From a virus: a stretch of DNA of 64,000 nucleotides. The position numbers were made by a program, and so were the translations under genes. Positions 1-64,000 of the stretch are shown here, in pieces (position 1 is the first letter of the stretch; every line of letters begins with the position of its first letter). Below the pieces are notes generated by a model, which did not search any database, was not told the DNA's origin, and saw nothing but the letters and a program-made list of their open reading frames with translations. The DNA lies in the IMG/VR virus record IMGVR_UViG_3300044634_002329, positions 1-64,000 of that record. The stretch is one strand, 5' to 3'.

Positions 1-328
1 CTTCGTAGGTATCAAAATAAAACTCAATTTTTTCTTCACCATATACAGTAATATAGAATGCATTTTTTTTATTCATATGAACTACTGAAGCATAAAATTT
101 ATACTTCTCTCTGAACCATCTAAATGCCGACTGCCAAGTTGGTGCGAGACATTCATAATCATAATACTCACATTTTTCTTGTGATATGAATAGTTCATCA
201 GCATCAACATTATCATTCCAATGTATGAAGAGTTTACCATCATCATAAAATGCACCAAAACAAGGTTCATCAAAACCCAATGCTTTCATTCTTAAAGCCA
301 AATCATACGGTATAAATTCTTTTTCCAT
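1..328 (-). CDS. Conserved hypothetical protein, 3' end outside window
   Basis: The reading frame starts at ATG 328 and runs off the left edge, so only about 109 N-terminal residues are visible. It begins MEKEFIPYDLALRMKALGFD and later has an FRWFREKY motif. I recall this combination as a small conserved protein common in Bacteroidota and their phages, with no known function. It contains several acidic and aromatic residues and no membrane segment. It lies 2 nt downstream of a small membrane gene in a tightly packed minus-strand series, which suggests co-transcription. Confidence 0.75.
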   Translation of the reverse strand, partial: MEKEFIPYDLALRMKALGFDEPCFGAFYDDGKLFIHWNDNVDADELFISQEKCEYYDYECLAPTWQSAFRWFREKYKFYASVVHMNKKNAFYITVYGEEKIEFYFDTYE

Positions 329-330
329 AA

Positions 331-465
331 CTATTTATTTTTCCATTCTTTCCATGTGTCAAAGTCCTTGAGCTTTTCAAGGTCTTTTTGCCAATGAATT
401 AAATTTTGTTTATATCCAATCCACATAACAAATCCGCCTACTGTAAATCCTAATATGAATCCCAT
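331..465 (-). CDS. Small membrane protein, 44 aa
   Basis: The 44-residue frame starts MGFILGFTVGGFVMWIGYKQ, a single hydrophobic N-terminal helix, followed by a charged tail rich in Lys, Asp and Trp. The predicted topology is a single-pass inner-membrane peptide. It overlaps or abuts its neighbours (next gene ends at 467), as expected of a real gene in this packed block. Function unknown. Confidence 0.6.
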   Translation of the reverse strand: MGFILGFTVGGFVMWIGYKQNLIHWQKDLEKLKDFDTWKEWKNK

Positions 466-466
466 T

Positions 467-739
467 TTACTTCTTTTTAGGTTTTTCCCAATACTTGATT
501 AGTACTTGAATAGTATCTCCTACTTTATACTTATTGTAAGTATCAATATCTACCCAAGAACATTCAGTAGAAGTAGGAGTTTGAAAATATAATATTGGGG
601 GATTTCCAGATCTACCTGCTACAGGATCCGTTTTCATACTAATAACATAAGTCTTTACTTGAGTTTCATAAACTTGTTTAGGTTCTTCATGACACCCAAA
701 TAACATGAGTGTAAGAGCTATTAAAATAAACTGTTTCAT
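467..739 (-). CDS. Putative lipoprotein, 90 aa
   Basis: The N-terminus MKQFILIALTLMLFGCHEEP is a classic lipoprotein signal: a basic start, a hydrophobic core, and an LFGC lipobox with Cys16 as the likely lipidated residue. The mature part is about 74 residues and ends in a Lys-rich tail. A phage-encoded lipoprotein in an early-type gene block could act in the host envelope, for example in superinfection exclusion, but that is inference. No known domain is recognised. Confidence 0.7.
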   Translation of the reverse strand: MKQFILIALTLMLFGCHEEPKQVYETQVKTYVISMKTDPVAGRSGNPPILYFQTPTSTECSWVDIDTYNKYKVGDTIQVLIKYWEKPKKK

Positions 740-740
740 G

Positions 741-980
741 TTACTTAATTTTATCTAGTGGATAACTGTTTAGGATTGATAGTTTGTCTACATATGGAAA
801 ACTACCATTATCTGTTAAGTCTGCTCTTTCACTTGCTATATGCAATGCAGCCTCTACATGAAGTTTAGCAAATTTTTGCAATGCTTTGATTAATCTTCCT
901 TCACTATAGTCTTGGTCAGCATAATGGTCTGAATCATTTTTGTAATTCTGAAGAAATTCTTCTGCTGTTGGAACACTCAT
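741..980 (-). CDS. Hypothetical protein, 79 aa
   Basis: A soluble, mostly helical 79-residue protein starting MSVPTAEEFLQNYKNDSDHY. Its first bases overlap the stop of the upstream gene by 4 nt (977..980, ATGA-type coupling), which suggests translational coupling. The sequence FLQNY at the N-terminus followed by a helix with HVEAALHIASE resembles short Bacteroidota phage proteins of unknown role. No function can be assigned. Confidence 0.6.
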   Translation of the reverse strand: MSVPTAEEFLQNYKNDSDHYADQDYSEGRLIKALQKFAKLHVEAALHIASERADLTDNGSFPYVDKLSILNSYPLDKIK

Positions 981-1333
981 AATAATTTGGTTTTAAGTTT
1001 AATAATTTGTTTTCTACTGAGCTTAAAACTAGATGTCTTAGCAAAGACTTCTACTTCATTCTCAAAAGGAACATACTTAACAGAAGTGTTTCCTACATAA
1101 GAATTAACAGTCTTCTCAGTACTGATTACATTTAACAATTGTTCTAAGAAGTAATCTGTTTCTGCTTTATTTCCCAGGACTAAATAAGTAGCATGGAAAT
1201 ATACTTTGTAAGTACCTTCAGAGTTTTGTATAACTCTTTCAATCCTCAACTCTTGCTTTCTATTTTTGTAAATAGTTTGTCCTACTACATCTACTGAAAA
1301 ACATAGTAGGATAATTAGTAATAAGTTTTTCAT
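977..1333 (-). CDS. Putative secreted protein, 118 aa
   Basis: The first 18 or so residues (MKNLLLIILLCFSVDVVGQ) form a signal peptide with a likely cleavage site after VVG. The mature protein is about 100 residues with a basic C-terminus. It is coupled to both neighbours through 4-nt overlaps. Export suggests an action in the host periplasm or envelope. No domain is recognised. Confidence 0.6.
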   Translation of the reverse strand: MKNLLLIILLCFSVDVVGQTIYKNRKQELRIERVIQNSEGTYKVYFHATYLVLGNKAETDYFLEQLLNVISTEKTVNSYVGNTSVKYVPFENEVEVFAKTSSFKLSRKQIIKLKTKLL

Positions 1334-1566
1334 GCTTTCTTTTTAAATTGTTCAAATAATCCATCAATTATACTTCCATCAATCATAATGTTAACTTTAT
1401 TTGCATATTGTCCAATAATTGTATAAACTAATTCACCTACTTCTTCTTCACTATAACTCTTTTCAGCTTGATATTTAGCACCTGCAATAAATGAAGATTT
1501 TGAAACAACAATTCCATTACACATATCTAAAAATCTTTCAGCAGCTTCTTCTAATTCTGTCTTCAT
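1330..1566 (-). CDS. Hypothetical protein, 78 aa
   Basis: A 78-residue soluble protein containing FIAGAKYQAEKSYSEEEV, a pattern I know from many short Bacteroidota phage proteins in which an AGxxYQxE segment precedes an acidic helix. It overlaps both neighbours by 4 nt. Function unknown. Confidence 0.55.
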   Translation of the reverse strand: MKTELEEAAERFLDMCNGIVVSKSSFIAGAKYQAEKSYSEEEVGELVYTIIGQYANKVNIMIDGSIIDGLFEQFKKKA

Positions 1567-1796
1567 TTGCTTGAATTATTATACATGACTTCAAAATAGT
1601 TTCTCTTGTCCTTGTTAGGATGCTTAGACCAGTCACCTATCTTTTTCTCCAAATGCTCTACCTGAGCTTCTTTAATAGGAGTAGTTTGAACAGCAGTTAC
1701 TATTCTAAATGTAAAGTAACCTATCAATGCTCCTAATATAATTCCTATTAACAGCCCACCCAGGAACTGCTTATCATCATGTTGTTCTTTTTTCAT
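1563..1796 (-). CDS. Small membrane protein, 77 aa
   Basis: I chose ATG 1796 (MKKEQHDD) over a longer frame because it overlaps the TGA stop of the upstream gene in an ATGA junction. Residues about 10-33 (FLGGLLIGIILGALIGYFTF) form one Gly-rich transmembrane helix. The remaining 45 residues are charged and probably form a helix. It is a single-pass membrane protein of unknown function. Confidence 0.55.
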   Translation of the reverse strand: MKKEQHDDKQFLGGLLIGIILGALIGYFTFRIVTAVQTTPIKEAQVEHLEKKIGDWSKHPNKDKRNYFEVMYNNSSK

Positions 1797-2239
1797 AATA
1801 CTTTTTTTAATATTAAACATCCTTCAGCATCAAGTTTAGGAAACACATCCCAACCACCTGGTGCTAAATCAGCAGGTATTTTATCCATGACTACCTCAAC
1901 ATCAATTTCTGTTGGTTGTTCAAGCAAGTTTTTTACTATTTGAGATGGTTTCATTTTTCCACTAAAAGCAATAGCATAAGATATGTCTGATAAAGTAAAC
2001 AACTTGTCTTTATTCAACTCCATTGCTTTGTTGAAGCCATTAATAAATGCAAGTTTTCTAAATAAAGATTGTTCATTACTCCAATCATCACCTGATGGAT
2101 AATTTTCTTCAGCCAACTTCTCAACATCAACTACTCCAAATATCTCATTACAGTTTTGTATGGATAATCTTCTAGGATTAGGTAAGTTATCACCATCTAA
2201 GATATAACCATTATCTGTTTTAATTAATTTTCCTCTCAT
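1793..2239 (-). CDS. Hypothetical protein, 148 aa
   Basis: A soluble 148-residue protein starting MRGKLIKTDNGYILDGDN. It carries AEENYPSGDDWSNEQSLFRK, which resembles a family of short conserved Bacteroidota and phage proteins of unknown function that begin with a small beta segment. The C-terminus LILKKVL overlaps the next start by 4 nt, and the start overlaps the upstream stop by 4 nt. No catalytic motif is visible. Confidence 0.6.
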   Translation of the reverse strand: MRGKLIKTDNGYILDGDNLPNPRRLSIQNCNEIFGVVDVEKLAEENYPSGDDWSNEQSLFRKLAFINGFNKAMELNKDKLFTLSDISYAIAFSGKMKPSQIVKNLLEQPTEIDVEVVMDKIPADLAPGGWDVFPKLDAEGCLILKKVL

Positions 2240-2535
2240 GATATAAATATTTTAAGTGTTTTACCATCATCTTGAAACTCAGCATCAACAACTGTAAAAT
2301 CTCCTGTTTTTTTATACATTGTCAAGACTCTCCCTATAGGGTGACTATTACTTGCATGATTAATTACTTCTAATCTTGTAATGTTAGTCAAGTCTAACTG
2401 TTGCTGTTGCACTTTTGATTGTTTCAACTTTAAAAATTTGTCAATGGCATCACTTTCATTCTCAAAAATGTACCAAGCATCTTCACCACATTCTCTAGCC
2501 CACTCAATGAACTCTTCTAATAATTCTCTTTCCAT
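2236..2535 (-). CDS. Hypothetical protein, 99 aa
   Basis: I placed the start at ATG 2535 (MERELLEEFIEWAREC) because it falls directly after the stop of the upstream gene. The longer frame has an improbable Lys/Gln-rich extension. The N-terminal half is an acidic helix and the C-terminal half has the look of a small beta domain (RVLTMYKKTGDF). Function unknown. Confidence 0.55.
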   Translation of the reverse strand: MERELLEEFIEWARECGEDAWYIFENESDAIDKFLKLKQSKVQQQQLDLTNITRLEVINHASNSHPIGRVLTMYKKTGDFTVVDAEFQDDGKTLKIFIS

Positions 2536-2536
2536 C

Positions 2537-2767
2537 TTATTTTGAATTAAATTTTTCTTGATAATAGTCTTCTGATGCAATTTCTGTAACTTTTGACATC
2601 GGATCACTTTTTTCTAACCAATTTACTTTGCCATCTAAAAACGCATCCTTTATCTGTTGCTTTTCTAATTCTTTTGCTTGTTCTAATAAAGAATGCCAAG
2701 TAAACTTATCTTTATCACTATTCCACAATTGTTCAAATAACCACTCTGTTGCTGTTTTTTCTGCCAT
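2537..2767 (-). CDS. Hypothetical protein, 76 aa
   Basis: A 76-residue soluble helical protein beginning MAEKTATEWLFEQLWNSDKD and containing LLEQAKELEKQQI. This layout (TATEWL, short linker, QAKxMEKQQI) is typical of small conserved proteins in Bacteroidota phages. No function is known. It sits 1-3 nt from its neighbours. Confidence 0.6.
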   Translation of the reverse strand: MAEKTATEWLFEQLWNSDKDKFTWHSLLEQAKELEKQQIKDAFLDGKVNWLEKSDPMSKVTEIASEDYYQEKFNSK

Positions 2768-2770
2768 AAC

Positions 2771-3019
2771 TTAATATTCAAGGTTAATATTATATCCATT
2801 TAAAATACTACGGATTTCTTCTCTTAGTTTGTCCGCCACTTCTATTTCTGCATTAGTAGAAGGTTCATTATGTGTAACAAGACTAGCGTTGTATTTAACA
2901 ATACTTCTTAGCTTTTGGTCTAAATCCCACATAGCTAACTTCCATTTGTAACCATCTAATGCAGTTCTTGCATCATCTCCTTCTTCTTGAGAGTCAAATT
3001 TTAAAATTATTTCTGCCAT
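2771..3019 (-). CDS. Hypothetical protein, 82 aa
   Basis: The real start is most likely ATG 3019 (MAEIILKFDSQEEGDDARTA). A longer frame reaching 3112 would read through the tRNA-like gene upstream. The DSQEEGDDARTALDGY stretch followed by WDLDQKLRSIVKY resembles a small family seen next to replication genes in other Bacteroidota phages. Function is unknown to me. Confidence 0.6.
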   Translation of the reverse strand: MAEIILKFDSQEEGDDARTALDGYKWKLAMWDLDQKLRSIVKYNASLVTHNEPSTNAEIEVADKLREEIRSILNGYNINLEY

Positions 3020-3038
3020 AATTATTTTTTTTAATTTG

Positions 3039-3126
3039 TGAACAAGGCAAGACTTGAACTTGCAATTGGAGAGATAAATGATTCCACCCTTAGATATCTC
3101 TTGTGTCTTCATTCCACCACTTGTTC
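3039..3126 (-). tRNA. tRNA-Leu-like gene with abnormal anticodon arm
   Basis: Read on the minus strand, the gene has a perfect 7-bp acceptor stem (GAACAAG with CTTGTTC), discriminator A, and a D-arm start TGGTGGAATGAAGACAC like that of class II leucine tRNAs. It also has a normal T arm with a GCAAG/CTTGC stem and loop TTCAAGT. Total length is 88 nt, normal for tRNA-Leu. The middle does not fold into a 5-bp/7-nt anticodon arm. The only strong pairing is AGAGATA with TATCTCT around an 18-nt loop, so the anticodon is not readable. It lies between two small genes in an otherwise packed block. Confidence 0.55.
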
Positions 3127-3129
3127 TAC

Positions 3130-3324
3130 CTACTTCTTTCTATGATTTTCAAAATACTCAATAAAGAAACCTGCGGCAACAATTAAGTTCATACCACAGG
3201 AGGCAATAATTTCCACAATATCTTCATAGACTGAGGTCATCAAATGAATGTGACCAATAGTCCAGAAAGGAATAGCCAGATTTTGACTTATCCAAACAGT
3301 AAGATATTTCAGGAATCTTTTCAT
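3130..3324 (-). CDS. Small membrane protein, 64 aa
   Basis: A 64-residue protein with two hydrophobic stretches, about residues 7-25 and 33-54 (IIASCGMNLIVAAGFFIEYF), ending in a basic HRKK tail. Its ATG follows the upstream TAA directly. It could be a two-helix membrane protein. Role unknown. Confidence 0.5.
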   Translation of the reverse strand: MKRFLKYLTVWISQNLAIPFWTIGHIHLMTSVYEDIVEIIASCGMNLIVAAGFFIEYFENHRKK

Positions 3325-3477
3325 TTAGTCACCTTCTTCATTGTTGACTTTTTTAGTTTTACTTACAAGTTTAGACTTAACAAGTTCTTTGTAATACAAC
3401 TTGTTAAACTTCTCTAACCTTTCAGCAATCTTCTTATTTACTGTCTGATTGCTCTTTTCTTTCTCTTTCTCTTTCAT
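3325..3477 (-). CDS. Small basic protein, 50 aa
   Basis: A 50-residue frame, Lys/Glu-rich, starting MKEKEKEKSNQTVNKKIAER and ending in EEGD. Its TAA abuts the next ATG. It overlaps the upstream small gene by about 44 nt in another frame, which lowers certainty that both are real. Confidence 0.4.
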   Translation of the reverse strand: MKEKEKEKSNQTVNKKIAERLEKFNKLYYKELVKSKLVSKTKKVNNEEGD

Positions 3478-3598
3478 ACTCTTTCCAGTGATAAATATTC
3501 AACTCTTCCATATGCTTTAGGTCTGCAATAGTAAGACCTTCCGGTATGCCATCATTTTCTTGCATTACACGGTTATAAAGTTCTTTTACTCTTCCCAT
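3434..3598 (-). CDS. Small hypothetical protein, 54 aa
   Basis: A 54-residue frame starting MGRVKELYNRVMQENDGIPE with LTIADLKHMEELN in the middle. It overlaps the 3' end of the upstream regulator gene by 13 nt. The regular amphipathic helices make it a plausible gene, although its C-terminal 15 residues share DNA with the next frame. Function unknown. Confidence 0.45.
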   Translation of the reverse strand: MGRVKELYNRVMQENDGIPEGLTIADLKHMEELNIYHWKEYERERERKEQSDSK

Positions 3599-4020
3599 AA
3601 TTTAATATACTTTTCAAGCATGTGCTTAATTGTTGTTCTGATATCATCATGACCTAAAACATCTCTTATGGTTTTGAGTTTTCTACCAAGCTTATCATCA
3701 AAGTGAAGAATAACGGTATGTTTTCTATGAATTTTCTTATCCTTGACTGTATTAAAATCAAATGGGAACATTTGAGCATATACATACACGTTTTGTTGGT
3801 ATAATTTATCATCTTTGAACCGAATAGGTAATCTTTTAGCATAAGTAATTGTAGATCTTTTCATTCCAGTTAGTTTATCTACTGTATGTTCAGAGAGATT
3901 AAATTTATGACATAAAATGCCAAGTAAATAACTTCTTTGATCAACTAGATATCTTTTTCTAGATTTAAAATCTAAAGCCACTAGAGCTTCAATCACATCT
4001 TCTTTAGTATAATCCTCCAT
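3586..4020 (-). CDS. Putative DNA-binding regulator, 144 aa
   Basis: Residues about 35-65 (HKFNLSEHTVDKLTGMKRST) read like a helix-turn-helix: a helix, a short turn, then a recognition helix ending in KR. The C-terminal third (VILHFDDKLGRKLKTIRDVL) has the beta-strand plus two-helix pattern of ribbon-helix-helix proteins. It is likely a transcription regulator. It is the first gene after a hairpin terminator at 4029..4056, so it starts a new transcription unit. Start ATG 4020. No close family is named with confidence. Confidence 0.55.
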   Translation of the reverse strand: MEDYTKEDVIEALVALDFKSRKRYLVDQRSYLLGILCHKFNLSEHTVDKLTGMKRSTITYAKRLPIRFKDDKLYQQNVYVYAQMFPFDFNTVKDKKIHRKHTVILHFDDKLGRKLKTIRDVLGHDDIRTTIKHMLEKYIKLWEE

Positions 4021-4028
4021 AAGACATT

Positions 4029-4056
4029 AAAAGGGCCCGTGAGAGCCCTATTTTTA
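4029..4056 (-). terminator. Hairpin terminator after the VWA gene
   Basis: On the minus strand, AGGGC and GCCCT pair around an 8-nt loop and are followed by a T run. The hairpin sits directly past the stop of the VWA gene and before the regulator gene. Confidence 0.6.
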
Positions 4057-5418
4057 GTTTATAATCTCTTCACCAGATTCAGAATAAGCAACAACATTGT
4101 TATCATAATCAACATGAACTTGTTTACCATGAGTAGCAATACAAAGATTTTTCAACTGGTTGTTTTGTTCCATAAGACAGATTGCATTTACTTTGTAAGG
4201 AAACTTATCTGAATCAATAGAATCTTCTCCATCATTGATTATTAAAATCTCTGGTTTTTCTTCAGACAAATCAATATCTAAGTTATGAAGTGTTTTCTTT
4301 TTGATATCTGCAGCTACCTTTTCAACCATAGCACCAACTCTAGTTGTACCACCATCTGGATCATTAGAAAATGTTTGCCAGAATTTTAGTACAGTTTCTC
4401 TATCATGAATATGTTGAAAATGCATTTGATCAGGACTACATACAAAATAACTAAAGAAAACTTCAGCTTCTCCTCTCATAACATATTTAAATCTGTCAAT
4501 AAGAATAGCATTAACCCAATCTTGTTTTTCTTGTTCATCCATACTTCCAGAAAAGTCTAACAAAATAATAATCTTTTGCTTTTGTTCTTTTCTATCCACT
4601 GGTACATTGACAACAAGATCTTTAGTCAAAAGCTTGACATCAAAATTAGGAAATAATTTCTGATATAGATCAATATTTGCTATTTGAGCATAATCTCTCA
4701 TCATCTTTTTTGCATAGATGTCAGAATTACTAACTATTTTTTCATCAATTTCCTTTTCAACTTTGAATTGAGAACCTAACTCTCCAATAATAGAAATGTT
4801 GTTCATGATGGACATTTTTCTATTTTTACTGTGTTCATTAAGTTCTAGTTGTTCATTGATACTAGGATCCATGTACATTTCTCTGTCAAAATTTAATTGA
4901 GCTTTTTGAATCATTTCTTGATCAACATCATCAGAATCTTCTCTGTCCTGTTTCTCAGCTTCTCTAGACATTTGCTTATAAATAGCAATAGCTTGATCTA
5001 AAGGAGTAAATCCAGGAATAAAAGTCTCATAAATTGAATCATACAATGCTTTTTTAGCAGACAATTGTTCTTTTACATCATCAGCAAGATTCTCAAAGTC
5101 TGCATATTCATCTATAAAATAATTCTTGTCACCAATCATTTTAAAGTAGCATACTCTTGCAAGTTCTTTGATCTGATCTACAGCACTTTGTCTCCAGATA
5201 TTAGCTTTAGATTCAATATCTCTTTTACTAGGTGTTGTATAGTTTTCTGGATCTCTAACAATTAAATCATCATCATTCTCCAAAGGGTCATTAAAATATG
5301 AACCCCAATAATCCCAAGAACCTCCATAAGAATAACTACTATAGCCCTTTTTAGAGCCATAGTAGTTTGTTTTCTTACTAGAGGAACGTCCTTTACCATA
5401 TGAACTGTATCCAATCAT
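4054..5418 (-). CDS. VWA-domain protein with complete MIDAS
   Basis: A 454-residue protein. Residues 1-45 are a Tyr/Gly/Ser-rich low-complexity segment and residues 60-270 are mostly helical. The C-terminal VWA domain has a full metal-ion-dependent adhesion site: DFSGS at 288-292, GGTTR near 356-360 and INDGED with Asp396. Proteins of this type partner with MoxR-family AAA+ ATPases. The upstream gene, 2 nt away, is such an ATPase, so the two very likely form one complex that remodels or activates a target. Start ATG 5418. The target cannot be read from sequence. A VWA with an intact MIDAS is unusual cargo for this phage group as far as I know. Confidence 0.85.
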   Translation of the reverse strand: MIGYSSYGKGRSSSKKTNYYGSKKGYSSYSYGGSWDYWGSYFNDPLENDDDLIVRDPENYTTPSKRDIESKANIWRQSAVDQIKELARVCYFKMIGDKNYFIDEYADFENLADDVKEQLSAKKALYDSIYETFIPGFTPLDQAIAIYKQMSREAEKQDREDSDDVDQEMIQKAQLNFDREMYMDPSINEQLELNEHSKNRKMSIMNNISIIGELGSQFKVEKEIDEKIVSNSDIYAKKMMRDYAQIANIDLYQKLFPNFDVKLLTKDLVVNVPVDRKEQKQKIIILLDFSGSMDEQEKQDWVNAILIDRFKYVMRGEAEVFFSYFVCSPDQMHFQHIHDRETVLKFWQTFSNDPDGGTTRVGAMVEKVAADIKKKTLHNLDIDLSEEKPEILIINDGEDSIDSDKFPYKVNAICLMEQNNQLKNLCIATHGKQVHVDYDNNVVAYSESGEEIIN

Positions 5419-5420
5419 AA

Positions 5421-6473
5421 TTAATCATTAATCATTGTTGTAGCAATCATTGCTTTTTTAGCTAAAGCTTTAAATCTTCCATCATGTTCATTTAACAATC
5501 TTGTGTGATTATCAATTAAATCATCTGAAACTTTCAAAGACTTAACTTTTTTAAGCATGTTTTCATACTCAACCAAAGTTTCATTAAAACTTGTAAGTTC
5601 TGTTTGATTACTCAAAGGATTCAAGTCAAGCAACTGATAGTGATCTTGCATTAATCCTGCAAGGTTTCTCAATGTTGCTGCAGCTTCATACTTCTTCAAA
5701 CCTTCTGCTACCAAACTTGGTTTCTTTGCAAATTCTGCAATGAATCCCAAAGATTCAGGACCACATTTATCAAATACAGTGTATGCAGTAATTGCAACAC
5801 GTGGACTGATAACAATACCATTCTTTGCATACTCTTGCAAAATGAATGGAATTACTGGGTCAATTTCACCAAATCTTTCAGTTAGCAATTTGTTGTAAGC
5901 AATATCAGTATAGTTATCCCATACCACATTCAACTCCAATGGGAATCTTTCCATCAAAGCTTTCAAAGACATGTTCTTAGAGAACTCATCTCTTGTACGG
6001 TTAGTACAACAAACAATGAACTTTGTTTGAATTGGGAAAACTTGTGTACCATTTCTGAATACTCCAGAAGACAAGATATCCTTCAACTGCTCCAAGATGA
6101 AATCTGGTGCATCAAACATCTCTTCAAAGATAACATACTCATGATTCATGAAGCTGTTTTCTACAAGATACTCAATCTTACCAGTTTGATTAAATGTTGG
6201 AATATCCAAACCACCAAATAAACGGTCAGTAGTCATACCAGTACCCATAGTAATTACATAAGGGTTGATACCATTCTCTGTAAAGAAAGACATGGTCATT
6301 TCTGATTTACCATGTCCACCAGGACCATAAAGTACAATGTTTTTTTCAGTTGCCAAGCCAATTTCTAAAATCTGTGCTGTCTTTTCCATGAATACAAAAC
6401 TTTCCATTGCTGGAGTTGTAGCATTGGCAAAAAATTCATTGTTCTCTGTTGATTTTTGTGTTCCTTTTTCCAT
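5421..6473 (-). CDS. MoxR-like AAA+ ATPase
   Basis: A 350-residue AAA+ protein with Walker A GPGGHGKS (50-57), Walker B YVIFEEMFDA (Glu117-Glu118) and sensor 1 CCTNRT (Asn158). A likely arginine finger is in MERFPLE (Arg176). The size and motif spacing fit MoxR/RavA-like ATPases, which act as chaperone-like machines with VWA partners. It is followed after 2 nt by a VWA-MIDAS gene, the classic arrangement. Walker B has Glu-Glu in place of the usual Asp-Glu, as in several MoxR relatives. An alternative is a CbbQ/NorQ-type ATPase, which also pairs with a VWA protein. Confidence 0.85.
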   Translation of the reverse strand: MEKGTQKSTENNEFFANATTPAMESFVFMEKTAQILEIGLATEKNIVLYGPGGHGKSEMTMSFFTENGINPYVITMGTGMTTDRLFGGLDIPTFNQTGKIEYLVENSFMNHEYVIFEEMFDAPDFILEQLKDILSSGVFRNGTQVFPIQTKFIVCCTNRTRDEFSKNMSLKALMERFPLELNVVWDNYTDIAYNKLLTERFGEIDPVIPFILQEYAKNGIVISPRVAITAYTVFDKCGPESLGFIAEFAKKPSLVAEGLKKYEAAATLRNLAGLMQDHYQLLDLNPLSNQTELTSFNETLVEYENMLKKVKSLKVSDDLIDNHTRLLNEHDGRFKALAKKAMIATTMIND

Positions 6474-6533
6474 TTTTTTTAATTTTTAATTTTAATTAAT
6501 TGTTTTTTTTTGATACAGTTTATTAAACTAACC

Positions 6534-6887
6534 TTATTCTTCAGACTCTCCTTCTTCAGGATTTATTTTTCTTTTCAACTCTTCTAGTAAATTTTTTAAC
6601 CCACCATTGTTCATTTCAGATGCAACTTTATTTGCTCCTGCATGTGCTCCATATTGAAACATCATGTAAACAAGTTCATTTGCATGTAAAGCTCCTTTAC
6701 TTATGTTTACAAAAGCATCAGTATGAGTTTCACAATTTTCATGAGATTGTTTTACAATTTCAATTAACTCATCACTTCTTTCTTCTGTGATACCTAAACA
6801 AGCATCCATTTTTGATGATTCATCATCTAAGATAAAGACACGAAGATTTGGGTTTCCTTTAGTAGAAACCTCATTGGTTGTTCCCAT
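6534..6887 (-). CDS. Conserved hypothetical protein, paralogue of 12857..13195
   Basis: A 117-residue soluble helical protein. The core LGITEERSDELIEIV and the later HANELVYMMFQYG match, in order and spacing, LGITNERAEELAKAC and HMNEVTMVFFMFH of the gene at 12857..13195, so the two are paralogues. The C-terminus is acidic (PEEGESEE). It is placed directly upstream of the MoxR-VWA pair, separated by about 60 nt of T-rich DNA. Function unknown. I recall relatives in other crAss-like phages. Confidence 0.65.
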   Translation of the reverse strand: MGTTNEVSTKGNPNLRVFILDDESSKMDACLGITEERSDELIEIVKQSHENCETHTDAFVNISKGALHANELVYMMFQYGAHAGANKVASEMNNGGLKNLLEELKRKINPEEGESEE

Positions 6888-6942
6888 AATATTTGGATTT
6901 AAATAAATAATTACAGCTTTTCAGCTTATAAATTATATACAA

Positions 6943-7203
6943 TTAAATACTGAATTCTTCTACTTCAGTATTTGTTATTACTTCTTTTACTATTTCAACA
7001 GGTTTAAATCTATCTGAATCATAAAATTCATATGGAAATGAATCTTCTCCAATTTGTACTTCTTTTAATAATACTCCCATTTTATTACCTTGTATAGCCA
7101 TTCTGACTAATCTTACAACAGTATATTCTTTACCTTCAATGATCCATTGATCACTTGGTATTTCTTTAGGTTTATTACTAGAATTAATACAAACTACTTT
7201 CAT
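6943..7203 (-). CDS. Small beta-rich protein, 86 aa
   Basis: An 86-residue protein starting MKVVCINSSNKPKEIPSDQW, then EGKEYTVVRLVRMAIQGNKM. This strand-rich pattern with a central GKEYTV is common in short phage proteins of unknown function. Its start overlaps the stop of the ClpS-like gene by 4 nt, so it is probably translationally coupled to it. Confidence 0.6.
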   Translation of the reverse strand: MKVVCINSSNKPKEIPSDQWIIEGKEYTVVRLVRMAIQGNKMGVLLKEVQIGEDSFPYEFYDSDRFKPVEIVKEVITNTEVEEFSI

Positions 7204-7439
7204 GTGGTTGAAATTTTTAACTTTAACCCTTTAGATTCTAATAAACATGCTGTATCAAATACATTATTATATGTATCTGAGAATACGTCACATTTACCAT
7301 TATTGTGTGCTATTAAAGCACATTGTTCTGCTTGTTCTGGTTGATGTTTGCAGAATTTAATCAAACAAGCCATGACATACTGATATGTATTGCTTGAATC
7401 ATTAAGTAAAACTATTTTATGTGTCTTTTTCAATACCAT
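7200..7439 (-). CDS. ClpS-like adaptor protein
   Basis: I placed the start at ATG 7439 (MVLKKTHKIVLLNDSSNTYQ), which gives 79 residues, close to the bare ClpS core. The pattern matches ClpS: strand KIVLLND with Asn13-Asp14, a helix with VMACLIKF, then EQAEQCALIAHNNGK with His45, then DTACLLESKGLKLKIS. In ClpS the Asn-Asp pair and the His line the pocket that binds N-degron residues and hands substrates to the ClpAP protease. A phage copy could redirect host proteolysis. It is coupled by a 4-nt overlap to the next gene. Identification is by eye only. Confidence 0.7.
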   Translation of the reverse strand: MVLKKTHKIVLLNDSSNTYQYVMACLIKFCKHQPEQAEQCALIAHNNGKCDVFSDTYNNVFDTACLLESKGLKLKISTT

Positions 7440-7467
7440 AAGATTATATGTTAAGTTACAAATAAAA

Positions 7468-7965
7468 TTAAACAGTACCAACAATAATTTTGTCTCCAAG
7501 ATCATTCATTGATTGAACTATGTCTTTAAAGGTTTTACCATTAGCATCTTCATAGTTAGTATAAGCTTTAAAATAACCTTGTTCTAATAATTTAGTAATT
7601 TTTTGTCTTATATTAGACATGTAGTTTTGATATGGTGGTTCTAATGTACTAATATCATACAATGCAGAAGCTGTTTTAGCTAAGAATAAGTTAATACCAG
7701 TATTAAAATCATCTTTGATAAATATTTTTTTATTATAATCATCAAACATTTCAATTAAACTACTTAATGTATTCATGTCAGCATTAGCAAATGCAGTCAT
7801 AGGACCATCAATATAACCTTCTAACCATGGTTGCCAATTTTCAAGATCCTGTTTAAGTTTGTACTTGTATCTTGAATCAATTTTCAAATCATCAATATTG
7901 TAAAGAGCACTAGATAATTTTACCAATGCTCTTACTAATCTTACTGTATTGTTATTAATTTCCAT
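7468..7965 (-). CDS. Hypothetical helical protein, 165 aa
   Basis: A 165-residue, mainly helical, soluble protein starting MEINNNTVRLVRALVKLSSA. Two segments, LVKLSSALYNIDDL and LAKTASALYDISTL, look like an internal duplication about 85 residues apart. The start overlaps the helicase stop (TAATG junction), so the two are probably co-translated. No function recognised. Confidence 0.6.
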   Translation of the reverse strand: MEINNNTVRLVRALVKLSSALYNIDDLKIDSRYKYKLKQDLENWQPWLEGYIDGPMTAFANADMNTLSSLIEMFDDYNKKIFIKDDFNTGINLFLAKTASALYDISTLEPPYQNYMSNIRQKITKLLEQGYFKAYTNYEDANGKTFKDIVQSMNDLGDKIIVGTV

Positions 7966-9056
7966 TAATCTAATTTAATGTTATAATCCACCCAACTTAT
8001 TTTACTTCTTTGAAATCCTTCTAATGCTTTAGTTACCCATTCTTCATCTGCTGTTCCTTTGTAGCATAAGATATGTACAACTGATGTATCATCTGGATTT
8101 AATCTAAGAAGTCTACCAATCTTTTGACTAGCTTGTTTTTCATTACCATATGAATGCATAATAATACCTTGTTTTAATTCAGGAATGTTTACACCTTCAT
8201 TTAGTTGTTGTACACAAGACAGTTTTAAAATCTCACCTTTTTTGAATAAATTTAAATTAGTTTCAGATTCTGAATTTGTACTATGATAACTGTTATTACA
8301 TAATCTTTCAGCTTGTTCTTTTGTGTTGGCAAATATAATACATTTTGACCTAATGGTGTTTAATAACATTTTAGCATATTTTTCTTTACTAGGAAATGTC
8401 ATCATAGCTTTCATTCTCATGATTCTCATCATATAACCACCCTCTTTTTCTATTCTTTTTGTCCAATAATCATAATTAGCAACTTCTGAAGTATAAAAAC
8501 TTTTATTTTTAGTTTTTACTTCAACATTTTTAGCATTGCTTAATTTAAGTTCATGCACAATGATTTTATAATCATTTAAGATACTATCTTTAACTGCATT
8601 ATCTACTAAATATTGAAAAGCTATTGGACAAAATCTATAAACCATAGAATAGTTCTCAGAATACTCATTTTTAGGTGGAGTACCGGTTAAACCAATAATT
8701 TTACCATTGTATCTGTTAAGAAAATCACTGTGACTTTCAAGTAAACTGTGACATTCATCAAAATATATGATATTATAATCTTTTGGATTTAATTTGTTTA
8801 AACTACGATATGTACTAAAAGTTACAACATTCATTAAATAGAACATGTTAAACTTTTCAGCTTCATCTTTCCAAGACTGAATAATAGATTTTTTAGGAGC
8901 TACAACTAACACTTTCTTTGTTAATATATTAGGAATTAAATCCATATGTTTTAAAGCTACTAGTGTTTTACCAACACCAGTAGCTAAAGCTAAACCTGCT
9001 CTTTTCTCTTTTTTAATGGCTTTTAAAGCTTCATTATGTACTTCTTCTCTAGTCAT
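7965..9056 (-). CDS. SF2 DNA helicase
   Basis: A 363-residue compact superfamily 2 helicase. It has motif I ATGVGKT (residues 25-31), motif II DECH (near 98-101), motif III LTGTPP (near 120) and motif VI QKIGRLLRL (near 325). Only the two RecA-like domains are present, as in minimal phage UvsW/RAD3-like helicases. It probably acts in replication or recombination by remodelling branched DNA or displacing proteins. crAss-like phages commonly carry such SF2 helicases in their replication block. Start ATG 9056 overlaps the upstream stop by 8 nt. Confidence 0.85.
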   Translation of the reverse strand: MTREEVHNEALKAIKKEKRAGLALATGVGKTLVALKHMDLIPNILTKKVLVVAPKKSIIQSWKDEAEKFNMFYLMNVVTFSTYRSLNKLNPKDYNIIYFDECHSLLESHSDFLNRYNGKIIGLTGTPPKNEYSENYSMVYRFCPIAFQYLVDNAVKDSILNDYKIIVHELKLSNAKNVEVKTKNKSFYTSEVANYDYWTKRIEKEGGYMMRIMRMKAMMTFPSKEKYAKMLLNTIRSKCIIFANTKEQAERLCNNSYHSTNSESETNLNLFKKGEILKLSCVQQLNEGVNIPELKQGIIMHSYGNEKQASQKIGRLLRLNPDDTSVVHILCYKGTADEEWVTKALEGFQRSKISWVDYNIKLD

Positions 9057-9234
9057 CGTCCATGCTTATATAACCGGTTACTACACCAATTGGGAAAACA
9101 ACAATACCAACACTTCTTATGACTTCAGTCTTAAAAGGCTGAGTAAAATTGCATTGAGCTAATAAATATATGTTTCTTACCCATCCAAAGATAATAAGAA
9201 AATATATAAGTAAAATAAATCCAGATCCTTTCAT
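9049..9234 (-). CDS. Small membrane protein, 61 aa
   Basis: A 61-residue protein with a hydrophobic helix at about residues 5-25 (FILLIYFLIIFGWVRNIYLL) and a second less certain one at 42-58. It overlaps the helicase start by 8 nt. Probably a one- or two-pass inner membrane protein of unknown function. Confidence 0.5.
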   Translation of the reverse strand: MKGSGFILLIYFLIIFGWVRNIYLLAQCNFTQPFKTEVIRSVGIVVFPIGVVTGYISMDDD

Positions 9235-9245
9235 AGTTTTACTTA

Positions 9246-9470
9246 TTAATCTTCTAGAAAATTAATTATACTAGGGGCTCCTGTTAATTTTTTATACATT
9301 ATTTGTACTTTAGCAGCATTTACTGCTCCATTGTATGATTTTAATGCTAATTCAGCAGCTTTAAGATCATTACTACTTTCATAAATTGCAGCAGTTGAAT
9401 CTGCAATGTTTAATAACTGAGTTCTAACTTCAGAAATTGTTTCTGTTTTAAATTGCTTTGTTTTTGACAT
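9246..9470 (-). CDS. Hypothetical protein, 74 aa
   Basis: A 74-residue helical protein with AELALKSYNGAVNAAKVQI followed by YKKLTGAPSIINFLED. This resembles a short conserved phage protein in which an ALKAYxxAIxxAK helix precedes KLTGxPxxIxFLE. I know it from other Bacteroidota phages without a function. It may be a small DNA-binding protein, which is inference only. Confidence 0.6.
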   Translation of the reverse strand: MSKTKQFKTETISEVRTQLLNIADSTAAIYESSNDLKAAELALKSYNGAVNAAKVQIMYKKLTGAPSIINFLED

Positions 9471-10239
9471 CTCTATAAAATTTAAGTTGTTTACGTTTTA
9501 ATTCAAGTACATCTTGAGGTACATCTTTTAATTTAAATCCTAATCTGTTAGCAATAAAAGCATCTGTCATATTATCAGACACAGCTTTTTGTATTAACTT
9601 TCTAGGAACTTTATCATATCCTTCAGGATAATTATATTTTCTATTAGCTTTTGTTTTTTTTAACCAGTTTTTTTTCCATTCTGTGTTATATGTTTCAGGA
9701 TTATAACCTTTGTCATATATTTTCCTTAACCTAGCTATTTCTTCTATAGTAGCATCTAATGGATATTGATATTTTCTTCTTTTAAAAGCAACACATACAC
9801 TAGCATAATTTCCTAATAAACCGCATCTTGTTCTAACCATATGAATAGCTTCATCTAATTCTTTTTGAGATGATACATTATATTTAATCATTTGTTTAGC
9901 TCTATGATTTTTTTGACCTTGTTTATTATTACAAGTTTTACATATAGATCTAAAAGATGTAGAATCTACAGATAAAGGTTTACCATTTATAATTGTCCCA
10001 GCTTTAGTAGTTTTTGTAAAAAAATGTTCACTTGTTAAAGGAAAAGTTTCTTTACAATGACCACAAACTTTTTCTATTTTTTTAGGAATAGGAATATACT
10101 TTACTTTAAAGTTTTCTGACATACATTTTTTACAAATAGCTCTTAAACCAAATTTACCTCTTTTTTGAACATGAAAATATTCAAGTGTTGCAGATAATGA
10201 AATATTACATTTAGTACAAACTTTATAATTCATAATCAT
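9448..10239 (-). CDS. Zinc-binding protein with two Cys4 modules, 263 aa
   Basis: The N-terminal half holds two similar zinc modules: CTKC followed about 30 residues later by CKKC, and CGHC followed by CKTC, each with an aromatic-His pair between them (EYFHV, EHFFT). This repeated arrangement is typical of the zinc ribbons that precede HNH nucleases. The C-terminal half (about 110-263) is basic and helical with no clear His-Asn-His motif. It may be a diverged HNH-type or DNA-binding protein. It ends inside the start of the next gene by 23 nt. ATG 10239 or an ATG 6 nt later could be used. Confidence 0.55.
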   Translation of the reverse strand: MIMNYKVCTKCNISLSATLEYFHVQKRGKFGLRAICKKCMSENFKVKYIPIPKKIEKVCGHCKETFPLTSEHFFTKTTKAGTIINGKPLSVDSTSFRSICKTCNNKQGQKNHRAKQMIKYNVSSQKELDEAIHMVRTRCGLLGNYASVCVAFKRRKYQYPLDATIEEIARLRKIYDKGYNPETYNTEWKKNWLKKTKANRKYNYPEGYDKVPRKLIQKAVSDNMTDAFIANRLGFKLKDVPQDVLELKRKQLKFYRDVKNKAI

Positions 10240-10243
10240 ATTT

Positions 10244-10645
10244 TTAATTTAACAATCCTAATTCTTTAGCTTTTATGGGGTTAGAATGTACCCAATCATG
10301 ACATGCTCTACATGATGCTTTCCAAGTTAATTGTGCAAGTGTATGTATACCTCTATACTCTGTATGATGAATATCACATGCTTGACCTTTACAAATTCCT
10401 GGAATAACTATCTCACATAATGGATGTTTAGTTAAGTATTCTGTTCTCATTAAACTATAAGCTTTATCTATTGCTTTTTGTTTTTCTGACTTAACCCGAA
10501 GGGTAGATTTTGCTGTTGGTTTTTTAATGCTTTTTGTTTGGCTACTCCAGCATTGTTTGCAAAATCTACTACCTTCATGGTTTTTCCATATGATGGTCAT
10601 CTCTTGACAACCATCACATAGTTTTTTCTTTGCTGCAATACCCAT
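10244..10645 (-). CDS. HNH endonuclease-like protein, 133 aa
   Basis: An N-terminal Cys4 zinc module (Cys10-x2-Cys13, Cys29-x2-Cys32) is followed by a basic linker. A C-terminal HNH-like fold has HPLCEIVIPGICKG, CDIHHTEYRG and then ASCRACHDWVH. The paired Cys plus His-His and the late CHDWVH match the beta-beta-alpha-metal nuclease pattern (NinG/HNH-like). It may nick or process DNA in recombination or packaging. It is 4 nt upstream of another zinc protein. Specificity unknown. Confidence 0.65.
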   Translation of the reverse strand: MGIAAKKKLCDGCQEMTIIWKNHEGSRFCKQCWSSQTKSIKKPTAKSTLRVKSEKQKAIDKAYSLMRTEYLTKHPLCEIVIPGICKGQACDIHHTEYRGIHTLAQLTWKASCRACHDWVHSNPIKAKELGLLN

Positions 10646-11164
10646 TTATTTTCTTAATTTGGGTAATGCAAAAGGATCCATTGTTAATTCCATAAAGTTT
10701 TTAGGAAGAATTCCTTCTTTAATAAAAATACTAACAATGACATCTTTAGAGATATTTAAATCTTTAAAGGTCAATGTATTTTTAAACTGTTCATCAGTTT
10801 CAGTATTTTCTAAAAAGAAATCTGTTAATGGACTGTTTGGAAACAATGTTTTAAACACCATATTACTATATTGAATAGTAACTTGTTGTTTTAACTTGTT
10901 AAGAATAATCTGACCTCTTTTGTAGACTCTGAATATTCTTTCTTTTTTCTTTGAACAAATCTCAGCAAGTTCACTTTCTGAAAGGGCATTAAGACCAAAT
11001 AATGCTCTTTTATACAAATAATTTTGATAAGCTGAATATGAATCTTTTTCATACTCCATATATGTTTTTTTCTTAGTTGTTTGATATTCACTAAGTTGAC
11101 CAACATAATTTAAGCTATTGTGTTTTTGTACATACTTTTCCATAATAATACATTTTGTAATCAT
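10646..11164 (-). CDS. Hypothetical protein, 172 aa
   Basis: A 172-residue soluble protein. The middle has SEYQTTKKKTYMEYEKDSYS and the segment LSESELAEICSKKKERIFRVY looks like a small helix-turn-helix. The C-terminal part (ILPKNFMELTMDPFALPKLR) is conserved in character but not recognised. It is the first gene of a transcription unit: a hairpin terminator lies upstream at 11171..11196. The start could be ATG 11164 or MEKYVQKH 21 nt later. Confidence 0.55.
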   Translation of the reverse strand: MITKCIIMEKYVQKHNSLNYVGQLSEYQTTKKKTYMEYEKDSYSAYQNYLYKRALFGLNALSESELAEICSKKKERIFRVYKRGQIILNKLKQQVTIQYSNMVFKTLFPNSPLTDFFLENTETDEQFKNTLTFKDLNISKDVIVSIFIKEGILPKNFMELTMDPFALPKLRK

Positions 11165-11170
11165 AAAATA

Positions 11171-11196
11171 AAAGGAGGACCTAAGCCCCCTTTTTA
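11171..11196 (-). terminator. Hairpin terminator
   Basis: On the minus strand a run AAAGGGGG pairs with CTCCTTT around an 8-nt loop and is followed by TTTTATTTT. It lies between the gene ending at 11216 and the gene starting at 11164. Confidence 0.6.
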
Positions 11197-11215
11197 CTTA
11201 AACAATCAATTAAAG

Positions 11216-11677
11216 TTAAATTGAAAATTTTTCATTAGGTTGAACAGCTGACTCATTTACAGCATATGCCAAACGTAACTCATCTACATTGTCATGCATG
11301 ATAAGTGTGTCTTCAGCATTAGCATTGAAAGAAAACTTGGTTTTACGGTAAATTGGTTGACCATTTAAAGAACAAACAATACCAGTATCACCAGCAACTT
11401 TCAAGTCTCTTTCAGGATTCTTTTTGTTGAATGGCTCTAAAGACTCCACGATAATTACATTACCGTTTAATACTTGACCAGCTTTAAAATCAGCTAATAA
11501 TAAATCACCCATTGTACCAGGGATTAATGCTGAGACCATTTTGGATTTTAAAAATCCATCATTGTCAATAAGAGTTTTTTGTTGTTGGACTTTAACATAA
11601 CCAAACTCAGGATTGGCACTTTGGCAAATAACTGTACCAGTAGTAGCATCAGCTACAACAGTTGCTTTTGAATTCAT
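11216..11677 (-). CDS. Beta-rich protein, possible ssDNA-binding protein, 153 aa
   Basis: A 153-residue protein of alternating strands, beginning MNSKATVVADATTGTVICQS and containing GYVKVQQQKTLIDNDGFLKS and GQVLNGNVIIVESLEPFNKK. The size and beta-strand pattern would fit an OB-fold single-stranded DNA-binding protein, and it forms its own transcription unit with a terminator downstream. This is inference: no acidic C-terminal tail of the SSB type is present and no family is recognised. Confidence 0.5.
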   Translation of the reverse strand: MNSKATVVADATTGTVICQSANPEFGYVKVQQQKTLIDNDGFLKSKMVSALIPGTMGDLLLADFKAGQVLNGNVIIVESLEPFNKKNPERDLKVAGDTGIVCSLNGQPIYRKTKFSFNANAEDTLIMHDNVDELRLAYAVNESAVQPNEKFSI

Positions 11678-11772
11678 AATTTGAATTTTAAATAAATAAA
11701 TAGAAATTTTTGAGTTGAGATACTATACAATAATCACTCTGTTACTGTAAGTGGTAATATTTATTACAAATA

Positions 11773-12045
11773 TTAATTATTCAAGGAATCTGATAAGTCT
11801 ATGATGTCATCAAAAGGTTCATCATCAGATATTTTTTCATTTAGATCTTCATCATCTGTGTTAAGATAATCAAAATCATAGTATTTTTCTGATTTGTTTT
11901 GTTCTACGGCTGACCCTTTAAACGGATCCTGTACATGCTCACCAAAATCTATAGACATTAGATACTGTATATCTAAATCTGTTAATTCTAGATACTGTTC
12001 TATGGTTAAATAGACTACTTTTCCATTAGGTAACTGGTAATGCAT
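11773..12045 (-). CDS. Acidic protein, 90 aa
   Basis: The N-terminus MHYQLPNGKVVYLTIEQYLE is followed by LDIQYLMSIDFGEHVQDPFKGSA and a very acidic C-terminal half (repeated Asp and Glu). Short proteins with this N-terminal GKxVxLTxEQYLxL pattern occur in crAss-like phages. The role is unknown. A DNA-mimic or regulatory role is speculation from the charge alone. Confidence 0.65.
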   Translation of the reverse strand: MHYQLPNGKVVYLTIEQYLELTDLDIQYLMSIDFGEHVQDPFKGSAVEQNKSEKYYDFDYLNTDDEDLNEKISDDEPFDDIIDLSDSLNN

Positions 12046-12201
12046 GTATAAAATATATGAGTAAATATACTTCTTATATTAATAAGTATACTTGTTCATT
12101 TAATTAATTCTGCACTATATAGCTAATGATAATAGAGTATGTACAAAATATACATACTCTTTCATCATCTGGTCTGGAAAAGTATATTTGCACATACTTT
12201 C
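12046..12201 (-). promoter_or_regulatory. Intergenic region with 9-bp hairpin
   Basis: A gene-free 156-nt stretch. AGAGTATGT (12134..12142) and ACATACTCT (12152..12160) form a perfect 9-bp stem with a 9-nt loop, probably the terminator of the upstream gene ending at 12202. The rest is AT-rich with repeated TATAC/GTATA words and probably holds the promoter of the acidic-protein gene. Confidence 0.45.
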
Positions 12202-12618
12202 TTAAAACTCTTCAAAAATTGTCAAGTGATCATGATGACAGTAACTTGTACCTGCTTCTTTTTTACCATTATTAACATTCTGAAATGATATTGCATAGTT
12301 AGAATTTTCATGATAACCTCTGAAATCCATAACTGTTACAAGAACTAACCCATCATTTATTAAACCTGCTTCATTCATTCCTTTAATATCAGCAGTATAT
12401 GAAAGATAAGTATAGTTTATATAACACAATGTACCATTTGGAATAGGCTCAAACAACTTGTTTCCTAAATGTAATTTAAATAAATGATTACATGCAGGAT
12501 ATGATGAACCAACTTGATAAGTAAGCAGTTTTACAATTTCTTCTGCATTGGGGTGAACTATTATCTGGGACAATAATCTTCCTATATCAGTTTCATCATA
12601 GTTTACAGATATATTCAT
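12202..12618 (-). CDS. Hypothetical protein, 138 aa
   Basis: A 138-residue soluble protein starting MNISVNYDETDIGRLLSQII. The central part, LHLGNKLFEPIPNGTLCYIN and MDFRGYHENSNYAISF, suggests a small beta domain (SH3-like) following a helix. It follows the upstream gene with a 2-nt gap. No function recognised. Confidence 0.55.
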   Translation of the reverse strand: MNISVNYDETDIGRLLSQIIVHPNAEEIVKLLTYQVGSSYPACNHLFKLHLGNKLFEPIPNGTLCYINYTYLSYTADIKGMNEAGLINDGLVLVTVMDFRGYHENSNYAISFQNVNNGKKEAGTSYCHHDHLTIFEEF

Positions 12619-12620
12619 GA

Positions 12621-12857
12621 CTAATCATTTCTTTGTTTGTAATCAAGCAATTTGTTAAACAAATCTTGATTAAATGTTGTAAACCATTTAAAGTTACAAC
12701 ACTTAGATCCAATTTCAACTCTACCTTCTGAATCATCAGGATGATAAGTAGATTTGATACCACCTGAAAGAACTTTGGTAGTACCATTTTCTTCTATAAC
12801 AACATCAGACTTTAAATCAAAGCCTAACACTGAATTGATGGTATAACTATCTTTCAT
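12621..12857 (-). CDS. Hypothetical protein, 78 aa
   Basis: A 78-residue protein starting MKDSYTINSVLGFDLKSDVV with beta-strand character, then SKCCNFKWFTTFNQDLFNKL. Its start shares a base with the upstream stop at 12857. Function unknown. Confidence 0.5.
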   Translation of the reverse strand: MKDSYTINSVLGFDLKSDVVIEENGTTKVLSGGIKSTYHPDDSEGRVEIGSKCCNFKWFTTFNQDLFNKLLDYKQRND

Positions 12858-13195
12858 TACTTTCCAAATAATTCTTTTAACATTCCTTCCATGCCTGATC
12901 TACCAGCTTCCATTTTCTTTAGTTCAATAATTCTATGAAACATAAAGAAAACCATAGTAACTTCATTCATGTGTTTACAATGACCAAGTATTTGTTGAAT
13001 CATGTCTGTGACTTTATTTTTTTCATTCCATGACTCACTACATGCTTTAGCCAATTCTTCTGCTCTCTCATTGGTAATACCAAGAGTTTCGTGCATTAAA
13101 TCTGTATCTTCATTGATAATACAGATTTTAAATTCTCCATCTTGAGAATAAGTTTGTTTCTTTTTTGCAAATAAAGATTTCCAGATCTTTTTCAT
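12857..13195 (-). CDS. Conserved hypothetical protein, paralogue of 6534..6887
   Basis: A 112-residue protein with a basic N-terminus (MKKIWKSLFAKKKQ) and a core LGITNERAEELAKAC, then MNEVTMVFFMFHRII and GMEGMLKELF. The same order of segments appears in the gene at 6534..6887 (LGITEERSDELIEIV, NELVYMMFQYG, GLKNLLEELK), so these are paralogues. The basic extension is unique to this copy. Function unknown. Confidence 0.65.
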   Translation of the reverse strand: MKKIWKSLFAKKKQTYSQDGEFKICIINEDTDLMHETLGITNERAEELAKACSESWNEKNKVTDMIQQILGHCKHMNEVTMVFFMFHRIIELKKMEAGRSGMEGMLKELFGK

Positions 13196-13226
13196 AATTG
13201 ATTGTATTAATTGTTAAATAAATAGT

Positions 13227-13256
13227 GAGTATAGACCATATCACTGATCTATACTC
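13227..13256 (-). terminator. Intergenic hairpin
   Basis: GAGTATAG and CTATACTC form an 8-bp stem in the 111-nt gap between two minus-strand genes. The T run after it is weak, so termination is likely but not certain. Confidence 0.4.
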
Positions 13257-13306
13257 AACCTTAAATCAAAATTGGGAACAACGATTTAAAGCTATAAAAT
13301 GATGTT

Positions 13307-13576
13307 TTAATTGAATTCTGAATCTAAATTGATCCATTCATTATCTACCATGATGTAAATTTCATGTATAAAACCTTTTGTACTTAGAATATAAATTGTA
13401 TCCTCAAATGTTATTTCAAGCATATTATCTTTATTTCTAGTAATATCTAATGCATTGTCCCCATGCAGTTTTATTACATTTTTTACAAATCTTTTTTCTT
13501 GATAAGAAAGTTTTTCTTTGGTAGGTAATTGACCAGAAAATAATCCAGTAAATGCTAAAATAATAATCAATTTCAT
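13307..13576 (-). CDS. Putative secreted protein, 89 aa
   Basis: The N-terminus MKLIIILAFTGLFSGQLPTK is a signal peptide with cleavage likely after FSG. The mature part is about 74 residues with several strands (TFEDTIYILSTKGF). It overlaps the upstream gene by 4 nt. The protein probably acts in the host periplasm. Function unknown. Confidence 0.55.
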   Translation of the reverse strand: MKLIIILAFTGLFSGQLPTKEKLSYQEKRFVKNVIKLHGDNALDITRNKDNMLEITFEDTIYILSTKGFIHEIYIMVDNEWINLDSEFN

Positions 13577-13854
13577 TTTGGTAATTCTTGAATTAGTTTC
13601 ATATACTCTGTTACTTCTTCTTGTTTTAAGTGACCAACAGTATCATTAGCAACAGGACTATTAAAATAATTCACTGCAGAATTTACTTGTGGTATAAATT
13701 TTAACGGAGTTATTTGGTATAACCCGGCAATACCACCTTTAGTAAATGGACCCATAGCAACTGAAATACCATATCCATTATCAAACATACATGTAGCTTT
13801 AACTACATTATACTCTTGAGTAAACTCTAAGTCTTTAAATGTTTTTATTTCCAT
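13573..13854 (-). CDS. Hypothetical protein, 93 aa
   Basis: A 93-residue beta-rich soluble protein (YNVVKATCMFDNGYGISVAM, then GPFTKGGIAGLYQI). The FDNGYGISV pattern is seen in small conserved phage proteins of unknown function. It is coupled to both neighbours by short overlaps. Confidence 0.55.
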   Translation of the reverse strand: MEIKTFKDLEFTQEYNVVKATCMFDNGYGISVAMGPFTKGGIAGLYQITPLKFIPQVNSAVNYFNSPVANDTVGHLKQEEVTEYMKLIQELPK

Positions 13855-14093
13855 GATGCTTTAATTATTGTTACAGCTAATCCAACGGCCATAATTCCAC
13901 AAGCTACCCATATTGTGTATTTAAAAGGTAGTAAATTAATTTCATATTGAATTATACTTTGAACTTTTGCCAATTCAAATTCAATATTAAGTTTTTCTTG
14001 ATAGTATTTGTCAGGATCATGTTGTACAAAAGGTAAATCATATAATTGACTTTCTAATTCTTCTTTTCTTTTGTTTAACTTTTTAAGTGACAT
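13845..14093 (-). CDS. Small membrane protein with coiled coil, 82 aa
   Basis: Residues 1-50 are a charged helix likely to form a coiled coil (LKKLNKRKEELESQLYDLPF). Residues about 55-80 (FKYTIWVACGIMAVGLAVTI) form a C-terminal membrane anchor ending in a basic tail. It looks like a tail-anchored membrane protein. Function unknown. Confidence 0.5.
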   Translation of the reverse strand: MSLKKLNKRKEELESQLYDLPFVQHDPDKYYQEKLNIEFELAKVQSIIQYEINLLPFKYTIWVACGIMAVGLAVTIIKASWK

Positions 14094-14183
14094 AACTTTT
14101 GATATTTGTAATTAAAAATACTGACTATAACAGTTTGTATAGAAATGTCTAAGAAATATACAAGTTTGATTTTCACATTATCA

Positions 14184-14462
14184 TTAAGCTTTCAATGACA
14201 ATTTAACACTTGGCTTACCCCATTGAGCTAACCATTTTGCAGCATTACCTGATCTGATCCACTCAACTTTTGCCTGAGCAACTTTCAATCTATCCTCTGC
14301 TGTCTTAGCATAAATAGATTTATCCAAATTCACTTTAGTTTCTGCAGAATTAGTTTCTGCTAAAACTTTAAGTCTTTCACCATGACCTGCACCTGCTCCA
14401 TCATACTTAGGAGTTGTTTTTGTTACCACTTTTGTGGCAAAGTTTAGATTTAACTTTGACAT
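14184..14462 (-). CDS. Conserved hypothetical protein, 92 aa
   Basis: A 92-residue basic protein starting MSKLNLNFATKVVTKTTPKY, with a Gly-rich GAGAGHGERLKVLAE and a C-terminal AQAKVEWIRSGNAAKWLAQW. The gene stands apart from its neighbours, with a 90-nt leader on one side and a tRNA-like gene on the other. Function unknown. Confidence 0.6.
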   Translation of the reverse strand: MSKLNLNFATKVVTKTTPKYDGAGAGHGERLKVLAETNSAETKVNLDKSIYAKTAEDRLKVAQAKVEWIRSGNAAKWLAQWGKPSVKLSLKA

Positions 14463-14554
14463 ATATTTGTTATTAATTGTTTACAAATTTATAAAAAATG
14501 CTGTCTTTCCAGCTGTCATCAATTTCATCACTGATGTCTATTGAGAACCGTGAG

Positions 14555-14668
14555 TAGTCAGGACAGGACTTGAACCTGTATCATTGTGTACATCAATAAT
14601 CTTCCGACCACATCATCCTTGCAAGATGATTGTCAATGAAGTGCGTCTACCAATTCCGCCACCTGACC
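14555..14668 (-). tRNA. tRNA-Leu-like gene with enlarged anticodon hairpin
   Basis: On the minus strand it has acceptor GGTCAGG paired with CCTGACT, discriminator A, a D arm identical in style to tRNA-Leu (GCGGAATTGGTAGACGC) and a T arm ACAGG-TTCAAGT-CCTGT. A variable-arm hairpin ATTG/CAAT is also present. The total is 114 nt, about 28 more than usual. The extra length sits in the anticodon region, which folds as a long broken hairpin (CTTC/GAAG, GAC/GTC, ATCATC/GATGAT) capped by the 7-nt loop TTGCAAG. That loop would present GCA, a cysteine anticodon, in a leucine-type body. Whether it is charged is unclear. Confidence 0.6.
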
Positions 14669-14669
14669 A

Positions 14670-14693
14670 TAAAAAAACAGGAAGCTACCTGTT
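14670..14693 (-). terminator. Hairpin terminator before the tRNA
   Basis: Minus strand AACAGG-tagctt-CCTGTT followed by seven T. It closes the structured RNA at 14694..14925, and the tRNA-like gene begins 2 nt after the T run. Confidence 0.65.
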
Positions 14694-14925
14694 CAGATTG
14701 TAGAAAAGTATCACATTCTCTATTTAACGCTAAACCCATGCCTTTGGGTCAATCTGTTTTGAGGATGAGAAGTCCTCTGTGTTGTGTAAATAAGAATCTA
14801 TTTCTAGACTCAACCACTATACAAAATACCTCTTTCCTTTCTCACAGGAACAACACATTGTAGCCAGAGTAAGTATCACCCTACTCTGACTTAGTACATG
14901 TCTAGCTCCATGTACTGGGGTTGAG
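14694..14925 (-). ncRNA. Putative structured RNA, multibranched
   Basis: No credible coding frame lies in this stretch. Several perfect stems are present: closing stem 14809..14815 with 14919..14925 (CTCAACC/GGTTGAG), arm 14865..14871 with 14882..14888 (CAGAGTA/TACTCTG) and arm 14894..14900 with 14909..14915 (GTACATG/CATGTAC). A further hairpin is 14761..14777 (GAGGA, 7-nt loop, TCCTC). The first three nest as a multi-arm junction. With the terminator at 14670..14693 this suggests a transcribed non-coding RNA on the minus strand. The promoter is not clear and the RNA could be the 3' part of the upstream gene's transcript. Confidence 0.5.
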
Positions 14926-14938
14926 TCCAAATTGAACC

Positions 14939-15280
14939 CTAAGCTTTTTTGAACTTATGTTCAATGATTCTTTTTATCAAAGATATAGAATATTCAATAT
15001 CTTCTGATGTTAAAGACCCTGTATTTTCTTGAACTTGCTCACAATGATAAGCAATCATGTTTAAACATCTTTCTGTCTCTTTGGCAAGTGCTTTGAACTT
15101 ATCTTCAGCTTCAACAGATACTTGGTAAGACTGTAATTGAGCTTCAATTGAACTAGATAACAACTCTGTTAACTGTTCAACTTGTTGTTCTAAAACTTCT
15201 ACTGATTTAGGAGCTTCAGGTTTTACTTTTTTTGTGTACTTTCTCTTAGGAGTTTCCACTTTTTTTTCAGGTTTTCCCAT
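14939..15280 (-). CDS. Hypothetical coiled-coil protein, 113 aa
   Basis: The N-terminal 25 residues are Lys/Pro-rich (MGKPEKKVETPKRKYTKKVK). The rest is helical with a coiled-coil segment (VEVLEQQVEQLTELLSS) and ends in KRIIEHKFKKA. The AT-hook-like basic start could bind nucleic acid, which is speculation. It lies directly upstream of the structured RNA. Confidence 0.55.
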   Translation of the reverse strand: MGKPEKKVETPKRKYTKKVKPEAPKSVEVLEQQVEQLTELLSSSIEAQLQSYQVSVEAEDKFKALAKETERCLNMIAYHCEQVQENTGSLTSEDIEYSISLIKRIIEHKFKKA

Positions 15281-15298
15281 TTTATTTTATTTTAAGGG

Positions 15299-16411
15299 TT
15301 AAATATAATTTTCAAGAATTTCATGTTGTTTATTAGGAATAAACAATCCTTTGGATTTATCAGAACATAACCATGATATAAAATAATCTTTGTGTTTTTG
15401 ATCTACTGATGTATTTCTAATAGAATACATTTGATCTAATACAACATGATTAATTCCAACTATTCTTACTCCTGCTGTAGCTCTGACACCTTCTCTATCA
15501 TATCTAAAGACATAATAGTTTTTGTTTCTTACACTTCTTTCATAGTTAGTATAAACACAGTGTTTCATTGTAGTACCTTCTTCAAACAACTCAATGTTAC
15601 TCTTGATAAGACTAATACCTTCAGGTGTTTCAATCTCAGGATAGTTATAATCAACAGGTTGTATAGACTTTATAGCCATACCCATTAATTCTCTAGTCCA
15701 TTCAGCATGAACTTCCTTCATTCTAGTCTCTGACCACTTAAGATTTACTTTTCTATCAAGCATTTCAGCTTGAGTAAATAAATCTTCAAGTTCACCATTG
15801 TACCTAGTAGTTCTTTGTTTTGCTACATGTTCTAGACCTTCATTAGGATTAGTAGCATATAATATATACTTTCTTAATCCTTTTGGTGAATTAAATTCAT
15901 CTACTGTGAATGTTTTGTAAAACAATTCAGGTGATATGTCTAGATTTTTGTAAGGACTAGTCTTAAGATATGCTTTTACATAATCTCTTGGATTAGTAAT
16001 CTTACCCTTAATCATATTCTGAAGCATTGTCTTGTTTAACAATGTCTTTAATGCATGTGATAAAGCATTAAACCAGTCTAATTTAAAGAACTGAATAATA
16101 TCAGGTAATATTGTACCTTCTAATATCTGAATAGAATTACCAAACCAAATCTTAATGGTTTTCTTTTCTTTGTCAAAGCTAACACCTGCTTTATTACTAT
16201 TTAAGTAGAAAAGCCTGTTGTTTTCAAATCTCGGGACTCTATTACTGTTACACCAATAGACATGTGTATCAGTTTCTTTTCTATTTGTAGTAGAAAAACC
16301 ATAGATTTCTCCCTTATAAAACAAATATCTCTGTACTTCTACAGGCATTGCTTTATATTCTTCCATTTTTGCTAAACTTTGTTCTCCGTGAATAATAGTT
16401 TTAATTTCCAT
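15299..16411 (-). CDS. PcfJ-like protein, 370 aa
   Basis: The C-terminal region (about residues 275-365) has the features of PcfJ-like proteins: a helix, then LFEEGTTMKHCVYTNYERSV with a conserved His-Cys, then a strand pattern with RATAGVRIVGINHVVLDQMY and a C-terminal segment containing FISWLC. PcfJ is named from a conjugative plasmid, its biochemical role is unclear, and related proteins occur in phages. The N-terminal 200 residues are unrecognised. Start ATG 16411; its own unit, with a hairpin upstream at 16447..16468. Confidence 0.65.
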   Translation of the reverse strand: MEIKTIIHGEQSLAKMEEYKAMPVEVQRYLFYKGEIYGFSTTNRKETDTHVYWCNSNRVPRFENNRLFYLNSNKAGVSFDKEKKTIKIWFGNSIQILEGTILPDIIQFFKLDWFNALSHALKTLLNKTMLQNMIKGKITNPRDYVKAYLKTSPYKNLDISPELFYKTFTVDEFNSPKGLRKYILYATNPNEGLEHVAKQRTTRYNGELEDLFTQAEMLDRKVNLKWSETRMKEVHAEWTRELMGMAIKSIQPVDYNYPEIETPEGISLIKSNIELFEEGTTMKHCVYTNYERSVRNKNYYVFRYDREGVRATAGVRIVGINHVVLDQMYSIRNTSVDQKHKDYFISWLCSDKSKGLFIPNKQHEILENYI

Positions 16412-16446
16412 TTTTAAGTATATTTTTTGAGTAAATAATAATAATT

Positions 16447-16468
16447 AGAGAGCCTTTCAACTCTCCAA
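16447..16468 (-). terminator. Hairpin terminator
   Basis: On the minus strand GAGAG-ttgaaagg-CTCTC followed by an AT-rich tract, directly after the stop of the gene at 16477..16752. Confidence 0.45.
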
Positions 16469-16476
16469 TTATATAG

Positions 16477-16752
16477 CTAATATCCTTCACTGCATTGCTG
16501 ACACATGTGAACTTCATCACACTGACATGTTAATGCCGGATCAATGCTGTGTAACATTGCCATATCAGCATGTTCACTAGCAATATCTCCATGTACCTGA
16601 AATTTAGGCTTAGAGACCGGCTTAACTTTAATACTCTTAACAATTAACTTAAGAGTATTTCTTAGATGAGTGACATCCATATCATCAATGGATATTCTTT
16701 GACCGTTTTTCATGGTCCAATAAACTGTTTCCATAATTATAATTTTAGACAT
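16477..16752 (-). CDS. Conserved hypothetical protein, Cys-rich tail, 91 aa
   Basis: The segment WTMKNGQRISIDDMDVTHLR, followed by NTLKLIVKS, is a pattern I know from many short phage proteins (a strand pair, then DMxxxHLxNxLxxI). The C-terminus carries CQCDEVHMCQQC, a possible zinc site that is not usual for the family. ATG 16752 or ATG 16734 (METVYW) could be the start. It is the first gene downstream of the large structured non-coding region. Confidence 0.6.
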   Translation of the reverse strand: MSKIIIMETVYWTMKNGQRISIDDMDVTHLRNTLKLIVKSIKVKPVSKPKFQVHGDIASEHADMAMLHSIDPALTCQCDEVHMCQQCSEGY

Positions 16753-16772
16753 TTATAAAACATTTTTAATAA

Positions 16773-16839
16773 AACAGTTGTAACCCGATATACCATTCCC
16801 ACCAGGGTACTCTATAGTATACTCAATGTTACAACTGTT
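16773..16839 (-). ncRNA. Structured RNA domain with 12-bp closing stem
   Basis: AACAGTTGTAAC pairs perfectly with GTTACAACTGTT across a 43-nt interior. Inside is a smaller hairpin TACT-CTAT-AGTA and a CC/GG pairing around CATTCCCACCA. It is the 3' domain of the locus on the minus strand, just before the next gene. Confidence 0.5.
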
Positions 16840-16953
16840 AATACCCTCTGCACTCAATTATAACTATCTCCGTGGCTGTAAGACGTAGTGGAGTCATTCA
16901 TTACAATTGCTCACCCTTGGGAAGTGAGAATGGTGCATTACTACTTTGCTTAG

Positions 16954-17058
16954 GCATCAACAACCCCCTCAAGTAGAACAGGACCGAAACTACTTGCATG
17001 TAAACTGAATAGAGTGCAAAGTTTGAAAAACTCCTCTTCAGTTATTTACAGTTGATGC
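16954..17058 (-). ncRNA. Three-way-junction RNA domain
   Basis: The closing stem GCATCAAC/GTTGATGC (8 bp) encloses two arms. One is CAAGTAG/CTACTTG (7 bp, 16970..16996, 13-nt loop). The other is GTAAACTGAA paired with TTCAG-TTA-TTTAC (10 bp with a 3-nt bulge, 17000..17049). The second arm carries an inner AGTTT/AAACT hairpin. Every long stem is perfect, which would be improbable by chance in this composition. Confidence 0.5.
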
Positions 17059-17063
17059 ATTAT

Positions 17064-17148
17064 TGGTACTCTTACAGGGTTGCAACCCCTGACTCATATA
17101 GAATACTATGACCATCTAACTATGAGTTTATCCTGCTTGGATAAGAGT
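17064..17148 (-). ncRNA. tRNA-like element with encoded CCA
   Basis: Read on the minus strand: acceptor ACTCTTA with TAAGAGT (7 bp), discriminator A and encoded CCA. The D-like arm is TCC-AAGCA-GGA. The anticodon-position stem is ACTCATA/TATGAGT (7 bp) with a 22-nt loop in place of 7. The T-position arm is CAGGG-GTTGCAA-CCCTG (5 bp, 7-nt loop). The T loop lacks the usual TTCRA. It has the cloverleaf plan of a tRNA but no standard anticodon loop, so it may be a processing or mimicry element and not a translating tRNA. Confidence 0.5.
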
Positions 17149-17562
17149 AATTGTGTACAGCATTATTGGTTAGCTGTACGGCTTGTGACTAGGATTACTG
17201 CCTAGCTCCTTAATTGTTACATAATGTAATCTGTTCCTATCATTAGTTCAAGGATACTGATTAGTATATAAAGAGGAATTCTTCATTATTTATGACCGGA
17301 CACTAATCCCGGATAATCTTACTGTACTCTTCCTATAAGTAATAGATAAGATAATAGTAATAGTAGGTAAGAGTGTATATATAGTAATAGGTATTTATAG
17401 CCATATATAAATGTATGTAGAGTGACATGACTAGATTATCTTAGTCTGTTAATGACCGAAGATATGGCAACTGTTTATCACCCACTCACTGACACTCAGA
17501 CACTTACATAATTAATATTAACTATTAACTTGCCACAATGTTGTCAAACTAGTACCTTATCT

Positions 17563-17590
17563 TGACCGATTCATGACCGATAAATGACCG
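17563..17590. repeat. TGACCG iteron-like repeats
   Basis: TGACCG occurs at 17563, 17574 and 17585, exactly 11 bp apart (about one helical turn), with two more copies at 17293 and 17453 in the same orientation. Equal spacing suggests a protein bound to one face of the DNA, as at replication origins or operators. AT-rich DNA lies next to it. Confidence 0.5.
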
Positions 17591-17640
17591 TACAATAAGC
17601 ATTATTACTATTCTTTTACTATTAAAGTTATAAAAATTTA

Positions 17641-17663
17641 AGCCGAGACGTAGTCTCCATAGG
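17641..17663 (-). promoter_or_regulatory. Conserved hairpin element, copy 1
   Basis: On the minus strand CCTATG, then a hairpin GAGAC-tac-GTCTC, then GGCTTAAA, directly upstream of the promoter-like motif of the ncRNA locus. Copy 2 at 18265..18292 keeps the flanks but has a different stem. This suggests an operator or a terminator. Confidence 0.45.
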
Positions 17664-17783
17664 TATTTTTATAAAAGACATATTTTATAACTACCTGATT
17701 ACTAATACCAAAGTCTACTTGTTACACACGGTGGAGACAACTAAATAAAAACAGGATACACATTTCTGTGTACCCTGTAATAT

Positions 17784-18215
17784 TTAAGCATCAAGCTTTT
17801 CAGACTCAAACTCAAGCTCTCCAAACATGTTGTCTGTAAGAGTCACACCTGTTGGTAGTGAACTTAGAGTAGTCCATGGAAGTCTTGCTGAACCGTCTTC
17901 ATTGAAGCTACGGCTGATTTGCCCCAAATAGGTTTCTCCAACCTCCATACCTTGGTCAATAGACTTTTGGAAAACAACTACATTCTCAATAGTATGAGAA
18001 TTACCTGAATTGTCTGTAAACACAACAGTTGCTAATCCATGCTCAATGGTTTTACCACTAGCATTTTGATAGCTAAAAGGCCCCTCAACTTTAGTTTTTG
18101 GGTCAATTCTTGTTTTAGACAATCTCTTAAGTGTACCTTTGATATTAGATACATAAGACACATTACCGTTTTCACTAACGGTTTCTACCCACTTTAAATC
18201 AACTTTTTTAGACAT
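17784..18215 (-). CDS. Beta-rich hypothetical protein, 143 aa
   Basis: A 143-residue protein starting MSKKVDLKWVETVSENGNVS, built mostly of strands, with ATVVFTDNSGNSHTIENVVV in the middle and an acidic C-terminus (GELEFESEKLDA). The size, strand content and acidic tail would fit an OB-fold single-stranded DNA-binding protein, but no family is recognised. It is the gene of the first cassette after the ncRNA locus, with a promoter motif at 18239 and a strong hairpin terminator at 17751..17778 (ACAGG/CCTGT plus TACACA/TGTGTA). Confidence 0.55.
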   Translation of the reverse strand: MSKKVDLKWVETVSENGNVSYVSNIKGTLKRLSKTRIDPKTKVEGPFSYQNASGKTIEHGLATVVFTDNSGNSHTIENVVVFQKSIDQGMEVGETYLGQISRSFNEDGSARLPWTTLSSLPTGVTLTDNMFGELEFESEKLDA

Positions 18216-18264
18216 AACTTATGTTTTTATATTTTACCTACTTAAAAAGTTATAAAAAATTTAA

Positions 18265-18292
18265 AGCCGAAAAGCTTCAGCTTTTCCATAGG
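18265..18292 (-). promoter_or_regulatory. Conserved hairpin element, copy 2
   Basis: On the minus strand CCTATG, hairpin GAAAAGC-tgaa-GCTTTTC, then GGCTTTAAA, immediately upstream of the promoter motif at 18239. Flanks match copy 1 at 17641..17663 while both stem strands differ together, a covariation pattern. Confidence 0.45.
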
Positions 18293-18321
18293 AGTGGTTG
18301 AGTAATTAAAAAACAAGCCTG

Positions 18322-18477
18322 TTAAGACTTGTTCTTTATTACCTTTGCATTCATGTACATCTTTTTATGTAATGCACTTAAGAATGGTGACTTAGGATTA
18401 TGGTCTGCAATCTTCTTTACCAAATCCATTAACATGTTATACTCTGTCCATGTTATTTCTAATACTACTGTATCCAT
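18322..18477 (-). CDS. Small protein, 51 aa
   Basis: A 51-residue frame starting MDTVVLEITWTEYNMLMDLV and ending in a basic VIKNKS. The N-terminal strand plus helix resembles a small dimeric DNA-binding or toxin-inhibitor fold, without a recognised family. It is a single-gene cassette: promoter motif at 18494, 16 nt upstream, and an AACAAG/CTTGTT hairpin overlapping its end. Confidence 0.55.
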   Translation of the reverse strand: MDTVVLEITWTEYNMLMDLVKKIADHNPKSPFLSALHKKMYMNAKVIKNKS

Positions 18478-18527
18478 ACTAACTAGTTTAAGTTACTATT
18501 AAAGTTATAAAAGGGCTTTTACACCCT

Positions 18528-18743
18528 TTATAGTTCTGCATTAGGACAATACTTAGCAAGTTCAGATTCATAAAACCCATCTCCTGTTAATGTACCATCA
18601 CGTCTTACTGCTAAATAAATCACGTCTATATTATCATTCCAAATAGACGTGTTTTTTTCTGTGATTTTAATAAGAAAAGGATAATTCCTTTCATTAGTAG
18701 GTATAAGAACTTTACCTTTTGTATTTGCATTTAATCCCTCCAT
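18528..18743 (-). CDS. Hypothetical protein, 71 aa
   Basis: A 71-residue soluble protein containing VLIPTNERNYPFLIKITEKN and later YLAVRRDGTLTGDGFYES. It has its own promoter motif (18766) and a terminator hairpin AAAGGG/CCCTTT at 18510..18529. Function unknown. Confidence 0.6.
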   Translation of the reverse strand: MEGLNANTKGKVLIPTNERNYPFLIKITEKNTSIWNDNIDVIYLAVRRDGTLTGDGFYESELAKYCPNAEL

Positions 18744-18835
18744 AATATATAGTTTTAATTTTTACTACTTATAAAGTTATAAATACTATGTACTTAAAAA
18801 AATAATAGGATGTGTATTTCTACACACCCTTATTA

Positions 18836-19222
18836 TCATGGTTTAACAGGAGCTTCTAACAACTCAAACAATTCATTGTTGTCTAATAACCTGTAAATCT
18901 TTGCTTTGTAGTTGTCAAGTTCACAAGTATAATTATCCCACTCTTTCAATTCAGCATTAAGCTTTCTGAATTTCAGGACATTATTCTTAGACTCTTCATA
19001 CTCTTTAGGGTCAATCCCTAATTCTGTACAAGCAACTACTTGGTTGTTTAAAACACCAACAGCATAAACATACTGTTTATCACTACTGTTTTTGTTAATA
19101 CTAATAGTATTACCAACACTGATTTCAGGGATTTCATTTAATGATTCCTGTAATTTAGCACATGTTTCTTCAGCAAATGCTAAGTCTAACTTAGCTTGTT
19201 TGTAAGCATCTAATTTATTCAT
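18836..19222 (-). CDS. Hypothetical protein, 128 aa
   Basis: A 128-residue helical protein starting MNKLDAYKQAKLDLAFAEET with a long coiled-coil-like first helix and a second one near residue 90 (LKFRKLNAELKEWDNY), separated by a short beta section. It has a promoter motif at 19247 and a long hairpin terminator at 18801..18836. Function unknown. Confidence 0.6.
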   Translation of the reverse strand: MNKLDAYKQAKLDLAFAEETCAKLQESLNEIPEISVGNTISINKNSSDKQYVYAVGVLNNQVVACTELGIDPKEYEESKNNVLKFRKLNAELKEWDNYTCELDNYKAKIYRLLDNNELFELLEAPVKP

Positions 19223-19293
19223 AACAATTAATTTTAAAGTTTCTATTACTTAAAAAGTTATAAAAAAAATAAAAGGGAATTTCTTCCCTTTTT

Positions 19294-19494
19294 TTATTGT
19301 TCTATTGATGATACTTCAGCTTCAATATACTCTTGTAAGTAGTCTCTTAATTGTAAAAGAGTTTTTCTACCTGCAATAGCACTGATTGCTTCTACTTCAG
19401 TTAATCCTCCCTTATTGTTAAGAGCATAACCATTTATCATATCAAGTTGTCTGTTGATAAGATCAATAACTTTAAATATAGTTTCTGTGTCCAT
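19294..19494 (-). CDS. Hypothetical helical protein, 66 aa
   Basis: A 66-residue protein starting MDTETIFKVIDLINRQLDMI, all helical, with AGRKTLLQLRDYLQEYI. Its cassette has the promoter motif at 19512 and terminator AAGGGAA/TTCCCTT at 19271..19292. Function unknown. Confidence 0.6.
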   Translation of the reverse strand: MDTETIFKVIDLINRQLDMINGYALNNKGGLTEVEAISAIAGRKTLLQLRDYLQEYIEAEVSSIEQ

Positions 19495-19557
19495 AATATA
19501 TAATTTTAATTTACTTATAAAGTAATAAAAAAATAAAGGGTTTTACCCCTTTACTCT

Positions 19558-19758
19558 TTACTCAAAATCACTCTTGTCTAACAACAAGATTTTCTTATTC
19601 TTATTCATGAGTTCATACTCTTGAGCAAGAGAATTTCTATACTCTATGAGTTCTTTTTCCTCAATAGCATTAAGAGCTACTAACTCTTCTTGCTTAGGAG
19701 CTCTAGATAAAAGGATCATGATTCCCTCTACCTCTTCAATAAGTGCTTGTACAAACAT
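19558..19758 (-). CDS. Hypothetical helical protein, 66 aa
   Basis: A 66-residue helical protein starting MFVQALIEEVEGIMILLSRA and ending NKKILLLDKSDFE. It is a cassette gene with the promoter motif at 19783, 24 nt upstream of the ATG, and a hairpin AAAGGG/CCCTTT at 19535..19552. Function unknown. Confidence 0.6.
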   Translation of the reverse strand: MFVQALIEEVEGIMILLSRAPKQEELVALNAIEEKELIEYRNSLAQEYELMNKNKKILLLDKSDFE

Positions 19759-19817
19759 ATCTTAAGATTTAAATATTTCTTTTGCTTAAAAAGTTATAAA
19801 AAGAAAAAGAACAAGGA

Positions 19818-19991
19818 CTACTGTCCTTCTTCCTTCTTTCTACATACATTGAATACAACGTATTCACTTGTTGTATGTATTTCATACTTAATTAAAATTC
19901 CAATGGTAATCCACTGATTTAATTTAGCTTGCATCTTTGTTAGCTCTGCTGATTCAGATGCTTTAATACTGAAAATATCTATTCTGTGCAT
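19818..19991 (-). CDS. Small protein, 57 aa
   Basis: A 57-residue frame starting MHRIDIFSIKASESAELTKM, with a strand-helix-strand pattern (QAKLNQWITIGILIKYEIHT) and a basic tail. It has the promoter motif at 20007, 15 nt upstream, and the hairpin AAGGAC-tact-GTCCTT at 19813..19828. Regular cassette architecture supports it as a real gene. Function unknown. Confidence 0.55.
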   Translation of the reverse strand: MHRIDIFSIKASESAELTKMQAKLNQWITIGILIKYEIHTTSEYVVFNVCRKKEEGQ

Positions 19992-20036
19992 AATACAATT
20001 TTCTAGTACTTAAAAAGTAATAAAGAAAAAGAAGAA

Positions 20037-20147
20037 CTATTGTTCTTCTTCTTTTAAAAATTGATTATAATAACACCATTCATGGTAACTAATTTCACAA
20101 TTAGGATCCCAACCTAATTTTTCACAATATGCTAAGTATTCTTCCAT
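20037..20147 (-). CDS. Micro-protein, 36 aa
   Basis: A 36-residue frame, MEEYLAYCEKLGWDPNCEIS and on, ending in KEEEQ. It would be dismissed by length, but it has a promoter motif at 20163 exactly 15 nt upstream and a hairpin terminator at 20028..20053, like its neighbours. It is acidic, with three Cys and three Trp or Tyr clusters. Function unknown. Confidence 0.5.
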   Translation of the reverse strand: MEEYLAYCEKLGWDPNCEISYHEWCYYNQFLKEEEQ

Positions 20148-20211
20148 AATAATAATTTCTTATACATAAAAAGTAATAAAAAAATATAGAGGTTTTATCC
20201 TCTATATTTCA

Positions 20212-20412
20212 TTATCCTTTGTAGTTATTCATTAATGATGCTACTTGTTTAGCATCTATAAATAACAACTTAATTTTGAATCCTTGTGCAGGTGGGCAAT
20301 TAGCAATAAATATTTCTGCTAATTTAGCTGAATGCTTTGCTGATGCTGTGAATTCTAATTGATGTACAGGATTATCTAAGATATCTAATATCTCTGCATA
20401 GTATACTTTCAT
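20212..20412 (-). CDS. Hypothetical protein, 66 aa
   Basis: A 66-residue protein starting MKVYYAEILDILDNPVHQLE with strand-helix-strand order (FTASAKHSAKLAEIFIANCP). Its cassette has the promoter motif at 20428 and terminator ATATAGAGG/CCTCTATAT at 20184..20207. Function unknown. Confidence 0.6.
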   Translation of the reverse strand: MKVYYAEILDILDNPVHQLEFTASAKHSAKLAEIFIANCPPAQGFKIKLLFIDAKQVASLMNNYKG

Positions 20413-20477
20413 AATTATAATTTCTATTGATTATAAAGTAATAAAAAAAATAAGAGAGCTTTTACACTCTCTTATTA

Positions 20478-20663
20478 TTACTTAACATACTTCTCATGAT
20501 CAGGTGCTTTAACACCTGCTAACCAACTTACAAATGCTATCATGAATACTACTGCACTTAATTCAGGCCATTCTTGTTCTAACAAGATTAATACTGCTAA
20601 GATTATACAAATACCTGACATTAACATTAATGATAGGTAATACTTTGAATATTGTTTTCTCAT
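20478..20663 (-). CDS. Small membrane protein, 61 aa
   Basis: Two transmembrane helices, at about residues 9-28 (YLSLMLMSGICIILAVLILL) and 34-52 (LSAVVFMIAFVSWLAGVKA), with a basic N-terminus MRKQYSKY. It is probably an inner-membrane protein, for example in superinfection exclusion, which is inference. Promoter motif at 20679 and terminator AATAAGAGAG/CTCTCTTATT at 20449..20476. Confidence 0.6.
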   Translation of the reverse strand: MRKQYSKYYLSLMLMSGICIILAVLILLEQEWPELSAVVFMIAFVSWLAGVKAPDHEKYVK

Positions 20664-20723
20664 AACTATAATTTCTTCTACTTATAAAGTAATAAAAAAG
20701 AATAAGAGCCTAAGCTCTTACTC

Positions 20724-20903
20724 TTAATAATCTTCAGGCTTTATTGATGTTTCTTCTTCAGCCATTCTATCATAATATTTCTGAATTATTAATTCTTCTT
20801 CTTCAGCCATCTTAGCATAATGTCTTTGAATCATGATATCTTCGGATGGTCCTGAACCATCTTCATACATATCTAATTCATCGTATTCTTCTTCAATATT
20901 CAT
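20724..20903 (-). CDS. Acidic protein with internal repeat, 59 aa
   Basis: A 59-residue very acidic protein. IMIQRHYAKMAEEEE and LIIQKYYDRMAEEET are two tandem copies of a 15-residue helix repeat. The gene is the first cassette of the minus-strand block (promoter motif at 20926, terminator hairpin at 20703..20720), so it is probably among the earliest expressed. The negative charge could suit DNA mimicry, which is speculation. Confidence 0.55.
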   Translation of the reverse strand: MNIEEEYDELDMYEDGSGPSEDIMIQRHYAKMAEEEELIIQKYYDRMAEEETSIKPEDY

Positions 20904-20944
20904 ATCTATAAGTATTAGTTTCTTCTACTTATAAAGTTATATTT

Positions 20945-21195
20945 CTACCACAAAACTTTTTTTAAGTATGCTTAGGTATGCTTGAGTAGTACTTGAGTTT
21001 GGTAGGGGTACCCTTCACTTCTTGAGGTAGGGGGGAGGTAATTCATTAGGAGCCACCACCCTCTACTATTTACAATGCCATAAATTTCTTAAAAAATTTT
21101 TTTATAAACCTTAGAGTGATCCTGGGAATATTATTAGGTTGATAACCAGGGTACAATTATTTTTTGTATATTGTATTGTAAACAATCCAAAAGAC
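20945..21195. promoter_or_regulatory. Divergent intergenic region between gene blocks
   Basis: About 250 nt without genes, where the minus-strand block ends and the plus-strand block begins. It holds an unusual G-rich stretch (GGTAGGGGGGAGGTAATTC), a GGGTACCC palindrome, TATGCTT direct repeats near 20966, an inverted repeat CCTGG/CCAGG (21121..21150), and the late-type motif TTTTTGTATATTGTATTG at 21161 leading the phosphoesterase gene. It is probably a bidirectional control region. Confidence 0.5.
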
Positions 21196-22056
21196 ATGGT
21201 AGAAAAGTTAAGTAAGAATGTACACAAGATAAGTCTATCTGGTACATACAATGAAATTGCTGTGCTCTCTGATTTACATTGGGATAATCCTAAATGTGAT
21301 AGAGTGCTGCTAAAAAAACACCTGGATTATTGTTTAGATAAGAAGATTCCTGTAGTAATAACTGGGGATCTTTTTTGTTTAATGCAAGGTCGGGGAGATA
21401 ACAGAAGGAATAAATCGGACATCTTACCAGAGCATAACAACTATAAATACTTAGACTCTATTGTAGAAACTGCAGTAGATTGGTTTACACCATATGCCCA
21501 TATTATAACTGTTGTAGGATATGGTAATCATGAAACCGGGATTATTAAATGGCAAGAGACTGATATACTACAGAGATTTGTTGATTTGTTGAATCATACT
21601 ACCGGATCTACTGTTTATACCGGAGGATACGGAGGCTGGGTTATTTATGATGTAAACTTAAGAACTAATATCAAAACTAGTTTCAAGCATAAGTACTTTC
21701 ATGGATCCGGTGGAGGAGGTATAGTTACTAAAGGTGCTATTAACCTTACTAGAGCTTTAGAAACTTATGAAGGATTTGACTTGTTTTCTATGGGACATAT
21801 TCATGAGAATAGTTGTAGGAATGACTCAAGAGAAATACTTCACATGAATGCAGGTGTTGCAGAAATAAGATTGAAACAAATACACCACTGCATCACGGGA
21901 ACTTATAAGGAAGAATATGATGATGGATCTAAAGGCTGGCATGTTGAAAGAGGAGCTCCTCCAAAACCATTAGGTGGTAGAATTATTATGCTTTCTGCAA
22001 AACGTGAAAAAGATGTAATAATAAAATCTATAGATAGTAAAGGTTTTCCTTTATAA
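21196..22056 (+). CDS. Calcineurin-like metallophosphoesterase
   Basis: I chose ATG 21196 (MVEKLSKN), which follows the promoter-like motif; the longer frame from 21139 would overlap that motif. The metallophosphoesterase signature is complete: DLH (Asp26, His28), GDLF (Asp58), GNHE (Asn111-His112-Glu113), FHG (His169) and GHIH (His201, His203). These residues bind two metal ions and hydrolyse phosphoesters. Phage relatives include phosphodiesterases thought to act on nucleic acids or cyclic nucleotides. With an Acb2-like gene nearby, a role in blocking nucleotide-signal defence is possible but unproven. Length 286 residues. Confidence 0.8.
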   Translation: MVEKLSKNVHKISLSGTYNEIAVLSDLHWDNPKCDRVLLKKHLDYCLDKKIPVVITGDLFCLMQGRGDNRRNKSDILPEHNNYKYLDSIVETAVDWFTPYAHIITVVGYGNHETGIIKWQETDILQRFVDLLNHTTGSTVYTGGYGGWVIYDVNLRTNIKTSFKHKYFHGSGGGGIVTKGAINLTRALETYEGFDLFSMGHIHENSCRNDSREILHMNAGVAEIRLKQIHHCITGTYKEEYDDGSKGWHVERGAPPKPLGGRIIMLSAKREKDVIIKSIDSKGFPL

Positions 22057-22072
22057 TTATTACATTTGTTTT

Positions 22073-22705
22073 ATGGCTTATATAGAACACAATTTTTTTC
22101 CGTTGAAGGTATTTGTTAGGAATGAATACATGTATCAGCACAAGAAGGGTCAAGGAGAATTTACTCCAGGAGTAATAATGTCAGTAAGATGCATGCCTGG
22201 ACAGGCAGCTCTTTTCCAAGTTCTTTTAGAGAATGGAGTAATGAGAGATAAGTTACCATCCCATGCTTTACTTACAGAACCTAAACTTCCAGATCCAGAT
22301 TTACCATTTCATTTTCTACAGATCTGGAATTGTTTTTCATACAACTTTACTTTACTTCATTTGTCTTATGTTTATGATACTAAAGTAGAAGTATTTATGA
22401 AGGATCATAAGTTTTATCCGGGTAGTTATTATGCTACTATCAACTGGGGGGCTAATGATCTTAACACAGATTTGTCTTTGGCTGAAGATGCTTTAGAACA
22501 CAAGAGTCATCATATCATCTTGCTTGACAACGGACAGATTGCCTTGCAACCTAACAATAGGATAAAATGGTCGGAGCCTAGTTTTGTGACTAAGCCATTT
22601 CCTGAGAAACCTGACTATTTAGTTAACACTGATTATTATAACTGTGAAGGTTTTGACAAATGGCATACAGAAGATTCTGATAGAATGTTTTATGATACAG
22701 AATAA
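22073..22705 (+). CDS. Conserved hypothetical protein, 210 aa
   Basis: A 210-residue protein with the N-terminal FVRNEYMYQHKKGQGEFTPG and then GVIMSVRCMPGQAALFQVLL. I recall similar proteins next to metallophosphoesterases in other Bacteroidota phages, without a known role. Many aromatic residues and several strands suggest a compact beta fold. A TACATTTG box (22061..22068) lies only 5 nt before the ATG, so the true transcript may start elsewhere or be nearly leaderless. Confidence 0.6.
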   Translation: MAYIEHNFFPLKVFVRNEYMYQHKKGQGEFTPGVIMSVRCMPGQAALFQVLLENGVMRDKLPSHALLTEPKLPDPDLPFHFLQIWNCFSYNFTLLHLSYVYDTKVEVFMKDHKFYPGSYYATINWGANDLNTDLSLAEDALEHKSHHIILLDNGQIALQPNNRIKWSEPSFVTKPFPEKPDYLVNTDYYNCEGFDKWHTEDSDRMFYDTE

Positions 22706-22710
22706 TTTAT

Positions 22711-22718
22711 TATATTTG
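22711..22718 (+). promoter_or_regulatory. Bacteroides-type -7 box
   Basis: TATATTTG fits TANNTTTG and lies 20 nt before the ATG at 22738. A clear -33 TTTG is missing, so strength is uncertain. Confidence 0.35.
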
Positions 22719-22737
22719 TGGTACCAACAAACATGTA

Positions 22738-22929
22738 ATGAGTAAAGAAGACAAAGTAATCCTGTCTATCAAAGACACGGAAGATGGACTAGAGGTCCGA
22801 ATCAATGAAGGTGCTTATGGTAATTTTGCCATAGTAGGTTTAATAGAGAAAATCAAGTTAGATATTCTTAATGGAAATACTCCAGAAGCTGAGCAACCTG
22901 TGAAAATTAGTAAAACATACGATGCATAA
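22738..22929 (+). CDS. Conserved small protein, 63 aa
   Basis: A 63-residue protein starting MSKEDKVILSIKDTEDGLEV, with two strands and then a helix (FAIVGLIEKIKLDILNG). Short proteins with this layout are common in Bacteroidota phages next to Acb2-like and DUF3310 genes. Function unknown. Confidence 0.6.
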   Translation: MSKEDKVILSIKDTEDGLEVRINEGAYGNFAIVGLIEKIKLDILNGNTPEAEQPVKISKTYDA

Positions 22930-22930
22930 T

Positions 22931-23173
22931 ATGGAAATCAAGGAAGTAAAAGTTCAGTCTTTTGGTGAACAGTTAGTGGGTTTAGACTTTAATCCATCAG
23001 GAAATGAAAAAGTACAAAAAGCTAAGGAGCTATGTGCTGAGTTGGCTAATCTTTTAAAAGATTCATATACTGAGTCTGAAAGAACACCAGTTAAAAGTTT
23101 GTTATTTGATCATGCAGTAGGAGAAATTCTTAATGCACAAATGACTGTTGTAAAAGTAATAACATTAAAGTAA
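22931..23173 (+). CDS. Acb2/Tad1-hairpin-like protein, candidate anti-CBASS
   Basis: I chose ATG 22931, directly after the upstream TAA, giving 80 residues. The pattern matches the Acb2/Tad1 hairpin family: GLDFNPSGNEKVQKAKELCA (FNPSGN at 20-25), a long helix, then SLLFDHAVGEILNAQMTVVK in the second helix, where the family has an A-(Q)-M-x-x-V-K ending. Members form hexamers that sequester cyclic oligonucleotide signals and so disarm CBASS, and some sponge other signals. The assignment is by motif recall, not by search. The stop overlaps the next start (TAATG). Confidence 0.6.
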   Translation: MEIKEVKVQSFGEQLVGLDFNPSGNEKVQKAKELCAELANLLKDSYTESERTPVKSLLFDHAVGEILNAQMTVVKVITLK

Positions 23174-23460
23174 TGGAAAAATTTATCTTAAAAGGGAAAA
23201 GAGTCTTGTTAGATGTTCCACAAAAAAAAGAATCAGCTATCCAATTATCTGAAAAAGATGAAGAGCACATCATGAAGGAAACAATGAAGCTATGGACTAG
23301 GTTGAATGTATTTGCTGTAGGAGATACAGTAGAAGGATTTACAGCAGGTGCAAAAGTATATTGTACTACAAGTTCATTAGAGCATTCAGAAAAAGTAGAA
23401 ATAGATGGATCAATGAAATTAATGATTGGTCAAGGTGACATTGCTATAATTTGGGAATAA
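23173..23460 (+). CDS. GroES-like co-chaperonin candidate
   Basis: The 95-residue length and layout fit Cpn10: an N-terminal GKRVLLDVPQKKESAIQLSE (as in the GroES start followed by its mobile loop), then FAVGDTVEGFTAGAKVYCTT, and a C-terminal KLMIGQGDIAIIWE like the GroES ending EVLIMSESDILAIV. T4 gp31 shows phages can replace GroES to fold large capsid proteins. The mobile-loop IVL triplet is not obvious. It is coupled to its neighbours by TAATG junctions. Confidence 0.5.
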   Translation: MEKFILKGKRVLLDVPQKKESAIQLSEKDEEHIMKETMKLWTRLNVFAVGDTVEGFTAGAKVYCTTSSLEHSEKVEIDGSMKLMIGQGDIAIIWE

Positions 23461-23825
23461 TGAATATTACAAGTGATAATCAGTCATACAGAGAACTGTC
23501 TAAAGAGGATCTTCAAAAAAGAATCCAAATTGACAGTGAAATATTAAGTAATAGATTAAATGCACGTGATGAAGCTGATGGATGGAAAAGTATTCCCATG
23601 GAAACCATTACTCCGGTTAATGTTATTAGGCCTTCTCATTACGGTGGTGAAGGTAATACTTATGAAGTCTTTAATGTATTAGAAGCTTGGGATATTGATA
23701 AAGATTTCTATCTAGGAAATGTAATTAAGTATATCTCTAGAGCAGGAAAAAAAGATTCTTCAAAAACTAAGGAGGATTTAGAAAAAGCTTTAGTATATTT
23801 GCAAAGAAGAATTAGCACTTTGTGA
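23460..23825 (+). CDS. DUF3310 protein
   Basis: The ATG at 23460 overlaps the upstream TAA and gives 121 residues. The C-terminal half is a good DUF3310 domain: RPSHYGGEGNTYEVFNVLEA, then FYLGNVIKYISRAGKK and EDLEKALVYLQRRI. DUF3310 occurs widely in phages, sometimes fused to nucleotide-kinase-like domains, and a link to nucleotide metabolism is suspected. A hairpin terminator follows at 23881..23918. Confidence 0.75.
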   Translation: MNITSDNQSYRELSKEDLQKRIQIDSEILSNRLNARDEADGWKSIPMETITPVNVIRPSHYGGEGNTYEVFNVLEAWDIDKDFYLGNVIKYISRAGKKDSSKTKEDLEKALVYLQRRISTL

Positions 23826-23880
23826 CCTAAAGTTTTATTTTTCTTTGTATCATAATAAAAATTTGCTCAGTTAGGTAAGG

Positions 23881-23918
23881 AAATCCTTGGGAATTAATTC
23901 TCAGGGATTTTGTTTTTA
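23881..23918 (+). terminator. Hairpin terminator
   Basis: AAATCCT and AGGGATTT pair around a 15-nt interior and are followed by TGTTTTT. It ends the 21.2-23.8 kb plus-strand unit. Confidence 0.65.
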
Positions 23919-23956
23919 CAAATATTTTGATTATATTATAGTATAATTTATATGTT

Positions 23957-24883
23957 ATGTTAAATAATCTTACAAACTTCTATAATCTTATTAGAGGTAG
24001 AATGCTCAGAACATCAACTACAGTAGCACCAACTGATATAATTCCGTTAGGAGTAGTTAATCCAAATTATGGTGGTGGCTATGCTCCATCTGCTATTACT
24101 GTTGAAGATCTTGCTATTGCATTCCAGCCAGGTACACCTACATTACAACAAGTTCTTGATAATAACCATGATTTAGTTGATGGAAATAATTTTCAAGGAA
24201 CTGATGCTGGTGCCGGTGTTGTAAATGCTGGTGGTAGTAATGTTAATGCTTTTGGTGCAGATGCTTCTTCAACTAATGCTGGTGTTACTGATGTTAATGC
24301 ATTTGGTAACTCTGCAGCAAATAGTAATCAAGCTAACAATGTTAATGCATTTGGTTATAAAGCTGCTATTAATAATACAAAAGAATATGTAAATGCTATT
24401 GGTTATAATGCAGCTTCAGACAATGAAGGTGGTGATGTTAATGCAATTGGTGCTGAAGCAGCATTTGGAAATAAAGCTGATTATGTTAATGCTTTAGGAA
24501 AAGGGGCTGCAAAAGGAAATGAAGGTGCTGAAGTCATTGCTATTGGTACAAATGCTGCAGGAGATAATACTTCACGTGGAGAGAATGTTGTAGCTATTGG
24601 ACTTGGAGCAGGTAGATCAAATGATGCTGGTAATGTTATATTAATTGGTACAGATGCAGGTAAAGCAAACTATGGTAGAGATACAATTATATTAGGAAGG
24701 AGTGCTGGTGATAATAATCAACTAGATAGTCAGTTTATTATTTCTGGTAGTAGTTTACCTGTGTATACTGATGAAGCTGCTGCTTTATCAGTAATAAACT
24801 TAAGTAATGGTGCATCAGTAGGTTCCGTGTATTTATATTATGATCAATTTACTAAATCAATTTCTGCTATATTCCCTGCATAA
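23957..24883 (+). CDS. Tail fibre/adhesin with YadA-head-like repeats
   Basis: Residues 1-50 (MLNNLTNFYNLIRGRMLRTS, then IIPLGVVNP and VEDLA) match the N-termini of the next two genes and probably dock the fibre to the virion. Residues about 85-260 hold nine or ten repeats of about 17 residues, roughly NVNAFGxxAAxxNxxxxY, which read as left-handed beta-roll turns of the YadA-head type. It is likely a trimeric receptor-binding fibre. The C-terminal 50 residues differ. Length 308 residues. Confidence 0.65.
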   Translation: MLNNLTNFYNLIRGRMLRTSTTVAPTDIIPLGVVNPNYGGGYAPSAITVEDLAIAFQPGTPTLQQVLDNNHDLVDGNNFQGTDAGAGVVNAGGSNVNAFGADASSTNAGVTDVNAFGNSAANSNQANNVNAFGYKAAINNTKEYVNAIGYNAASDNEGGDVNAIGAEAAFGNKADYVNALGKGAAKGNEGAEVIAIGTNAAGDNTSRGENVVAIGLGAGRSNDAGNVILIGTDAGKANYGRDTIILGRSAGDNNQLDSQFIISGSSLPVYTDEAAALSVINLSNGASVGSVYLYYDQFTKSISAIFPA

Positions 24884-24910
24884 TTAATAAACAAATAAAA
24901 ACAAAATAAA

Positions 24911-25480
24911 ATGGATATTTTAAATTTCATATCTTGGATTAAAGGAGGTCGTGTAGTAACTACAGTTGACCCAGCCAAAACACTTATCCCTGTAGGGTTA
25001 AAAGATGACCGTAGAGATGATGGTTATCTAGCAGGTGTTATATCTGTACAAGATTTTGCTTCTCAATTAGGAGGATTACAAACTGTTGCTGTAGATGGTG
25101 TAACAATTACAGGTAACGGAACCTTAAGTAATCCGTTAGTAGCAACAATACCTACTCCCTCATATAAAGTATATTCTGCATCTTTGGTACAAACTGGTGT
25201 AACAGCTCCTGTTGCTACTATATTAGAAAATACTTTAGGAACAACTGTAACTTTTAGTTATATTAGTGTAGGTAACTATGAAATAACTTTTGGAACTCCT
25301 CCTAGTTTTCCAAAAGTGGCAGTTTTAACAAGTCCTTTAACGGCAGATTCAACAAATTGGTCTGTTTATGTTAATAAATTTAATGCTCCAACTAAAATCA
25401 GATTAACAACACGTTCTGGAGGTACTGATGCAAATGGTCTTTTATCTTATATGTTTATAGAAATCAGAGTATATAATTAA
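24911..25480 (+). CDS. Tail fibre/appendage protein, 189 aa
   Basis: The N-terminus MDILNFISWIKGGRVVTTVD, then IPVGLKDDRRDDGYLAGVIS and VQDFAS, is the same module as in the neighbouring genes. The rest is beta-rich with repeated Thr and Val. It is probably a virion appendage protein that shares an attachment site with its paralogues. An almost identical leader (AATTAATAAACAAATAAAA) precedes this and the next gene. Confidence 0.6.
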   Translation: MDILNFISWIKGGRVVTTVDPAKTLIPVGLKDDRRDDGYLAGVISVQDFASQLGGLQTVAVDGVTITGNGTLSNPLVATIPTPSYKVYSASLVQTGVTAPVATILENTLGTTVTFSYISVGNYEITFGTPPSFPKVAVLTSPLTADSTNWSVYVNKFNAPTKIRLTTRSGGTDANGLLSYMFIEIRVYN

Positions 25481-25502
25481 TAAACAAATAAAAACAAATA
25501 AA

Positions 25503-25973
25503 ATGGATATTTTAAATCTTATATCTTGGATTAAAGCGGGTAACTATAGAACTACCCTTCCTACAGATACCCCAAGCTTACTTCCTATTGGAGCAAAAGA
25601 TGCTTCTCGTGATGATGGTTATTTACCACTTGCAGTAAATGCCGCACCTTTACAAACATTGTACAATACAGCTAATGTTACTCAAGGTACAAGTATTACA
25701 ACAGATGTTACAGTAGATGCCCTTAATGGTATTATTACCACAGTATCTTCTACATTAGCAGCTAATGCTAAAACAAGTTTTACTGTAAATAATCCTAATG
25801 TAAAAGCAACATCTAAGGTTTTAGTGTCAGTACAATATCCAGCAGCTTCTGCAGGTATTCCTGTAGTAGGACTTGTAAGTGTTACCGATGGTAAATTTGG
25901 AATTTTATTAGCTAATGGTGGTAATGCTGAATTAAATGATGTAGTTAAAATACATTACTTGGTTATTGCATAA
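25503..25973 (+). CDS. Tail fibre/appendage protein, 156 aa
   Basis: It starts MDILNLISWIKAGNYRTTLP, then LLPIGAKDASRDDGYLPLAV, the third copy of the shared N-terminal module. The C-terminal 100 residues are Thr/Ala/Val-rich strands with no recognised fold. The gene is followed by a strong terminator. Probably a minor tail or head-decoration protein. Confidence 0.6.
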   Translation: MDILNLISWIKAGNYRTTLPTDTPSLLPIGAKDASRDDGYLPLAVNAAPLQTLYNTANVTQGTSITTDVTVDALNGIITTVSSTLAANAKTSFTVNNPNVKATSKVLVSVQYPAASAGIPVVGLVSVTDGKFGILLANGGNAELNDVVKIHYLVIA

Positions 25974-25990
25974 ACTTTATAACTAGTTAG

Positions 25991-26027
25991 AAAAACCCTG
26001 GATTTAAAACATCTGGGGTTTTTTTGT
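25991..26027 (+). terminator. Hairpin terminator
   Basis: AAAACCCtGGAT pairs with ATCtGGGGTTTT and runs into seven T. It separates the three fibre paralogues from the next unit. Confidence 0.7.
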
Positions 26028-26042
26028 TTGGTAGTCTTAATC

Positions 26043-26062
26043 TTTTTTTGTATATTATTATA
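26043..26062 (+). promoter_or_regulatory. Late promoter-like motif
   Basis: TTTTTTTGTATATTATTATA precedes the gene at 26077. The core TTTGTATATT recurs at 21165 and 51727, and TTAGTATATT at 47844 and 54065, each before a plus-strand gene. Confidence 0.45.
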
Positions 26063-26076
26063 TAAATATTTATGTC

Positions 26077-26445
26077 ATGTCAATAGGAAATTTAAAAGAT
26101 TACGGAAATAAAGGAAATAACTTTCCGTGGCAACTCAAAATGTTGCAAGGACTTGATGCAATCAATACTGGACAAACAGGAAATACAGGTGCTATTAGAA
26201 CTCCAAATTTAATTACTGCAACTAACACTACAGGAACAATTAGTGTAGAAGTACATAGTATTTCTGTTTATAATTCTGGAAATGCTGTAGGAACATTAAC
26301 TGTTAGTGGAGGTGCTGCTGTAAATATTCCTATAGGTGCAACTATTAATATGGATGCTGGAGGTAATAATAATAGATTTGCATCTGGTGCATTTGTATAT
26401 GATGCTACAGCAGGTACTACATTTATTATTGCTTATGTAGCTTAA
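26077..26445 (+). CDS. Conserved virion-associated protein, 122 aa
   Basis: It begins MSIGNLKDYGNKGNNFPWQL, then KMLQGLDAI, an N-terminus I know from many crAss-like and other Bacteroidota phages upstream of tail fibre genes. The rest is a small beta domain with GTISVEVHSISVYNSGNAVG. It is probably a virion or adhesin accessory protein. One nucleotide separates it from the PKD/DUF285 fibre gene. Start could also be ATG 26072 in another frame, which is not used. Confidence 0.6.
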   Translation: MSIGNLKDYGNKGNNFPWQLKMLQGLDAINTGQTGNTGAIRTPNLITATNTTGTISVEVHSISVYNSGNAVGTLTVSGGAAVNIPIGATINMDAGGNNNRFASGAFVYDATAGTTFIIAYVA

Positions 26446-26446
26446 T

Positions 26447-27496
26447 ATGAAAACATCCATTACTATATTGCCAGAATTAGGTAGATTTGGGACTACTATT
26501 CTTAAAGGAATTTACCAAGGTAATACTCCTCATATTAGTGAATGGAGAACAACAACTCCTAACGAAACTGTTACTTTGCCTTATCAGACAAATGGAATTT
26601 ACAATGGTATTATTGATTGGGGTGACGGTACACAATCTATAAATAGTTACGAAAATAGAACTCATACTTATGCAACACCTGGTTTTCATACTATAACTAT
26701 TTATGGTAGGATTAGAATATTTAGATTTGCTAATACAGGTGATAAAGATAAATTATACCATATTTTTCAATGGGGTAGTCAATTTGATATTGGAGTAGGT
26801 GGAGCACAACTTTATGGTTGTTCAAATTTAGATCTTTCAATTGTATCAGATGTACTTATATTATATAGACCAGGACAATTATCTTATACTCAAAACTTTG
26901 CTAATATGTTTAGAGATTGTACATCTTTAACTACTATAAATAGAGTTAATGAATGGGATATGTCTAAAGTATTAAACATGGCTAGTTGTTTTTACAATTG
27001 TATTATTTTTAATCAAGATTTAAATAGTTGGGATGTAAGACTTGTAAATACAATGAATCAAATGTTTTATGGTTGTACATTATTTAACGGTAATATAAGT
27101 TCTTGGCAAACCATTTCTGTTACAGATATGTTAGGAATGTTTAGATTAGCACCAGATTTTAATCAAGATATTAGTGCTTGGGATACAACAGATGTAACAA
27201 CTATGAGAGGTATGTTTTATGGAGCCACTTTATTTAATCAAAATATTGGTAATTGGAATATAAGTAATGTGGATGCTGTGCAAACAGGATTTATTAATTT
27301 TATGGGATTAAAAACTTTTTCTGATTATTCAACAGCAAACTATGATGCTCTATTGATAGGTTGGGCATCAAGACCTGTACAACCTAATCAATCAATTAAC
27401 TTTGGTACAATTAAAAGAACAGTTGCATCAACAGCAGCAACATTAGTATTAACAAGTGCTCCAAACAATTGGACAATAGTAGATGGAGGGATATGA
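26447..27496 (+). CDS. Tail adhesin with PKD and DUF285 (BspA-like) repeats
   Basis: Residues about 45-88 look like a PKD domain (GIIDWGDGTQSINSYENRTH, then TYATPGFHTITIYG). Residues about 160-290 hold five or so DUF285 repeats with the pattern F-x-W-x-x-x-x-V-x-x-M-x-x-M-F (MSKVLNMASCFYNC, VNTMNQMFYGCTLF, VTDMLGMFRLAPDF). Such repeats are common in bacterial surface proteins that bind carbohydrates or host proteins. Here the protein likely forms part of a receptor-binding tip. Its TGA overlaps the ATG of the next gene. Confidence 0.75.
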   Translation: MKTSITILPELGRFGTTILKGIYQGNTPHISEWRTTTPNETVTLPYQTNGIYNGIIDWGDGTQSINSYENRTHTYATPGFHTITIYGRIRIFRFANTGDKDKLYHIFQWGSQFDIGVGGAQLYGCSNLDLSIVSDVLILYRPGQLSYTQNFANMFRDCTSLTTINRVNEWDMSKVLNMASCFYNCIIFNQDLNSWDVRLVNTMNQMFYGCTLFNGNISSWQTISVTDMLGMFRLAPDFNQDISAWDTTDVTTMRGMFYGATLFNQNIGNWNISNVDAVQTGFINFMGLKTFSDYSTANYDALLIGWASRPVQPNQSINFGTIKRTVASTAATLVLTSAPNNWTIVDGGI

Positions 27497-27660
27497 GATA
27501 TTTTTTAGCACACAATGGATTAGATATTTTTCATTCAGGTAAACTTGAAGAAGGATCAGAAGTAAGTACAGGTCAACCATACTTGGAGTATTTTAATACT
27601 TTAGAAGAATTAATAGCAAGATTAACAGAATATAACCAGGAAATTCCTGAAGAAATATAA
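27493..27660 (+). CDS. Small tail-associated protein, 55 aa
   Basis: The ATG at 27493 overlaps the upstream TGA, giving MRYFLAHNGLDIFHSGKLEE and on. I recall similar short proteins following fibre genes in other phages. The tight coupling suggests a chaperone or partner for the adhesin upstream. Function unproven. Confidence 0.55.
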   Translation: MRYFLAHNGLDIFHSGKLEEGSEVSTGQPYLEYFNTLEELIARLTEYNQEIPEEI

Positions 27661-27667
27661 ATTTAAG

Positions 27668-28663
27668 ATGAGTACATCAATTACTAATAAAACAGTTATT
27701 AAAGATGAGGGTTCATTAATCCCATCTAACAATGTAATTAATTTTACTGGAGCTGGTGTATCTGTGTCTAATGTAGGTGGAGAAGCTACGGTAGTAATAC
27801 CTGGACCTGGTCCTTCAACAGGACTTAATTATCAAGGGTTATGGGATGCAACTGCAAATAATCCAGTATTAACTAGTAGTGTTGGTACAGCCGGAGATTT
27901 TTATATTGTTTCTACTGCAGGTACCACAAACCTTAATGGAATAACTGATTGGCAAGTTAGTGACTGGGCAATCTTTGAAGGAGGTGCATGGCAGAAAATA
28001 GATAACCATGATATTCCTGCATACAACACAGTTAAAGAAGAAAGTACTACATTACCTCAAAGATCAACATTAAAGTTTACAGGAACTGGTGTAACAGCAT
28101 CTGATGTAGCAGGAGAAACTGTAGTAAATGTACCAGGTAATATTCCTGCTACTAACTATGGATTATTTGCTCAAACAGGTAATAGTACTCCTGTAACAAA
28201 TGGTTCCCAAGGCACTCTTATAGATGGTGGAGTAGGAACATTAATTGTCCCTCCAAATGGATTTTCTGTAGGAGATAGTTTTAGTGCAAATTTTGGTGGA
28301 TTAATGTCTTGTAAAAGTAATGAGACACTTACTATTAGAATTAAATCAGGAGCTACTGAATTAAGTGTTTCTCCTACATTACAAATGCCTGGAACTACAA
28401 ATCAAGTTTGGTTATTAACAATTAACTTTACTATTAGAGCAATTGGTCCAGCAGGTACAGCATCTATTGTAGTATTAGCAGAACTGCATGTATTAAAACA
28501 AGCAAGCGGTACACAACAAGGTTTTGGATGGAACACAATTAAAACAACAGATTTTGATACAACCATATCTAATACTTTAGGTGTAACAGCACAATGGGGA
28601 AGTAATACTCCTGCTCAAAATTCAATTTATTCAGATATATTTGTACTTAACAAAACTTATTAA
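27668..28663 (+). CDS. Tail fibre protein, 331 aa
   Basis: Two copies of a 35-residue motif are visible, at about 8-45 (VIKDEGSLIPSNNVINFTGA) and 120-155 (TVKEESTTLPQRSTLKFTGT), each ending in a VxVPG or VVIPG turn. This repeat occurs in phage tail fibres and collar fibres of Bacteroidota phages. The C-terminal half (160-331) is a beta-rich domain and may bind the receptor. Likely a virion fibre or baseplate protein. Confidence 0.65.
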   Translation: MSTSITNKTVIKDEGSLIPSNNVINFTGAGVSVSNVGGEATVVIPGPGPSTGLNYQGLWDATANNPVLTSSVGTAGDFYIVSTAGTTNLNGITDWQVSDWAIFEGGAWQKIDNHDIPAYNTVKEESTTLPQRSTLKFTGTGVTASDVAGETVVNVPGNIPATNYGLFAQTGNSTPVTNGSQGTLIDGGVGTLIVPPNGFSVGDSFSANFGGLMSCKSNETLTIRIKSGATELSVSPTLQMPGTTNQVWLLTINFTIRAIGPAGTASIVVLAELHVLKQASGTQQGFGWNTIKTTDFDTTISNTLGVTAQWGSNTPAQNSIYSDIFVLNKTY

Positions 28664-28664
28664 A

Positions 28665-28757
28665 ATGAAATTAAACATAACAAATATTAGTATTTTAGCA
28701 ACTGGAGTTATCCTTACAGGATTCCTGTATGGATATATAGTGACTAGGGTATTATAA
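28665..28757 (+). CDS. Micro membrane peptide, 30 aa
   Basis: A 30-residue frame starting MKLNITNISILATGVILTGF and ending VTRVL: a single transmembrane helix spans most of it. It lies between the fibre gene and the lysis-type genes. It may be a small holin/antiholin-like or envelope peptide. Too short for a family call. Confidence 0.4.
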   Translation: MKLNITNISILATGVILTGFLYGYIVTRVL

Positions 28758-28777
28758 CTCTTTATTTATATATAACA

Positions 28778-29077
28778 ATGGACAAGACATCATTAACAAT
28801 TTTATTATTTATAGCAGCCACAGTTCTGGGAATTTTTGGCTACTTTTTAAAGAGTGTTCACAAGGATGTGAAAGACTTTATTAATGAATCATCTGATAAC
28901 AACAGAAGACTTACAGAAGAACTAGGAAGATTAAAAGGAAAGATTGAACTAGTAGAACAAGAGTCAAGATTAAAGTATCAGGCTATTCAAGAACAAACTC
29001 AGATAGAGCTGAAGAACTTAGCTAAAAATGTTAATGATCTATCCCTTGCAGTTAAAGAATTAATTTTAAACAAATAA
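28778..29077 (+). CDS. Membrane-anchored coiled-coil protein, lysis cassette
   Basis: A 99-residue protein with an N-terminal transmembrane helix (SLTILLFIAATVLGIFGYFL) and a long charged coiled coil to the end. This is the shape of an inner-membrane spanin subunit or holin accessory. It precedes a holin-like gene and an M15 endolysin, so a lysis role is likely. No partner outer-membrane lipoprotein is seen beside it. Confidence 0.55.
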   Translation: MDKTSLTILLFIAATVLGIFGYFLKSVHKDVKDFINESSDNNRRLTEELGRLKGKIELVEQESRLKYQAIQEQTQIELKNLAKNVNDLSLAVKELILNK

Positions 29078-29079
29078 CC

Positions 29080-29319
29080 ATGAAAGATTTAAAAGAAAGA
29101 TGGAATTCTAAAACACCAAGTTTTTGGAAGAAAGTACAACGTATTGCTATTGTAGTTGGAGCAGTAGCTGGTACAATAATTGCAGCTCCTATTGCATTAC
29201 CAGCAGCTGTGATTACTGCAGCAGGATATGCAGTGGCTATTGGAACAGCAGTGGCTACAGTATCACAGTTTACAGTAGAAGACAAACCAACAAACACAGA
29301 AGAAAATGTTAACAACTGA
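29080..29319 (+). CDS. Putative holin, 79 aa
   Basis: A 79-residue protein with a basic N-terminus ([20 protein letters not shown]) and one long or two short hydrophobic segments rich in Ala, Gly and Val (residues 22-65), then a polar tail. The size and position, overlapping the endolysin start by 14 nt, suit a holin. Confidence 0.55.
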
Positions 29320-29770
29320 AAAAACAATTAAAAAATATGGAATTCCCAATGTTGAAGGTACATATCTTACAACAATTACTCTACCTTATCCAATGCGTAT
29401 TGCATGGGATACTAAGGTTACTACAACTAAACTTAGATGCCATAAGTTAATTGCAGATAAAGTCTTAGCAGTATTTAAAGAAATCTTAGCAGTATATGGA
29501 TTACCAAAGATTCAAGAACTAGGTATTGACTTATTTGGAGGATGTTTTAATTTTAGAAAAATGAGAGGTGGATCAGATTGGTCTAAACACTCATGGGGAA
29601 TAGCTATTGACTTAGACCCTGCTAGAAATAAATTAAAAGAAACATCAAAGACTGCAAGATTTGCAAGACCTGAGTACAAACAAATGATTGATATCTTTGA
29701 AAAACATGGATTCCTTTCTCTAGGGAGATTGCACAACTATGACTGGATGCATTTTGAAATAAAAGAATAG
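29306..29770 (+). CDS. M15 peptidase endolysin
   Basis: A 154-residue protein with the M15/VanY zinc motif [10 protein letters not shown] (SxHxxGxAxD, His94 and Asp101) and the later DWMHFEI with the third zinc ligand (His near 148). This family includes D-Ala-D-Ala carboxypeptidases and L-Ala-D-Glu endolysins that cut peptidoglycan cross-links. There is no signal peptide, so it would need the holin upstream for release. Likely the phage endolysin. Confidence 0.8.
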
Positions 29771-29773
29771 ACT

Positions 29774-29932
29774 ATGAAATTTAGAAATAATTGGAAAGTA
29801 AAGAACAAACAATGGGATAAGTTTGCTTTACGGCTTAGACTTGGGTTTTTTGATATACTTACTATTGAAGTAGATATATCAAGAGAATTTTACATGTTGA
29901 CTATTTTAAACTTTACACTTAAAAATAGATAA
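29774..29932 (+). CDS. Small protein, 52 aa
   Basis: A 52-residue frame starting MKFRNNWKVKNKQWDKFALR, basic at the N-terminus with a hydrophobic beta-like second half (FFDILTIEVDISREFYMLTI). It is 3 nt after the endolysin stop and before a terminator, which supports a real gene in the lysis unit. Function unknown. Confidence 0.45.
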   Translation: MKFRNNWKVKNKQWDKFALRLRLGFFDILTIEVDISREFYMLTILNFTLKNR

Positions 29933-29957
29933 TTTACAACAGTTATTAATAATACTT

Positions 29958-29994
29958 AACCCATGTTACTTTAAGTGATGTGGGTTTTTTGTTT
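29958..29994 (+). terminator. Hairpin terminator after lysis unit
   Basis: AACCCAT pairs with ATGTGGGTT, followed by a run of T. Confidence 0.6.
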
Positions 29995-29998
29995 AAAT

Positions 29999-30030
29999 TT
30001 TGTAAGTTTAAACTTTTTATTATACATTTG
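29999..30030 (+). promoter_or_regulatory. Bacteroides-type promoter
   Basis: TTTG at 29999..30002, a 20-nt spacer and TACATTTG at 30023..30030 fit the consensus TTTG-N19/20-TANNTTTG of Bacteroides housekeeping sigma. The ATG is 24 nt further on. It heads the packaging and structural block. Confidence 0.65.
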
Positions 30031-30053
30031 TATAAACTTAAAAAATATAAATC

Positions 30054-30290
30054 ATGGAAAACCAACAAGAACAAGAGTTAACAGCTGAAGAATTAACAGC
30101 AAGAAAAGAAGAGATGTTAAAGTTTTATACTGACTCTGTACCGTATTTAGAAGCACAGTTAAAGTATGAATCTTTATTAACTCAAATTGAAGAGTCAAGA
30201 TTTAAAAGAACCAACATTCAATTTCAATATGCTATGATGATGGATAGTCAAAAAGAAGTAATTGAAAAAGAAGAACAAGAAGAAGAATAA
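30054..30290 (+). CDS. Hypothetical coiled-coil protein, 78 aa
   Basis: A 78-residue, Glu/Gln-rich helical protein (MENQQEQELTAEELTARKEE) with an acidic C-terminus. It is the first gene behind the Bacteroides-type promoter and its stop overlaps the next start. It is conserved in this position in crAss-like phages as I recall. Function unknown. Confidence 0.6.
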   Translation: MENQQEQELTAEELTARKEEMLKFYTDSVPYLEAQLKYESLLTQIEESRFKRTNIQFQYAMMMDSQKEVIEKEEQEEE

Positions 30291-30670
30291 TGGCTTTAGT
30301 AAATCAAGTACAAAAACGTGTAAGAATGTCCAAATGGGACATTGTTAAATATCAGATTCTTACTTATTGTTATATTAAACATATAGCATTAAGTGAGTCT
30401 GATTTAAACTGTTTAACATTTCTTAGTTTAAATCAACCAATTGAATTAACACATTTTTGTTATGATGCATCTTCAGATGAAGAACTAATATTTAAATCTC
30501 CACAAACAGTAAGAAACTGTATTAACAAAGCAGAAAAAAATAATTTAGTGATAAAAGATCCAGCTAATAAAAAACTTATTATGATCAATCCTGAATTAAA
30601 ACTTCAAGTAGAAGGTGCTATATTATTGGATTTTAAATTCTTAGCAAATGATCCCGAAGAAAGCAAGTAA
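30290..30670 (+). CDS. Winged-helix-like protein, 126 aa
   Basis: A 126-residue protein. The segment FKSPQTVRNCINKAEKNNLV, followed by a short beta wing (DPANKKLIMINPEL), has the recognition-helix-plus-wing form of winged HTH proteins. The N-terminal half is helical. Its place immediately before the IHF-like gene is typical of the crAss-like structural block, where it may regulate late genes or act with packaging. Role not proven. Confidence 0.55.
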   Translation: MALVNQVQKRVRMSKWDIVKYQILTYCYIKHIALSESDLNCLTFLSLNQPIELTHFCYDASSDEELIFKSPQTVRNCINKAEKNNLVIKDPANKKLIMINPELKLQVEGAILLDFKFLANDPEESK

Positions 30671-31049
30671 ATTATATATAGAAGTATCAGAAGATTTAAA
30701 CATTGATGAGTCTTTAGTAGAAACACTTATTGAATTTTATTACAAAGAAGTAAGAAAATCAATGACAGAATTAAAACATCCAAGATTAACTATTGAAGGA
30801 TTAGGTAGTTTTGTTATTAAACCTTATGCTGTAAGAAAAGCAATACCTAGATATATTAAAACACTAGATGATCATGATACCTCTACATTTAATGCTTATT
30901 ATAACAAAAAAAGTGTTGAAAGTAAATTGGATGCTTTAATTAAAATAGAAGAAAAAATAGTTGAAGAAGAAAATAGTAAAGAAACCTTTTTAAAAAGAAA
31001 AGATGAGTACCTTAAAAAAAATATGGAAAGACCGGAACAAGATTCTTGA
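30648..31049 (+). CDS. HU/IHF-like DNA-binding protein
   Basis: A 133-residue protein with the HU/IHF N-terminal helix pair (LNIDESLVETLIEFYYKEVR) and the strand LTIEGLGSFVIKP, the equivalent of the conserved GFGxF turn. A basic arm follows (YAVRKAIPRYIK) and then a longer C-terminal tail. IHF subunits are conserved markers of crAss-like phage structural blocks. It probably bends DNA in packaging or replication. Its end overlaps the next gene by 47 nt. Confidence 0.75.
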   Translation: MIPKKASKLYIEVSEDLNIDESLVETLIEFYYKEVRKSMTELKHPRLTIEGLGSFVIKPYAVRKAIPRYIKTLDDHDTSTFNAYYNKKSVESKLDALIKIEEKIVEEENSKETFLKRKDEYLKKNMERPEQDS

Positions 31050-31299
31050 AGGTATAACCAATGCCATCATACGTGATGAGTTTGTAGAAGATGTTGCAAA
31101 ACATAGAATGGAAGTTTGTGATGCATGTGAATTTAAAGGAGACAAATGTCTTGTACCCGGTACATCTCCTTGTTGTAATGACTGTGGTTGTTCATTAACA
31201 TTTAAGACTAGATCATTGTCATCAGAATGTCCGCAAGATAAATGGAAAGCTTTATTGTCTGAAGAAGAGGAAGACAAATTAGATAACCTTAAAGACTAA
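31003..31299 (+). CDS. Zinc-ribbon protein, 98 aa
   Basis: Residues about 35-80 hold six or more Cys: CDACEFKGDKC, then CCNDCGCSLTFKTRS and CPQDKW. The spacing fits one or two zinc sites. This small zinc protein next to the IHF-like gene is a recurrent feature of crAss-like genomes. Function unknown; nucleic-acid binding is likely. Confidence 0.65.
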   Translation: MSTLKKIWKDRNKILEGITNAIIRDEFVEDVAKHRMEVCDACEFKGDKCLVPGTSPCCNDCGCSLTFKTRSLSSECPQDKWKALLSEEEEDKLDNLKD

Positions 31300-31303
31300 T
31301 ATT

Positions 31304-31669
31304 ATGAATCCAATTTCAAATAATACATCAGACCAATGGCTTAATAATTGGCAAGATATATTACAAAAAGGTAGTATACAACCAATAGATCCATTACAAC
31401 AAATGAATGTAACTACTACTAATCATAGTCATATCTTTGGTGGAGTAATTAATGATGGATCTACATATTCTGAACCTTGGACAGATCCTATTGTTTTAGT
31501 TAAAACAAGATTAGACAAATTAGAACTTCAAAACAAGTTTTTAAAATTAAAAATCCTTCAATTAGAAGGTACATTTACTAAAAAAGAGGTAGCTAATATT
31601 AGAGCTATGCTTACATCTAATGATGAAGCATCTATTACATTAGCTGATTCTATAATTGAAAATGCATAA
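31304..31669 (+). CDS. Coiled-coil structural-block protein, 121 aa
   Basis: A 121-residue protein. The N-terminal half is polar and flexible. The second half has a leucine-rich helix (VKTRLDKLELQNKFLKLKIL) likely to form a coiled coil, then a short helical tail. Position between the zinc-ribbon gene and nuclease gene is typical for the group. It may be virion associated. Function unknown. Confidence 0.55.
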   Translation: MNPISNNTSDQWLNNWQDILQKGSIQPIDPLQQMNVTTTNHSHIFGGVINDGSTYSEPWTDPIVLVKTRLDKLELQNKFLKLKILQLEGTFTKKEVANIRAMLTSNDEASITLADSIIENA

Positions 31670-31671
31670 TT

Positions 31672-32505
31672 ATGAGTATAATATTTAATGATGCAGACCA
31701 TAGTTATAAAAGTATTGATGGTGATAATATTGATTGGGTTAGTGTAACTACATTAATCTCAAATTTTAAAAAACCATTTGATGGAAAAACTATAGCTGCT
31801 AAAGTCAGTAAAAATAAGAGATCTAAATGGTTTGGTATTGAACCAGAAACTATTTTAAAAATTTGGGATGATGAGTCTCAAAGAGCTATGAAGCTTGGTA
31901 CATTTTATCATAATCAAAGAGAAGCTGACTTATGTAGTTTAGCATCTATTGAAAAAGATGGAGTGACTATACCAGTTTTTATTCCTAATGTTGAACCTAA
32001 TGGTATCAAAGTTGCACCTAATCAAAAGTTAGATTCAGGAGTATACCCAGAACATATGGTATATCTTAAGTCTGCAGGTATATGTGGACAATCGGATTTA
32101 GTTGAAGTAGTTAATGGTAAAATATATATTATTGATTATAAGACTAATAAAGAAATTAAGACAGAATCTTTTGTAAATTGGGAAGGTTTATCTGATAAAT
32201 TATCTTTTCCATTATCACATTTAGATGATTGTAATTTTAATCACTATGCATTACAATTAAGTATATATATGTATATTATGTTAAAGCATAATCCTAAATT
32301 AAAACCAGGAGCAATGTATATACATCATATAGTATTTGAAGAAGATGATAAAGATGAAAATGGTTATCCTGTAACTAAGTATTCTCTAGAAGGAGACCCT
32401 ATTGTAAAAGAAGTTATACCTATGGAAATACCTTATTTAGCAGATGAAGTAAGATCAATTATTCTTTGGTTATCTGATAATAAACATAAACTAAAAAAAA
32501 AATAA
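31672..32505 (+). CDS. PD-(D/E)XK family nuclease
   Basis: A 277-residue protein. The motif GQSDLVEV with Asp142, followed by IIDYKTNK with Asp155 and Lys157, is the PD-(D/E)XK catalytic core. The N-terminal VSVTTLISNFKKPFD is the helix typically found in this phage branch (Cas4/RecB-like fold). It lacks the Cys cluster of Cas4. It may act in DNA processing before packaging. It lies in the conserved block ahead of terminase. Confidence 0.75.
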   Translation: MSIIFNDADHSYKSIDGDNIDWVSVTTLISNFKKPFDGKTIAAKVSKNKRSKWFGIEPETILKIWDDESQRAMKLGTFYHNQREADLCSLASIEKDGVTIPVFIPNVEPNGIKVAPNQKLDSGVYPEHMVYLKSAGICGQSDLVEVVNGKIYIIDYKTNKEIKTESFVNWEGLSDKLSFPLSHLDDCNFNHYALQLSIYMYIMLKHNPKLKPGAMYIHHIVFEEDDKDENGYPVTKYSLEGDPIVKEVIPMEIPYLADEVRSIILWLSDNKHKLKKK

Positions 32506-32506
32506 T

Positions 32507-32809
32507 ATGAAACTTTATGAAGTAAGACATTTTGATGCAAACTATCCAGGACGTACAAAAATATTAAAGTATAAATCATTTGTAATATTTAAATATAAAC
32601 GTAAGATGTTGGTTTATTTAAAACCATTAGAAGAAGAATCATATTATTTTAAAAATCCTGATAATCCTGAAACATTTTTAAAGGGTTATGTTGTATGTAA
32701 AAATGATCATATTTTAATGTATCCTTATCTTGCAACAGATTTTATAGATGGATTAAAAAAATTGTTTAGAATAAAAACAAAAATCAAACCTATAAATCCA
32801 TTTGTATGA
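32507..32809 (+). CDS. Hypothetical basic protein, 100 aa
   Basis: A 100-residue, Lys/Tyr-rich protein starting MKLYEVRHFDANYPGRTKIL, strand rich. It overlaps the next gene by 4 nt. Probably part of the packaging block. Function unknown. Confidence 0.55.
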   Translation: MKLYEVRHFDANYPGRTKILKYKSFVIFKYKRKMLVYLKPLEEESYYFKNPDNPETFLKGYVVCKNDHILMYPYLATDFIDGLKKLFRIKTKIKPINPFV

Positions 32810-33321
32810 TAGTTAAATTATTTGATATACAAAACGGAGTTGTTATACCTACAGAACATTGTTATACTCTTAAGTCTTTAAAAGATATCATGGATATTTA
32901 TCCAGAAGATTATTTAAAGATCTATCAGTATTTGTTTTATATGACATGTCCTAATCCAGATTTGAACCCATTTTTTCATACTCCAGAAACAGATAAAGAA
33001 GATCTTATACTTTCTGAAATACAGGCAGAATTCTCTACTGAAGATACAGAAATCTATAAGGCATTAATGTTTTGTGAAAAGTTATATGAAACACCCACTT
33101 CTAGAGCATATAAGGGTATTAAATCCATGCTTGATAGATTGGGTAAGTATATGGAAATAACGTCCATTACAGATGGTAAAGATGGTAATTTAACAGCATT
33201 GATTAATGCAGCTAAGAATTATGAATCAGTCAGAAACTCTTTTAAGGGGGTTTACAAAGACTTGCAAGATGAACAACAAAGTAGAGCTAGAGGTGGTCAA
33301 GGTTTAGCTTATGATAGTTAA
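32806..33321 (+). CDS. Conserved protein before terminase, possible TerS
   Basis: A 171-residue, largely helical protein. The C-terminal half (TSRAYKGIKSMLDRLGKYME, then LINAAKNYESVRNSFKG) is conserved in type among crAss-like phages immediately before the large terminase. By position and size it might be the small terminase subunit, but no HTH is obvious. The function is inferred from place alone. Confidence 0.5.
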   Translation: MIVKLFDIQNGVVIPTEHCYTLKSLKDIMDIYPEDYLKIYQYLFYMTCPNPDLNPFFHTPETDKEDLILSEIQAEFSTEDTEIYKALMFCEKLYETPTSRAYKGIKSMLDRLGKYMEITSITDGKDGNLTALINAAKNYESVRNSFKGVYKDLQDEQQSRARGGQGLAYDS

Positions 33322-33323
33322 TT

Positions 33324-35525
33324 ATGGAAAATATATACACTAACATACCTACATGGGATAATGGTACATGGACTACTACTTCTTTTGATTCAAGAGAAGA
33401 TTGGAGAACCTATGTATTTTCTTTGTTTAAAGAACCTGGTCAATATGAGTTTGATGAAATAAGCAATACAGTGTTTAACTCTGAGTCAACTAAATTTAGA
33501 AATTCTAAAGTATATTGTACTGCAGCATTTAAGTCAAAAGACTTTATTAACTACTGGGATGATCAAAAGAATAAATGTAGACTAGGAGTAATTGTTAAAT
33601 CAAATAATAAAACCTGGTACTTATCTAGAGATTATTATATGTGGTTAAACTTCTTACCTATCTTTGATAAAGAACAACAAAAGTTTGACTTTGCTCAAAT
33701 TAGAGATGCTCAGTATCATATGGCATTATATGAAATATTAGCTGAGTTATTCTATCAACATTCTGCTATTCTTAAAAAACGTCAGATAGCATCATCATAT
33801 TTTCATGCAGGTAAACTTATTAATCAGTTATGGTTTGAGGCCGGAGTCACACTTAAAATGGGAGCTAGTCTTAAAGATTACATAAATGAAAAAGGTACTT
33901 GGAAATTCTTAAATGAATATGCTGCATTTTTAAATGAACACACTGCTTGGTATAGACCTATGTCACCAGATAAAGTAATGATGTGGCAACAAAAAATTGA
34001 AGTAAGAATAGGAGATAGAAAAGCAGAGGTTGGATTAAAAGGTACCATGCAAGGTATGTCTTTTGATAAAGATCCGACAAATGGTGTAGGGGGTCCGGTT
34101 AAATACTTTTTTCATGAAGAAGCTGGTATTGCTCCTAAGATGAATACTACTTTTGGATATATTAAACCGGCCTTAAAATCAGGTATGATCACAACAGGTA
34201 TGTTTATAGCTGCAGGATCAGTGGGAGATTTAGATCAATGTGAACCACTTAAAAAAATGATTTTACAACCTGAAGCTAATGATATATATGCTGTAACTAC
34301 TAATTTAATTGATGAAGATTTTACTGTGGGTATGTCAGGTTTATTTATTCCTGAACAATGGTCTATGCCACCATATATTGATGATTATGGTAATTCACTT
34401 GTAGAAGAAGCATTAAAAGCTTTAGATGAGTATTTTGAAAAATGCAAAAAAACCATGGATCCTGAAGATTATCAATTGGAGATATCTCAGCATCCTAGAA
34501 ATATTGCAGAAGCATTTAAACATAGAAAAGTATCTAAGTTCCCATCTCACTTAGTTAATGCTCAATTAAAAAGAATTGAAGATAAAGAGTATGCATATGA
34601 GTACTTAGATATATCTAGAGATGCTGAAGGACGGGTGGTAACTAAAGCAAGTAATAGACAACCTATTAAAGAATTCCCTATTACAAAGAAAACAGAAGAT
34701 AAAACTGGAGTACTAGTAGTATGGGAAAGACCTATTCCTAATCCAGGATTTGGACAGTATTATGCTTCTATTGACCCCGTATCAGAGGGTAAAACAACAA
34801 CATCAGAATCATTGTGTTCTATATATATTATGAAAGCTCCTGTAGAAGTTACTAAGGTTACATCAGGAGAAACAGAAACTTATATAGAAGAAGATAAAAT
34901 AGTAGCAGCTTGGTGTGGCCGATTTGATGATATTAAGCAAACACATGAAAGATTAGAGATGATTATAGAATGGTATAATGCATGGACAGTAATTGAAAAT
35001 AACATTTCATTATTTATCCAGTACATGATCTCTAGAAAAAAACAAAGATACTTAGTACCAAAAAGTCAGATCATGTTCTTAAAAGATCTTGGTGCTAATG
35101 CTAACGTGTTCCAGGAGTATGGTTGGAAAAATACCGGTGTATTATTTAAACAACACCTTATTAGTTATGCTATTGAGTATACAAAAGAAGAACTAGATAC
35201 TGAAACTAAAGCGGATGGTACAATAGTTAGAACTAAATATGGTATTGAAAGAATACCAGATCCTATGTTATTAAAAGAAATGCAAGCTTATGTTGATGGA
35301 CTTAACGTGGATAGGATGGTAGCATTCTGTGCATTGGTTGCATTTATGAGAATACAACAAGCTAACCGTGGTTATACTAAAAGAGTTATCATGGATGAAG
35401 CATCCAAAAACTTGGAAAAGTCAAAAAATTTGTTTAAATTAAATAAGAGTCCTTTCCGTCATATGGGTGGATCAGGATTTGGGAATTCAGGGATTAAAAG
35501 ATCTGCATTCAGAAACTTAAAGTAA
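33324..35525 (+). CDS. terL: Terminase large subunit
   Basis: A 733-residue protein with an ATPase domain and a RNase H-like nuclease domain. The ATPase region has KKRQIASSYFHAGK in the place of Walker A (diverged, as usual in crAss-like TerL) and Walker B YFFHEEAG near residue 262. The nuclease region has YASIDPVSEG near 480-490 and VIENN near 556, which supply acidic metal ligands. It packages DNA through the portal, whose gene starts 7 nt downstream. Length is normal for the group. Confidence 0.85.
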   Translation: MENIYTNIPTWDNGTWTTTSFDSREDWRTYVFSLFKEPGQYEFDEISNTVFNSESTKFRNSKVYCTAAFKSKDFINYWDDQKNKCRLGVIVKSNNKTWYLSRDYYMWLNFLPIFDKEQQKFDFAQIRDAQYHMALYEILAELFYQHSAILKKRQIASSYFHAGKLINQLWFEAGVTLKMGASLKDYINEKGTWKFLNEYAAFLNEHTAWYRPMSPDKVMMWQQKIEVRIGDRKAEVGLKGTMQGMSFDKDPTNGVGGPVKYFFHEEAGIAPKMNTTFGYIKPALKSGMITTGMFIAAGSVGDLDQCEPLKKMILQPEANDIYAVTTNLIDEDFTVGMSGLFIPEQWSMPPYIDDYGNSLVEEALKALDEYFEKCKKTMDPEDYQLEISQHPRNIAEAFKHRKVSKFPSHLVNAQLKRIEDKEYAYEYLDISRDAEGRVVTKASNRQPIKEFPITKKTEDKTGVLVVWERPIPNPGFGQYYASIDPVSEGKTTTSESLCSIYIMKAPVEVTKVTSGETETYIEEDKIVAAWCGRFDDIKQTHERLEMIIEWYNAWTVIENNISLFIQYMISRKKQRYLVPKSQIMFLKDLGANANVFQEYGWKNTGVLFKQHLISYAIEYTKEELDTETKADGTIVRTKYGIERIPDPMLLKEMQAYVDGLNVDRMVAFCALVAFMRIQQANRGYTKRVIMDEASKNLEKSKNLFKLNKSPFRHMGGSGFGNSGIKRSAFRNLK

Positions 35526-35532
35526 AAAAATT

Positions 35533-38280
35533 ATGCAAATAATTAATGCTCTACAAGCTAAAAACGGAGCCAAAACTGAACATAATAGAATTGGTAGTAT
35601 TACACAACCATTACAATTTCTTACTAAAGCAGAAAAAGATGCTCAATGGGCTGCTTGGAATTTAGACTGGGTTGAATGGCAAGGTTTAAAACAGATCCGT
35701 AGAAATGCTAGAAGACTTATGAAAAACTATAAGTTGGCTAAAGGTATTATTGACAAGTCTGATTACATTGTAGAAGAAGATAATGATTATAGAGACATTG
35801 TTGAAATACTAACTAAAGAAGATCAATCTGCTTTAGAGTTAAAATTCTACCCAATTATTCCAAATGTAATCAATGTGTTAGTTGCAGAGTTTGCAAAAAG
35901 AACAACTAAACTTACATATAGAGCTGTAGATGAGTTTTCATATAATGAAATGATGGAGCAAAAAAGATCAATGGTAGAAGAAACATTGATGGGAAATGCT
36001 CAAATGAAACTTATGGCTGCTATGATTGAACAAGGATTAGATCCTAATTCACCTGAAGCACAAGAACAAGTTAATCCAGAAAAATTAAAATCATTACCAG
36101 AAATAGAAGCTTTCTTTAAAAAAGACTATAGATCCATGGTAGAACAATGGGCCGAGCATCAACACAAAGTAGATGTTGAAAGGTTTAAAATGGATGAGTT
36201 AGAAGAAAGAGGATTTAGAGATATGCTTATTACTGATAGAGAGTTCTGGCATATGAGAATGATGGAGGATGATTATGAGGTTGAACTTTGGAATCCGGCT
36301 ATTACCTTTTACCATAAATCTCCAGATGCTAGATATATTTCTCAATCTAACTGGGTTGGTAAAACTGATATGATGACAGCATCAGATGTAATTGATAAGT
36401 ATGGTTACATGATGACTGAAGAGCAACTAGCTGCACTAGAAGCTGTATACCCTATTAGATCTGCAGGTTACACTATAGGTGGTCAACAAAATGACGGATC
36501 ATACTATGATGGTACTAAATCTCATGAATGGAATACTAACATGCCTTCATTAGCATATAGACAATACACATCTGCAATGAATGGTACAGTACTAAATTCT
36601 GGAGATATTATTAATCAAATCCTATCAGAAGGGGAAGATTACTATGATCAAGGTACAGCATACTTATTAAGAGTATCTACTGTATATTGGAAATCACAAA
36701 GAAAAGTAGGACACTTAACTAAAGTTGCAGAAAATGGTGAAGTAGTTAATGAAGTAGTATCTGAAGAATATAAAATTACAGATAAGCCTATATATGATAT
36801 AAGAATGTTTAAGAATAAAACTAAAGACAATCTTATATATGGTGAACATATTGACTGGATATGGATTAATGAAGTATGGGGTGGTGTTAAAGTAGGCCCT
36901 AACATTCCTTCATTCTGGGGTATGAATAACCCTGGAGGATTCTCACCTATCTATATTGGTGTAGATAAAAACAAAATTAGCCCACTTAAATTTCAATTTA
37001 AAGGAGATAACACTCTTTATGGTTGTAAACTTCCTGTAGAAGGTTCAGTCTTTTCTGATAGAAATACTAAGTCTACTGCACTTATTGATTTAATGAAACC
37101 ATACCAGATTGGATACAACATTGTAAATAATCAAATAGCAGATATACTAGTAGATGAATTAGGTACTGTAATTATGTTTGATCAAAACACATTACCTAGA
37201 CACTCACTAGGAGAAGATTGGGGAAAAGGTAACTTAGCTAAAGCTTATGTTGCTATGAAGAATTTCCAGATGCTTCCACTTGATACATCTATTACTAATA
37301 CAGAGAATGCATTAAACTTTAATCATTTCCAAAAATTAGATCTAGAACAGACTAATAGATTAATGTCAAGGGTTAACTTGGCTAACTATTTTAAACAACA
37401 AGCCTATGAGGTCATTGGGGTGACTCCTCAACGTATGGGACAAGAAATAGCTAGAATGAGTGCCACAGGTGTAGAACAAGCAGCAAATGCTTCCTATGCA
37501 CAAACTGAGGTATTCTTTATACAACACTGTGACTACTTAATGCCAAGAGTGCATCAAATGAGAACAGACTTAGCTCAGTTTTATCATTCAACTAAACCAT
37601 CAGCTAGATTATCATATATGACATCTGCAGATGAAAAAGTCAATTTCCAAATTAATGGAACTGATTTGTTAATGAGAGATCTTAATATATTCTGTAGTAC
37701 TAATGCTAATAACAGAGCTATCTTAGAGCAATTAAAAAATCTTGCTGTAAATAATAATACTACTGGAGCATCTATTTATGATCTTGGTAAACTTGTACAA
37801 TCAGATTCTATTGCTGAACTTAATTCAGCTCTTAAAGCATCTGAAGCTAAGGTTAATCAACTTAAGCAACAAGAAATGCAACAAGCTCAACAAATGCAAC
37901 AAGAACAAATTGCTTCTCAAGAAAAACAAAAACAAATGCAAATCCAAGCTGAAGCAGAAAAACAAGATAAGATTCTTGAAAACAATATTGTTGTGGCTGA
38001 GATTAGAGCATCTGGTTTTGGAGCTACTATGGATATCAATGAAAATAAAATGTCAGACTTCCAGGATTCAATGAAAGATCTTAGACAAACTGAGCAATAC
38101 AGAGAACAAACTGATTTGCAAAGAGAAAAACAGTCTAATGAAAACTTAAGAAGTTCTCAAAAAATGGATATTGAAAGAGAAAAACTTCAAACCCAAAGAG
38201 AGATAGCTGATAAACAATTACAGGTAGCAAGAGAGAATAAAAACAAGTTTGATAATAAATCTAAAGAAAAGAAGAAGTAG
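35533..38280 (+). CDS. Portal protein
   Basis: A 915-residue protein following TerL, as in all crAss-like phages. The central region contains the portal features WVEWQGLKQIRRNARRLMKN at the start, then long helices and a tunnel-loop-like part near 600-640 (GVTPQRMGQEIARMSATGVE). The C-terminal 170 residues are a Gln/Glu/Lys-rich coiled coil, probably the barrel. It forms the dodecameric DNA gate at the capsid vertex. Confidence 0.8.
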   Translation: MQIINALQAKNGAKTEHNRIGSITQPLQFLTKAEKDAQWAAWNLDWVEWQGLKQIRRNARRLMKNYKLAKGIIDKSDYIVEEDNDYRDIVEILTKEDQSALELKFYPIIPNVINVLVAEFAKRTTKLTYRAVDEFSYNEMMEQKRSMVEETLMGNAQMKLMAAMIEQGLDPNSPEAQEQVNPEKLKSLPEIEAFFKKDYRSMVEQWAEHQHKVDVERFKMDELEERGFRDMLITDREFWHMRMMEDDYEVELWNPAITFYHKSPDARYISQSNWVGKTDMMTASDVIDKYGYMMTEEQLAALEAVYPIRSAGYTIGGQQNDGSYYDGTKSHEWNTNMPSLAYRQYTSAMNGTVLNSGDIINQILSEGEDYYDQGTAYLLRVSTVYWKSQRKVGHLTKVAENGEVVNEVVSEEYKITDKPIYDIRMFKNKTKDNLIYGEHIDWIWINEVWGGVKVGPNIPSFWGMNNPGGFSPIYIGVDKNKISPLKFQFKGDNTLYGCKLPVEGSVFSDRNTKSTALIDLMKPYQIGYNIVNNQIADILVDELGTVIMFDQNTLPRHSLGEDWGKGNLAKAYVAMKNFQMLPLDTSITNTENALNFNHFQKLDLEQTNRLMSRVNLANYFKQQAYEVIGVTPQRMGQEIARMSATGVEQAANASYAQTEVFFIQHCDYLMPRVHQMRTDLAQFYHSTKPSARLSYMTSADEKVNFQINGTDLLMRDLNIFCSTNANNRAILEQLKNLAVNNNTTGASIYDLGKLVQSDSIAELNSALKASEAKVNQLKQQEMQQAQQMQQEQIASQEKQKQMQIQAEAEKQDKILENNIVVAEIRASGFGATMDINENKMSDFQDSMKDLRQTEQYREQTDLQREKQSNENLRSSQKMDIEREKLQTQREIADKQLQVARENKNKFDNKSKEKKK

Positions 38281-38368
38281 TATAGCCATATAGTAGAAAA
38301 AATTATAAAACAGTTTTAAATTTTTAAAATTTATTTACTATATTACATTATAAACAAAAACCAACAAA

Positions 38369-39631
38369 ATGTTTGAAGAAGAAAAAAAATCTGATAACCA
38401 GATTCTAGATGCTACAACGGTAGCACAAGTAGATGTAAACATTGATGAAATTTTTGGTGTACCTGGAGCAGAAAGTGTAATGCTTCCTGAAGATGGTAAA
38501 GAACCTGAAAAGCCAAAGTCAGTATTTACAAAAGAAACAGTAGATGTATCGTTCCTTGACAAGACAGTTAATACTCCTGATGATGTAGTGAGTAACAAAG
38601 CTGAAGTAGCAGAAACAATTGCTGAATTAGATGGTCTTATATCTCAAGAAGAAGATTCAGGTAACAAAGGAAGACCAAAAGTAGATAAGTCTGGTCTTAT
38701 GGAGTTAGCTCAAAAAATGATTGAAGATGGTGTTCTAGTTCCTTTTGCAGATGAAGAAGGAAATGAAATTCCTTTGGATAAATATACTACTAAAGACTTC
38801 AGAGAACTTTTTGAAGAAAACTTTCAAGAAAGAGAAAAAAAGATTAAAGAAAATACTCCAAAGGAATTCTTTAACTCTCTTCCAGAAGAACTTCAGATTG
38901 CTGCTAAATATGTAGCTGATGGTGGACAAGACATGAAAGGTCTTTTTAGAACATTAGCACAGATGGAGGAAATGATTCAATTAGATCCATCTAATGAATA
39001 TGATCAAGCAGAAATTGCTAGACAATATTTAACAGCTACTAACTTTGGTACTCCAGAAGAAATTGATGAAGAAATCAATGACTGGAAAGACATGGATAGA
39101 TTAGAACAAAAAGCTAATCAATTCAAACCTAAGTTAGACAGAATGCAAGAAGAAATTGTTGCAAAACAATTAGCAGAACAAGAACAGAAAAAAGAACAAC
39201 AAGCTAAAGCTGCTAAAGTTTATACAGATAATGTATACAATACACTATTAACAGGAGAAATAGGTGGGATTAAACTTGATAAGAAAACACAAGGTATGTT
39301 ATACTCAGGATTAGTTCAACCAAATTATTCTTCTATCTCAGGTAAACCTACAAATATGTTAGGTCACTTACTTGAAAAGTATCAGTTTGTAGAACCAAGA
39401 CATGATTTAATTGCTGAAGCTCTTTGGTTATTGTCAGATCCAGAAGGATACAAAACAAAGATTAAAGACCAAGGTTCTAAAGCAGCTACTGAAAAAACAG
39501 TAAGAATGTTAAAGACTGAAGAGTCTAGAAAAATTGCTTCAACTATAAATGAAGAAGAAGAAAAAAGAACAAATAAACCAAATAGAACAATACCAAGGGC
39601 TCAGGCCGGAAGTATGTTTAGAAGATTTTAA
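38369..39631 (+). CDS. Putative scaffolding/head-assembly protein
   Basis: A 420-residue acidic protein with Glu/Lys/Gln-rich helices (EEIVAKQLAEQEQKKEQQAK) and a disordered basic C-terminus (RTNKPNRTIPRAQAGSMFRR). Its position between portal and major capsid genes, its charge and its helical content are those of a scaffold. No protease motif is seen. Confidence 0.6.
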   Translation: MFEEEKKSDNQILDATTVAQVDVNIDEIFGVPGAESVMLPEDGKEPEKPKSVFTKETVDVSFLDKTVNTPDDVVSNKAEVAETIAELDGLISQEEDSGNKGRPKVDKSGLMELAQKMIEDGVLVPFADEEGNEIPLDKYTTKDFRELFEENFQEREKKIKENTPKEFFNSLPEELQIAAKYVADGGQDMKGLFRTLAQMEEMIQLDPSNEYDQAEIARQYLTATNFGTPEEIDEEINDWKDMDRLEQKANQFKPKLDRMQEEIVAKQLAEQEQKKEQQAKAAKVYTDNVYNTLLTGEIGGIKLDKKTQGMLYSGLVQPNYSSISGKPTNMLGHLLEKYQFVEPRHDLIAEALWLLSDPEGYKTKIKDQGSKAATEKTVRMLKTEESRKIASTINEEEEKRTNKPNRTIPRAQAGSMFRRF

Positions 39632-39662
39632 ATAATAAACACTAATAAATAAACAAGTAAAA

Positions 39663-41279
39663 ATGGCAACTCCAGTTTTAAACAATGGTATATTCCTACG
39701 TGATACTGCTTATGCAGCTTCATCTCACGTAGATTCTTACCACTTAGTAAACATGCTTAAGGATGCTGAACCTATGGATTTAGGTCCGGTTGATCTTTGG
39801 GCTATGGCACAAAAGGTTGAAATGCCTCTTTACCAAATGTCTTCTTTCGGTGGAAAGAATGTCATTATGGTTGACAATGCTCGTGGAGAGTATAGATGGC
39901 AAACTCCAGTTTCAGTAGATCTACCTTACATTGTAGAGGACATTGAATCTGAAAATGATTTCAAAGGTATTGAAGGTACTACTTTCCGTATCAAGTTGAA
40001 CAAACGTGAGTTTGGACATGGTGATATTATCACTTATGACAAATACAACGGTGTTGAGATGTACATTACAGCTGAAGACATTCTTCCTATTGGAGATGGA
40101 TTTATCTATACTGTACAGTTGGTAAACAATGACAATTACAAATACTTGGATAACAAGTACTTGTCTAATGGTACAAAAGTTTTCCGTAAAGGTTCAGCTA
40201 GAGGTGAGTATGGTGAGAGATTCTCTGACATCATTACTAACACAGGTTTCCGTGAATTCTATAACTATGTAGGAGGTGCTGAAGCTCACGTACATTACTC
40301 TATCTCTTCTCGTGCAGATTTGATGATCAAAGGTGGAATGAATGCAGATGGTACAGTTCCTGTAACTGAAATCTGGAGAACATTTGACAAAAACATTGAT
40401 CCAGCAATTGCATCTTTGGATGATATGGTTAAGGTAATGGGTAAAGACAAAGTTAAAAAAGCATTTGACAATGGAGACTTGTCACGTACTTTCTTGACTA
40501 ACATGGAAGCTGCTCACTTAACAAAAATTGCAACGGATATTGAGACTTACCTTATGTGGGGACACGGAGGTAGAGTACGTCAAGATGGTCCAGATGATGT
40601 AAGATTGTCAGTGGGTCTTTGGAAACAATTGGATAACTCTTTCAAAAGAGTATACAATAAAAATAACTTTACATTGGATTTGTTCCGTGGAGAAATCTAC
40701 AACTTCTTCAATGGTAAAGTTGAGTTCCAAGGTCCAGATCCAAAAAGATCTTTGGTTGTACAAACTGGTATGGGTGGAATGAGAATGGTAAATGAAGCTA
40801 TCAAAAGAGAAGCAGTATCTTCTGGTCTTTTGATTCAAGCTGCTGATATCGGTGCAATCACTGGTAAAGGTATGGACTTGAACTTTGGATTTGCTTACAC
40901 TTCTTATGTTATTCCATTCTTGGCTAACGTGAAATTTGTATTGAATCCAGCATTTGACAATGTTCATACAAATGATATTGAGAACCCAATCATTGATGGT
41001 TTCCCATTATCTTCTTACTCATTCATTATCTTTGATATCACAGATAACACAAATGACAACATCTACATGTTGAAATTGTCTTGGGATAATCAATTGAAAT
41101 GGTGGTATCAAAATGGTACAATGGATTACATGGGTAGAACTCAAGGGTTCCAATCTTCTGGACAATTCAACGGATACCGTGTAATGATGTCTCAAACAAT
41201 GCCTGCTATTTGGGTTAAAGATCCAACTAAAGTATTAAAAATTGTTATGAGAAACCCAGTTACAGGTGGATCATTCTAA
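39663..41279 (+). CDS. Major capsid protein
   Basis: A 538-residue protein of the HK97 fold by position and length. The start MATPVLNNGIFLRDTAYAAS and the segment RAMAQKVEMPLYQM-like region near 50 match the crAss-like capsid pattern. Codon use differs slightly from its neighbours (more C-ending codons), as expected for a highly expressed gene. It is followed by a strong terminator at 41296..41332. It forms the icosahedral shell. Confidence 0.8.
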   Translation: MATPVLNNGIFLRDTAYAASSHVDSYHLVNMLKDAEPMDLGPVDLWAMAQKVEMPLYQMSSFGGKNVIMVDNARGEYRWQTPVSVDLPYIVEDIESENDFKGIEGTTFRIKLNKREFGHGDIITYDKYNGVEMYITAEDILPIGDGFIYTVQLVNNDNYKYLDNKYLSNGTKVFRKGSARGEYGERFSDIITNTGFREFYNYVGGAEAHVHYSISSRADLMIKGGMNADGTVPVTEIWRTFDKNIDPAIASLDDMVKVMGKDKVKKAFDNGDLSRTFLTNMEAAHLTKIATDIETYLMWGHGGRVRQDGPDDVRLSVGLWKQLDNSFKRVYNKNNFTLDLFRGEIYNFFNGKVEFQGPDPKRSLVVQTGMGGMRMVNEAIKREAVSSGLLIQAADIGAITGKGMDLNFGFAYTSYVIPFLANVKFVLNPAFDNVHTNDIENPIIDGFPLSSYSFIIFDITDNTNDNIYMLKLSWDNQLKWWYQNGTMDYMGRTQGFQSSGQFNGYRVMMSQTMPAIWVKDPTKVLKIVMRNPVTGGSF

Positions 41280-41295
41280 TAAGTCAAAGGATAAC

Positions 41296-41332
41296 GGGAG
41301 AGATATTATGTTTCTCCCTTTATTAATTTTTA
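41296..41332 (+). terminator. Hairpin terminator after capsid gene
   Basis: GGGAGA pairs with TCTCCC around an 11-nt loop, then TTTATTAATTTTT. Confidence 0.7.
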
Positions 41333-41361
41333 AAAACCAATAATTAAAAACCAACAAAAAC

Positions 41362-42378
41362 ATGAGTACATTCACAATGGTTGAAACCAATAAGGCAAGC
41401 AACCGTAAAACAGCAATAGCAATCCGTCCTTTCTTTGATAATGCAGCTTCAAACATGGGATTAGAACATTATGGTTTATCTTTATATGATGGAGTTAAAC
41501 ACCATGAACAACTAGCTTGTTTAGAAAATAATGGAGTAATCAGATATGTAACTGGTCTAAATGAATTTGCACCAGAAATTAAGTTGCTTAATAAAGAAGA
41601 CAGAGAAGCTAGAGTACATGAAATTAGAACAGCTATTATTGAATTAGAAAAAGAATTAGCTGCTAATGTAATTGATATTGATAGTCCAACATTTTGGAAT
41701 GAAGTAAAATTGTTAAAACCAGATAATGCAGAATTTTGGAATAGAATTAATATTGCATGTGGTAATGATCCAGTTTTCCTAGATCCAAAAGATCCTTATG
41801 ATAGAATTAAACTTTATGCTATTGAAGCAGGAGGTTTTGCTATTGTAGCAAAAAGTTTTGATGATGCTAGATCCAAAGCAGTTCCACCAAAGTTTTACTT
41901 AGACAAAGAAGAAGAAACTGTAATGGCTAGAACTGAATACAAAAAAATGAGAAATAAAGCATTGTCTGAGCTTCAAAAATTATTTGACAAAAACAGTACT
42001 AAGTTATTCTACATTGCAAAAGTTGTAGATATTAATAGTACACAATATAGAAAAGCTACACCATTAGATGTTATCTATGAAAATATGGATAGATATATTA
42101 ATGGTGATGGTGGAGAAAGCAATAAAGAAAGAGCAGCTAAATCTTTTATTGAAACATCCAATATGGATATGGAAACACTAAAAATTAAATCAATTGTACG
42201 TGATTCCGTTTTTTTTAAGTATATTATTAATAAGGCTGATGGATATATTTATCATGTAAAATCAAATGCATTACTTGGTAGAAATGTTTCAGATGTTGTT
42301 GAGTTTTTAAAGAATCCTTTAAATGAAGATGTTTTAAAAGACTTGAGCACAGCCACAGAAAAATATTGGAACTCTTAA
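41362..42378 (+). CDS. Conserved virion-block protein, 338 aa
   Basis: A 338-residue protein starting MSTFTMVETNKASNRKTAIA. It has a long helical part and then YIINKADGYIYHVKSNALLG near the end. It comes right after the capsid gene in the crAss-like block. It might be an auxiliary capsid or head protein, but no fold is recognised. Confidence 0.55.
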   Translation: MSTFTMVETNKASNRKTAIAIRPFFDNAASNMGLEHYGLSLYDGVKHHEQLACLENNGVIRYVTGLNEFAPEIKLLNKEDREARVHEIRTAIIELEKELAANVIDIDSPTFWNEVKLLKPDNAEFWNRINIACGNDPVFLDPKDPYDRIKLYAIEAGGFAIVAKSFDDARSKAVPPKFYLDKEEETVMARTEYKKMRNKALSELQKLFDKNSTKLFYIAKVVDINSTQYRKATPLDVIYENMDRYINGDGGESNKERAAKSFIETSNMDMETLKIKSIVRDSVFFKYIINKADGYIYHVKSNALLGRNVSDVVEFLKNPLNEDVLKDLSTATEKYWNS

Positions 42379-42390
42379 AATTAAAATAAA

Positions 42391-43329
42391 ATGGCAACAA
42401 AAAAAACATCAGCTCAATTAAAAGCTGAAGGTAAATCAATGAAACAAAAAGGCCAAGCTATGAAAAAGACTGGTCAAGTAATGAAAGTAGTTGGTAAATA
42501 TGATCCTGTAAATGTAGCAGGTAGAGCAGTAAATAACCTTAATAAAGGGATTGCTACTGGTGCAAATATTGCATCTAAAGCAGGTTCATTAGGAATGAAA
42601 GCTGCTCAACAAGGAGCAGGTAAAGTTGTAAAAGGAGCAATGGCTGCTACTAATGTATTAGGTGCTGCATTAAATCCAATTGGTACAGCTGTAAAAATAA
42701 TGAATGCTTCTCAAAAAGCACAAGCAAAAGCTAAAGCATCATCTAATAAAAAATCTTATGCAGATAGTAAAGGTGGTAAAACAACTGTAAGTAAAAATGC
42801 AAATGGTTCTAAAACTGTTGTATATAAAAAAGGTGATGTTAAGACTACTAAAACTTCTACTACAAAACCTGGAAAAAGTACATACAAAACAGGATCTGGA
42901 ACTTCAACAAAGTTTACACCTAATGTAACTAAGTCTACAATAAAAGTTGAAGCACCAAAAGGTACAACAATTAAAAATACTGATGGAAGTAAAAAAGCTA
43001 CTACTCCAAAACCAGCACCTGTAAAAGTTAAACCAATTACAGGTACTCAAAAAGTAGCTCCTAAAAAATCATCTAGTACATCTAGTAAATCTGAAGAAGT
43101 AACTCCATTGGCACCACGTAAAGCAACAGAAATTAGTATTGCTAGACCTGAGATTGCTAAAACTCCAGTTAAACAAAAATTTGGGGCTAGAGTTAAAGCT
43201 AAAGTTGCAGAAGCAGTTACTAACCGTAGAGAGAAAAAACTAGCTAAACTTAAAAGTAAGTTAGGTAAAATGAAAACTGGAGGTATGGTTAATCCTAATG
43301 TAAATGTATCTGTTAAACCAAAAGCATAA
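42391..43329 (+). CDS. Basic Lys/Thr/Ala-rich virion protein, 312 aa
   Basis: A 312-residue, strongly basic, low-complexity protein: an N-terminal helix (QLKAEGKSMKQKGQAMKKTG), then Thr/Lys/Ser-rich stretches, and a C-terminal KLGKMKTGGMVNPNVNV. The KTGG motif recurs in several adjacent proteins. The composition would suit binding to packaged DNA or internal capsid cargo. Confidence 0.6.
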   Translation: MATKKTSAQLKAEGKSMKQKGQAMKKTGQVMKVVGKYDPVNVAGRAVNNLNKGIATGANIASKAGSLGMKAAQQGAGKVVKGAMAATNVLGAALNPIGTAVKIMNASQKAQAKAKASSNKKSYADSKGGKTTVSKNANGSKTVVYKKGDVKTTKTSTTKPGKSTYKTGSGTSTKFTPNVTKSTIKVEAPKGTTIKNTDGSKKATTPKPAPVKVKPITGTQKVAPKKSSSTSSKSEEVTPLAPRKATEISIARPEIAKTPVKQKFGARVKAKVAEAVTNRREKKLAKLKSKLGKMKTGGMVNPNVNVSVKPKA

Positions 43330-43335
43330 ATAGTT

Positions 43336-43515
43336 ATGGCACAATATACAACTGGGAAACTTTGTAACCCAAATCCAAGTTTACAAGTACAAAAAGTCCC
43401 TGGTAGCAAAGGTACATTTGTTGGTCTTAATACACCAATTACTGTACAAACAGTTGCTAAAGGACGTGTAGGTGGAACTAGTTCAGCTCCTAAAACAGCA
43501 GAACCAAGTAAATAA
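43336..43515 (+). CDS. Small protein, 59 aa
   Basis: A 59-residue frame starting MAQYTTGKLCNPNPSLQVQK, probably all strands, ending in a Thr/Ser/Pro-rich tail. It sits 6 nt after the upstream gene and within the virion block. Function unknown. Confidence 0.55.
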   Translation: MAQYTTGKLCNPNPSLQVQKVPGSKGTFVGLNTPITVQTVAKGRVGGTSSAPKTAEPSK

Positions 43516-43538
43516 TACTATTTTAATATATTAAAATA

Positions 43539-43877
43539 ATGCCTAAAGATGCATGTTATACTAAAGTAAAAGCACAGTATGCTGTGTTTCCTTCAGCTAG
43601 AGCTTCTCAAGCTATTGCCAAATGCCGTAAAGGTTCAGGCACAGTAAGAAAGACTAAAGCTGGTAGTGATCTTAAAAGATGGCAAGCAGAAAAATGGCAA
43701 GATACTAAATCAGGAAAAGCTTGTGGTGCCGGTGGTAAAAATGAATACTGCCGGCCAACAAGAAAAGTATCTAAAAATACACCAAAAACAAAGTATGAAT
43801 TATCCCCTTCTAAATTGGCTTCAAAGAAAACTGAGAAGTCTAAAGTAGGAATGGGAAGAAGAGTTAAAAATGTGTAA
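43539..43877 (+). CDS. DUF5872-like basic protein
   Basis: A 112-residue protein. KVKAQYAVFPSARASQAIAK, then LKRWQAEKWQDTKSGKACGA and EYCRPTRKVSKNTPKTKYEL match the DUF5872 pattern, which includes a conserved Trp pair and a CRP motif. Members occur in large DNA viruses and phages. The basic charge suggests nucleic-acid binding. Function not known. Confidence 0.65.
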   Translation: MPKDACYTKVKAQYAVFPSARASQAIAKCRKGSGTVRKTKAGSDLKRWQAEKWQDTKSGKACGAGGKNEYCRPTRKVSKNTPKTKYELSPSKLASKKTEKSKVGMGRRVKNV

Positions 43878-43895
43878 TGACTAAACTTATGTGTA

Positions 43896-44081
43896 ATGGA
43901 TAGAGTAAAAAGATTAACACAAAAAGAAAATAGACTTGTCAAGAAAGGTTACAAGGCTGTTGATGAAGGTAGAGAAAAAAAAGCTGATAGACTTTTAGGT
44001 AGAGCAGCTAAAACTCAAAACCGTATAATTAACATAACTGAAAGAAAAAAGGGAGGTAGTGTTAAAACTAAAAAGAAATAG
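43896..44081 (+). CDS. Small basic protein with KKGG motif, 61 aa
   Basis: A 61-residue, Lys/Arg-rich helical protein (MDRVKRLTQKENRLVKKGYK) ending ERKKGGSVKTKKK. The KKGG near the C-terminus is shared by neighbouring virion proteins. Probably packaged or DNA-bound. Confidence 0.55.
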   Translation: MDRVKRLTQKENRLVKKGYKAVDEGREKKADRLLGRAAKTQNRIINITERKKGGSVKTKKK

Positions 44082-44083
44082 TC

Positions 44084-44632
44084 ATGGCAACAAAAAAAAC
44101 AACAGTTCATCCTCTTACTGCATTTAGAAAAGCTAATGAAGCTAGACTAGCTCCAGTAAAAAGATCTATGCAAAAAGCTCAAGAGGGTATGTCTTTTAAA
44201 AATACTTATGCTGGTCCATTGACAGAATCAGATACTAAAAGACTTGACCAAGCTTTTCCATCTACAACTACACCTAATGTACCATTTGCACCAGCAAAAC
44301 CAAATATGGGTTATGGTACTGAAGATATGTACAGACAAAAAGAATCAAGTGATAGATCTGCTTTTGAAAATTATTTAAGATCTCCTGCTGTTGGTCGTAA
44401 TAATAAAAGACTAGGAAAAGGTTTTAATAATGAAGCTCTTATGAATCAAAAGGGTAACCGTCAGGCTACAATAGCTAGTATAAATGAAATGAATAATATA
44501 GATTGGAAATCAGAAGAAGGTAACCAAACAAAAAAAATGTTAGATAGAGATTACAAAGAATCTTATAAAAAAGGAGGCTTAATAAAAAATGTGATTGCTA
44601 AAAAAACAATGATAAAATCTAAAAGAAAATAG
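44084..44632 (+). CDS. Basic virion-block protein with KKGG motif, 182 aa
   Basis: A 182-residue protein starting MATKKTTVHPLTAFRKANEA, of low predicted structure, ending in YKKGGLIKNVIAKKTMIK. The C-terminal KKGGL is the motif shared across this gene cluster. Function unknown. Confidence 0.55.
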   Translation: MATKKTTVHPLTAFRKANEARLAPVKRSMQKAQEGMSFKNTYAGPLTESDTKRLDQAFPSTTTPNVPFAPAKPNMGYGTEDMYRQKESSDRSAFENYLRSPAVGRNNKRLGKGFNNEALMNQKGNRQATIASINEMNNIDWKSEEGNQTKKMLDRDYKESYKKGGLIKNVIAKKTMIKSKRK

Positions 44633-44634
44633 TA

Positions 44635-44907
44635 ATGGCAAAGACAGCTGCATGGACCCGTAAGGAGGGAAAGAATCCTACAGGAGGATTAAATGCTAAA
44701 GGAGTAGCAAGTTATAGAGCTGCTAATCCTGGTAGTAAACTTAAGACAGCTGTTACTACCAAACCATCAAAACTTGATCCGGATAGTAAACCGGCCAAAA
44801 GAAGAAAGTCATTCTGTGCTAGGATGTCAGGTATGCCTGGACCTATGAAGGATGAAAAAGGAAGACCTACAAGAAAGGCTCTTTCATTAAGAAAGTGGAA
44901 TTGTTAA
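44635..44907 (+). CDS. DUF6321-like basic protein
   Basis: A 90-residue protein with AWTRKEGKNPTGGLNAKGVA, then KRRKSFCARMSGMPGPMKDE and a final ALSLRKWNC. This is the DUF6321 pattern found in many marine and gut phages. The positively charged, Cys-containing protein probably binds nucleic acid in the virion, but no experiment is known to me. Confidence 0.7.
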   Translation: MAKTAAWTRKEGKNPTGGLNAKGVASYRAANPGSKLKTAVTTKPSKLDPDSKPAKRRKSFCARMSGMPGPMKDEKGRPTRKALSLRKWNC

Positions 44908-44918
44908 AACATTATATA

Positions 44919-46199
44919 ATGAAAAAAGTAGTTAAGAAATATGACAAAGGAGGTGCTAAACCTAAAGGTGTATCTAAACAAGTTGCATCAGTTACTGGTC
45001 TTCCTGAAGGTAGTTATGTTGCTAAATCTAAAGCAGTTACTAAACCTGCAGTTAAAACTATAACTAAAGCTCCTGTTAAAAAAAATGCAGCAGTAGGTAA
45101 AGCAACAGCTTATAAAACTGAAAAAAGAACTTATGTAGATCCTTCATCTCCAGCTTATTCAAAATTATCTGCTAAAGAAAGAAATGAAAATACTGCTAAT
45201 CAAGTAAGAAAATCAACAGGTACTCCTTTATATTATTCAACAGGTACTAAAGTAGCTTATAATAAAAAAAATAATACTAAAACTATTGTTAATTATAAAG
45301 CTGATGGTACTAAACAAACTAAAGTAATTAATTATTCTAAACCTGCTACAGCTAAAAAAGCTCCTGTTAAAACACCAGTTAAGCAACCAGTTAAAACTGC
45401 TTATGATGTATTAAAAGATAAGCAAACAGCAGTAAAAAATCCTAGAGTTGGTACACCAGTTAAAGGTACAGTTACTACAAATCCTAAGAAAACAGTTACT
45501 GTAAAAAAATCTACTGTTAAACCTGCAGCAGTTAAAGCTGTAGAAGAACAAGTAACTCCATTAGCATTTAAAAAAGTTTCTGACTTTGCTCCTATTAAAT
45601 CTACAGCTAGTTCAACTACAAGTTCTGCACCTAAAAGTACAGTTAGTAAAACAACTCCAGATAGAGTTAAAGCTCCTGTAAACAAACCTACGGTTAGTAT
45701 GGGTGAAAGACTTACTGGTTATAAAGGTACAAGTAAACCTGTTGCTAGTACAACTACTAGTGCACCTACTAGTACAATACCTACACCTACAGAATCAACT
45801 CCGGGTAGAGTTAGTTTAATAGATAGAATTAAAGGTAACATAGCTAAAAGAAAAATGAAAAGAATGGCTAAGTTATCTGAACAAGTTGGTCAAAGTAGAG
45901 CAATGGGTACATATGCTCAACCTGCTATGAAAAAAGGAGGTACTAAAAAATATGCTAAAGGTGGTTTTCCAGATTTAAATAAAGATGGTGAAGTTACTAA
46001 AGCTGATATTCTTAAAGGACGTGGGGTTATTGCTAGAAAAGGTGGGACTGTTAAAAAATTAGTTAAAGCTCAATATGGTATTAGTACGACTAAAGGAAGT
46101 ACAACTAAAAAACCTTTATATAACCCAGCTAAAATTAAAGTAACATCTAGTAAAAAAAAACCTAGTTATAATGAAGTTTTTAAAACTAAAAAGAAATAA
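44919..46199 (+). CDS. Lys/Thr/Pro-rich virion protein with EF-hand-like loop
   Basis: I chose ATG 44919 (MKKVVKKYDKGGAKPKGVSK). The 426 residues are mostly low-complexity Lys, Thr, Val, Ala and Pro. Near the C-terminus, MKKGGTKKYAKGGF is followed by DLNKDGEVTKADI, an EF-hand or dockerin-type calcium loop, then ARKGGTVKKL. Four KGG motifs occur. It may be an internal, DNA-associated capsid protein. Confidence 0.6.
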   Translation: MKKVVKKYDKGGAKPKGVSKQVASVTGLPEGSYVAKSKAVTKPAVKTITKAPVKKNAAVGKATAYKTEKRTYVDPSSPAYSKLSAKERNENTANQVRKSTGTPLYYSTGTKVAYNKKNNTKTIVNYKADGTKQTKVINYSKPATAKKAPVKTPVKQPVKTAYDVLKDKQTAVKNPRVGTPVKGTVTTNPKKTVTVKKSTVKPAAVKAVEEQVTPLAFKKVSDFAPIKSTASSTTSSAPKSTVSKTTPDRVKAPVNKPTVSMGERLTGYKGTSKPVASTTTSAPTSTIPTPTESTPGRVSLIDRIKGNIAKRKMKRMAKLSEQVGQSRAMGTYAQPAMKKGGTKKYAKGGFPDLNKDGEVTKADILKGRGVIARKGGTVKKLVKAQYGISTTKGSTTKKPLYNPAKIKVTSSKKKPSYNEVFKTKKK

Positions 46200-46201
46200 T
46201 T

Positions 46202-46357
46202 ATGGCTACAGCTAAAAAGAAAACAGATAAAAAATGGATTCAAAAAGCTGTGAATCCTGCACATAAAGGATATTGCACTCCAATGTCAAAACCAACATGT
46301 ACTCCTAAAAGAGCGGCATTAGCTAGAACATTTAAAAAAATGGCAAAAAATAAATAA
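46202..46357 (+). CDS. Small basic protein, 51 aa
   Basis: A 51-residue frame: MATAKKKTDKKWIQKAVNPA, then HKGYCTPMSKPTCTPKRAAL. The GxCTPxxKxTCTPxRxAL pattern is a small family seen in phages and large viruses. It is Lys-rich and probably packaged. Function unknown. Confidence 0.6.
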   Translation: MATAKKKTDKKWIQKAVNPAHKGYCTPMSKPTCTPKRAALARTFKKMAKNK

Positions 46358-46359
46358 TC

Positions 46360-46617
46360 ATGAAAAAATGTATGCAATGTGGTGGTGCCACAAAAATGAA
46401 AAAAATGGCAAAAGGAGGTTCAATGAAATCTAGAGTTGGTGGACCAGCTAAAAAACCTTTTGCGGCTGGTATTCCTTATTTTACTGGTGCCGGTATGACA
46501 GGACCTGAATCTATGAAAACAGGTGGATTTGTTTCTGCACCTGTACAAACAAGATGTCCTCCAGGATATGTAAGAAAAGCATCAGGTATTGGATGTACTC
46601 CAATGGGTAAAAGATAA
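46360..46617 (+). CDS. Small protein with Cys pairs and KGG motifs, 85 aa
   Basis: An 85-residue protein starting MKKCMQCGGATKMKKMAKGG, then GPESMKTGGFVSAPV, ending in CPPGYVRKASGIGCTPMGKR. It has two KGG-type motifs and a possible zinc or disulfide pair. It belongs to the small virion protein cluster. Confidence 0.55.
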   Translation: MKKCMQCGGATKMKKMAKGGSMKSRVGGPAKKPFAAGIPYFTGAGMTGPESMKTGGFVSAPVQTRCPPGYVRKASGIGCTPMGKR

Positions 46618-46627
46618 TATATAAGTT

Positions 46628-47326
46628 ATGTTAAATAGTGTATTGACAATTAAATTAAAACAAAGAATCAATAAATTAGATTCTCAAGACTATGACAACA
46701 TAGAATGTTGGCAAGTTGTTGAGTCATTTAATAAAGCTCAAGTTGAATGGACTAGAAGACAACTCCATGGAATTAATCTTGTCAAAGAAGGTGATGAACA
46801 ATCTACTAGAAGAAAAGATGATCTTCAAGTATTATTAAATACATTACCGGTTACTATGACAGATAAAGAATATTACTATAAAGGAGCATTACCGGAAGAC
46901 TATTTACAATGGAAAAGAGTAGATGCTTATGCACAAAAAGATTGTTGTGATAATAGAAGAATGAGTGTGTATTTTGTAGAAGAAGGAAATCTTAATATAC
47001 TACTTAGAGATAAAGGAACACAACCAAACTTTGAATGGGCAGAAACATTTGCTACTTTAAAAAATAATGAGGTTAATATTTATACTAATAATGAATTTAA
47101 TATTCAAACTGTAGAATTAACTTTTTATAGACAACCTAGAAAAATTCAAATTAATGGCTGTGTTGATCCATATACTGGAATACAATCAACAGCAGATGTT
47201 ACATCTGAGTTTAAAGATGACATAGTAGAATTAATAATAGATGAAGCTGCTAGTATTTTAGCCGGAGACATTGAATCAGGAAATCAATATTCTAGAGGAT
47301 CAGAAGGAGCAGAACGTAATAACTAA
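46628..47326 (+). CDS. Ring/connector protein candidate, 232 aa
   Basis: A 232-residue protein starting MLNSVLTIKLKQRINKLDSQ, with VESFNKAQVEWTRRQLHGIN. This N-terminal helix pattern is conserved in crAss-like phages in the block that forms the rings between portal and tail. The strand part near 75-170 could be the ring core. Role inferred from order. Confidence 0.6.
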   Translation: MLNSVLTIKLKQRINKLDSQDYDNIECWQVVESFNKAQVEWTRRQLHGINLVKEGDEQSTRRKDDLQVLLNTLPVTMTDKEYYYKGALPEDYLQWKRVDAYAQKDCCDNRRMSVYFVEEGNLNILLRDKGTQPNFEWAETFATLKNNEVNIYTNNEFNIQTVELTFYRQPRKIQINGCVDPYTGIQSTADVTSEFKDDIVELIIDEAASILAGDIESGNQYSRGSEGAERNN

Positions 47327-47331
47327 TAACA

Positions 47332-47823
47332 ATGGAAAAAAGAATGTTAAAAAGACCAGCTAATCAAGAAGTAAAAACTACTGATTCTTCTGTCACACCA
47401 ATTAAAGTACAATCTACAATAGATAGTAATACAGGTGGTAGTTCACTAGATAATATGGTAGCATCTTGTGGAGTTGAACTTATGAATGCTAGAAATACAT
47501 TTCACAAGTTACATCTTAAAGTAACCGGGGAGGGTTCATATGCTGCTCATAAAGCTTTAAATAAGTTTTATGATGCAATTCCTGATTTTGTAGATACACT
47601 AATGGAAGGATATCAAGGAGCTGCTGAAAAAATATTAACATGTAAAGATGTTGCTCCTAGAACAGTAGATGATATAGCAGATGGAATAGCATACCTTAGA
47701 GAAATTTATGGTATGATTAATAAACTTCAAGGAAAATTACCTTATTCAGAAATAGTAAATAATCTTGACTTAGTTAAAGATGCCATCAATTCAACTAAAT
47801 ACAAATTATTATTCTTAAAATAA
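47332..47823 (+). CDS. Conserved structural-block protein, 163 aa
   Basis: A 163-residue, helical protein with ELMNARNTFHKLHLKVTGEG, then HKALNKFYDAIPDFVDTLME and GYQGAAEKIL. This looks like a ferritin/DPS-like helical bundle (helix A with ARNxFHxLHxxVxG, helix B with FYDxIPDxVDTLxE). Metal ligands are not certain. Similar genes occur at this place in crAss-like genomes. Confidence 0.55.
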   Translation: MEKRMLKRPANQEVKTTDSSVTPIKVQSTIDSNTGGSSLDNMVASCGVELMNARNTFHKLHLKVTGEGSYAAHKALNKFYDAIPDFVDTLMEGYQGAAEKILTCKDVAPRTVDDIADGIAYLREIYGMINKLQGKLPYSEIVNNLDLVKDAINSTKYKLLFLK

Positions 47824-47840
47824 TTTTGATTAATCAAAAT

Positions 47841-47860
47841 AAATTAGTATATTAAATATA
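47841..47860 (+). promoter_or_regulatory. Late promoter-like motif
   Basis: AAATTAGTATATTAAATATA lies about 27 nt before the ATG at 47887 and shares TTAGTATATT with the motif at 54063. Confidence 0.4.
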
Positions 47861-47886
47861 TATTTATCAATTAAAAACAAAAAACA

Positions 47887-49425
47887 ATGAGTTATTTTAA
47901 TCATGCTTTCCAAAAGACCTTTGTAGGTACTAATGGATTCACAGGTTTAAATGAAGGTAAATTAGGTACACCAGGAAATATTCTTTCTGGTGGAGAATTT
48001 GCTTTTGTTGATGCTAAAACATGGACTGTTTTGGCTACAGATGCAGAACCAGGATGTTGCAATCTTGTATTAGCTGCAGGTTCTATTTATCAAAAAGATA
48101 AAATCGGTCCATTTCATGGTGGTTATTTAGAGTCTAATAAATCTAAAGAAATCAATCCTAAATATGTAAGCCGTTTTTACCGTGTTGATCCATGTACTCC
48201 TTCTGCTAATGTTATTCACGTAGGTAAAACTCCTTACACTGCAGATGGTGTATTATCTTTAGCAATTACTGATGATGGTGCTGACCTAGAAGATGGTGTT
48301 TATACTGACATTCCATTAGTTGATACAACTGCACCAACAGGTTCAGGATTACTTGTTAATATTACTGTAGTAGATAATGTAGTTGAGTTTGTAGAAATTG
48401 TTAATGGTGGTACAGGATGGGTTACTGCAGATGTAGTTACAACTACTGTTGGTGAACCAATTCCTGCTATTGCTGGTGAAACAGGTACACAACCTACATT
48501 TACAGTTACTGCTGGTGTTGGTGCAAATTGTTGCAAAGAGTTCTTATGTGGTGAGACTTATAATTTACGTTTAGATGTAAAAGGTTCTCCTGCTATGAGA
48601 TACTTAAATCACAATGCATACTTAACAGTTACTGCTTACACAGGATGTTGTCCAGTTGGTTCTATTGCACCTTCTGCAGTTGACTCTACTGAAGTAATGA
48701 TTAAATGGGCACAACAAATTATTGATTCTCCAATCATTAATCCATTTATTTTACCAGTAGTTATTGACGAAGCTCAAATTGCATGGTATGCTCCAGGAAC
48801 AGATGCTAACTTCTTAGCTGCTTATAATGTTGATACTTGGGATCATTATGTATCTCCAGGACATACTGAAGGTGCATGTGCAGGATTAGTTCTTAATGGA
48901 TCTTATGTTGATACTAAGTTTGGTGATTGTACATTCCAAATTTCTGACTTCTATGAAGTTGAGCCAGTTAGATTGTATGCATCTGAAACAGATTTAAATG
49001 GTGATCCTTGTACTTTTGAAGGTATCTGTGTAGTTACAGAATGTCAAGGTTCTCAAGCAATGGGTCTTGGTGAGTCAGTAGCACGTGAGGTTATCTTGTC
49101 TGAAGCATATAGACAAAATTTCTTCTCTAGTGACTTCAGGATTCGTGAGATTACTCAAGGTAATTCAGTATTTAATTACATTGACCGTAATTCTTTGTAT
49201 ACAAGATACTACTTACAACACAATGTTCCACGTTTCAATAACCCATCAAGCACATTTGATAATGATCAATACTTATTGGAAATCATTACAGATGGTGATA
49301 TAGTGGCTTTTGAAGAATTTGTAAGAGGATGGTTAGAAAATTGTTCTCAGTGTCCAGAACTTGAAATAGTAGAATGTAAAACATCTTGTATTTCTGTTGT
49401 TCCTAATGTTAATACTTGGGATTAA
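47887..49425 (+). CDS. Virion structural protein, 512 aa
   Basis: A 512-residue, beta-rich protein starting MSYFNHAFQKTFVGTNGFTG. The region 110-215 is a Gly/Thr/Val-rich insert, possibly a decoration domain. Its codon use (many C-ending codons) and flanking motif and terminator suggest a highly expressed structural protein. By position it may be a major tail or head-decoration component; I cannot name it more closely. Confidence 0.6.
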   Translation: MSYFNHAFQKTFVGTNGFTGLNEGKLGTPGNILSGGEFAFVDAKTWTVLATDAEPGCCNLVLAAGSIYQKDKIGPFHGGYLESNKSKEINPKYVSRFYRVDPCTPSANVIHVGKTPYTADGVLSLAITDDGADLEDGVYTDIPLVDTTAPTGSGLLVNITVVDNVVEFVEIVNGGTGWVTADVVTTTVGEPIPAIAGETGTQPTFTVTAGVGANCCKEFLCGETYNLRLDVKGSPAMRYLNHNAYLTVTAYTGCCPVGSIAPSAVDSTEVMIKWAQQIIDSPIINPFILPVVIDEAQIAWYAPGTDANFLAAYNVDTWDHYVSPGHTEGACAGLVLNGSYVDTKFGDCTFQISDFYEVEPVRLYASETDLNGDPCTFEGICVVTECQGSQAMGLGESVAREVILSEAYRQNFFSSDFRIREITQGNSVFNYIDRNSLYTRYYLQHNVPRFNNPSSTFDNDQYLLEIITDGDIVAFEEFVRGWLENCSQCPELEIVECKTSCISVVPNVNTWD

Positions 49426-49440
49426 TCAATTATAAATCTA

Positions 49441-49480
49441 GAAAGGAAGGGGAGAGAGTTATAAACTCCTCCCTTTTTTT
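49441..49480 (+). terminator. Hairpin terminator
   Basis: GGGGAG with flanking GAG pairs with CTCCTCCC and is followed by seven T, after the 512-residue structural gene. Confidence 0.7.
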
Positions 49481-49495
49481 ATTAAAAAATATATT

Positions 49496-50038
49496 ATGGC
49501 CAATCATGTATTAAGTTTAGAAGTACCTACAGTAATGAATTCTTGTATCTTAAAGATATTTGATACAAGTGTTTATAGTGATTTACTTCCAATAACTTGT
49601 CCAACATTAAATATTACGGTACCTGGTTTTGATTTTGCAAACCAGATAGATGTAACAGAAAACTTTTTTGGAACATATACAGCTTGTGATTTACAATTAC
49701 AAACAACTGATTGTGGTACCAGATATGTAGAAATACCAGATGGTATATACATTATTAAATATAGTGTTTCTCCTAATGATCAAGTATATGTAGAATATAA
49801 TCATATGAGAATTACTAAAGCATTAATTAGATACAATAAAGCATTGTGTGATGTTGATCTGTCTAATTGTGCACCTCCGGCTAAGTCTCAACAAAGATTA
49901 ACTGAGTTAGCTTTAATTAAAAGTTATTTAGAAGCAGCTAAAGCAAAAGTTGAATTTTGTCATGAACCACAAAAAGGTATGACTTTATATAATTATGCTC
50001 TTAGACTTTTAGATAAATTAGATTGTAGAAATTGTTAA
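49496..50038 (+). CDS. Conserved structural-block protein, 180 aa
   Basis: A 180-residue protein. The N-terminal half is a beta domain (NITVPGFDFANQIDVTENFF), the second half helical (KSYLEAAKAKVEFCHEPQKG) ending in DKLDCRNC. Similar genes follow the large structural gene in other crAss-like phages. Possibly a tail or collar protein; unproven. Confidence 0.55.
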   Translation: MANHVLSLEVPTVMNSCILKIFDTSVYSDLLPITCPTLNITVPGFDFANQIDVTENFFGTYTACDLQLQTTDCGTRYVEIPDGIYIIKYSVSPNDQVYVEYNHMRITKALIRYNKALCDVDLSNCAPPAKSQQRLTELALIKSYLEAAKAKVEFCHEPQKGMTLYNYALRLLDKLDCRNC

Positions 50039-50059
50039 AATATTTAAAACCAACAAATT

Positions 50060-50242
50060 ATGGCAACATGTTCAAATTGTAAAGCAAACTTATCTTGTGG
50101 CTGTCAAAAAAGAACAGCTTCAGATAAAACATCTGTATGTTCAAACTGTCTTTCAAAATATGAAGCAAGTTTAAAAACTAGTACAGTTAAACCTGCTCCA
50201 ATCAGTAATCATATATGGGGAGCTAATAGATATAAAAAATAA
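50060..50242 (+). CDS. Small double zinc-knuckle protein, 60 aa
   Basis: A 60-residue protein with MATCSNCKANLSCGCQKRTA and then CSNCLSKYEASLK. Cys spacing (CxxC, CxC, CxxC) would form one or two zinc sites. I recall this family in crAss-like virion gene blocks. Function unknown. Confidence 0.6.
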   Translation: MATCSNCKANLSCGCQKRTASDKTSVCSNCLSKYEASLKTSTVKPAPISNHIWGANRYKK

Positions 50243-50247
50243 AAAAA

Positions 50248-51720
50248 ATGGCTAAAGATATTTGTTATACTCTGTATCCTTGTGGAGACAATTACCCAGT
50301 TATATTTACAACTGATGATATACCAGGGGGTTTACTAAATACTCAAGTAACTATTGGTAATCCTAATCAATGTTATTGGTTAAGTACTAGTCCTCTTGGG
50401 CAATGCATAAATCCTATTAGTGTAACAATAACACCAGCAACTGATTGTTGTCCTTCTACTTGTTATTATGTACCAACAGGAGAGGTATTTTATATTAATG
50501 AATTAGGAGAGCAACATATTCAATTTGGTCCAATTCAATTTTGTTCTATTATTCAACCATTGTATAATAAAGGTACAGTAGTTATTAAATTAGGAGAATG
50601 TACTGAAGATGGTTGCCCATCATATTGTTACAAATTAGTAAACTGTGACGGTGTAACTGATCCTTTATATACTACTTCAGAAACTATGTTACCTTATGCT
50701 GTTGCAGGAACTACAGTAACTTTAATAGGGCAAGACGGATGTTGGGTACCTGAAATATCTGAAGATAATTGTGAGTGTGCTATTAATTTAATAGTTAATG
50801 AGACATTTGCTGATTGTTCAGAATGTATAGGTTATATTACATACAAACTTACAAACTGTAATGATAATACAGTAATATATACTAGTGATGATTTATCTAC
50901 TTATACAAATCAAACTGTAGAAATAGATCCATGTGATGGATGTTGGTTTGTAGAACAACTAGATTATCAAGGACCTTCTGATCAAACTGTTACAGTTACT
51001 CGTGTATTTGGTTCATGTGAAGCATGTAATAAAACATATTATGAATTAATTGATTGTGCTGGAATAGAACCATTTATTACTACTACTACAGATTTATCTG
51101 CACAACTTGGTAAGTTTATTACTTTAAAATGGTGTCCAGATGTATGCTGGGAAGTAACTGAAACAAGAGATGATTCAAATTCTACAATAGTATTTCCAAC
51201 AGGAGAATATGATTCATGTCCGGAATGTGCAATTGCTGTATTACCATGTGAATGTCAAACAGTAATAAATACGGGACTAACAGACACTTTAACTTATATT
51301 GATTGTACTGGAAATACAGTTAATATTACAGTTCCTATTGGACAAAGAAGTACTAAAATATGTGCTAAATTAATAGAGTCAACTCATGCAAATGTAATTA
51401 AATATGGTGATTGCATTAATGGTGTATGTCCTCCATTAGTTTATCCTAAAGCTACAATTATTCCTGGATACAATACACCTACATGTACTCCTGATAAATA
51501 TGAAGAAATAACATGTAGAGCTTCTGAAATACTTTATAAACAAGTTCTTCAAAGAAAATATGGTATTAGTAATTGTTGTCCAGAGGAAGACAATAAATGG
51601 TTACTTAAAAAAGAACTAATTGATATGGCAGCACTAGTTGATCCTGATTATACATGTGCTCCAAGTACTACTTGTAATTGTCCTCCATCTAATTGTAGTT
51701 GTAAGACTTGTAATTCTTAA
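50248..51720 (+). CDS. Cys-rich repeat virion protein, 490 aa
   Basis: A 490-residue protein made of several about 65-residue modules of similar form: CYKLVNCDG or TYKLTNCND, a strand with Thr, then GCWVPEIS or GCWFVEQL (Cys before Trp). It has more than 35 Cys. The modules resemble small beta-sandwich repeats that may be tied by metal or disulfides. It is probably a virion tail or collar component. Confidence 0.6.
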   Translation: MAKDICYTLYPCGDNYPVIFTTDDIPGGLLNTQVTIGNPNQCYWLSTSPLGQCINPISVTITPATDCCPSTCYYVPTGEVFYINELGEQHIQFGPIQFCSIIQPLYNKGTVVIKLGECTEDGCPSYCYKLVNCDGVTDPLYTTSETMLPYAVAGTTVTLIGQDGCWVPEISEDNCECAINLIVNETFADCSECIGYITYKLTNCNDNTVIYTSDDLSTYTNQTVEIDPCDGCWFVEQLDYQGPSDQTVTVTRVFGSCEACNKTYYELIDCAGIEPFITTTTDLSAQLGKFITLKWCPDVCWEVTETRDDSNSTIVFPTGEYDSCPECAIAVLPCECQTVINTGLTDTLTYIDCTGNTVNITVPIGQRSTKICAKLIESTHANVIKYGDCINGVCPPLVYPKATIIPGYNTPTCTPDKYEEITCRASEILYKQVLQRKYGISNCCPEEDNKWLLKKELIDMAALVDPDYTCAPSTTCNCPPSNCSCKTCNS

Positions 51721-51724
51721 TAAT

Positions 51725-51744
51725 AATTTGTATATTATATTAAT
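51725..51744 (+). promoter_or_regulatory. Late promoter-like motif
   Basis: AATTTGTATATTATATTAAT precedes the ATG at 51755 and shares TTTGTATATT with the motifs at 21161 and 26043. Confidence 0.45.
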
Positions 51745-51754
51745 AGATAAAGAT

Positions 51755-53398
51755 ATGAAACCATTAAATTTAGATAATAAACCATGTAGTCCCACATCAT
51801 CTAATTGTGTGATATGGTCTGGAAGAAATCTTCCATGTATTAATTTATGTACAGGTGATACTGTCACAGATGTAATAGAAAAATTAGCTACAGAACTATG
51901 TACTATTATGGATCAGTTAGATATCTCTAACTATGATTTATCTTGTTTTAATATTACAGCATGTCCTCCATCTAGTTTTACTGAATTGTTGCAATTTTTA
52001 ATTGAACAAATTTGTGATAGTCAAGGAGTATCTACTACTGGTAAAACTTTATCTTCTGGATGCCCTGATTGTGTAGTTACAATGGCACCATGTTTTATTA
52101 CAGGAACACAAACTACAATGCAATTAGTAGATTATGTTAATCTAATTGCATATAGAATTTGTAGCATTAGTGCTGCTATTACAGACATACAAGCTCAGAT
52201 TGTAGATTTAGATGTTAGAGTAACTATTCTTGAAGATGCACCAACTCCTACATTTACATTACCAACTATTACTGTAAATTGTACATTACAAGATTCCCCG
52301 TTTATTGGAAATGGTGGTCCGGCCACAGCAATTGATTTAGTGTTAGATGCATTAGTTAATGATAATAAATATGGGTATTGTGCATTAAAATTTAGAACAG
52401 GAGAACCATCAGATATCTACACTGCTATAACAACTCAATGTATTCAAGATGGTGATTTTACTTTATCAAATCCATTAGTAACATATGCTACTGCATATTT
52501 TGGTTCTTGGATAGATACGGCTGACATAGAAAATCTAGCAAATTCAATTACTAATATTTGGATTGTACTTTGTGACATATATAATGCATTTAATAACATT
52601 ACAATTAATGTTACAAATACAGATACAGTAGAACTTACTTACGTAGGTGGAATATTATCAGCTGATATAACAGATACTGGTTGGCAACCATTAAACGGTT
52701 TTGATCATTATACAGGAACAATGGCTACACAAAAACCTGAAGCTAGAAGAATTGGTAAAGTAATTCATTTTAGAGGTGATGTAATTATACCTTTAGATAA
52801 CCCTACTATACCAGGTGTAGTTGTACCTTTATCTTTACCAACTTCTTATTATAATGAACAAGGTTGTACTCCATTTACAGGAGTTGGCGGTGTTACAAGT
52901 AATGCTTTATTAGGAACTATATTTTTTAATAACGGAGGTTCTGTAATTCCTACAACTGTATTAGATTCATTAATATTTCCAGATGGAGTATATACAATGG
53001 GTTGGGTAACAGGAGTAAGACCTATTGAATTAACCGGAACATATGGTACAAGTTTAACCAGTTCTTTTATTGTTGGTATTAATGCTAGTAAACAACTATA
53101 CATTTCAACATTAAAAGATCTTGAAAATTTATCTACACTAGCTCCTAACAATGTTACAGGAGGATCTCCATTAAGATATATTACTAGTAATGTAAAAGCT
53201 GGGGATTATGTTCCTAATTTTATTAATGCAGCATCTTATGTTAATAGTGTTTCTGCAACAGGAGTTAATAATATTACTACTGAAACTGATTTTTCTGGAA
53301 CAGATTTACAATGGACTTTTGATTGTGAAGCCGGTAATTCAAATAATTTAGGAGGATTTAGTTTTAGAATAGATGGTTTAATATCTTATATATTATAA
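51755..53398 (+). CDS. Virion protein, tail or appendage, 547 aa
   Basis: I chose ATG 51755 (MKPLNLDNKPCSPTSSNCVI) behind the promoter-like motif; a longer frame would run through it. Residues 20-55 (CVIWSGRNLPCINLCTGDTV, then IEKLATEL) recur in the next gene. Two further Cys-rich helical sections follow, and a C-terminal beta domain from about 340 may bind the receptor. It is likely a tail or fibre-attachment protein. Confidence 0.6.
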   Translation: MKPLNLDNKPCSPTSSNCVIWSGRNLPCINLCTGDTVTDVIEKLATELCTIMDQLDISNYDLSCFNITACPPSSFTELLQFLIEQICDSQGVSTTGKTLSSGCPDCVVTMAPCFITGTQTTMQLVDYVNLIAYRICSISAAITDIQAQIVDLDVRVTILEDAPTPTFTLPTITVNCTLQDSPFIGNGGPATAIDLVLDALVNDNKYGYCALKFRTGEPSDIYTAITTQCIQDGDFTLSNPLVTYATAYFGSWIDTADIENLANSITNIWIVLCDIYNAFNNITINVTNTDTVELTYVGGILSADITDTGWQPLNGFDHYTGTMATQKPEARRIGKVIHFRGDVIIPLDNPTIPGVVVPLSLPTSYYNEQGCTPFTGVGGVTSNALLGTIFFNNGGSVIPTTVLDSLIFPDGVYTMGWVTGVRPIELTGTYGTSLTSSFIVGINASKQLYISTLKDLENLSTLAPNNVTGGSPLRYITSNVKAGDYVPNFINAASYVNSVSATGVNNITTETDFSGTDLQWTFDCEAGNSNNLGGFSFRIDGLISYIL

Positions 53399-53402
53399 TA
53401 TT

Positions 53403-53957
53403 ATGTCAACAAATAATACATGTAAAAAATGTGGATGTCAAGACCAAGCTTTGACTACACCAATAGTATACCCTACTCCGGCACCATGTCTTAAGCCGGA
53501 ACCATGTTCTGAAGCTTTTGATTCTCAATGTGTATATTATACAGGAGATGATATTATGTGTGGTACTGATATTGTAGTACATCAAGATGATACTATAGAA
53601 ACTGCATTAAATGATATAGTAGATTATTTTTGTACTAATGTCCCTGTACCAACAGCAAATATATTAAAAGTTACTATTAATAAAAATCTTTTAGATCCTT
53701 TAAAGTTAGATTCTACAATTGTAGGAGGTACAGGACCCTTTATATACAATTGGTCTATTGCTCAAAATGTATTTATGGGTCATAACTTTAATGGTTCTAC
53801 TACTATAAATAGTGCACTTTTTACTATAACTACTGATGGTATTCGCACTGTAAATGGAGATAGTTTATTTCAATCATTAATAAAGTTAGAAGTTACTGAT
53901 GTTAATGGAGCTTATGGTTCTGCATATTATACATTTTCAACAGTAACTGCAGGTTAA
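53403..53957 (+). CDS. Virion protein with Cys motif, 184 aa
   Basis: A 184-residue protein starting MSTNNTCKKCGCQDQALTTP. The stretch CVYYTGDDIMCGTDIVVHQD, then TALNDIVDYFC parallels the N-terminal module of the upstream gene. The C-terminal part is an Ig-like/PKD-like domain (KVTINKNLLDPLKLDSTIVG). Probably part of the tail or its fibres. Confidence 0.6.
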   Translation: MSTNNTCKKCGCQDQALTTPIVYPTPAPCLKPEPCSEAFDSQCVYYTGDDIMCGTDIVVHQDDTIETALNDIVDYFCTNVPVPTANILKVTINKNLLDPLKLDSTIVGGTGPFIYNWSIAQNVFMGHNFNGSTTINSALFTITTDGIRTVNGDSLFQSLIKLEVTDVNGAYGSAYYTFSTVTAG

Positions 53958-53993
53958 AAATATTAAGTTACAGTTTGTTGGTTTCTGTGACAA

Positions 53994-54030
53994 CAAAGCA
54001 AAGCCCCTGCACTTGTAGGGGTTTTGTTTT
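53994..54030 (+). terminator. Hairpin terminator
   Basis: AAAGCCCCT pairs with AGGGGTTTT around an 8-nt loop, followed by TGTTTTT. Confidence 0.7.
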
Positions 54031-54062
54031 TATACTATCTTTACATTTGTTAAATACAGTAA

Positions 54063-54082
54063 TTTTTAGTATATTAATAGTA
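54063..54082 (+). promoter_or_regulatory. Late promoter-like motif and TACATTTG box
   Basis: TTTTAGTATATTAATAGTAA sits just before the ATG at 54088. A Bacteroides-type TACATTTG lies 14 nt further upstream at 54042..54049, without a well-spaced TTTG. Confidence 0.45.
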
Positions 54083-54087
54083 ATAGT

Positions 54088-54669
54088 ATGAAAGAATGTA
54101 AAGCACCAGATGTAAAAGGACCACGTTATAGACCTGAAGTATATAATGTTTTAAACAAAGAGTTTTGTAATAATTTTAGAAAAAAATACCCAAAGTATAA
54201 AAACTTAGATAACATTACTATAAGAGCTATAATAAAACAATTTAATGAAACAATATATAATACAGTTATTGAAACAAGAGATGGTGTGCAATTACCTGAA
54301 TCTATTGGTTGGATATTTATAGGTACTTGCCAACAAAGTAAAAAAAGAAATATTGACTTTGCTAAGTCACAAAAATATGGAGTAACAGTTATAAATCAAA
54401 ACTGGGATTCAGATGGTAAGTTAGCTAAAATATTTTTTACTAGTTATGCATTAAAACACAAAATGAAGAATAGAGAGTTTTGGAGTTTTGTAGCTTGTAG
54501 AAATTTTAAAAGAAAAGTAGCTAAGACTTATCCTGAAAACTGGAACATGTATGTAGCAGTAGATCCAACAAAAAAAATAAATATGAATTATAGTAAAGCT
54601 TACTATAAAGATATAAAAGCTAAGGAAACTACTAAAGCTTTAAAAAACTATAATGAATTTGACTTATGA
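54088..54669 (+). CDS. Conserved tail-block protein, 193 aa
   Basis: A 193-residue basic protein starting MKECKAPDVKGPRYRPEVYN with FRKKYPKYKNLDNITIRAII. This N-terminal part is conserved in crAss-like phages just before the tail ring genes. Role unknown. Its end overlaps the next gene by 4 nt. Confidence 0.6.
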   Translation: MKECKAPDVKGPRYRPEVYNVLNKEFCNNFRKKYPKYKNLDNITIRAIIKQFNETIYNTVIETRDGVQLPESIGWIFIGTCQQSKKRNIDFAKSQKYGVTVINQNWDSDGKLAKIFFTSYALKHKMKNREFWSFVACRNFKRKVAKTYPENWNMYVAVDPTKKINMNYSKAYYKDIKAKETTKALKNYNEFDL

Positions 54670-55331
54670 CAACAATTGGAGAAGCAATATCAAGAGTAAG
54701 GCACACATTAAAAGCAGTTAATGAAGATGCTTTTTTAACTGATAGAACCATATATTTTTCATTACTAAAGTATGCTAAGTCTTTAATTAAAAGAGAAGAC
54801 AATCAATTTAGATTAATGAAGATGAGTTCTATCTTTTCTACTTTACCATACATTGAATTGATTGATGTAGATAGAATAGATGCTGGATGTCTTGGTGTAT
54901 ATTCCGGATGTTACTTTAAAAGATCCAAAGATAAATTACCTGAAATACTAAATGGTATGTTTGGCCCTATTATACGTACAGCATCTTCAATAGATGGTAG
55001 TATAGAAATGTTTAGAACAGAACCAGGTATATGGAGTTCAATGACAAAGTCAACTACTTTTAGATATAACAAAAATAAATACTTTTGGTTTTTAGATGGT
55101 TATTTATATTTTCCTAATTTAGAATGGGATGCTGTAAGAGTAGAAGCAGTATTTGAAGGTAGACTAGATACATGTGAAACTAAAGATGATTGCTCATTAA
55201 AACAAGATCAAGTATTCTTTTTACCTGAATACTTATTTAGTGAAGTTGAACAATATGTAGTTAAAGAATTAACCATGACTATATCAGTTCCTACAAATGG
55301 TCCGGATGATAGTCAAAATGCTCAAAGATAA
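54666..55331 (+). CDS. Tail ring/tubular protein, 221 aa
   Basis: A 221-residue protein with ISRVRHTLKAVNEDAFLTDR, then IYFSLLKYAKSLIKREDNQF at the N-terminus and YFWFLDGYLYFPNLEWDAVR near the end. This pattern is conserved in the crAss-like tail block (related in position to P22 gp4-like tail proteins). It probably forms one ring of the neck or tail. Confidence 0.7.
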   Translation: MTTIGEAISRVRHTLKAVNEDAFLTDRTIYFSLLKYAKSLIKREDNQFRLMKMSSIFSTLPYIELIDVDRIDAGCLGVYSGCYFKRSKDKLPEILNGMFGPIIRTASSIDGSIEMFRTEPGIWSSMTKSTTFRYNKNKYFWFLDGYLYFPNLEWDAVRVEAVFEGRLDTCETKDDCSLKQDQVFFLPEYLFSEVEQYVVKELTMTISVPTNGPDDSQNAQR

Positions 55332-56368
55332 TGGATAGTAATTACACACTCAAATACAGAACTTTTGATCAACTCTTAGAAGATGTATCAATTGACTTTA
55401 GTACTTTTTCATTAGAGAATATGATTGAACCACAAACTCTAATTAAGTTAGCTAAAAAACTTAACTATGATTTAGGTCTTAGAATCAATCAAACTAGAGA
55501 AGCTATACTAGAAGTATGCCATAGTAGAGTTAAGTTACCAGATGACTTCTATACCTTTAATTACGGTATGATCTGTGGTGAGTATACAGTATTAACCGGA
55601 TATGATAGAGGTGGGACTAATATTCAAGAAATTCCATATAAAGAATTTCCTAGTACATTTGACCAATGTGCTGTACCTACAGTAAATTGTAGAACATGTA
55701 ATTCTAACCCATGTAACCATACAGCAGCATGTTTAGATAATGTTCCTCCAACTAATGTTATACCTACAGAATATGACCCTAATAATCCTTATGGTGATAC
55801 TTGCATTAAACCAAGAGTCTTTATGAACTGTAAAGGTGAACAATATGAACTTGTACAAGTAGTAAGCACATCTAATATTAGAACATATAAAAACATGCTT
55901 CCTTTTAGAATGATATCTAGTCAAGAGATTGAATGTGATTGTCCAAATCTTTATTATAATACTAGTAATCAAGGATGGATAAAAAATGGATTTTTATTTA
56001 CTACTTTTGAAGAAGGAAAAGTTTATATAAATTATCAAGGTGGAATGGAAGACGAAGACGGTAACTTATTGGTACCGGATCATGACTTACTTAATGAATA
56101 TTATGAGTATGCTTTAAAACAAAGAATACTTGAAAATCTTTATATGAATGGTGAGGATGTATCACAAAGAATGCAACTAGTAGAACAAAGAGTTAAAGCT
56201 GCAAGAAACCAAGCATTAACTTTAGTTAATACTCCAAACTTCCAAGAAATGTATAAACTGTGGTGGACTAATAGAAGATCACAATACAGTAAATATTATG
56301 ACATGTTTAAATCACATGCACCAGATAATGATTTTTATAGACGTTTTGGAAATAAAAGAGTAATTTAA
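55331..56368 (+). CDS. Tail ring/gate protein, 345 aa
   Basis: A 345-residue protein with YRTFDQLLEDVSIDFSTFSL and LIKLAKKLNYDLGLRINQTR at the N-terminus, a Cys-rich insert near 115-140 (VNCRTCNSNPCNHTAAC) and EDEDGNLLVPDHDLLNEYYE near 235-260. It is a conserved member of the crAss-like tail block, adjacent to the muzzle gene. Probably a ring or gate at the end of the tail. Confidence 0.7.
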   Translation: MDSNYTLKYRTFDQLLEDVSIDFSTFSLENMIEPQTLIKLAKKLNYDLGLRINQTREAILEVCHSRVKLPDDFYTFNYGMICGEYTVLTGYDRGGTNIQEIPYKEFPSTFDQCAVPTVNCRTCNSNPCNHTAACLDNVPPTNVIPTEYDPNNPYGDTCIKPRVFMNCKGEQYELVQVVSTSNIRTYKNMLPFRMISSQEIECDCPNLYYNTSNQGWIKNGFLFTTFEEGKVYINYQGGMEDEDGNLLVPDHDLLNEYYEYALKQRILENLYMNGEDVSQRMQLVEQRVKAARNQALTLVNTPNFQEMYKLWWTNRRSQYSKYYDMFKSHAPDNDFYRRFGNKRVI

Positions 56369-56369
56369 T

Positions 56370-59300
56370 ATGGCAAAGAATTTACAAAATACATCCCAGA
56401 ATGTAACTAATAATTTTAATAAAGGATTAAATAAAGATTATGATCCTTCACTAGTACAAGAAGGTATGTGGACTCATGCTAGAAATGCTAGTAATAATAC
56501 TATTGAAGGTGACGTAGGTTCATTGTCTAATGAATCAGCTAACTTTATATGTGGTATTACTGGAACAACCATGCCATTAACTGTTGTTAAAAAATATATT
56601 ATTGGTGCTATTCAAATATTTTCTGATAAATGGTTAATATTTACTGCTGGTCATAATCCATTAGGTCAATCTATTTCATCTGAAATTGGATTATTAGAAG
56701 AAGAGTCATGTTCTTATAGACCTATTGTACAAGATGCTTGTTTAAGTTTTGATAAAAGATTTTTAATTACCGGAGCTTCTAAAGAAAATGAAGATTGTAG
56801 TTGGTCAGTATTTTTTGCAGACGGTAATAATCCAGATAGATATATTAATATTGGAGATCCAAAAACTTGGCCATCATCTGATTATCAATGGGTAGGTACT
56901 ACTGCAGATATGAACTATTATTTTAATGGTACTGATAAATTACTTTGGCCAAATGTTCAATGGGACACATATTGCACAACTGTCAATAGTTGTATTATTT
57001 GTGAAAATTTACCATCTTTAAATTGTGATAAACTAAGACTTGCTAGATTAATGGAAACTCCATGTCTTAATGTTACATTAGGTACATCAGGTGGTACATT
57101 AAGAAATGGTTCTTATTTTGCAACTATAGCTTATAGTATTAAAGGTCAAAAAGTTACAGATTATTTTTCTCAAAGTAATGTCCAACAAATATGGACTCCT
57201 AATAATAATGAAGGTTCATTGTTAATTGAAGTAAATGCAGATAGTGTTAACTTTAGTGAATTTATATTAGTAGTAGTACAAAATATTAATCAAGGTACTG
57301 TAGCTAAACAAATTGGAATATATTCTACTAAGACTAGTAAAATTGAATTAGATCAAATTAAAGAAGATTTAATTACTGTACCATTAGAACAATTACCATT
57401 ACAAACTCCAATATTTGAAAAATCAGATCAAATTGCTGATGTAAATAATTACTTACTTAGAGTAGGGCCTACATCTAAATTTGATTTTAACTATCAACCA
57501 TTAGCTAATTTAATTAGAGCTAAATGGGCTTCTGTAGAATATCCTGCTGACTATTATATTAATGGAGGAAATAAAGGAAGTTATTTAAGAGATGAAGTTC
57601 AACCATTTTTTATTAGATGGGTGTATGATACAGGAGATAAATCTGCATCATATCATATTCCAGGAAGAGCACCAAGAACATTTTTAGTCCCAACTAATAA
57701 TACATTAACTCCAGAACAATCTGTTCTTGTAGATCAAAATAGTTTAACTGCAGATGATCAAGTATTTGAAGTTTATAATACTGCAAGTTCAGCACCTACT
57801 CCAGGTTTAGTTGGTACTATACTAGCCGATGGTGGTAAAGTTATTGATGCTGGAGATATGGGATATTGGGAATCAACTGAAATATATCCTGACAATCAAG
57901 CTGAAATTTGGAATGCTAGTGCTCATTGTTGGACAGGTGTAGGTAACGTACCAAACAATGCTTATGACTTATGTGGTCTCCCTATTAGACATCACAAATT
58001 CCCAGACAATTATTTAAATAATAATACTGTACATTTTTCAACTAATCCTTCAGCAGCAACCCAAGGTGACTCTTTAAAAATAAGAATCATGGGTGTGTAC
58101 TTTGAAAATATTATAATGCCTAAAGATAATGATGGTTATGATATTCCTGGTATAGTAGGGTATGAGATTCTTAAAGGTTCTCGTGAAGGGAACAAAAGTA
58201 TTATTGCCAAAGGTATGGTAAATAATATGAGAAGTTATGCAATAAAAGGAACAGTTGCTAGAGGTAGAGAAGGATTATATCCTAACTATCCTTTTAATAC
58301 TATTTTACCTTTAGGATATTCATCAACATCCGGAGACCATAATTATTTATTTAATGATCCTTATATTAAAATGCAGGATCCGGCTAATGAAGATGACGTA
58401 CTTAATCAACAAGTACCAAGTGATATTATTACTTTTCATTCACCGGATACTATGTTTAGAACTCCTTATCTATCAACTACAGAATTAAAACTCTATGGTT
58501 ATTTATCTGGATTTTCTACTCAACAGTTTATTGAACCAGACCAACATCCTAAGTTTAAATTATTAGCTGATGCTAGTGTAATAGTTATGTTTTTAGGTGG
58601 TATTACTGAAGCTATCATATCTTTTATTGGTAGGTATGATAAAAAAGGATCATCATTTACTTCTCCTGGATATGCAGCTGGAGATCCAACAGGACTTATT
58701 CCTTTTAGTGCTCAAGTTATAGGAGCTAGTGCTGGACAAGCTACAGCTACCGCATATGATTCGGCAATTGCAGCATATTACTCAGGTGGAGGTTCTATTG
58801 CAGATGCATTAACATATGCAGTTACAGGTCTTAGACCTATATTAGCAGGAATCAATACTGCTAAAGATACAGCACTAACACCATTGATTGCAACAGGTGG
58901 GGTTGCTGTAACAGGAGATGAATATACTTATACAGTTCCCAATTTAGATTATTTACCATTACCTCTTAGAGCACTTGGTGGGCTTAACCAAGCTTTATAT
59001 TATTTTTCTGAAGGTGCTGATGTTACTTTAAATATTATATATACTTTATTACCTTATAGACAATTTGCTTTACAATCTGTAGCTCATGGATTTTATAGTA
59101 ACATGACTAAAGAAAATATGGCTGTAGATATATTAAGATTTAAAACTGATGTAAATTTATATTTAAGAGATGCTATTCAAGAACTTCCTAGATTTCAAGA
59201 CACATCAGGTACATACCATTCTTATAGTATTAACAATCTTAAAAGATCTGATACAGTAGTAATAAGAACTACCACAGGAAATAATTTAAACCAAGGACCT

Positions 59301-61754
59301 AAATTATTAAATATAGACCAATCATTAGTTACACTAGGTACTTTAGTTCAACATGGTACAGGATCAAATTTACCAGATTTTGAAAATCAAGAAATTCCTT
59401 TTAGTTTACCTATAGCAAGTCATTATGCTGGAATAAAAGTAAGACTAAGAAATCAATATGGTCAACTGCAAGGTATTAAACAAATTGTAATATCACCTTG
59501 TGAACAAAAAATTAATTTAAATGGGTTTACATTTCAAACTGTACAAACTAATATTAATTGTCCTACATTAACATTAGGTAATCCTAATCTTGTATTTAAA
59601 AAATTAAGCATGTCTCCAATATTTTTTGGAGGAGATACTTATATAAATAGATACACTGAAAAAAATACAATGTTTTATTACTATGATTGGCTATATGGTC
59701 AACCAAATGGTTTTGAATATAATTACTATTTACATCAAATGATACCTTCTCCTAGATTTAATGTAAATAGTATTAAGTATGAAGTATCAGATATAGCACC
59801 TGGTAACTGGAATAGTCCATTACCTGGTACCGGAGCTGTACCTACTAGTTTTTATAATCTAGATTATTATAAAAATCCTAATAGAAAGTATGATTATGTT
59901 AATGATCAACCAACAGGTTTTCCAGATACATATCCAGGAATATTAGGAGTTAAAGATTCTAAATTTTATTTAGCTAATTCAGCTGTAAGAGATTTCTTTG
60001 TAGAGTCAGATGTATTAGTAGATTTTAGAGAACCTGGTTTAACAGTAGCTGAAAAAAATTATGATCCGTATAGATATACAGATTACATATCTATGTTTAA
60101 TATGAAACCTGAAATTATTACAGCAGGTAACTGGTACAGATATGATTATTCATTAAGTGCTGCAAAAGCTTATACTCAATATTTTTCAGCAGGTAATTTA
60201 CAAAGTAGATATTATAATCCTAATGTAGCTAGTTTATGTTATACATATTACCCAGATAGATTATATTATTCTTTACAACAACAGGAAGAATCATTTAAAG
60301 ATAGTTGGTTTGTATTTCTTCCTAATAATTATAAAGAGTTTAGATCTCAACTTAATGGAGTAAAATCAATTAATAAATCAGGTTTATTTATTACATTTAA
60401 AAATGATAGTCCTTTAATGTATCAAGGGGTAGATACTCTTCAAACAGATTTAGGAACTAAAATTACTATTGGTGATGGTGGGTTATTTAGTCAACCACAA
60501 CAATTAGTATCTAATGCAGATAAACCGTATGAATACGGATCATCTCAAAGTAGATTAAGTGTAGTATCTACACCAGCTGGATTATTTTATATATCTCAGA
60601 ATCAAGGTAAAGTTTTTAACTATGCTGATGGTTTAAAAGAAATATCTCAAACAGGATTAAAGTGGTGGTTTAATTTATTCTTACCATATCAATTAACAAA
60701 AGATTTTCCAAATTATCCATATAAAGATAATCCTGTAGCAGGTATTGGGTGTCAGGGTATGTATGATAATATAAACTCTGTTTTATATTTTTCTAAAAAA
60801 GACTTTAAATTAAAAGAAGAATATAAAGATCAAGTACAATATATACCAATGATAACTACTGGTAAATATAAAGGTAGAGGAGATTACTTTACTTTAAATG
60901 GTACCGGACGTTATGAATTAGGAGATGAATTTTTATTTGAAGATGCATCATGGACATTAAGTTATGACCCTAAAAGTCAATTTTGGATTAGTTTTCATGA
61001 TTGGCATCCTGATTTATCTTTACCTACTAAGACTACATTCTTAACAACTAAGAATAATACATTATGGAAACATAATGAAGCTTGTGATTATTTTTGCAAT
61101 TATTATGGAGTTGATTATCCATTTGAAGTAGAATTACCTGTTATCACAGGTAAAACTGTTACTACTACAAGATCTGTAGAATACATATTAGAATGTTATA
61201 GAAGATCATCTATTAACTGTATTGATCAATTTCAAGTGTTAGATTTTAACTTTAATAAAGCTGTAGTATTTAATTCTGAACAAGTATCTGGATATCTTAA
61301 TCTTAATATATTTCCAAAAAATAATATTACATTAAGTTTACAATATCCTATTCCTAATCCTGCAATTATTGTTGAACCAACAATTCAACCATTACCAGGA
61401 TTTGAAATATTATTTTCTAAAGAAGAAAACAAATATAGATTTAATCAGTTTTGGGATATAACTAAAGATAGAGGTGAATTTCCTATTGGTTCTACATATC
61501 CTCCAACAGGTCCTTTAGTACCAGGTACTACTGAGTTATTAGGAAATTATTCACAAGAATATATTTGGATAACTCAACCTAACGGATATGTTAAAACATT
61601 AAATCCAAATAACTTAGATATTAATAAAGCTCAATTACAAAGAAAAAAGTTTAGACATTACTTAAACTTTTTACATCTAAGAAGAGATGTATCTGGAAAT
61701 GTAAATATGATATTAAAATTAAGTGAAACAAAAAATCAACTATCTCTAAGATAA
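56370..61754 (+). CDS. Tail muzzle/stabilisation protein
   Basis: A 1794-residue protein. Its N-terminus, NNFNKGLNKDYDPSLVQEGM, then WTHARNASNN, is diagnostic of the crAss-like tail stabilisation protein (P22 gp10-like), called the muzzle protein in the structure of a crAss-like virion. It caps the tail, holds the channel and likely controls cargo release. Its C-terminal 900 residues are beta-rich. Its stop overlaps the next start. Confidence 0.85.
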   Translation: MAKNLQNTSQNVTNNFNKGLNKDYDPSLVQEGMWTHARNASNNTIEGDVGSLSNESANFICGITGTTMPLTVVKKYIIGAIQIFSDKWLIFTAGHNPLGQSISSEIGLLEEESCSYRPIVQDACLSFDKRFLITGASKENEDCSWSVFFADGNNPDRYINIGDPKTWPSSDYQWVGTTADMNYYFNGTDKLLWPNVQWDTYCTTVNSCIICENLPSLNCDKLRLARLMETPCLNVTLGTSGGTLRNGSYFATIAYSIKGQKVTDYFSQSNVQQIWTPNNNEGSLLIEVNADSVNFSEFILVVVQNINQGTVAKQIGIYSTKTSKIELDQIKEDLITVPLEQLPLQTPIFEKSDQIADVNNYLLRVGPTSKFDFNYQPLANLIRAKWASVEYPADYYINGGNKGSYLRDEVQPFFIRWVYDTGDKSASYHIPGRAPRTFLVPTNNTLTPEQSVLVDQNSLTADDQVFEVYNTASSAPTPGLVGTILADGGKVIDAGDMGYWESTEIYPDNQAEIWNASAHCWTGVGNVPNNAYDLCGLPIRHHKFPDNYLNNNTVHFSTNPSAATQGDSLKIRIMGVYFENIIMPKDNDGYDIPGIVGYEILKGSREGNKSIIAKGMVNNMRSYAIKGTVARGREGLYPNYPFNTILPLGYSSTSGDHNYLFNDPYIKMQDPANEDDVLNQQVPSDIITFHSPDTMFRTPYLSTTELKLYGYLSGFSTQQFIEPDQHPKFKLLADASVIVMFLGGITEAIISFIGRYDKKGSSFTSPGYAAGDPTGLIPFSAQVIGASAGQATATAYDSAIAAYYSGGGSIADALTYAVTGLRPILAGINTAKDTALTPLIATGGVAVTGDEYTYTVPNLDYLPLPLRALGGLNQALYYFSEGADVTLNIIYTLLPYRQFALQSVAHGFYSNMTKENMAVDILRFKTDVNLYLRDAIQELPRFQDTSGTYHSYSINNLKRSDTVVIRTTTGNNLNQGPKLLNIDQSLVTLGTLVQHGTGSNLPDFENQEIPFSLPIASHYAGIKVRLRNQYGQLQGIKQIVISPCEQKINLNGFTFQTVQTNINCPTLTLGNPNLVFKKLSMSPIFFGGDTYINRYTEKNTMFYYYDWLYGQPNGFEYNYYLHQMIPSPRFNVNSIKYEVSDIAPGNWNSPLPGTGAVPTSFYNLDYYKNPNRKYDYVNDQPTGFPDTYPGILGVKDSKFYLANSAVRDFFVESDVLVDFREPGLTVAEKNYDPYRYTDYISMFNMKPEIITAGNWYRYDYSLSAAKAYTQYFSAGNLQSRYYNPNVASLCYTYYPDRLYYSLQQQEESFKDSWFVFLPNNYKEFRSQLNGVKSINKSGLFITFKNDSPLMYQGVDTLQTDLGTKITIGDGGLFSQPQQLVSNADKPYEYGSSQSRLSVVSTPAGLFYISQNQGKVFNYADGLKEISQTGLKWWFNLFLPYQLTKDFPNYPYKDNPVAGIGCQGMYDNINSVLYFSKKDFKLKEEYKDQVQYIPMITTGKYKGRGDYFTLNGTGRYELGDEFLFEDASWTLSYDPKSQFWISFHDWHPDLSLPTKTTFLTTKNNTLWKHNEACDYFCNYYGVDYPFEVELPVITGKTVTTTRSVEYILECYRRSSINCIDQFQVLDFNFNKAVVFNSEQVSGYLNLNIFPKNNITLSLQYPIPNPAIIVEPTIQPLPGFEILFSKEENKYRFNQFWDITKDRGEFPIGSTYPPTGPLVPGTTELLGNYSQEYIWITQPNGYVKTLNPNNLDINKAQLQRKKFRHYLNFLHLRRDVSGNVNMILKLSETKNQLSLR

Positions 61755-63925
61755 TGAATAAAAAAGTTTTATCCAAAGCTGTATCTGAATTAGATAAAGC
61801 AAAAGCTCCGGCAAAACCAAAAGATATAATTACTGATCCAATGGGTCAATGGAAATTTCTTGGACAAGATACTAGAATCCCTGGTAATGGTAAAGGTGAT
61901 ACTCTTAAGATTACTATGAAGGGAGTACCAGTTCCAGTATTTGCACAACCAAATGTAGGACCCGGTGTTATGATGGAATCAGGTAAAGATTATGAGTTTC
62001 CAGATGCAGACTATGTAGATGAAAGTCCACAGATGAAAAAAGGTGGTGTACTTAGATTACCTAAAATGCCTAAGCCATCTAAAAAAGGTGTATTAAGTAA
62101 AGCTTATAGTAGAAGTTTAGATGCTACAAATAAATTATTTACTGAACATATTTTATCTAAAAAAACTAAATCTAAAAAAGGTAAAGTATTTGACCCTAAT
62201 GCTAATTATCAAGATGGTGGTTTTTCAACAAGATTAAGTGCTTCACCTGACATGGGTGCTGTAGTTAATCCATCTGTAAATTATAATAAAGGTAATTTTA
62301 ATATTAATGCTTCATCAACAGTACCTGTAGAAAATTTAAAAAATTATTCTAAAAATTTAAATGTTAATGCTACTTATAAAAAAAATTTAAAAAAATATGG
62401 TAATTTAGAATTATTAGGCAGTGGATCTTTTTCTGAAGAAAATGACCCTAATTATAATGTTGGTGTTAATTATAATAAACAATTTAAAAATGGTTTAGGA
62501 ATTAATATTAATGCAAACTCTCCATTAAAAAATATTAAAAATAATGCAAATGCAAATGTTGGTTTAACTTATAATTTTAAAGACGGTGGTTATATAGAAA
62601 CAGATCTTGCAGATGATGAAATAGAAGAACTTAGAAAAGGTGGTTATATTGTACAGGATATATCCGTACCATCAGTAGGTGGTTATAAACAAGGTGGTGC
62701 TTTACTTACTAAAAAAGTAACATGTAAAAAATGTGGTTGGAAATGGGATGCTGCAGATGGTGGTGATGATATTACTACTTGTCATAAATGTGGTGGTCAA
62801 GGATTAGTACATGCACAATTAGGACAAAATACAAAATCATATACTAATAAAGAAGGTAGTACAACAACAAAATTTACTAAACCTGATGGTACGACATATA
62901 TAAAAGTTAAAGGTGCTGATGGTAAAGAGTATAATAAAACTGTTAAGCCAATAAAACCAATGTCTCGTAAAGAGTTTATGCAGACTGATTATTATAATCA
63001 AGGTATTCAAAATCCTCAATTTAATATAACTCCTGCTGATAATACAAATGTTGTAAAACCTTTAATGCAAACTCCTGTAGCAAAACCTGTATTAGCTAAC
63101 AGAAATGAACAAAAAGCTTTAGCACAACATTTAGTCAATACAGGTGCTGCTAGTAGATATTTAGGAGATAACTATGATGATAGTAAAACATTAAATGAAG
63201 CTATGTTAGAAAAAGTTCAACAGAACCCTAACATTATGAATTCTATTAATAAACAAGAATATCAATATCTTATAGACAAAGAACAAAAAGCTTATGATAA
63301 AGCTAGTCCTTTAGAAAAAACTGCAAGTTTTATACATTCAACTATTACTGATCCTGTATTAGTAGGCTCTAATCTTATTGAAGGTAAAGCTCCTATGTTA
63401 TGGCAAGGAATGAATAGAAGAGATAATACTAATCCTGAAACACAATCTTTTTATAATCAAGCATCAGGTGCAAATGATAATATGTTAAATAATGTTGTAA
63501 ATACAATTAATCCAGGTAATACAGGAGCTAGTGCATATCAGCATAATAAAGAAGGTAATTATTTAGGTATGGTAGCTGATGTTGCTGAATTAGCAGCTAT
63601 GGGTGCAGGAGCTCTTAAAAGTGCAAAAAGTTTATCAAATGTGGGTTCTAAAATGGGAAAATTAGAAAATATTGGTAATAGAGTAAATGATATTGTTGAT
63701 GTTTCTGAAAATGCTAGTAATGAACAATTAGGTGATGGTTTAATTGGATTAGTGCCAAAATTAAATAAAGTAACTACTCCTTTAAAAGGAGCTAATGCTG
63801 CATTTAATAAAGAACCTATTATGAAAAAAGGTGGGATGACTAATAATTATATAGAACTAGAATTAACTCCTAAAGAAATTAAATGGTATGAATCTCAAGG
63901 ATATATTGTAAAAGACATAGTCTAA
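61754..63925 (+). CDS. Putative virion cargo protein with zinc module and KGG motifs
   Basis: A 723-residue protein. The N-terminal segment ITDPMGQWKFLGQDTRIPGN, then ITMKGVPVPVFAQPN and ADYVDESPQMKKGG, is a motif set conserved in crAss-like proteins following the muzzle gene. These are known or suspected cargo injected with the DNA. It has a zinc ribbon near 325-350 (CKKCGWKWDA, then CHKCGGQG), a porin-like strand section near 155-275 and several KGG motifs, including a C-terminal one. Role inferred from relatives and order. Confidence 0.7.
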   Translation: MNKKVLSKAVSELDKAKAPAKPKDIITDPMGQWKFLGQDTRIPGNGKGDTLKITMKGVPVPVFAQPNVGPGVMMESGKDYEFPDADYVDESPQMKKGGVLRLPKMPKPSKKGVLSKAYSRSLDATNKLFTEHILSKKTKSKKGKVFDPNANYQDGGFSTRLSASPDMGAVVNPSVNYNKGNFNINASSTVPVENLKNYSKNLNVNATYKKNLKKYGNLELLGSGSFSEENDPNYNVGVNYNKQFKNGLGININANSPLKNIKNNANANVGLTYNFKDGGYIETDLADDEIEELRKGGYIVQDISVPSVGGYKQGGALLTKKVTCKKCGWKWDAADGGDDITTCHKCGGQGLVHAQLGQNTKSYTNKEGSTTTKFTKPDGTTYIKVKGADGKEYNKTVKPIKPMSRKEFMQTDYYNQGIQNPQFNITPADNTNVVKPLMQTPVAKPVLANRNEQKALAQHLVNTGAASRYLGDNYDDSKTLNEAMLEKVQQNPNIMNSINKQEYQYLIDKEQKAYDKASPLEKTASFIHSTITDPVLVGSNLIEGKAPMLWQGMNRRDNTNPETQSFYNQASGANDNMLNNVVNTINPGNTGASAYQHNKEGNYLGMVADVAELAAMGAGALKSAKSLSNVGSKMGKLENIGNRVNDIVDVSENASNEQLGDGLIGLVPKLNKVTTPLKGANAAFNKEPIMKKGGMTNNYIELELTPKEIKWYESQGYIVKDIV

Positions 63926-63984
63926 ACATTTAAAGTTTAATGAATAAACTAAAATTTATTATATTTATTATATAACAAGTAGTC

Positions 63985-64000
63985 ATGGAAAAAAGACGTG
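63985..64000 (+). CDS. Start of next gene, truncated by window edge
   Basis: ATG at 63985 opens a frame beginning MEKRR that runs off the window, after an AT-rich leader. In related phages this position starts further cargo or the virion RNA polymerase genes. Confidence 0.35.

Follow-up and report, generated by a model that had tools for sequence, protein, structure and literature searches.

What would a bacterial virus gain from a MoxR-class AAA+ ATPase paired with a VWA protein, and on what would such a pair act? MoxR-VWA pairs are widespread, and few have known targets. The pair considered here is encoded on the minus strand of the window, the 64,000-nucleotide stretch analysed, which comes from an IMG/VR record of 119,985 bases. 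Judged from its genes, the virus is a bacterial virus and a distant relative of crAssphage: its matches are TerL (phrog_6681), portal, and the major head protein, which identify a divergent crAss-like phage with TerL identities of 21–25% to the named crAss-like phages listed. Bacteroidota are the usual hosts of crAss-like phages. A second group of carriers, phages of ~112 kb, has its nearest TerL relative in Leptolyngbya phage Lbo-JY46 (40% identity for the L010 TerL against PP438436.1), so some carriers may infect cyanobacteria and not Bacteroidota.

An AAA+ ATPase and a putative VWA co-factor

The product of the first gene of the pair is, by its domains and motifs, a predicted MoxR-class AAA+ ATPase (Table 1). 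Its best Pfam match is bpMoxR (51.1 bits against a cut-off of 27, E 1.1e-13), AAA_5 also scores above its cut-off (33.9 bits against 22), and the sole solved structure matched by its profile in the PDB is RavA (E 1.1e-9); domain search and motif inspection both place the protein in this class. The Walker motifs, which a first-pass annotation of the sequence had read as complete, are conserved in 29 aligned relatives. Walker A reads GPGGHGKSE, with P51 the varying residue, and sensor-1 residue N158, R176 at the arginine-finger position, and S-P-R225 in the sensor-2 region vary little or not at all across the same relatives, the roles of these residues being presumably those generally known for AAA+ proteins. 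Pairwise dN/dS values are 0.05–0.19. In most ~112 kb-group loci the ATPase carries an N-terminal extension of ~100 residues that is absent from the window protein; at three loci (L004, L018, and L020) this stretch looks like separate open reading frames just 5′ of the ATPase gene.

The partner protein consists of a disordered tail (residues 1–40), a helical region, and a C-terminal VWA domain. Its single-sequence Pfam matches are weak (VWA_CoxE at E 0.005, under the cut-off). The MIDAS is complete, as annotated: D288-S290-S292, T359, and D396 show no variation across 29 relatives, and in Foldseek the predicted model (pLDDT 75; tail below 40) matches the MIDAS of MDN1 (midasin), the NorD VWA of NorQD, and ORF892 of the archaeal virus ATV (E 9.7e-7). 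With a full DxSxS-T-D set on a VWA fold beside a MoxR gene, the protein is a good candidate for a VWA/MIDAS co-factor. Pairwise dN/dS values are 0.15–0.42. The tail, in which W/Y/F, G, S, and K are abundant, keeps its character in most relatives and is missing from the L031 and L035 groups.

In NorQD a finger of the VWA partner enters the pore of the AAA+ ring; as ATP is turned over, the VWA domain rotates and a linker is stretched, so that a target, which the MIDAS may hold, is remodelled (PMC13036017). A conserved segment of the window VWA protein, residues ~218–268, directly precedes the MIDAS strand, the position at which NorD appears to have its finger as inferred from the residue numbers in that paper. 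Positions 294, 296, 358, and 400, which surround the invariant MIDAS, rank with the most variable positions in the VWA core, and this variability may reflect a diversifying recognition of ligands.

The fold relationship to NorD brings in one alternative, that the pair is a metal-insertion or enzyme-activation chaperone, similar to CobST, NorQD, or CbbQO, serving a phage or host metalloenzyme. Viral CobST pairs are proposed to boost cobalamin using host CobN (PMC8651126), and a cellular relative of the VWA protein weakly matches ViaA and cobaltochelatase models. However, no gene for CobN, ChlH, or a metalloenzyme is present in the cassette or among the immediate window neighbours scanned, and the ATPase resembles the porphyrin-biosynthesis ATPase family of phages only marginally (phrog_249, E 0.004). 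We regard this role as very unlikely.

A cassette of three genes

The ATPase gene precedes the VWA gene directly, in agreement with the annotation, and the two are 2 bp apart. The same order is found at 56 of 56 IMG/VR loci in which both genes are complete, the genes being separated or overlapping by no more than 37 nt, and at 24 of these 56 the stop and start overlap by 1 nt. Chance open reading frames are ruled out by this conserved adjacency together with purifying selection and intact motifs.

The two-gene scope of the annotation missed a third gene upstream, as well as the presence/absence pattern and the horizontal transfer described below. The cassette is taken to comprise three genes here because a homologue of this small gene lies within 800 bp upstream of the ATPase gene at 27 loci and is missing at empty sites; the homologue is farther away at 7 loci, absent nearby at 17, and cut off by the contig end at 5. 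In an iterative search the first profile, built from four sequences, already finds the upstream family of the ~112 kb group (E 0.001). The small protein has no match in Pfam, and a fold search of its helical model (pLDDT 75) against the PDB returns nothing below E 2.

At the downstream end of the cassette a hairpin followed by a T-run is predicted, which is probably an intrinsic terminator closing the cassette. At the upstream junction the 14-mer AAGCTGAAAAGCTG marks a conserved flank and occurs at the matching place both in L002, which has the cassette, and at the empty site L292, before the right-flank gene. The GC content is 31–34% in the cassette, 26–29% in the flanking genes, and ~30–31% on average in the genome; since the cassette is close to the genome average, GC content is left out as evidence.

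Table 1. Coordinates of the cassette, its motifs, its surroundings, and the inserts at related loci (window positions unless a locus is named).
Feature	Position	Strand	Basis or remark
MoxR-class AAA+ ATPase, predicted, 350 aa	5421–6473	minus	Pfam bpMoxR and AAA_5, both over cut-off
Walker A codons GPGGHGKS, residues 50–57	6303–6326	minus	invariant in 29 relatives except P51
Walker B codons hhhFEE, residues 113–118	6120–6137	minus	F116-E117-E118 invariant in 29 relatives
VWA co-factor, 454 aa	4054–5418	minus	invariant MIDAS residues; model; Foldseek
MIDAS DxSGS codons, D288–S292	4543–4557	minus	invariant in 29 relatives
MIDAS T359 codon	4342–4344	minus	invariant in 29 relatives
MIDAS D396 codon (INDGxD)	4231–4233	minus	invariant in 29 relatives
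Third cassette gene, small acidic helical "LGIT/IGV" protein, 117 aa, pI 4.7	6534–6887	minus	homologues upstream of the ATPase gene
Second copy of the small "LGIT" family, outside the cassette	12857–13195	minus	iterative profile search
Hairpin and T-run just after the VWA stop	4029–4049	minus	RNA fold −11.5 kcal/mol, z −2.8
14-mer at the upstream junction	6914–6927	minus	single occurrence in the window
Upstream flanking gene, family f100	6943–7203	minus	followed directly by f98 in L290, L291, and L292
Downstream flanking gene, family f98	3586–4020	minus	adjoins f100 in cassette-free L290, L291, and L292
Intron-like inserts, ATPase gene	L026: 9042–9997; L173: 6122–7077		
Intron-like inserts, VWA gene	L025: 12235–13197; L173: from 9213		

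Presence, absence, and intron-like inserts

Three genomes (G001, G008, and G010; loci L290–L292) with TerL ~80% identical to that of the window share with it the neighbouring helicase gene (7965–9056 in the window) and families f99, f100, and f98, and their site is empty, with no gene for the ATPase, the VWA protein, or the small protein between f100 and f98. The ATPase profile finds no homologue in 17 records with a window-clade TerL, many of which are fragments. The ATPase gene is present in 9 of 13 records of the ~112 kb group that exceed 100 kb, and in two genomes (G042 and G043) with TerL 95% identical to the query the flanking families are kept and the cassette is missing. A tblastn search of the 50,697 named phage records of INPHARED returns no relative of the ATPase or VWA protein except the distant SMV1 MoxR, and a literature search of open papers yielded no report of a MoxR-VWA pair in crAss-like phages. 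From its distribution, the cassette is accessory, gained and lost as a unit.

A conserved crAss-like AAA+ ATPase, ATP_43b, was reportedly described by Yutin in 2021. The window ATPase is probably a different protein, since tblastn of the crAss-like records finds no homologue of it and the ATPase profile has no match in crAss-like cr130_1; the cr130_1 ATPase used as query against the window's own record also gives no match, which has no bearing on the case. Membership in the crAss core is ruled out by the absence of the cassette from cr130_1, from close relatives, and from part of the ~112 kb group. The judgement of the first-pass annotation that the pair lies outside the standard crAss-like core is therefore upheld, also for the named phages searched by tblastn, and because the pair is missing from the core it is not the routine core gene set of known function that had been named as the opposing case.

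At two loci, L026 and L173, the ATPase gene is split inside the Walker A codons, between GPG and GHGKS, by inserts that encode GIY-YIG/NUMOD1 proteins; the L026 insert matches the group I intron model at E 2.9e-7, under the Rfam curated score. The VWA gene of L025 is broken in the IINDG motif, with a weaker group I intron match (E 0.0036), and that of L173 breaks off at the MIDAS motif too and is followed by a LAGLIDADG open reading frame. L173 appears to hold both the ATPase-gene and the VWA-gene inserts. Important genes are the more usual place for group-I-like introns in catalytic codons, and their presence here does not fit easily with a purely optional role.

tmRNA genes are found in many phages of the ~112 kb group (L004, L006, L007, L008, L012, L016–L018, L020, L021, L023, L026, L146, L166, L167, L170, and L173, as well as L284 and L285; ARAGORN, Rfam), often shortly downstream of the VWA gene and with related tag peptides, for example ANAQIEANMNKVFSLLGEEVAVAA. 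An annotated tmRNA is present in crAss-like cr130_1 too. The tmRNA as a part of the cassette is ruled out because the empty-site genomes G042 and G043 retain it.

Horizontal transfer and genome position

Compared with the L031 phage, the window shows identities of 80% in MCP and 60–63% in TerL, but only 48% in the ATPase and 38% in the VWA protein. The relation is reversed for the ~112 kb group, in which TerL is 31–33% identical over a partial match, but the ATPase is 65% and the VWA protein 61% identical; the MCP comparison covers the L031 phage and no complete ~112 kb-group genome. Some of the records are fragments. In the ATPase tree, a quick tree without bootstraps, the window clade lies inside a 43-row set (SH-aLRT 99) and the L031 group lies outside it. 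The reversed similarity of virion genes and cassette, together with this tree, is best explained by horizontal movement of the cassette between phage groups. The relationship of the L031 group may include ancient vertical inheritance with losses.

From the gene map, the cassette belongs to the replication-side arm, which diverges from the arm of the virion genes. In the window it is part of the minus-strand arm, with TerL, portal, and capsid in the opposite arm; in the ~112 kb group TerL is 6–9 kb away, and the divergent arm that holds the cassette continues to f23 and a gene resembling DnaB (weak Pfam match). Family f23 resembles family B DNA polymerases by eye and has no Pfam match. Position alone suggests that the cassette would be expressed early.

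These findings bear on a second alternative, a virion-assembly chaperone in which ring and VWA protein help to build or process the tail or capsid. The MoxR protein p618 of ATV, a virion component assigned to tail development, has the VWA protein p892 as a binding partner (PMC4124505); a role in virion assembly has also been proposed for MoxR-vWA of jumbo phages (PMC7824862). The presence of ATV ORF892 among the VWA fold matches, and of the SMV1 MoxR as the only viral tblastn match of the ATPase, is in keeping with such a role. Nevertheless, the genes lie in the replication-side arm and diverge from TerL and portal, phages whose TerL is 95% identical lack the cassette, and the similarity of the cassette runs counter to that of MCP and TerL, so that we consider virion assembly quite unlikely.

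A third alternative, which the patchiness and mobility of the cassette and the presence of a third gene both favour, is a phage-carried defence or exclusion module directed against competing phages, a small relative of the bacterial MoxR-vWA ternary conflict systems. The best Pfam match of the ATPase, bpMoxR, is named for the MoxR-vWA-beta-propeller ternary systems, and PADLOC gives a weak match to IetA (E 0.0013). However, the IetA match spans just 55 residues around the P-loop, the cassette contains no beta-propeller, peptidase, or recognisable effector, and the third protein is small and without a Pfam match. An exclusion module is, in our estimate, unlikely.

Proposed function

The explanation that we prefer, to which we give about an even chance of being correct, is that the accessory, transferred cassette is an ATP-driven, MIDAS-targeted remodeller for host takeover or counter-defence. 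A host-directed role is preferred to virion assembly because of the patchy presence of the cassette, its transfer between virion backgrounds, and its replication-side location. Since virus families gain and lose the cassette whole, it probably serves as an optional host-directed tool and is not a part of the particle, and such patchy gain and loss would fit an optional host-interaction function. Of the three functions offered by the annotation, the remodelling of a host complex and counter-defence fit the genomics better, whereas metal insertion gains no positive evidence. The points against the preferred explanation include the intron-like inserts in catalytic codons and the small protein, which is not adjacent to the pair in every lineage.

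Complex formation, mechanism, target, and timing are what we infer in the following scheme. The cassette would make a MoxR-class AAA+ ring and a co-translated VWA adaptor, joined here and at most related loci by the small protein, which is acidic and helical. On the model of NorQD and midasin, the VWA protein would be seated over the pore of the AAA+ hexamer, its Mg-loaded MIDAS would grip an acidic ligand of the target, and the VWA protein would pass ATP-driven rotation or pulling on to that target. The target would most likely be a host complex or a component of host defence met early in infection, which would make the cassette a means of host takeover or counter-defence. As for the small protein, it could be an adaptor or a regulator of the ring.

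A more far-reaching version is tentative and, on balance, doubtful: a mobile machine of crAss-like phages, complete in itself and used for counter-defence or host takeover, in which a small acidic adaptor and a MoxR ring would work with a VWA protein whose MIDAS rim (the four variable positions given above, around fixed metal ligands) diversifies to follow changing host targets. To our knowledge, no role of a MoxR-VWA pair on the phage side of phage-host conflict has been described earlier, and if this version is true it would be the first. Bacteria are thought to use MIDAS-guided AAA+ remodelling in MoxR-vWA conflict systems; should the pair prove to act on a host defence or host complex, the same kind of remodelling would be a phage weapon. 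A compact mobile cassette with natural close relatives that lack it also offers a small, testable model for the targets of MoxR-VWA pairs.

Comparison with known systems

MoxR-VWA pairs are already known from the archaeal viruses ATV and SMV1, from jumbo phages, and as viral CobST. The annotation had likened the window pair to cellular chaperones; by domain family and fold it is indeed of the RavA-ViaA, NorQD, and CoxDE type, but it is a member of none of them. With RavA-ViaA it shares the arrangement of ATPase and VWA protein in separate genes and the PDB match described above. Unlike that pair it is phage-borne and has a third gene, and its ATPase scores 29.5 bits against a RavA cut-off of 681, with only residues 44–205 of 350 matched. 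Membership in the RavA-ViaA family is rejected on the equivalog score and the lack of the RavA C-terminal domains. NorQ-NorD has a common two-protein design and supplies a VWA fold match inside the NorQD complex, whereas it is dedicated to iron insertion into cNOR, a phage offers no cNOR target, and the window pair has no match to NorQ-NorD at the sequence level. CobS-CobT is rejected as well, the window proteins having no Pfam or NCBIfam match to CobS or CobT and the ATPase only the phrog_249 match already given.

Cellular pairs (L120–L130 and L142; Patescibacteria, Elusimicrobia, Thermoplasmata, and others) consist of two genes in the common order, with ATPases 33–39% identical to that of the window and VWA homology over ~320 residues (26–118 bits); over the closest cellular pairs as a whole the ATPase identity is 30–41%. 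They differ in having no "LGIT" gene beside them, as judged by profile, and in forming a separate clade of the ATPase tree; Pfam finds only ordinary genes among their neighbours (glutamate dehydrogenase, TrmB, MreB). A pattern-based scan of limited sensitivity found no cellular pair in Bacteroidota. In Planctomycetes (L132–L141) proteins of ~700 residues with two tandem MoxR-like domains, shown for L132, lie beside a VWA-like gene.

Among viruses, ATV p618/p892 and SMV1 ORF588 also combine MoxR and VWA, the SMV1 MoxR being 24% identical to the window ATPase by tblastn and ATV ORF892 being a fold match of the VWA protein. Theirs are virion components assigned to tail development, in contrast to the window pair, which belongs to the replication-side arm and whose presence is not coupled to virion genes. 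The jumbo-phage pairs of group 2.2 (PMC7824862) are likewise MoxR-vWA pairs of tailed phages, but they have a metallopeptidase fused to the N-terminus of their vWA; Pfam detects no peptidase domain in the 29 VWA relatives, and tblastn of phage records shows no similarity between the jumbo-phage and window pairs. The MoxR-vWA-beta-propeller systems (bpMoxR, PF20030) have in common with the window cassette the best Pfam match and an extra component. Unlike theirs, the third component here is a small protein that models as helical and has no Pfam match, the cassette has two to three genes only, and Pfam finds no beta-propeller among the neighbours scanned. The window cassette fails the tests that define RavA-ViaA, CobST, the jumbo-phage pairs, and the beta-propeller systems, so that we file it within the MoxR-VWA kind, apart from those four systems.

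Follow-up and report, generated by a model that had tools for sequence, protein, structure and literature searches.

This locus raises the question of what a phage maintains in a stretch without genes. Positions 16753-17783 form the sole true gap of such size in the window, by which we mean the whole stretch of DNA analysed here, 64 kb from the start of a virus record of 119,985 bases. The longest ORF in the gap is 41 amino acids, which bears out the gene-free stretch described in an earlier note on this DNA; an apparent second gap at 50243-51637 was rejected because a long frame is open there from about 50249. The genome was assigned to the crAss-like phages because a Crassvirus major capsid protein is encoded at 39663-41279 (Pfam PF23898, E 4e-31), and BLAST searches of named phage collections, in which the consensus motif was included as a query, revealed no DNA-level similarity. 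We consider it likely that the gap is an early leader composed of RNA modules, and that the last conserved module is a self-cleaving variant of the twister ribozyme which processes the leader. The assignment as a twister variant is based on a conserved, covarying fold, the presence of a twister core and a match to a descriptor of twisters.

Probable transcription unit containing the gap

Between about 14 and 21 kb the genes are short and nearly all are encoded on the minus strand. The gap is bounded by the following signals:

17751-17778, minus strand: terminator-like hairpin at the end of the upstream gene
17617-17634, minus strand: early promoter-like motif heading the leader, TTTATAACTTTAATAGTA
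16441-16472, minus strand: terminator-like hairpin that closes the unit of leader and ORF 16477-16752

Based on the terminator-like hairpins at both ends and the recurring promoter-like motif, the gap is most likely a minus-strand leader of about 850 nt preceding ORF 16477-16752, with its start near 17.6 kb; since the hairpin at 17751-17778 would terminate the upstream gene, the leader would constitute a unit of its own. The promoter-like motif that the earlier note had described is present and directed into the stretch on the minus strand. The motif TTTATAACTTTAATA at 17634-17620 is repeated exactly at 18511-18497, ahead of the gene at 18477, and most early minus-strand genes are preceded by a less strict version of it; the motif itself is not rare, with five matches at up to two mismatches compared with 2.8 expected.

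The sequence CGGTCA occurs five times on the minus strand of the leader, at 17590-17563 and also at 17458 and 17298, with three copies at an exact spacing of 11 nt just past the promoter-like motif. Across the 64 kb there are eight copies on the minus and one on the plus strand, and the repeats could represent an operator or an RNA-binding site. The RNA locus is adjoined by a gene for a PcfJ-like protein (15299-16411, minus strand) that is conserved in related phages. A tRNA with a long variable region (14555-14668, minus strand) was detected by Rfam at 43 bits and missed by ARAGORN, and the early region at 4054-6473 on the minus strand encodes a MoxR-type AAA ATPase beside a weak VWA-like protein. 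Related phages also contain a tmRNA gene (Rfam RF00023), at 9668-10100 in L009, 8927-9400 in L012 and 779-1208 in L015.

Conserved RNA modules of the proposed leader

Relatives were collected by motif scans and via the PcfJ-like gene next to the locus, and comparison with these related phages showed the leader to comprise four or more conserved elements in series. The modules of the locus are:

17743-17682, minus strand: block A, a ~60-nt segment that precedes the promoter-like motif and is conserved in at least 24 loci
17123-17271, minus strand: element B, conserved and with hairpins, in at least about 12 loci (blastn coverage)
17066-17149, minus strand: element C, a cloverleaf scaffold with at least 41 instances in related phages
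16944-17062, minus strand: element D, a three-way junction with a pseudoknot and at least eight homologues
16838-16946, minus strand: module E, a candidate twister-like ribozyme and the most conserved module
16773-16839, minus strand: element F, a 12-bp stem-loop with arms that repeat the P5 consensus CAGUUGUAAC/GUUACAACUG

The earlier note had proposed one large, structured early non-coding RNA. That the locus holds structured non-coding RNA is supported by covariation in relatives, but it consists of separate modules rather than one RNA, since these recur, rearranged, in other phages. The stems that had been listed are present, including the 12-bp stem (16839-16828/16784-16773), the 8-bp closing stem (17058-17051/16961-16954) with two arms, whose junction covaries in relatives, and the cloverleaf (17149-17066); the strongest module, at 16946-16838, was missing from that list. 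Of the checks the note had suggested, comparison with related phages provided covariation in support of the three-way junction D and above all of module E, and an Rfam scan returned nothing in the stretch that reached the gathering score, even at E<=10. The proposed roles in acting against CRISPR, in translation or as a packaging RNA gained no support here. The folding energy of the whole region was unremarkable (z -1.6 for the minus and -0.9 for the plus strand), and folding energy alone therefore shows no more than chance.

In element D, the pseudoknot CUUUGC (17021-17016)/GCAAAG (16949-16944) was invariant across eight sequences, and the closing stem and the arms vary in a compensatory manner among homologues, with a covariation of.168 vs.089 for shuffled data (0/500; 8 sequences). 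Element C has the frame UACUCUCA-UCCAAGCAGG-insert-CAAGGGUUGCAACCUUG-UGAGAGUA, in which UCCAAGCAGG and GGRUUGCAACC are conserved and the insert is hypervariable; variants of its P1 include CUCA/UGAG, CUUG/CAAG and CUUA/UAAG. It is usually located upstream of the ribozyme-like module E, often by 40-300 nt, and the cloverleaf is without an Rfam family. An identity as tRNA or tmRNA was rejected, none being called by ARAGORN or Rfam and the loops not being of tRNA type. Core-less hairpins similar to element F are found right after the ribozyme-like element in L062, L065, L082 and L130, and may perhaps be decayed ribozyme copies; a general association of F-like hairpins with the ribozyme was rejected, such hairpins lying downstream in 24/160 cases against a background of 104/800.

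In both C and E the frame is constant and the insert within it changes rapidly. The inserts of P5 in module E and of the cloverleaf (n=192) fell into 146 families, 113 of which were singletons, and none of the 192 was common to the ribozyme-like E and cloverleaf C frames. The idea that P5 inserts are strongly structured RNAs was rejected based on a mean z of -0.82, compared with -0.42 for random windows and -0.78 for the antisense, a stability little above that of random sequence.

Fold, conservation and distribution of module E

Copies of module E were collected by sequence anchors only, without demanding pairing and with AA lying within the anchor, resulting in at least 171 instances in at least 159 viral loci. 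The conserved fold, a three-way junction with a pseudoknot, comprises, in order, P1, U|AA, P2 (UGCAC/GUGCA), C-A followed by two or three nucleotides, P4, P5 with its insert, A, P2', GA(G/U)GG and P1'. In the window its parts are located as follows:

16933-16937, minus strand: 5' strand of P2, UGCAC, pairing with GUGCA at 16853-16849
16910-16928, minus strand: P4 hairpin with loop L4, UUCCCAAGG, in which CCC (16921-16919) pairs with GGG (16846-16844) to form T1
16855-16909, minus strand: P5 stem (16909-16900/16864-16855), with covariation, and hypervariable insert (16899-16865)
16844-16848, minus strand: 3' strand of L1, GAGGG, with G39 (G16848), A40 and the T1 strand

Covariation supports P1, P2, P4, P5 and one T1 pair. 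Among 40 diverse copies it amounted to.486, compared with.183 for shuffled data (0/500), and slid controls did not exceed.127; these 40 rows were chosen with pairing in P2, P4 and P5 required, and the anchor-only set (n=171) represents the unforced test. P2 showed the compensatory variants UGUAC/GUACA, UGCGU/ACGCA, UGCAU/AUGCA and UGUGU/ACACA, and its fifth pair, C7-G35, covaries (C-G 160, U-A 10, U-G 1). P4, with 5 bp of very variable sequence and the loop UUCC(C/A)AAGG, was Watson-Crick paired in 164-168 of the 171 copies at each position, vs shuffle maxima of 90-130. The T1 pair 21-41 was C-G in 155 copies and A-U in 14, with two exceptions, the other two T1 pairs being invariably C-G. The four innermost positions of P1 exceeded every shuffle; P1 is weak and mispaired in the window's own copy and poorly paired in its closest relative too, and strong in L036, L130 and L029.

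G39, A40, G42 and G43 were invariant among the collected copies, as were A1 and A2, the AA being part of the collection anchor; a scan without the head anchor still returned AA in nearly all heads. The base at position -1 was U in 168 copies and C in 3 (n=171). The contact C8-G24 was present in 40/40 rows, and positions 7 and 25 are able to pair, but C7 covaries with its P2' base, so that T2 may consist of one pair only. The G-U variants of module E fit the minus strand only, and a covariance model of the module, R1, had its sole significant match in the window at this position (64 bits, E 1.8e-15).

A search of 84,980 prokaryote genomes with a short pattern gave 113 matches, of which one, on a lake-MAG contig of 4.6 kb, was a true copy; the other 112 were rejected as chance matches to the short pattern, and module E is therefore essentially viral. 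Most of its long carriers are crAss-like, with a Crassvirus capsid encoded in 21 of 24 long carrier records. Of 26 long records, 20 matched the ribozyme pattern, each of them exactly once; the other six had been reached by the 3' motif only. In 120 of 127 loci the module is followed by an ORF of the same orientation, at a distance of up to >1000 nt, and as the downstream genes belong to many unrelated families the candidate ribozyme has no fixed partner gene. Element D abuts the predicted cleavage site also in L029, L115/L018 and L332, other sequences preceding the site elsewhere. No description of module E was found in a literature search that covered few subscription papers.

Relation to twister ribozymes and predicted cleavage

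In twister ribozymes P1, P2 and P4 are essential and P0, P3 and P5 are optional, with P5 in ~1%; cleavage occurs at U-A in L1, and there are two pseudoknots, T1 and T2 (PMC5408937, PMC6154101). P1 has been reported to be dispensable (PMC6154101). The catalytic bases are A1 and G39 (PMC9901934), non-canonical pairs are formed by A2-G39, A22-A40 and U18-A23 (PMC7026644), and the base at -1 is U in ~90% (PMC9521606). A review cautions that the active site may be perturbed when P2 differs in length (PMC5408937).

Three distinct Rfam-called bacterial twisters, obtained by an RF03160 search of 245 genomes, were used as references. Set against the Rfam consensus, the canonical core reads UAA-UGCA-GC...GGUCACAAGCCC...UGCA-GAGUG and that of module E UAA-UGCA-CC...UUCCCAAGG...UGCA-GAGGG. 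Module E shares with twister type P1 (RF03160) the U|AA, a P2 directly after the AA, the same order of parts with P1 outside, a contact of C8 with G24 of L4, an L4 of the form U-N-N-C-A-A-G (U18 to G24), a three-pair T1 between L4 and the GAGGG strand, and G39 and A40 as in the RF03160 consensus; the 4-bp core of its P2 is UGCA, as in bacterial twisters. It differs in that P2 has five pairs instead of four, an additional U extends L4 from 8 to 9 nt, and the near-invariant G17-C26 pair that closes L4 in twister is replaced by a variable closing pair. In addition, P3 is lacking and P5 is always present, with a variable insert.

A descriptor was built from canonical twisters only, consisting of AA, a 4-bp P2, N7-C8, a hairpin with U-N-N-C-A-A-G-N, and GA; it also requires a three-pair T1 and 7-25 and 8-24 pairing, and allows up to two extra loop bases. 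This descriptor matched 3/3 of the Rfam-called bacterial twisters and, in the 64-kb window, module E only, compared with 0.02 matches per shuffled window. It was matched by 148 of 166 relatives, the remaining 18 missing the strict core. The Rfam 15 twister models gave no match to module E at E<=10, and the module E model gave none to canonical twisters; given the structural differences and the mutual blindness of the models, we refer to module E as a variant with the active-site plan of twister rather than a plain member of the family.

In the predicted structure, P1, P2, P4 and P5 would be arranged around T1, formed by the CCC of L4 with GGG, and the C8-G24 contact. The backbone would be cut between U16940 and A16939, using A1 (A16939) and G39 as in twister. 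Cleavage would separate the upstream non-coding RNA, leaving element D with a 3' end 4 nt past its pseudoknot and a 2',3'-cyclic phosphate, from a downstream product with a 5'-OH end comprising the ribozyme, hairpin F and the mRNA. We infer self-cleavage, and processing of the leader as its purpose. The formation of a natural circle by twister together with an RtcB ligase was rejected; no RtcB was found in this genome or 24 relatives, and circularisation by a phage enzyme is therefore unsupported.

The departures from canonical twister could also indicate a twister-derived RNA that does not cleave and whose fold provides a scaffold or confers stability, for instance by blocking exonucleases, while displaying a variable P5 hairpin. 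Such a role would agree with the extra base in L4, the longer P2, a P1 that is weak in some copies, the window's included, and a P5 that occurs in every copy with a highly variable insert. However, a pure scaffold need not preserve the exact active site of twister, and A1, A2, G39 and A40 show no variation among the collected copies, with T1 conserved and covarying; we regard loss of cleavage as unlikely. That the stretch is instead a single working unit, as the earlier note suggested, in the form of an ornate large RNA of the GOLLD or ROOL kind, is highly improbable: its length of about 0.85 kb, the phage setting and the tRNA gene nearby (14555-14668) would be in keeping with this, but no Rfam model matches in the stretch, and in other phages B, C, D and E occur apart from one another and at differing distances, with ORFs between them in L003. 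A purely cis-regulatory structure of the downstream early gene, such as a riboswitch or translational leader, would explain the same-strand ORF downstream in 120/127 loci, yet the downstream families are unrelated, the distance to the ORF extends to >1000 nt and a P5 of arbitrary sequence is unlike a ligand pocket, which leaves this explanation with very little probability.

Taking module E as a self-cleaving twister variant, a broader role can be suggested for it as a speculative possibility. In a lineage of crAss-like phages the variant, typically present once per genome, might serve as a self-cutting frame around the fast-changing P5 and, together with cloverleaf C, constitute a cassette for making and trimming rapidly evolving early small RNAs, perhaps decoys against RNA-directed defences of the host.

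The association of twister with phage-related genes is unexplained (PMC10085705). If true, a twister variant with a near-unchanged core in many crAss-like phages would offer a concrete place to test a natural role of twister, located within a defined early leader and, in several phages, immediately past another conserved RNA. It would also represent a branch of twister missed by Rfam 15, and its different P2/L4 geometry could help to establish on which elements of the twister fold catalysis depends.

GOLLD and ROOL are large non-coding stretches in phages; the leader differs from them in being modular and in having no match to the models of these families. The P4 loop of module E resembles that of twister-sister ribozymes to some degree (PMC5408937), but twister-sister cleaves the other strand and does so without a pseudoknot (PMC5408937, PMC6154101), whereas the T1 pseudoknot of module E covaries. 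The theta (HDV-like) ribozymes of gut phages are, as predicted for module E, a self-cleaving class in phage genomes (PMC10879173); they differ from module E in having an HDV-like fold and in being tied to phage suppressor tRNAs.
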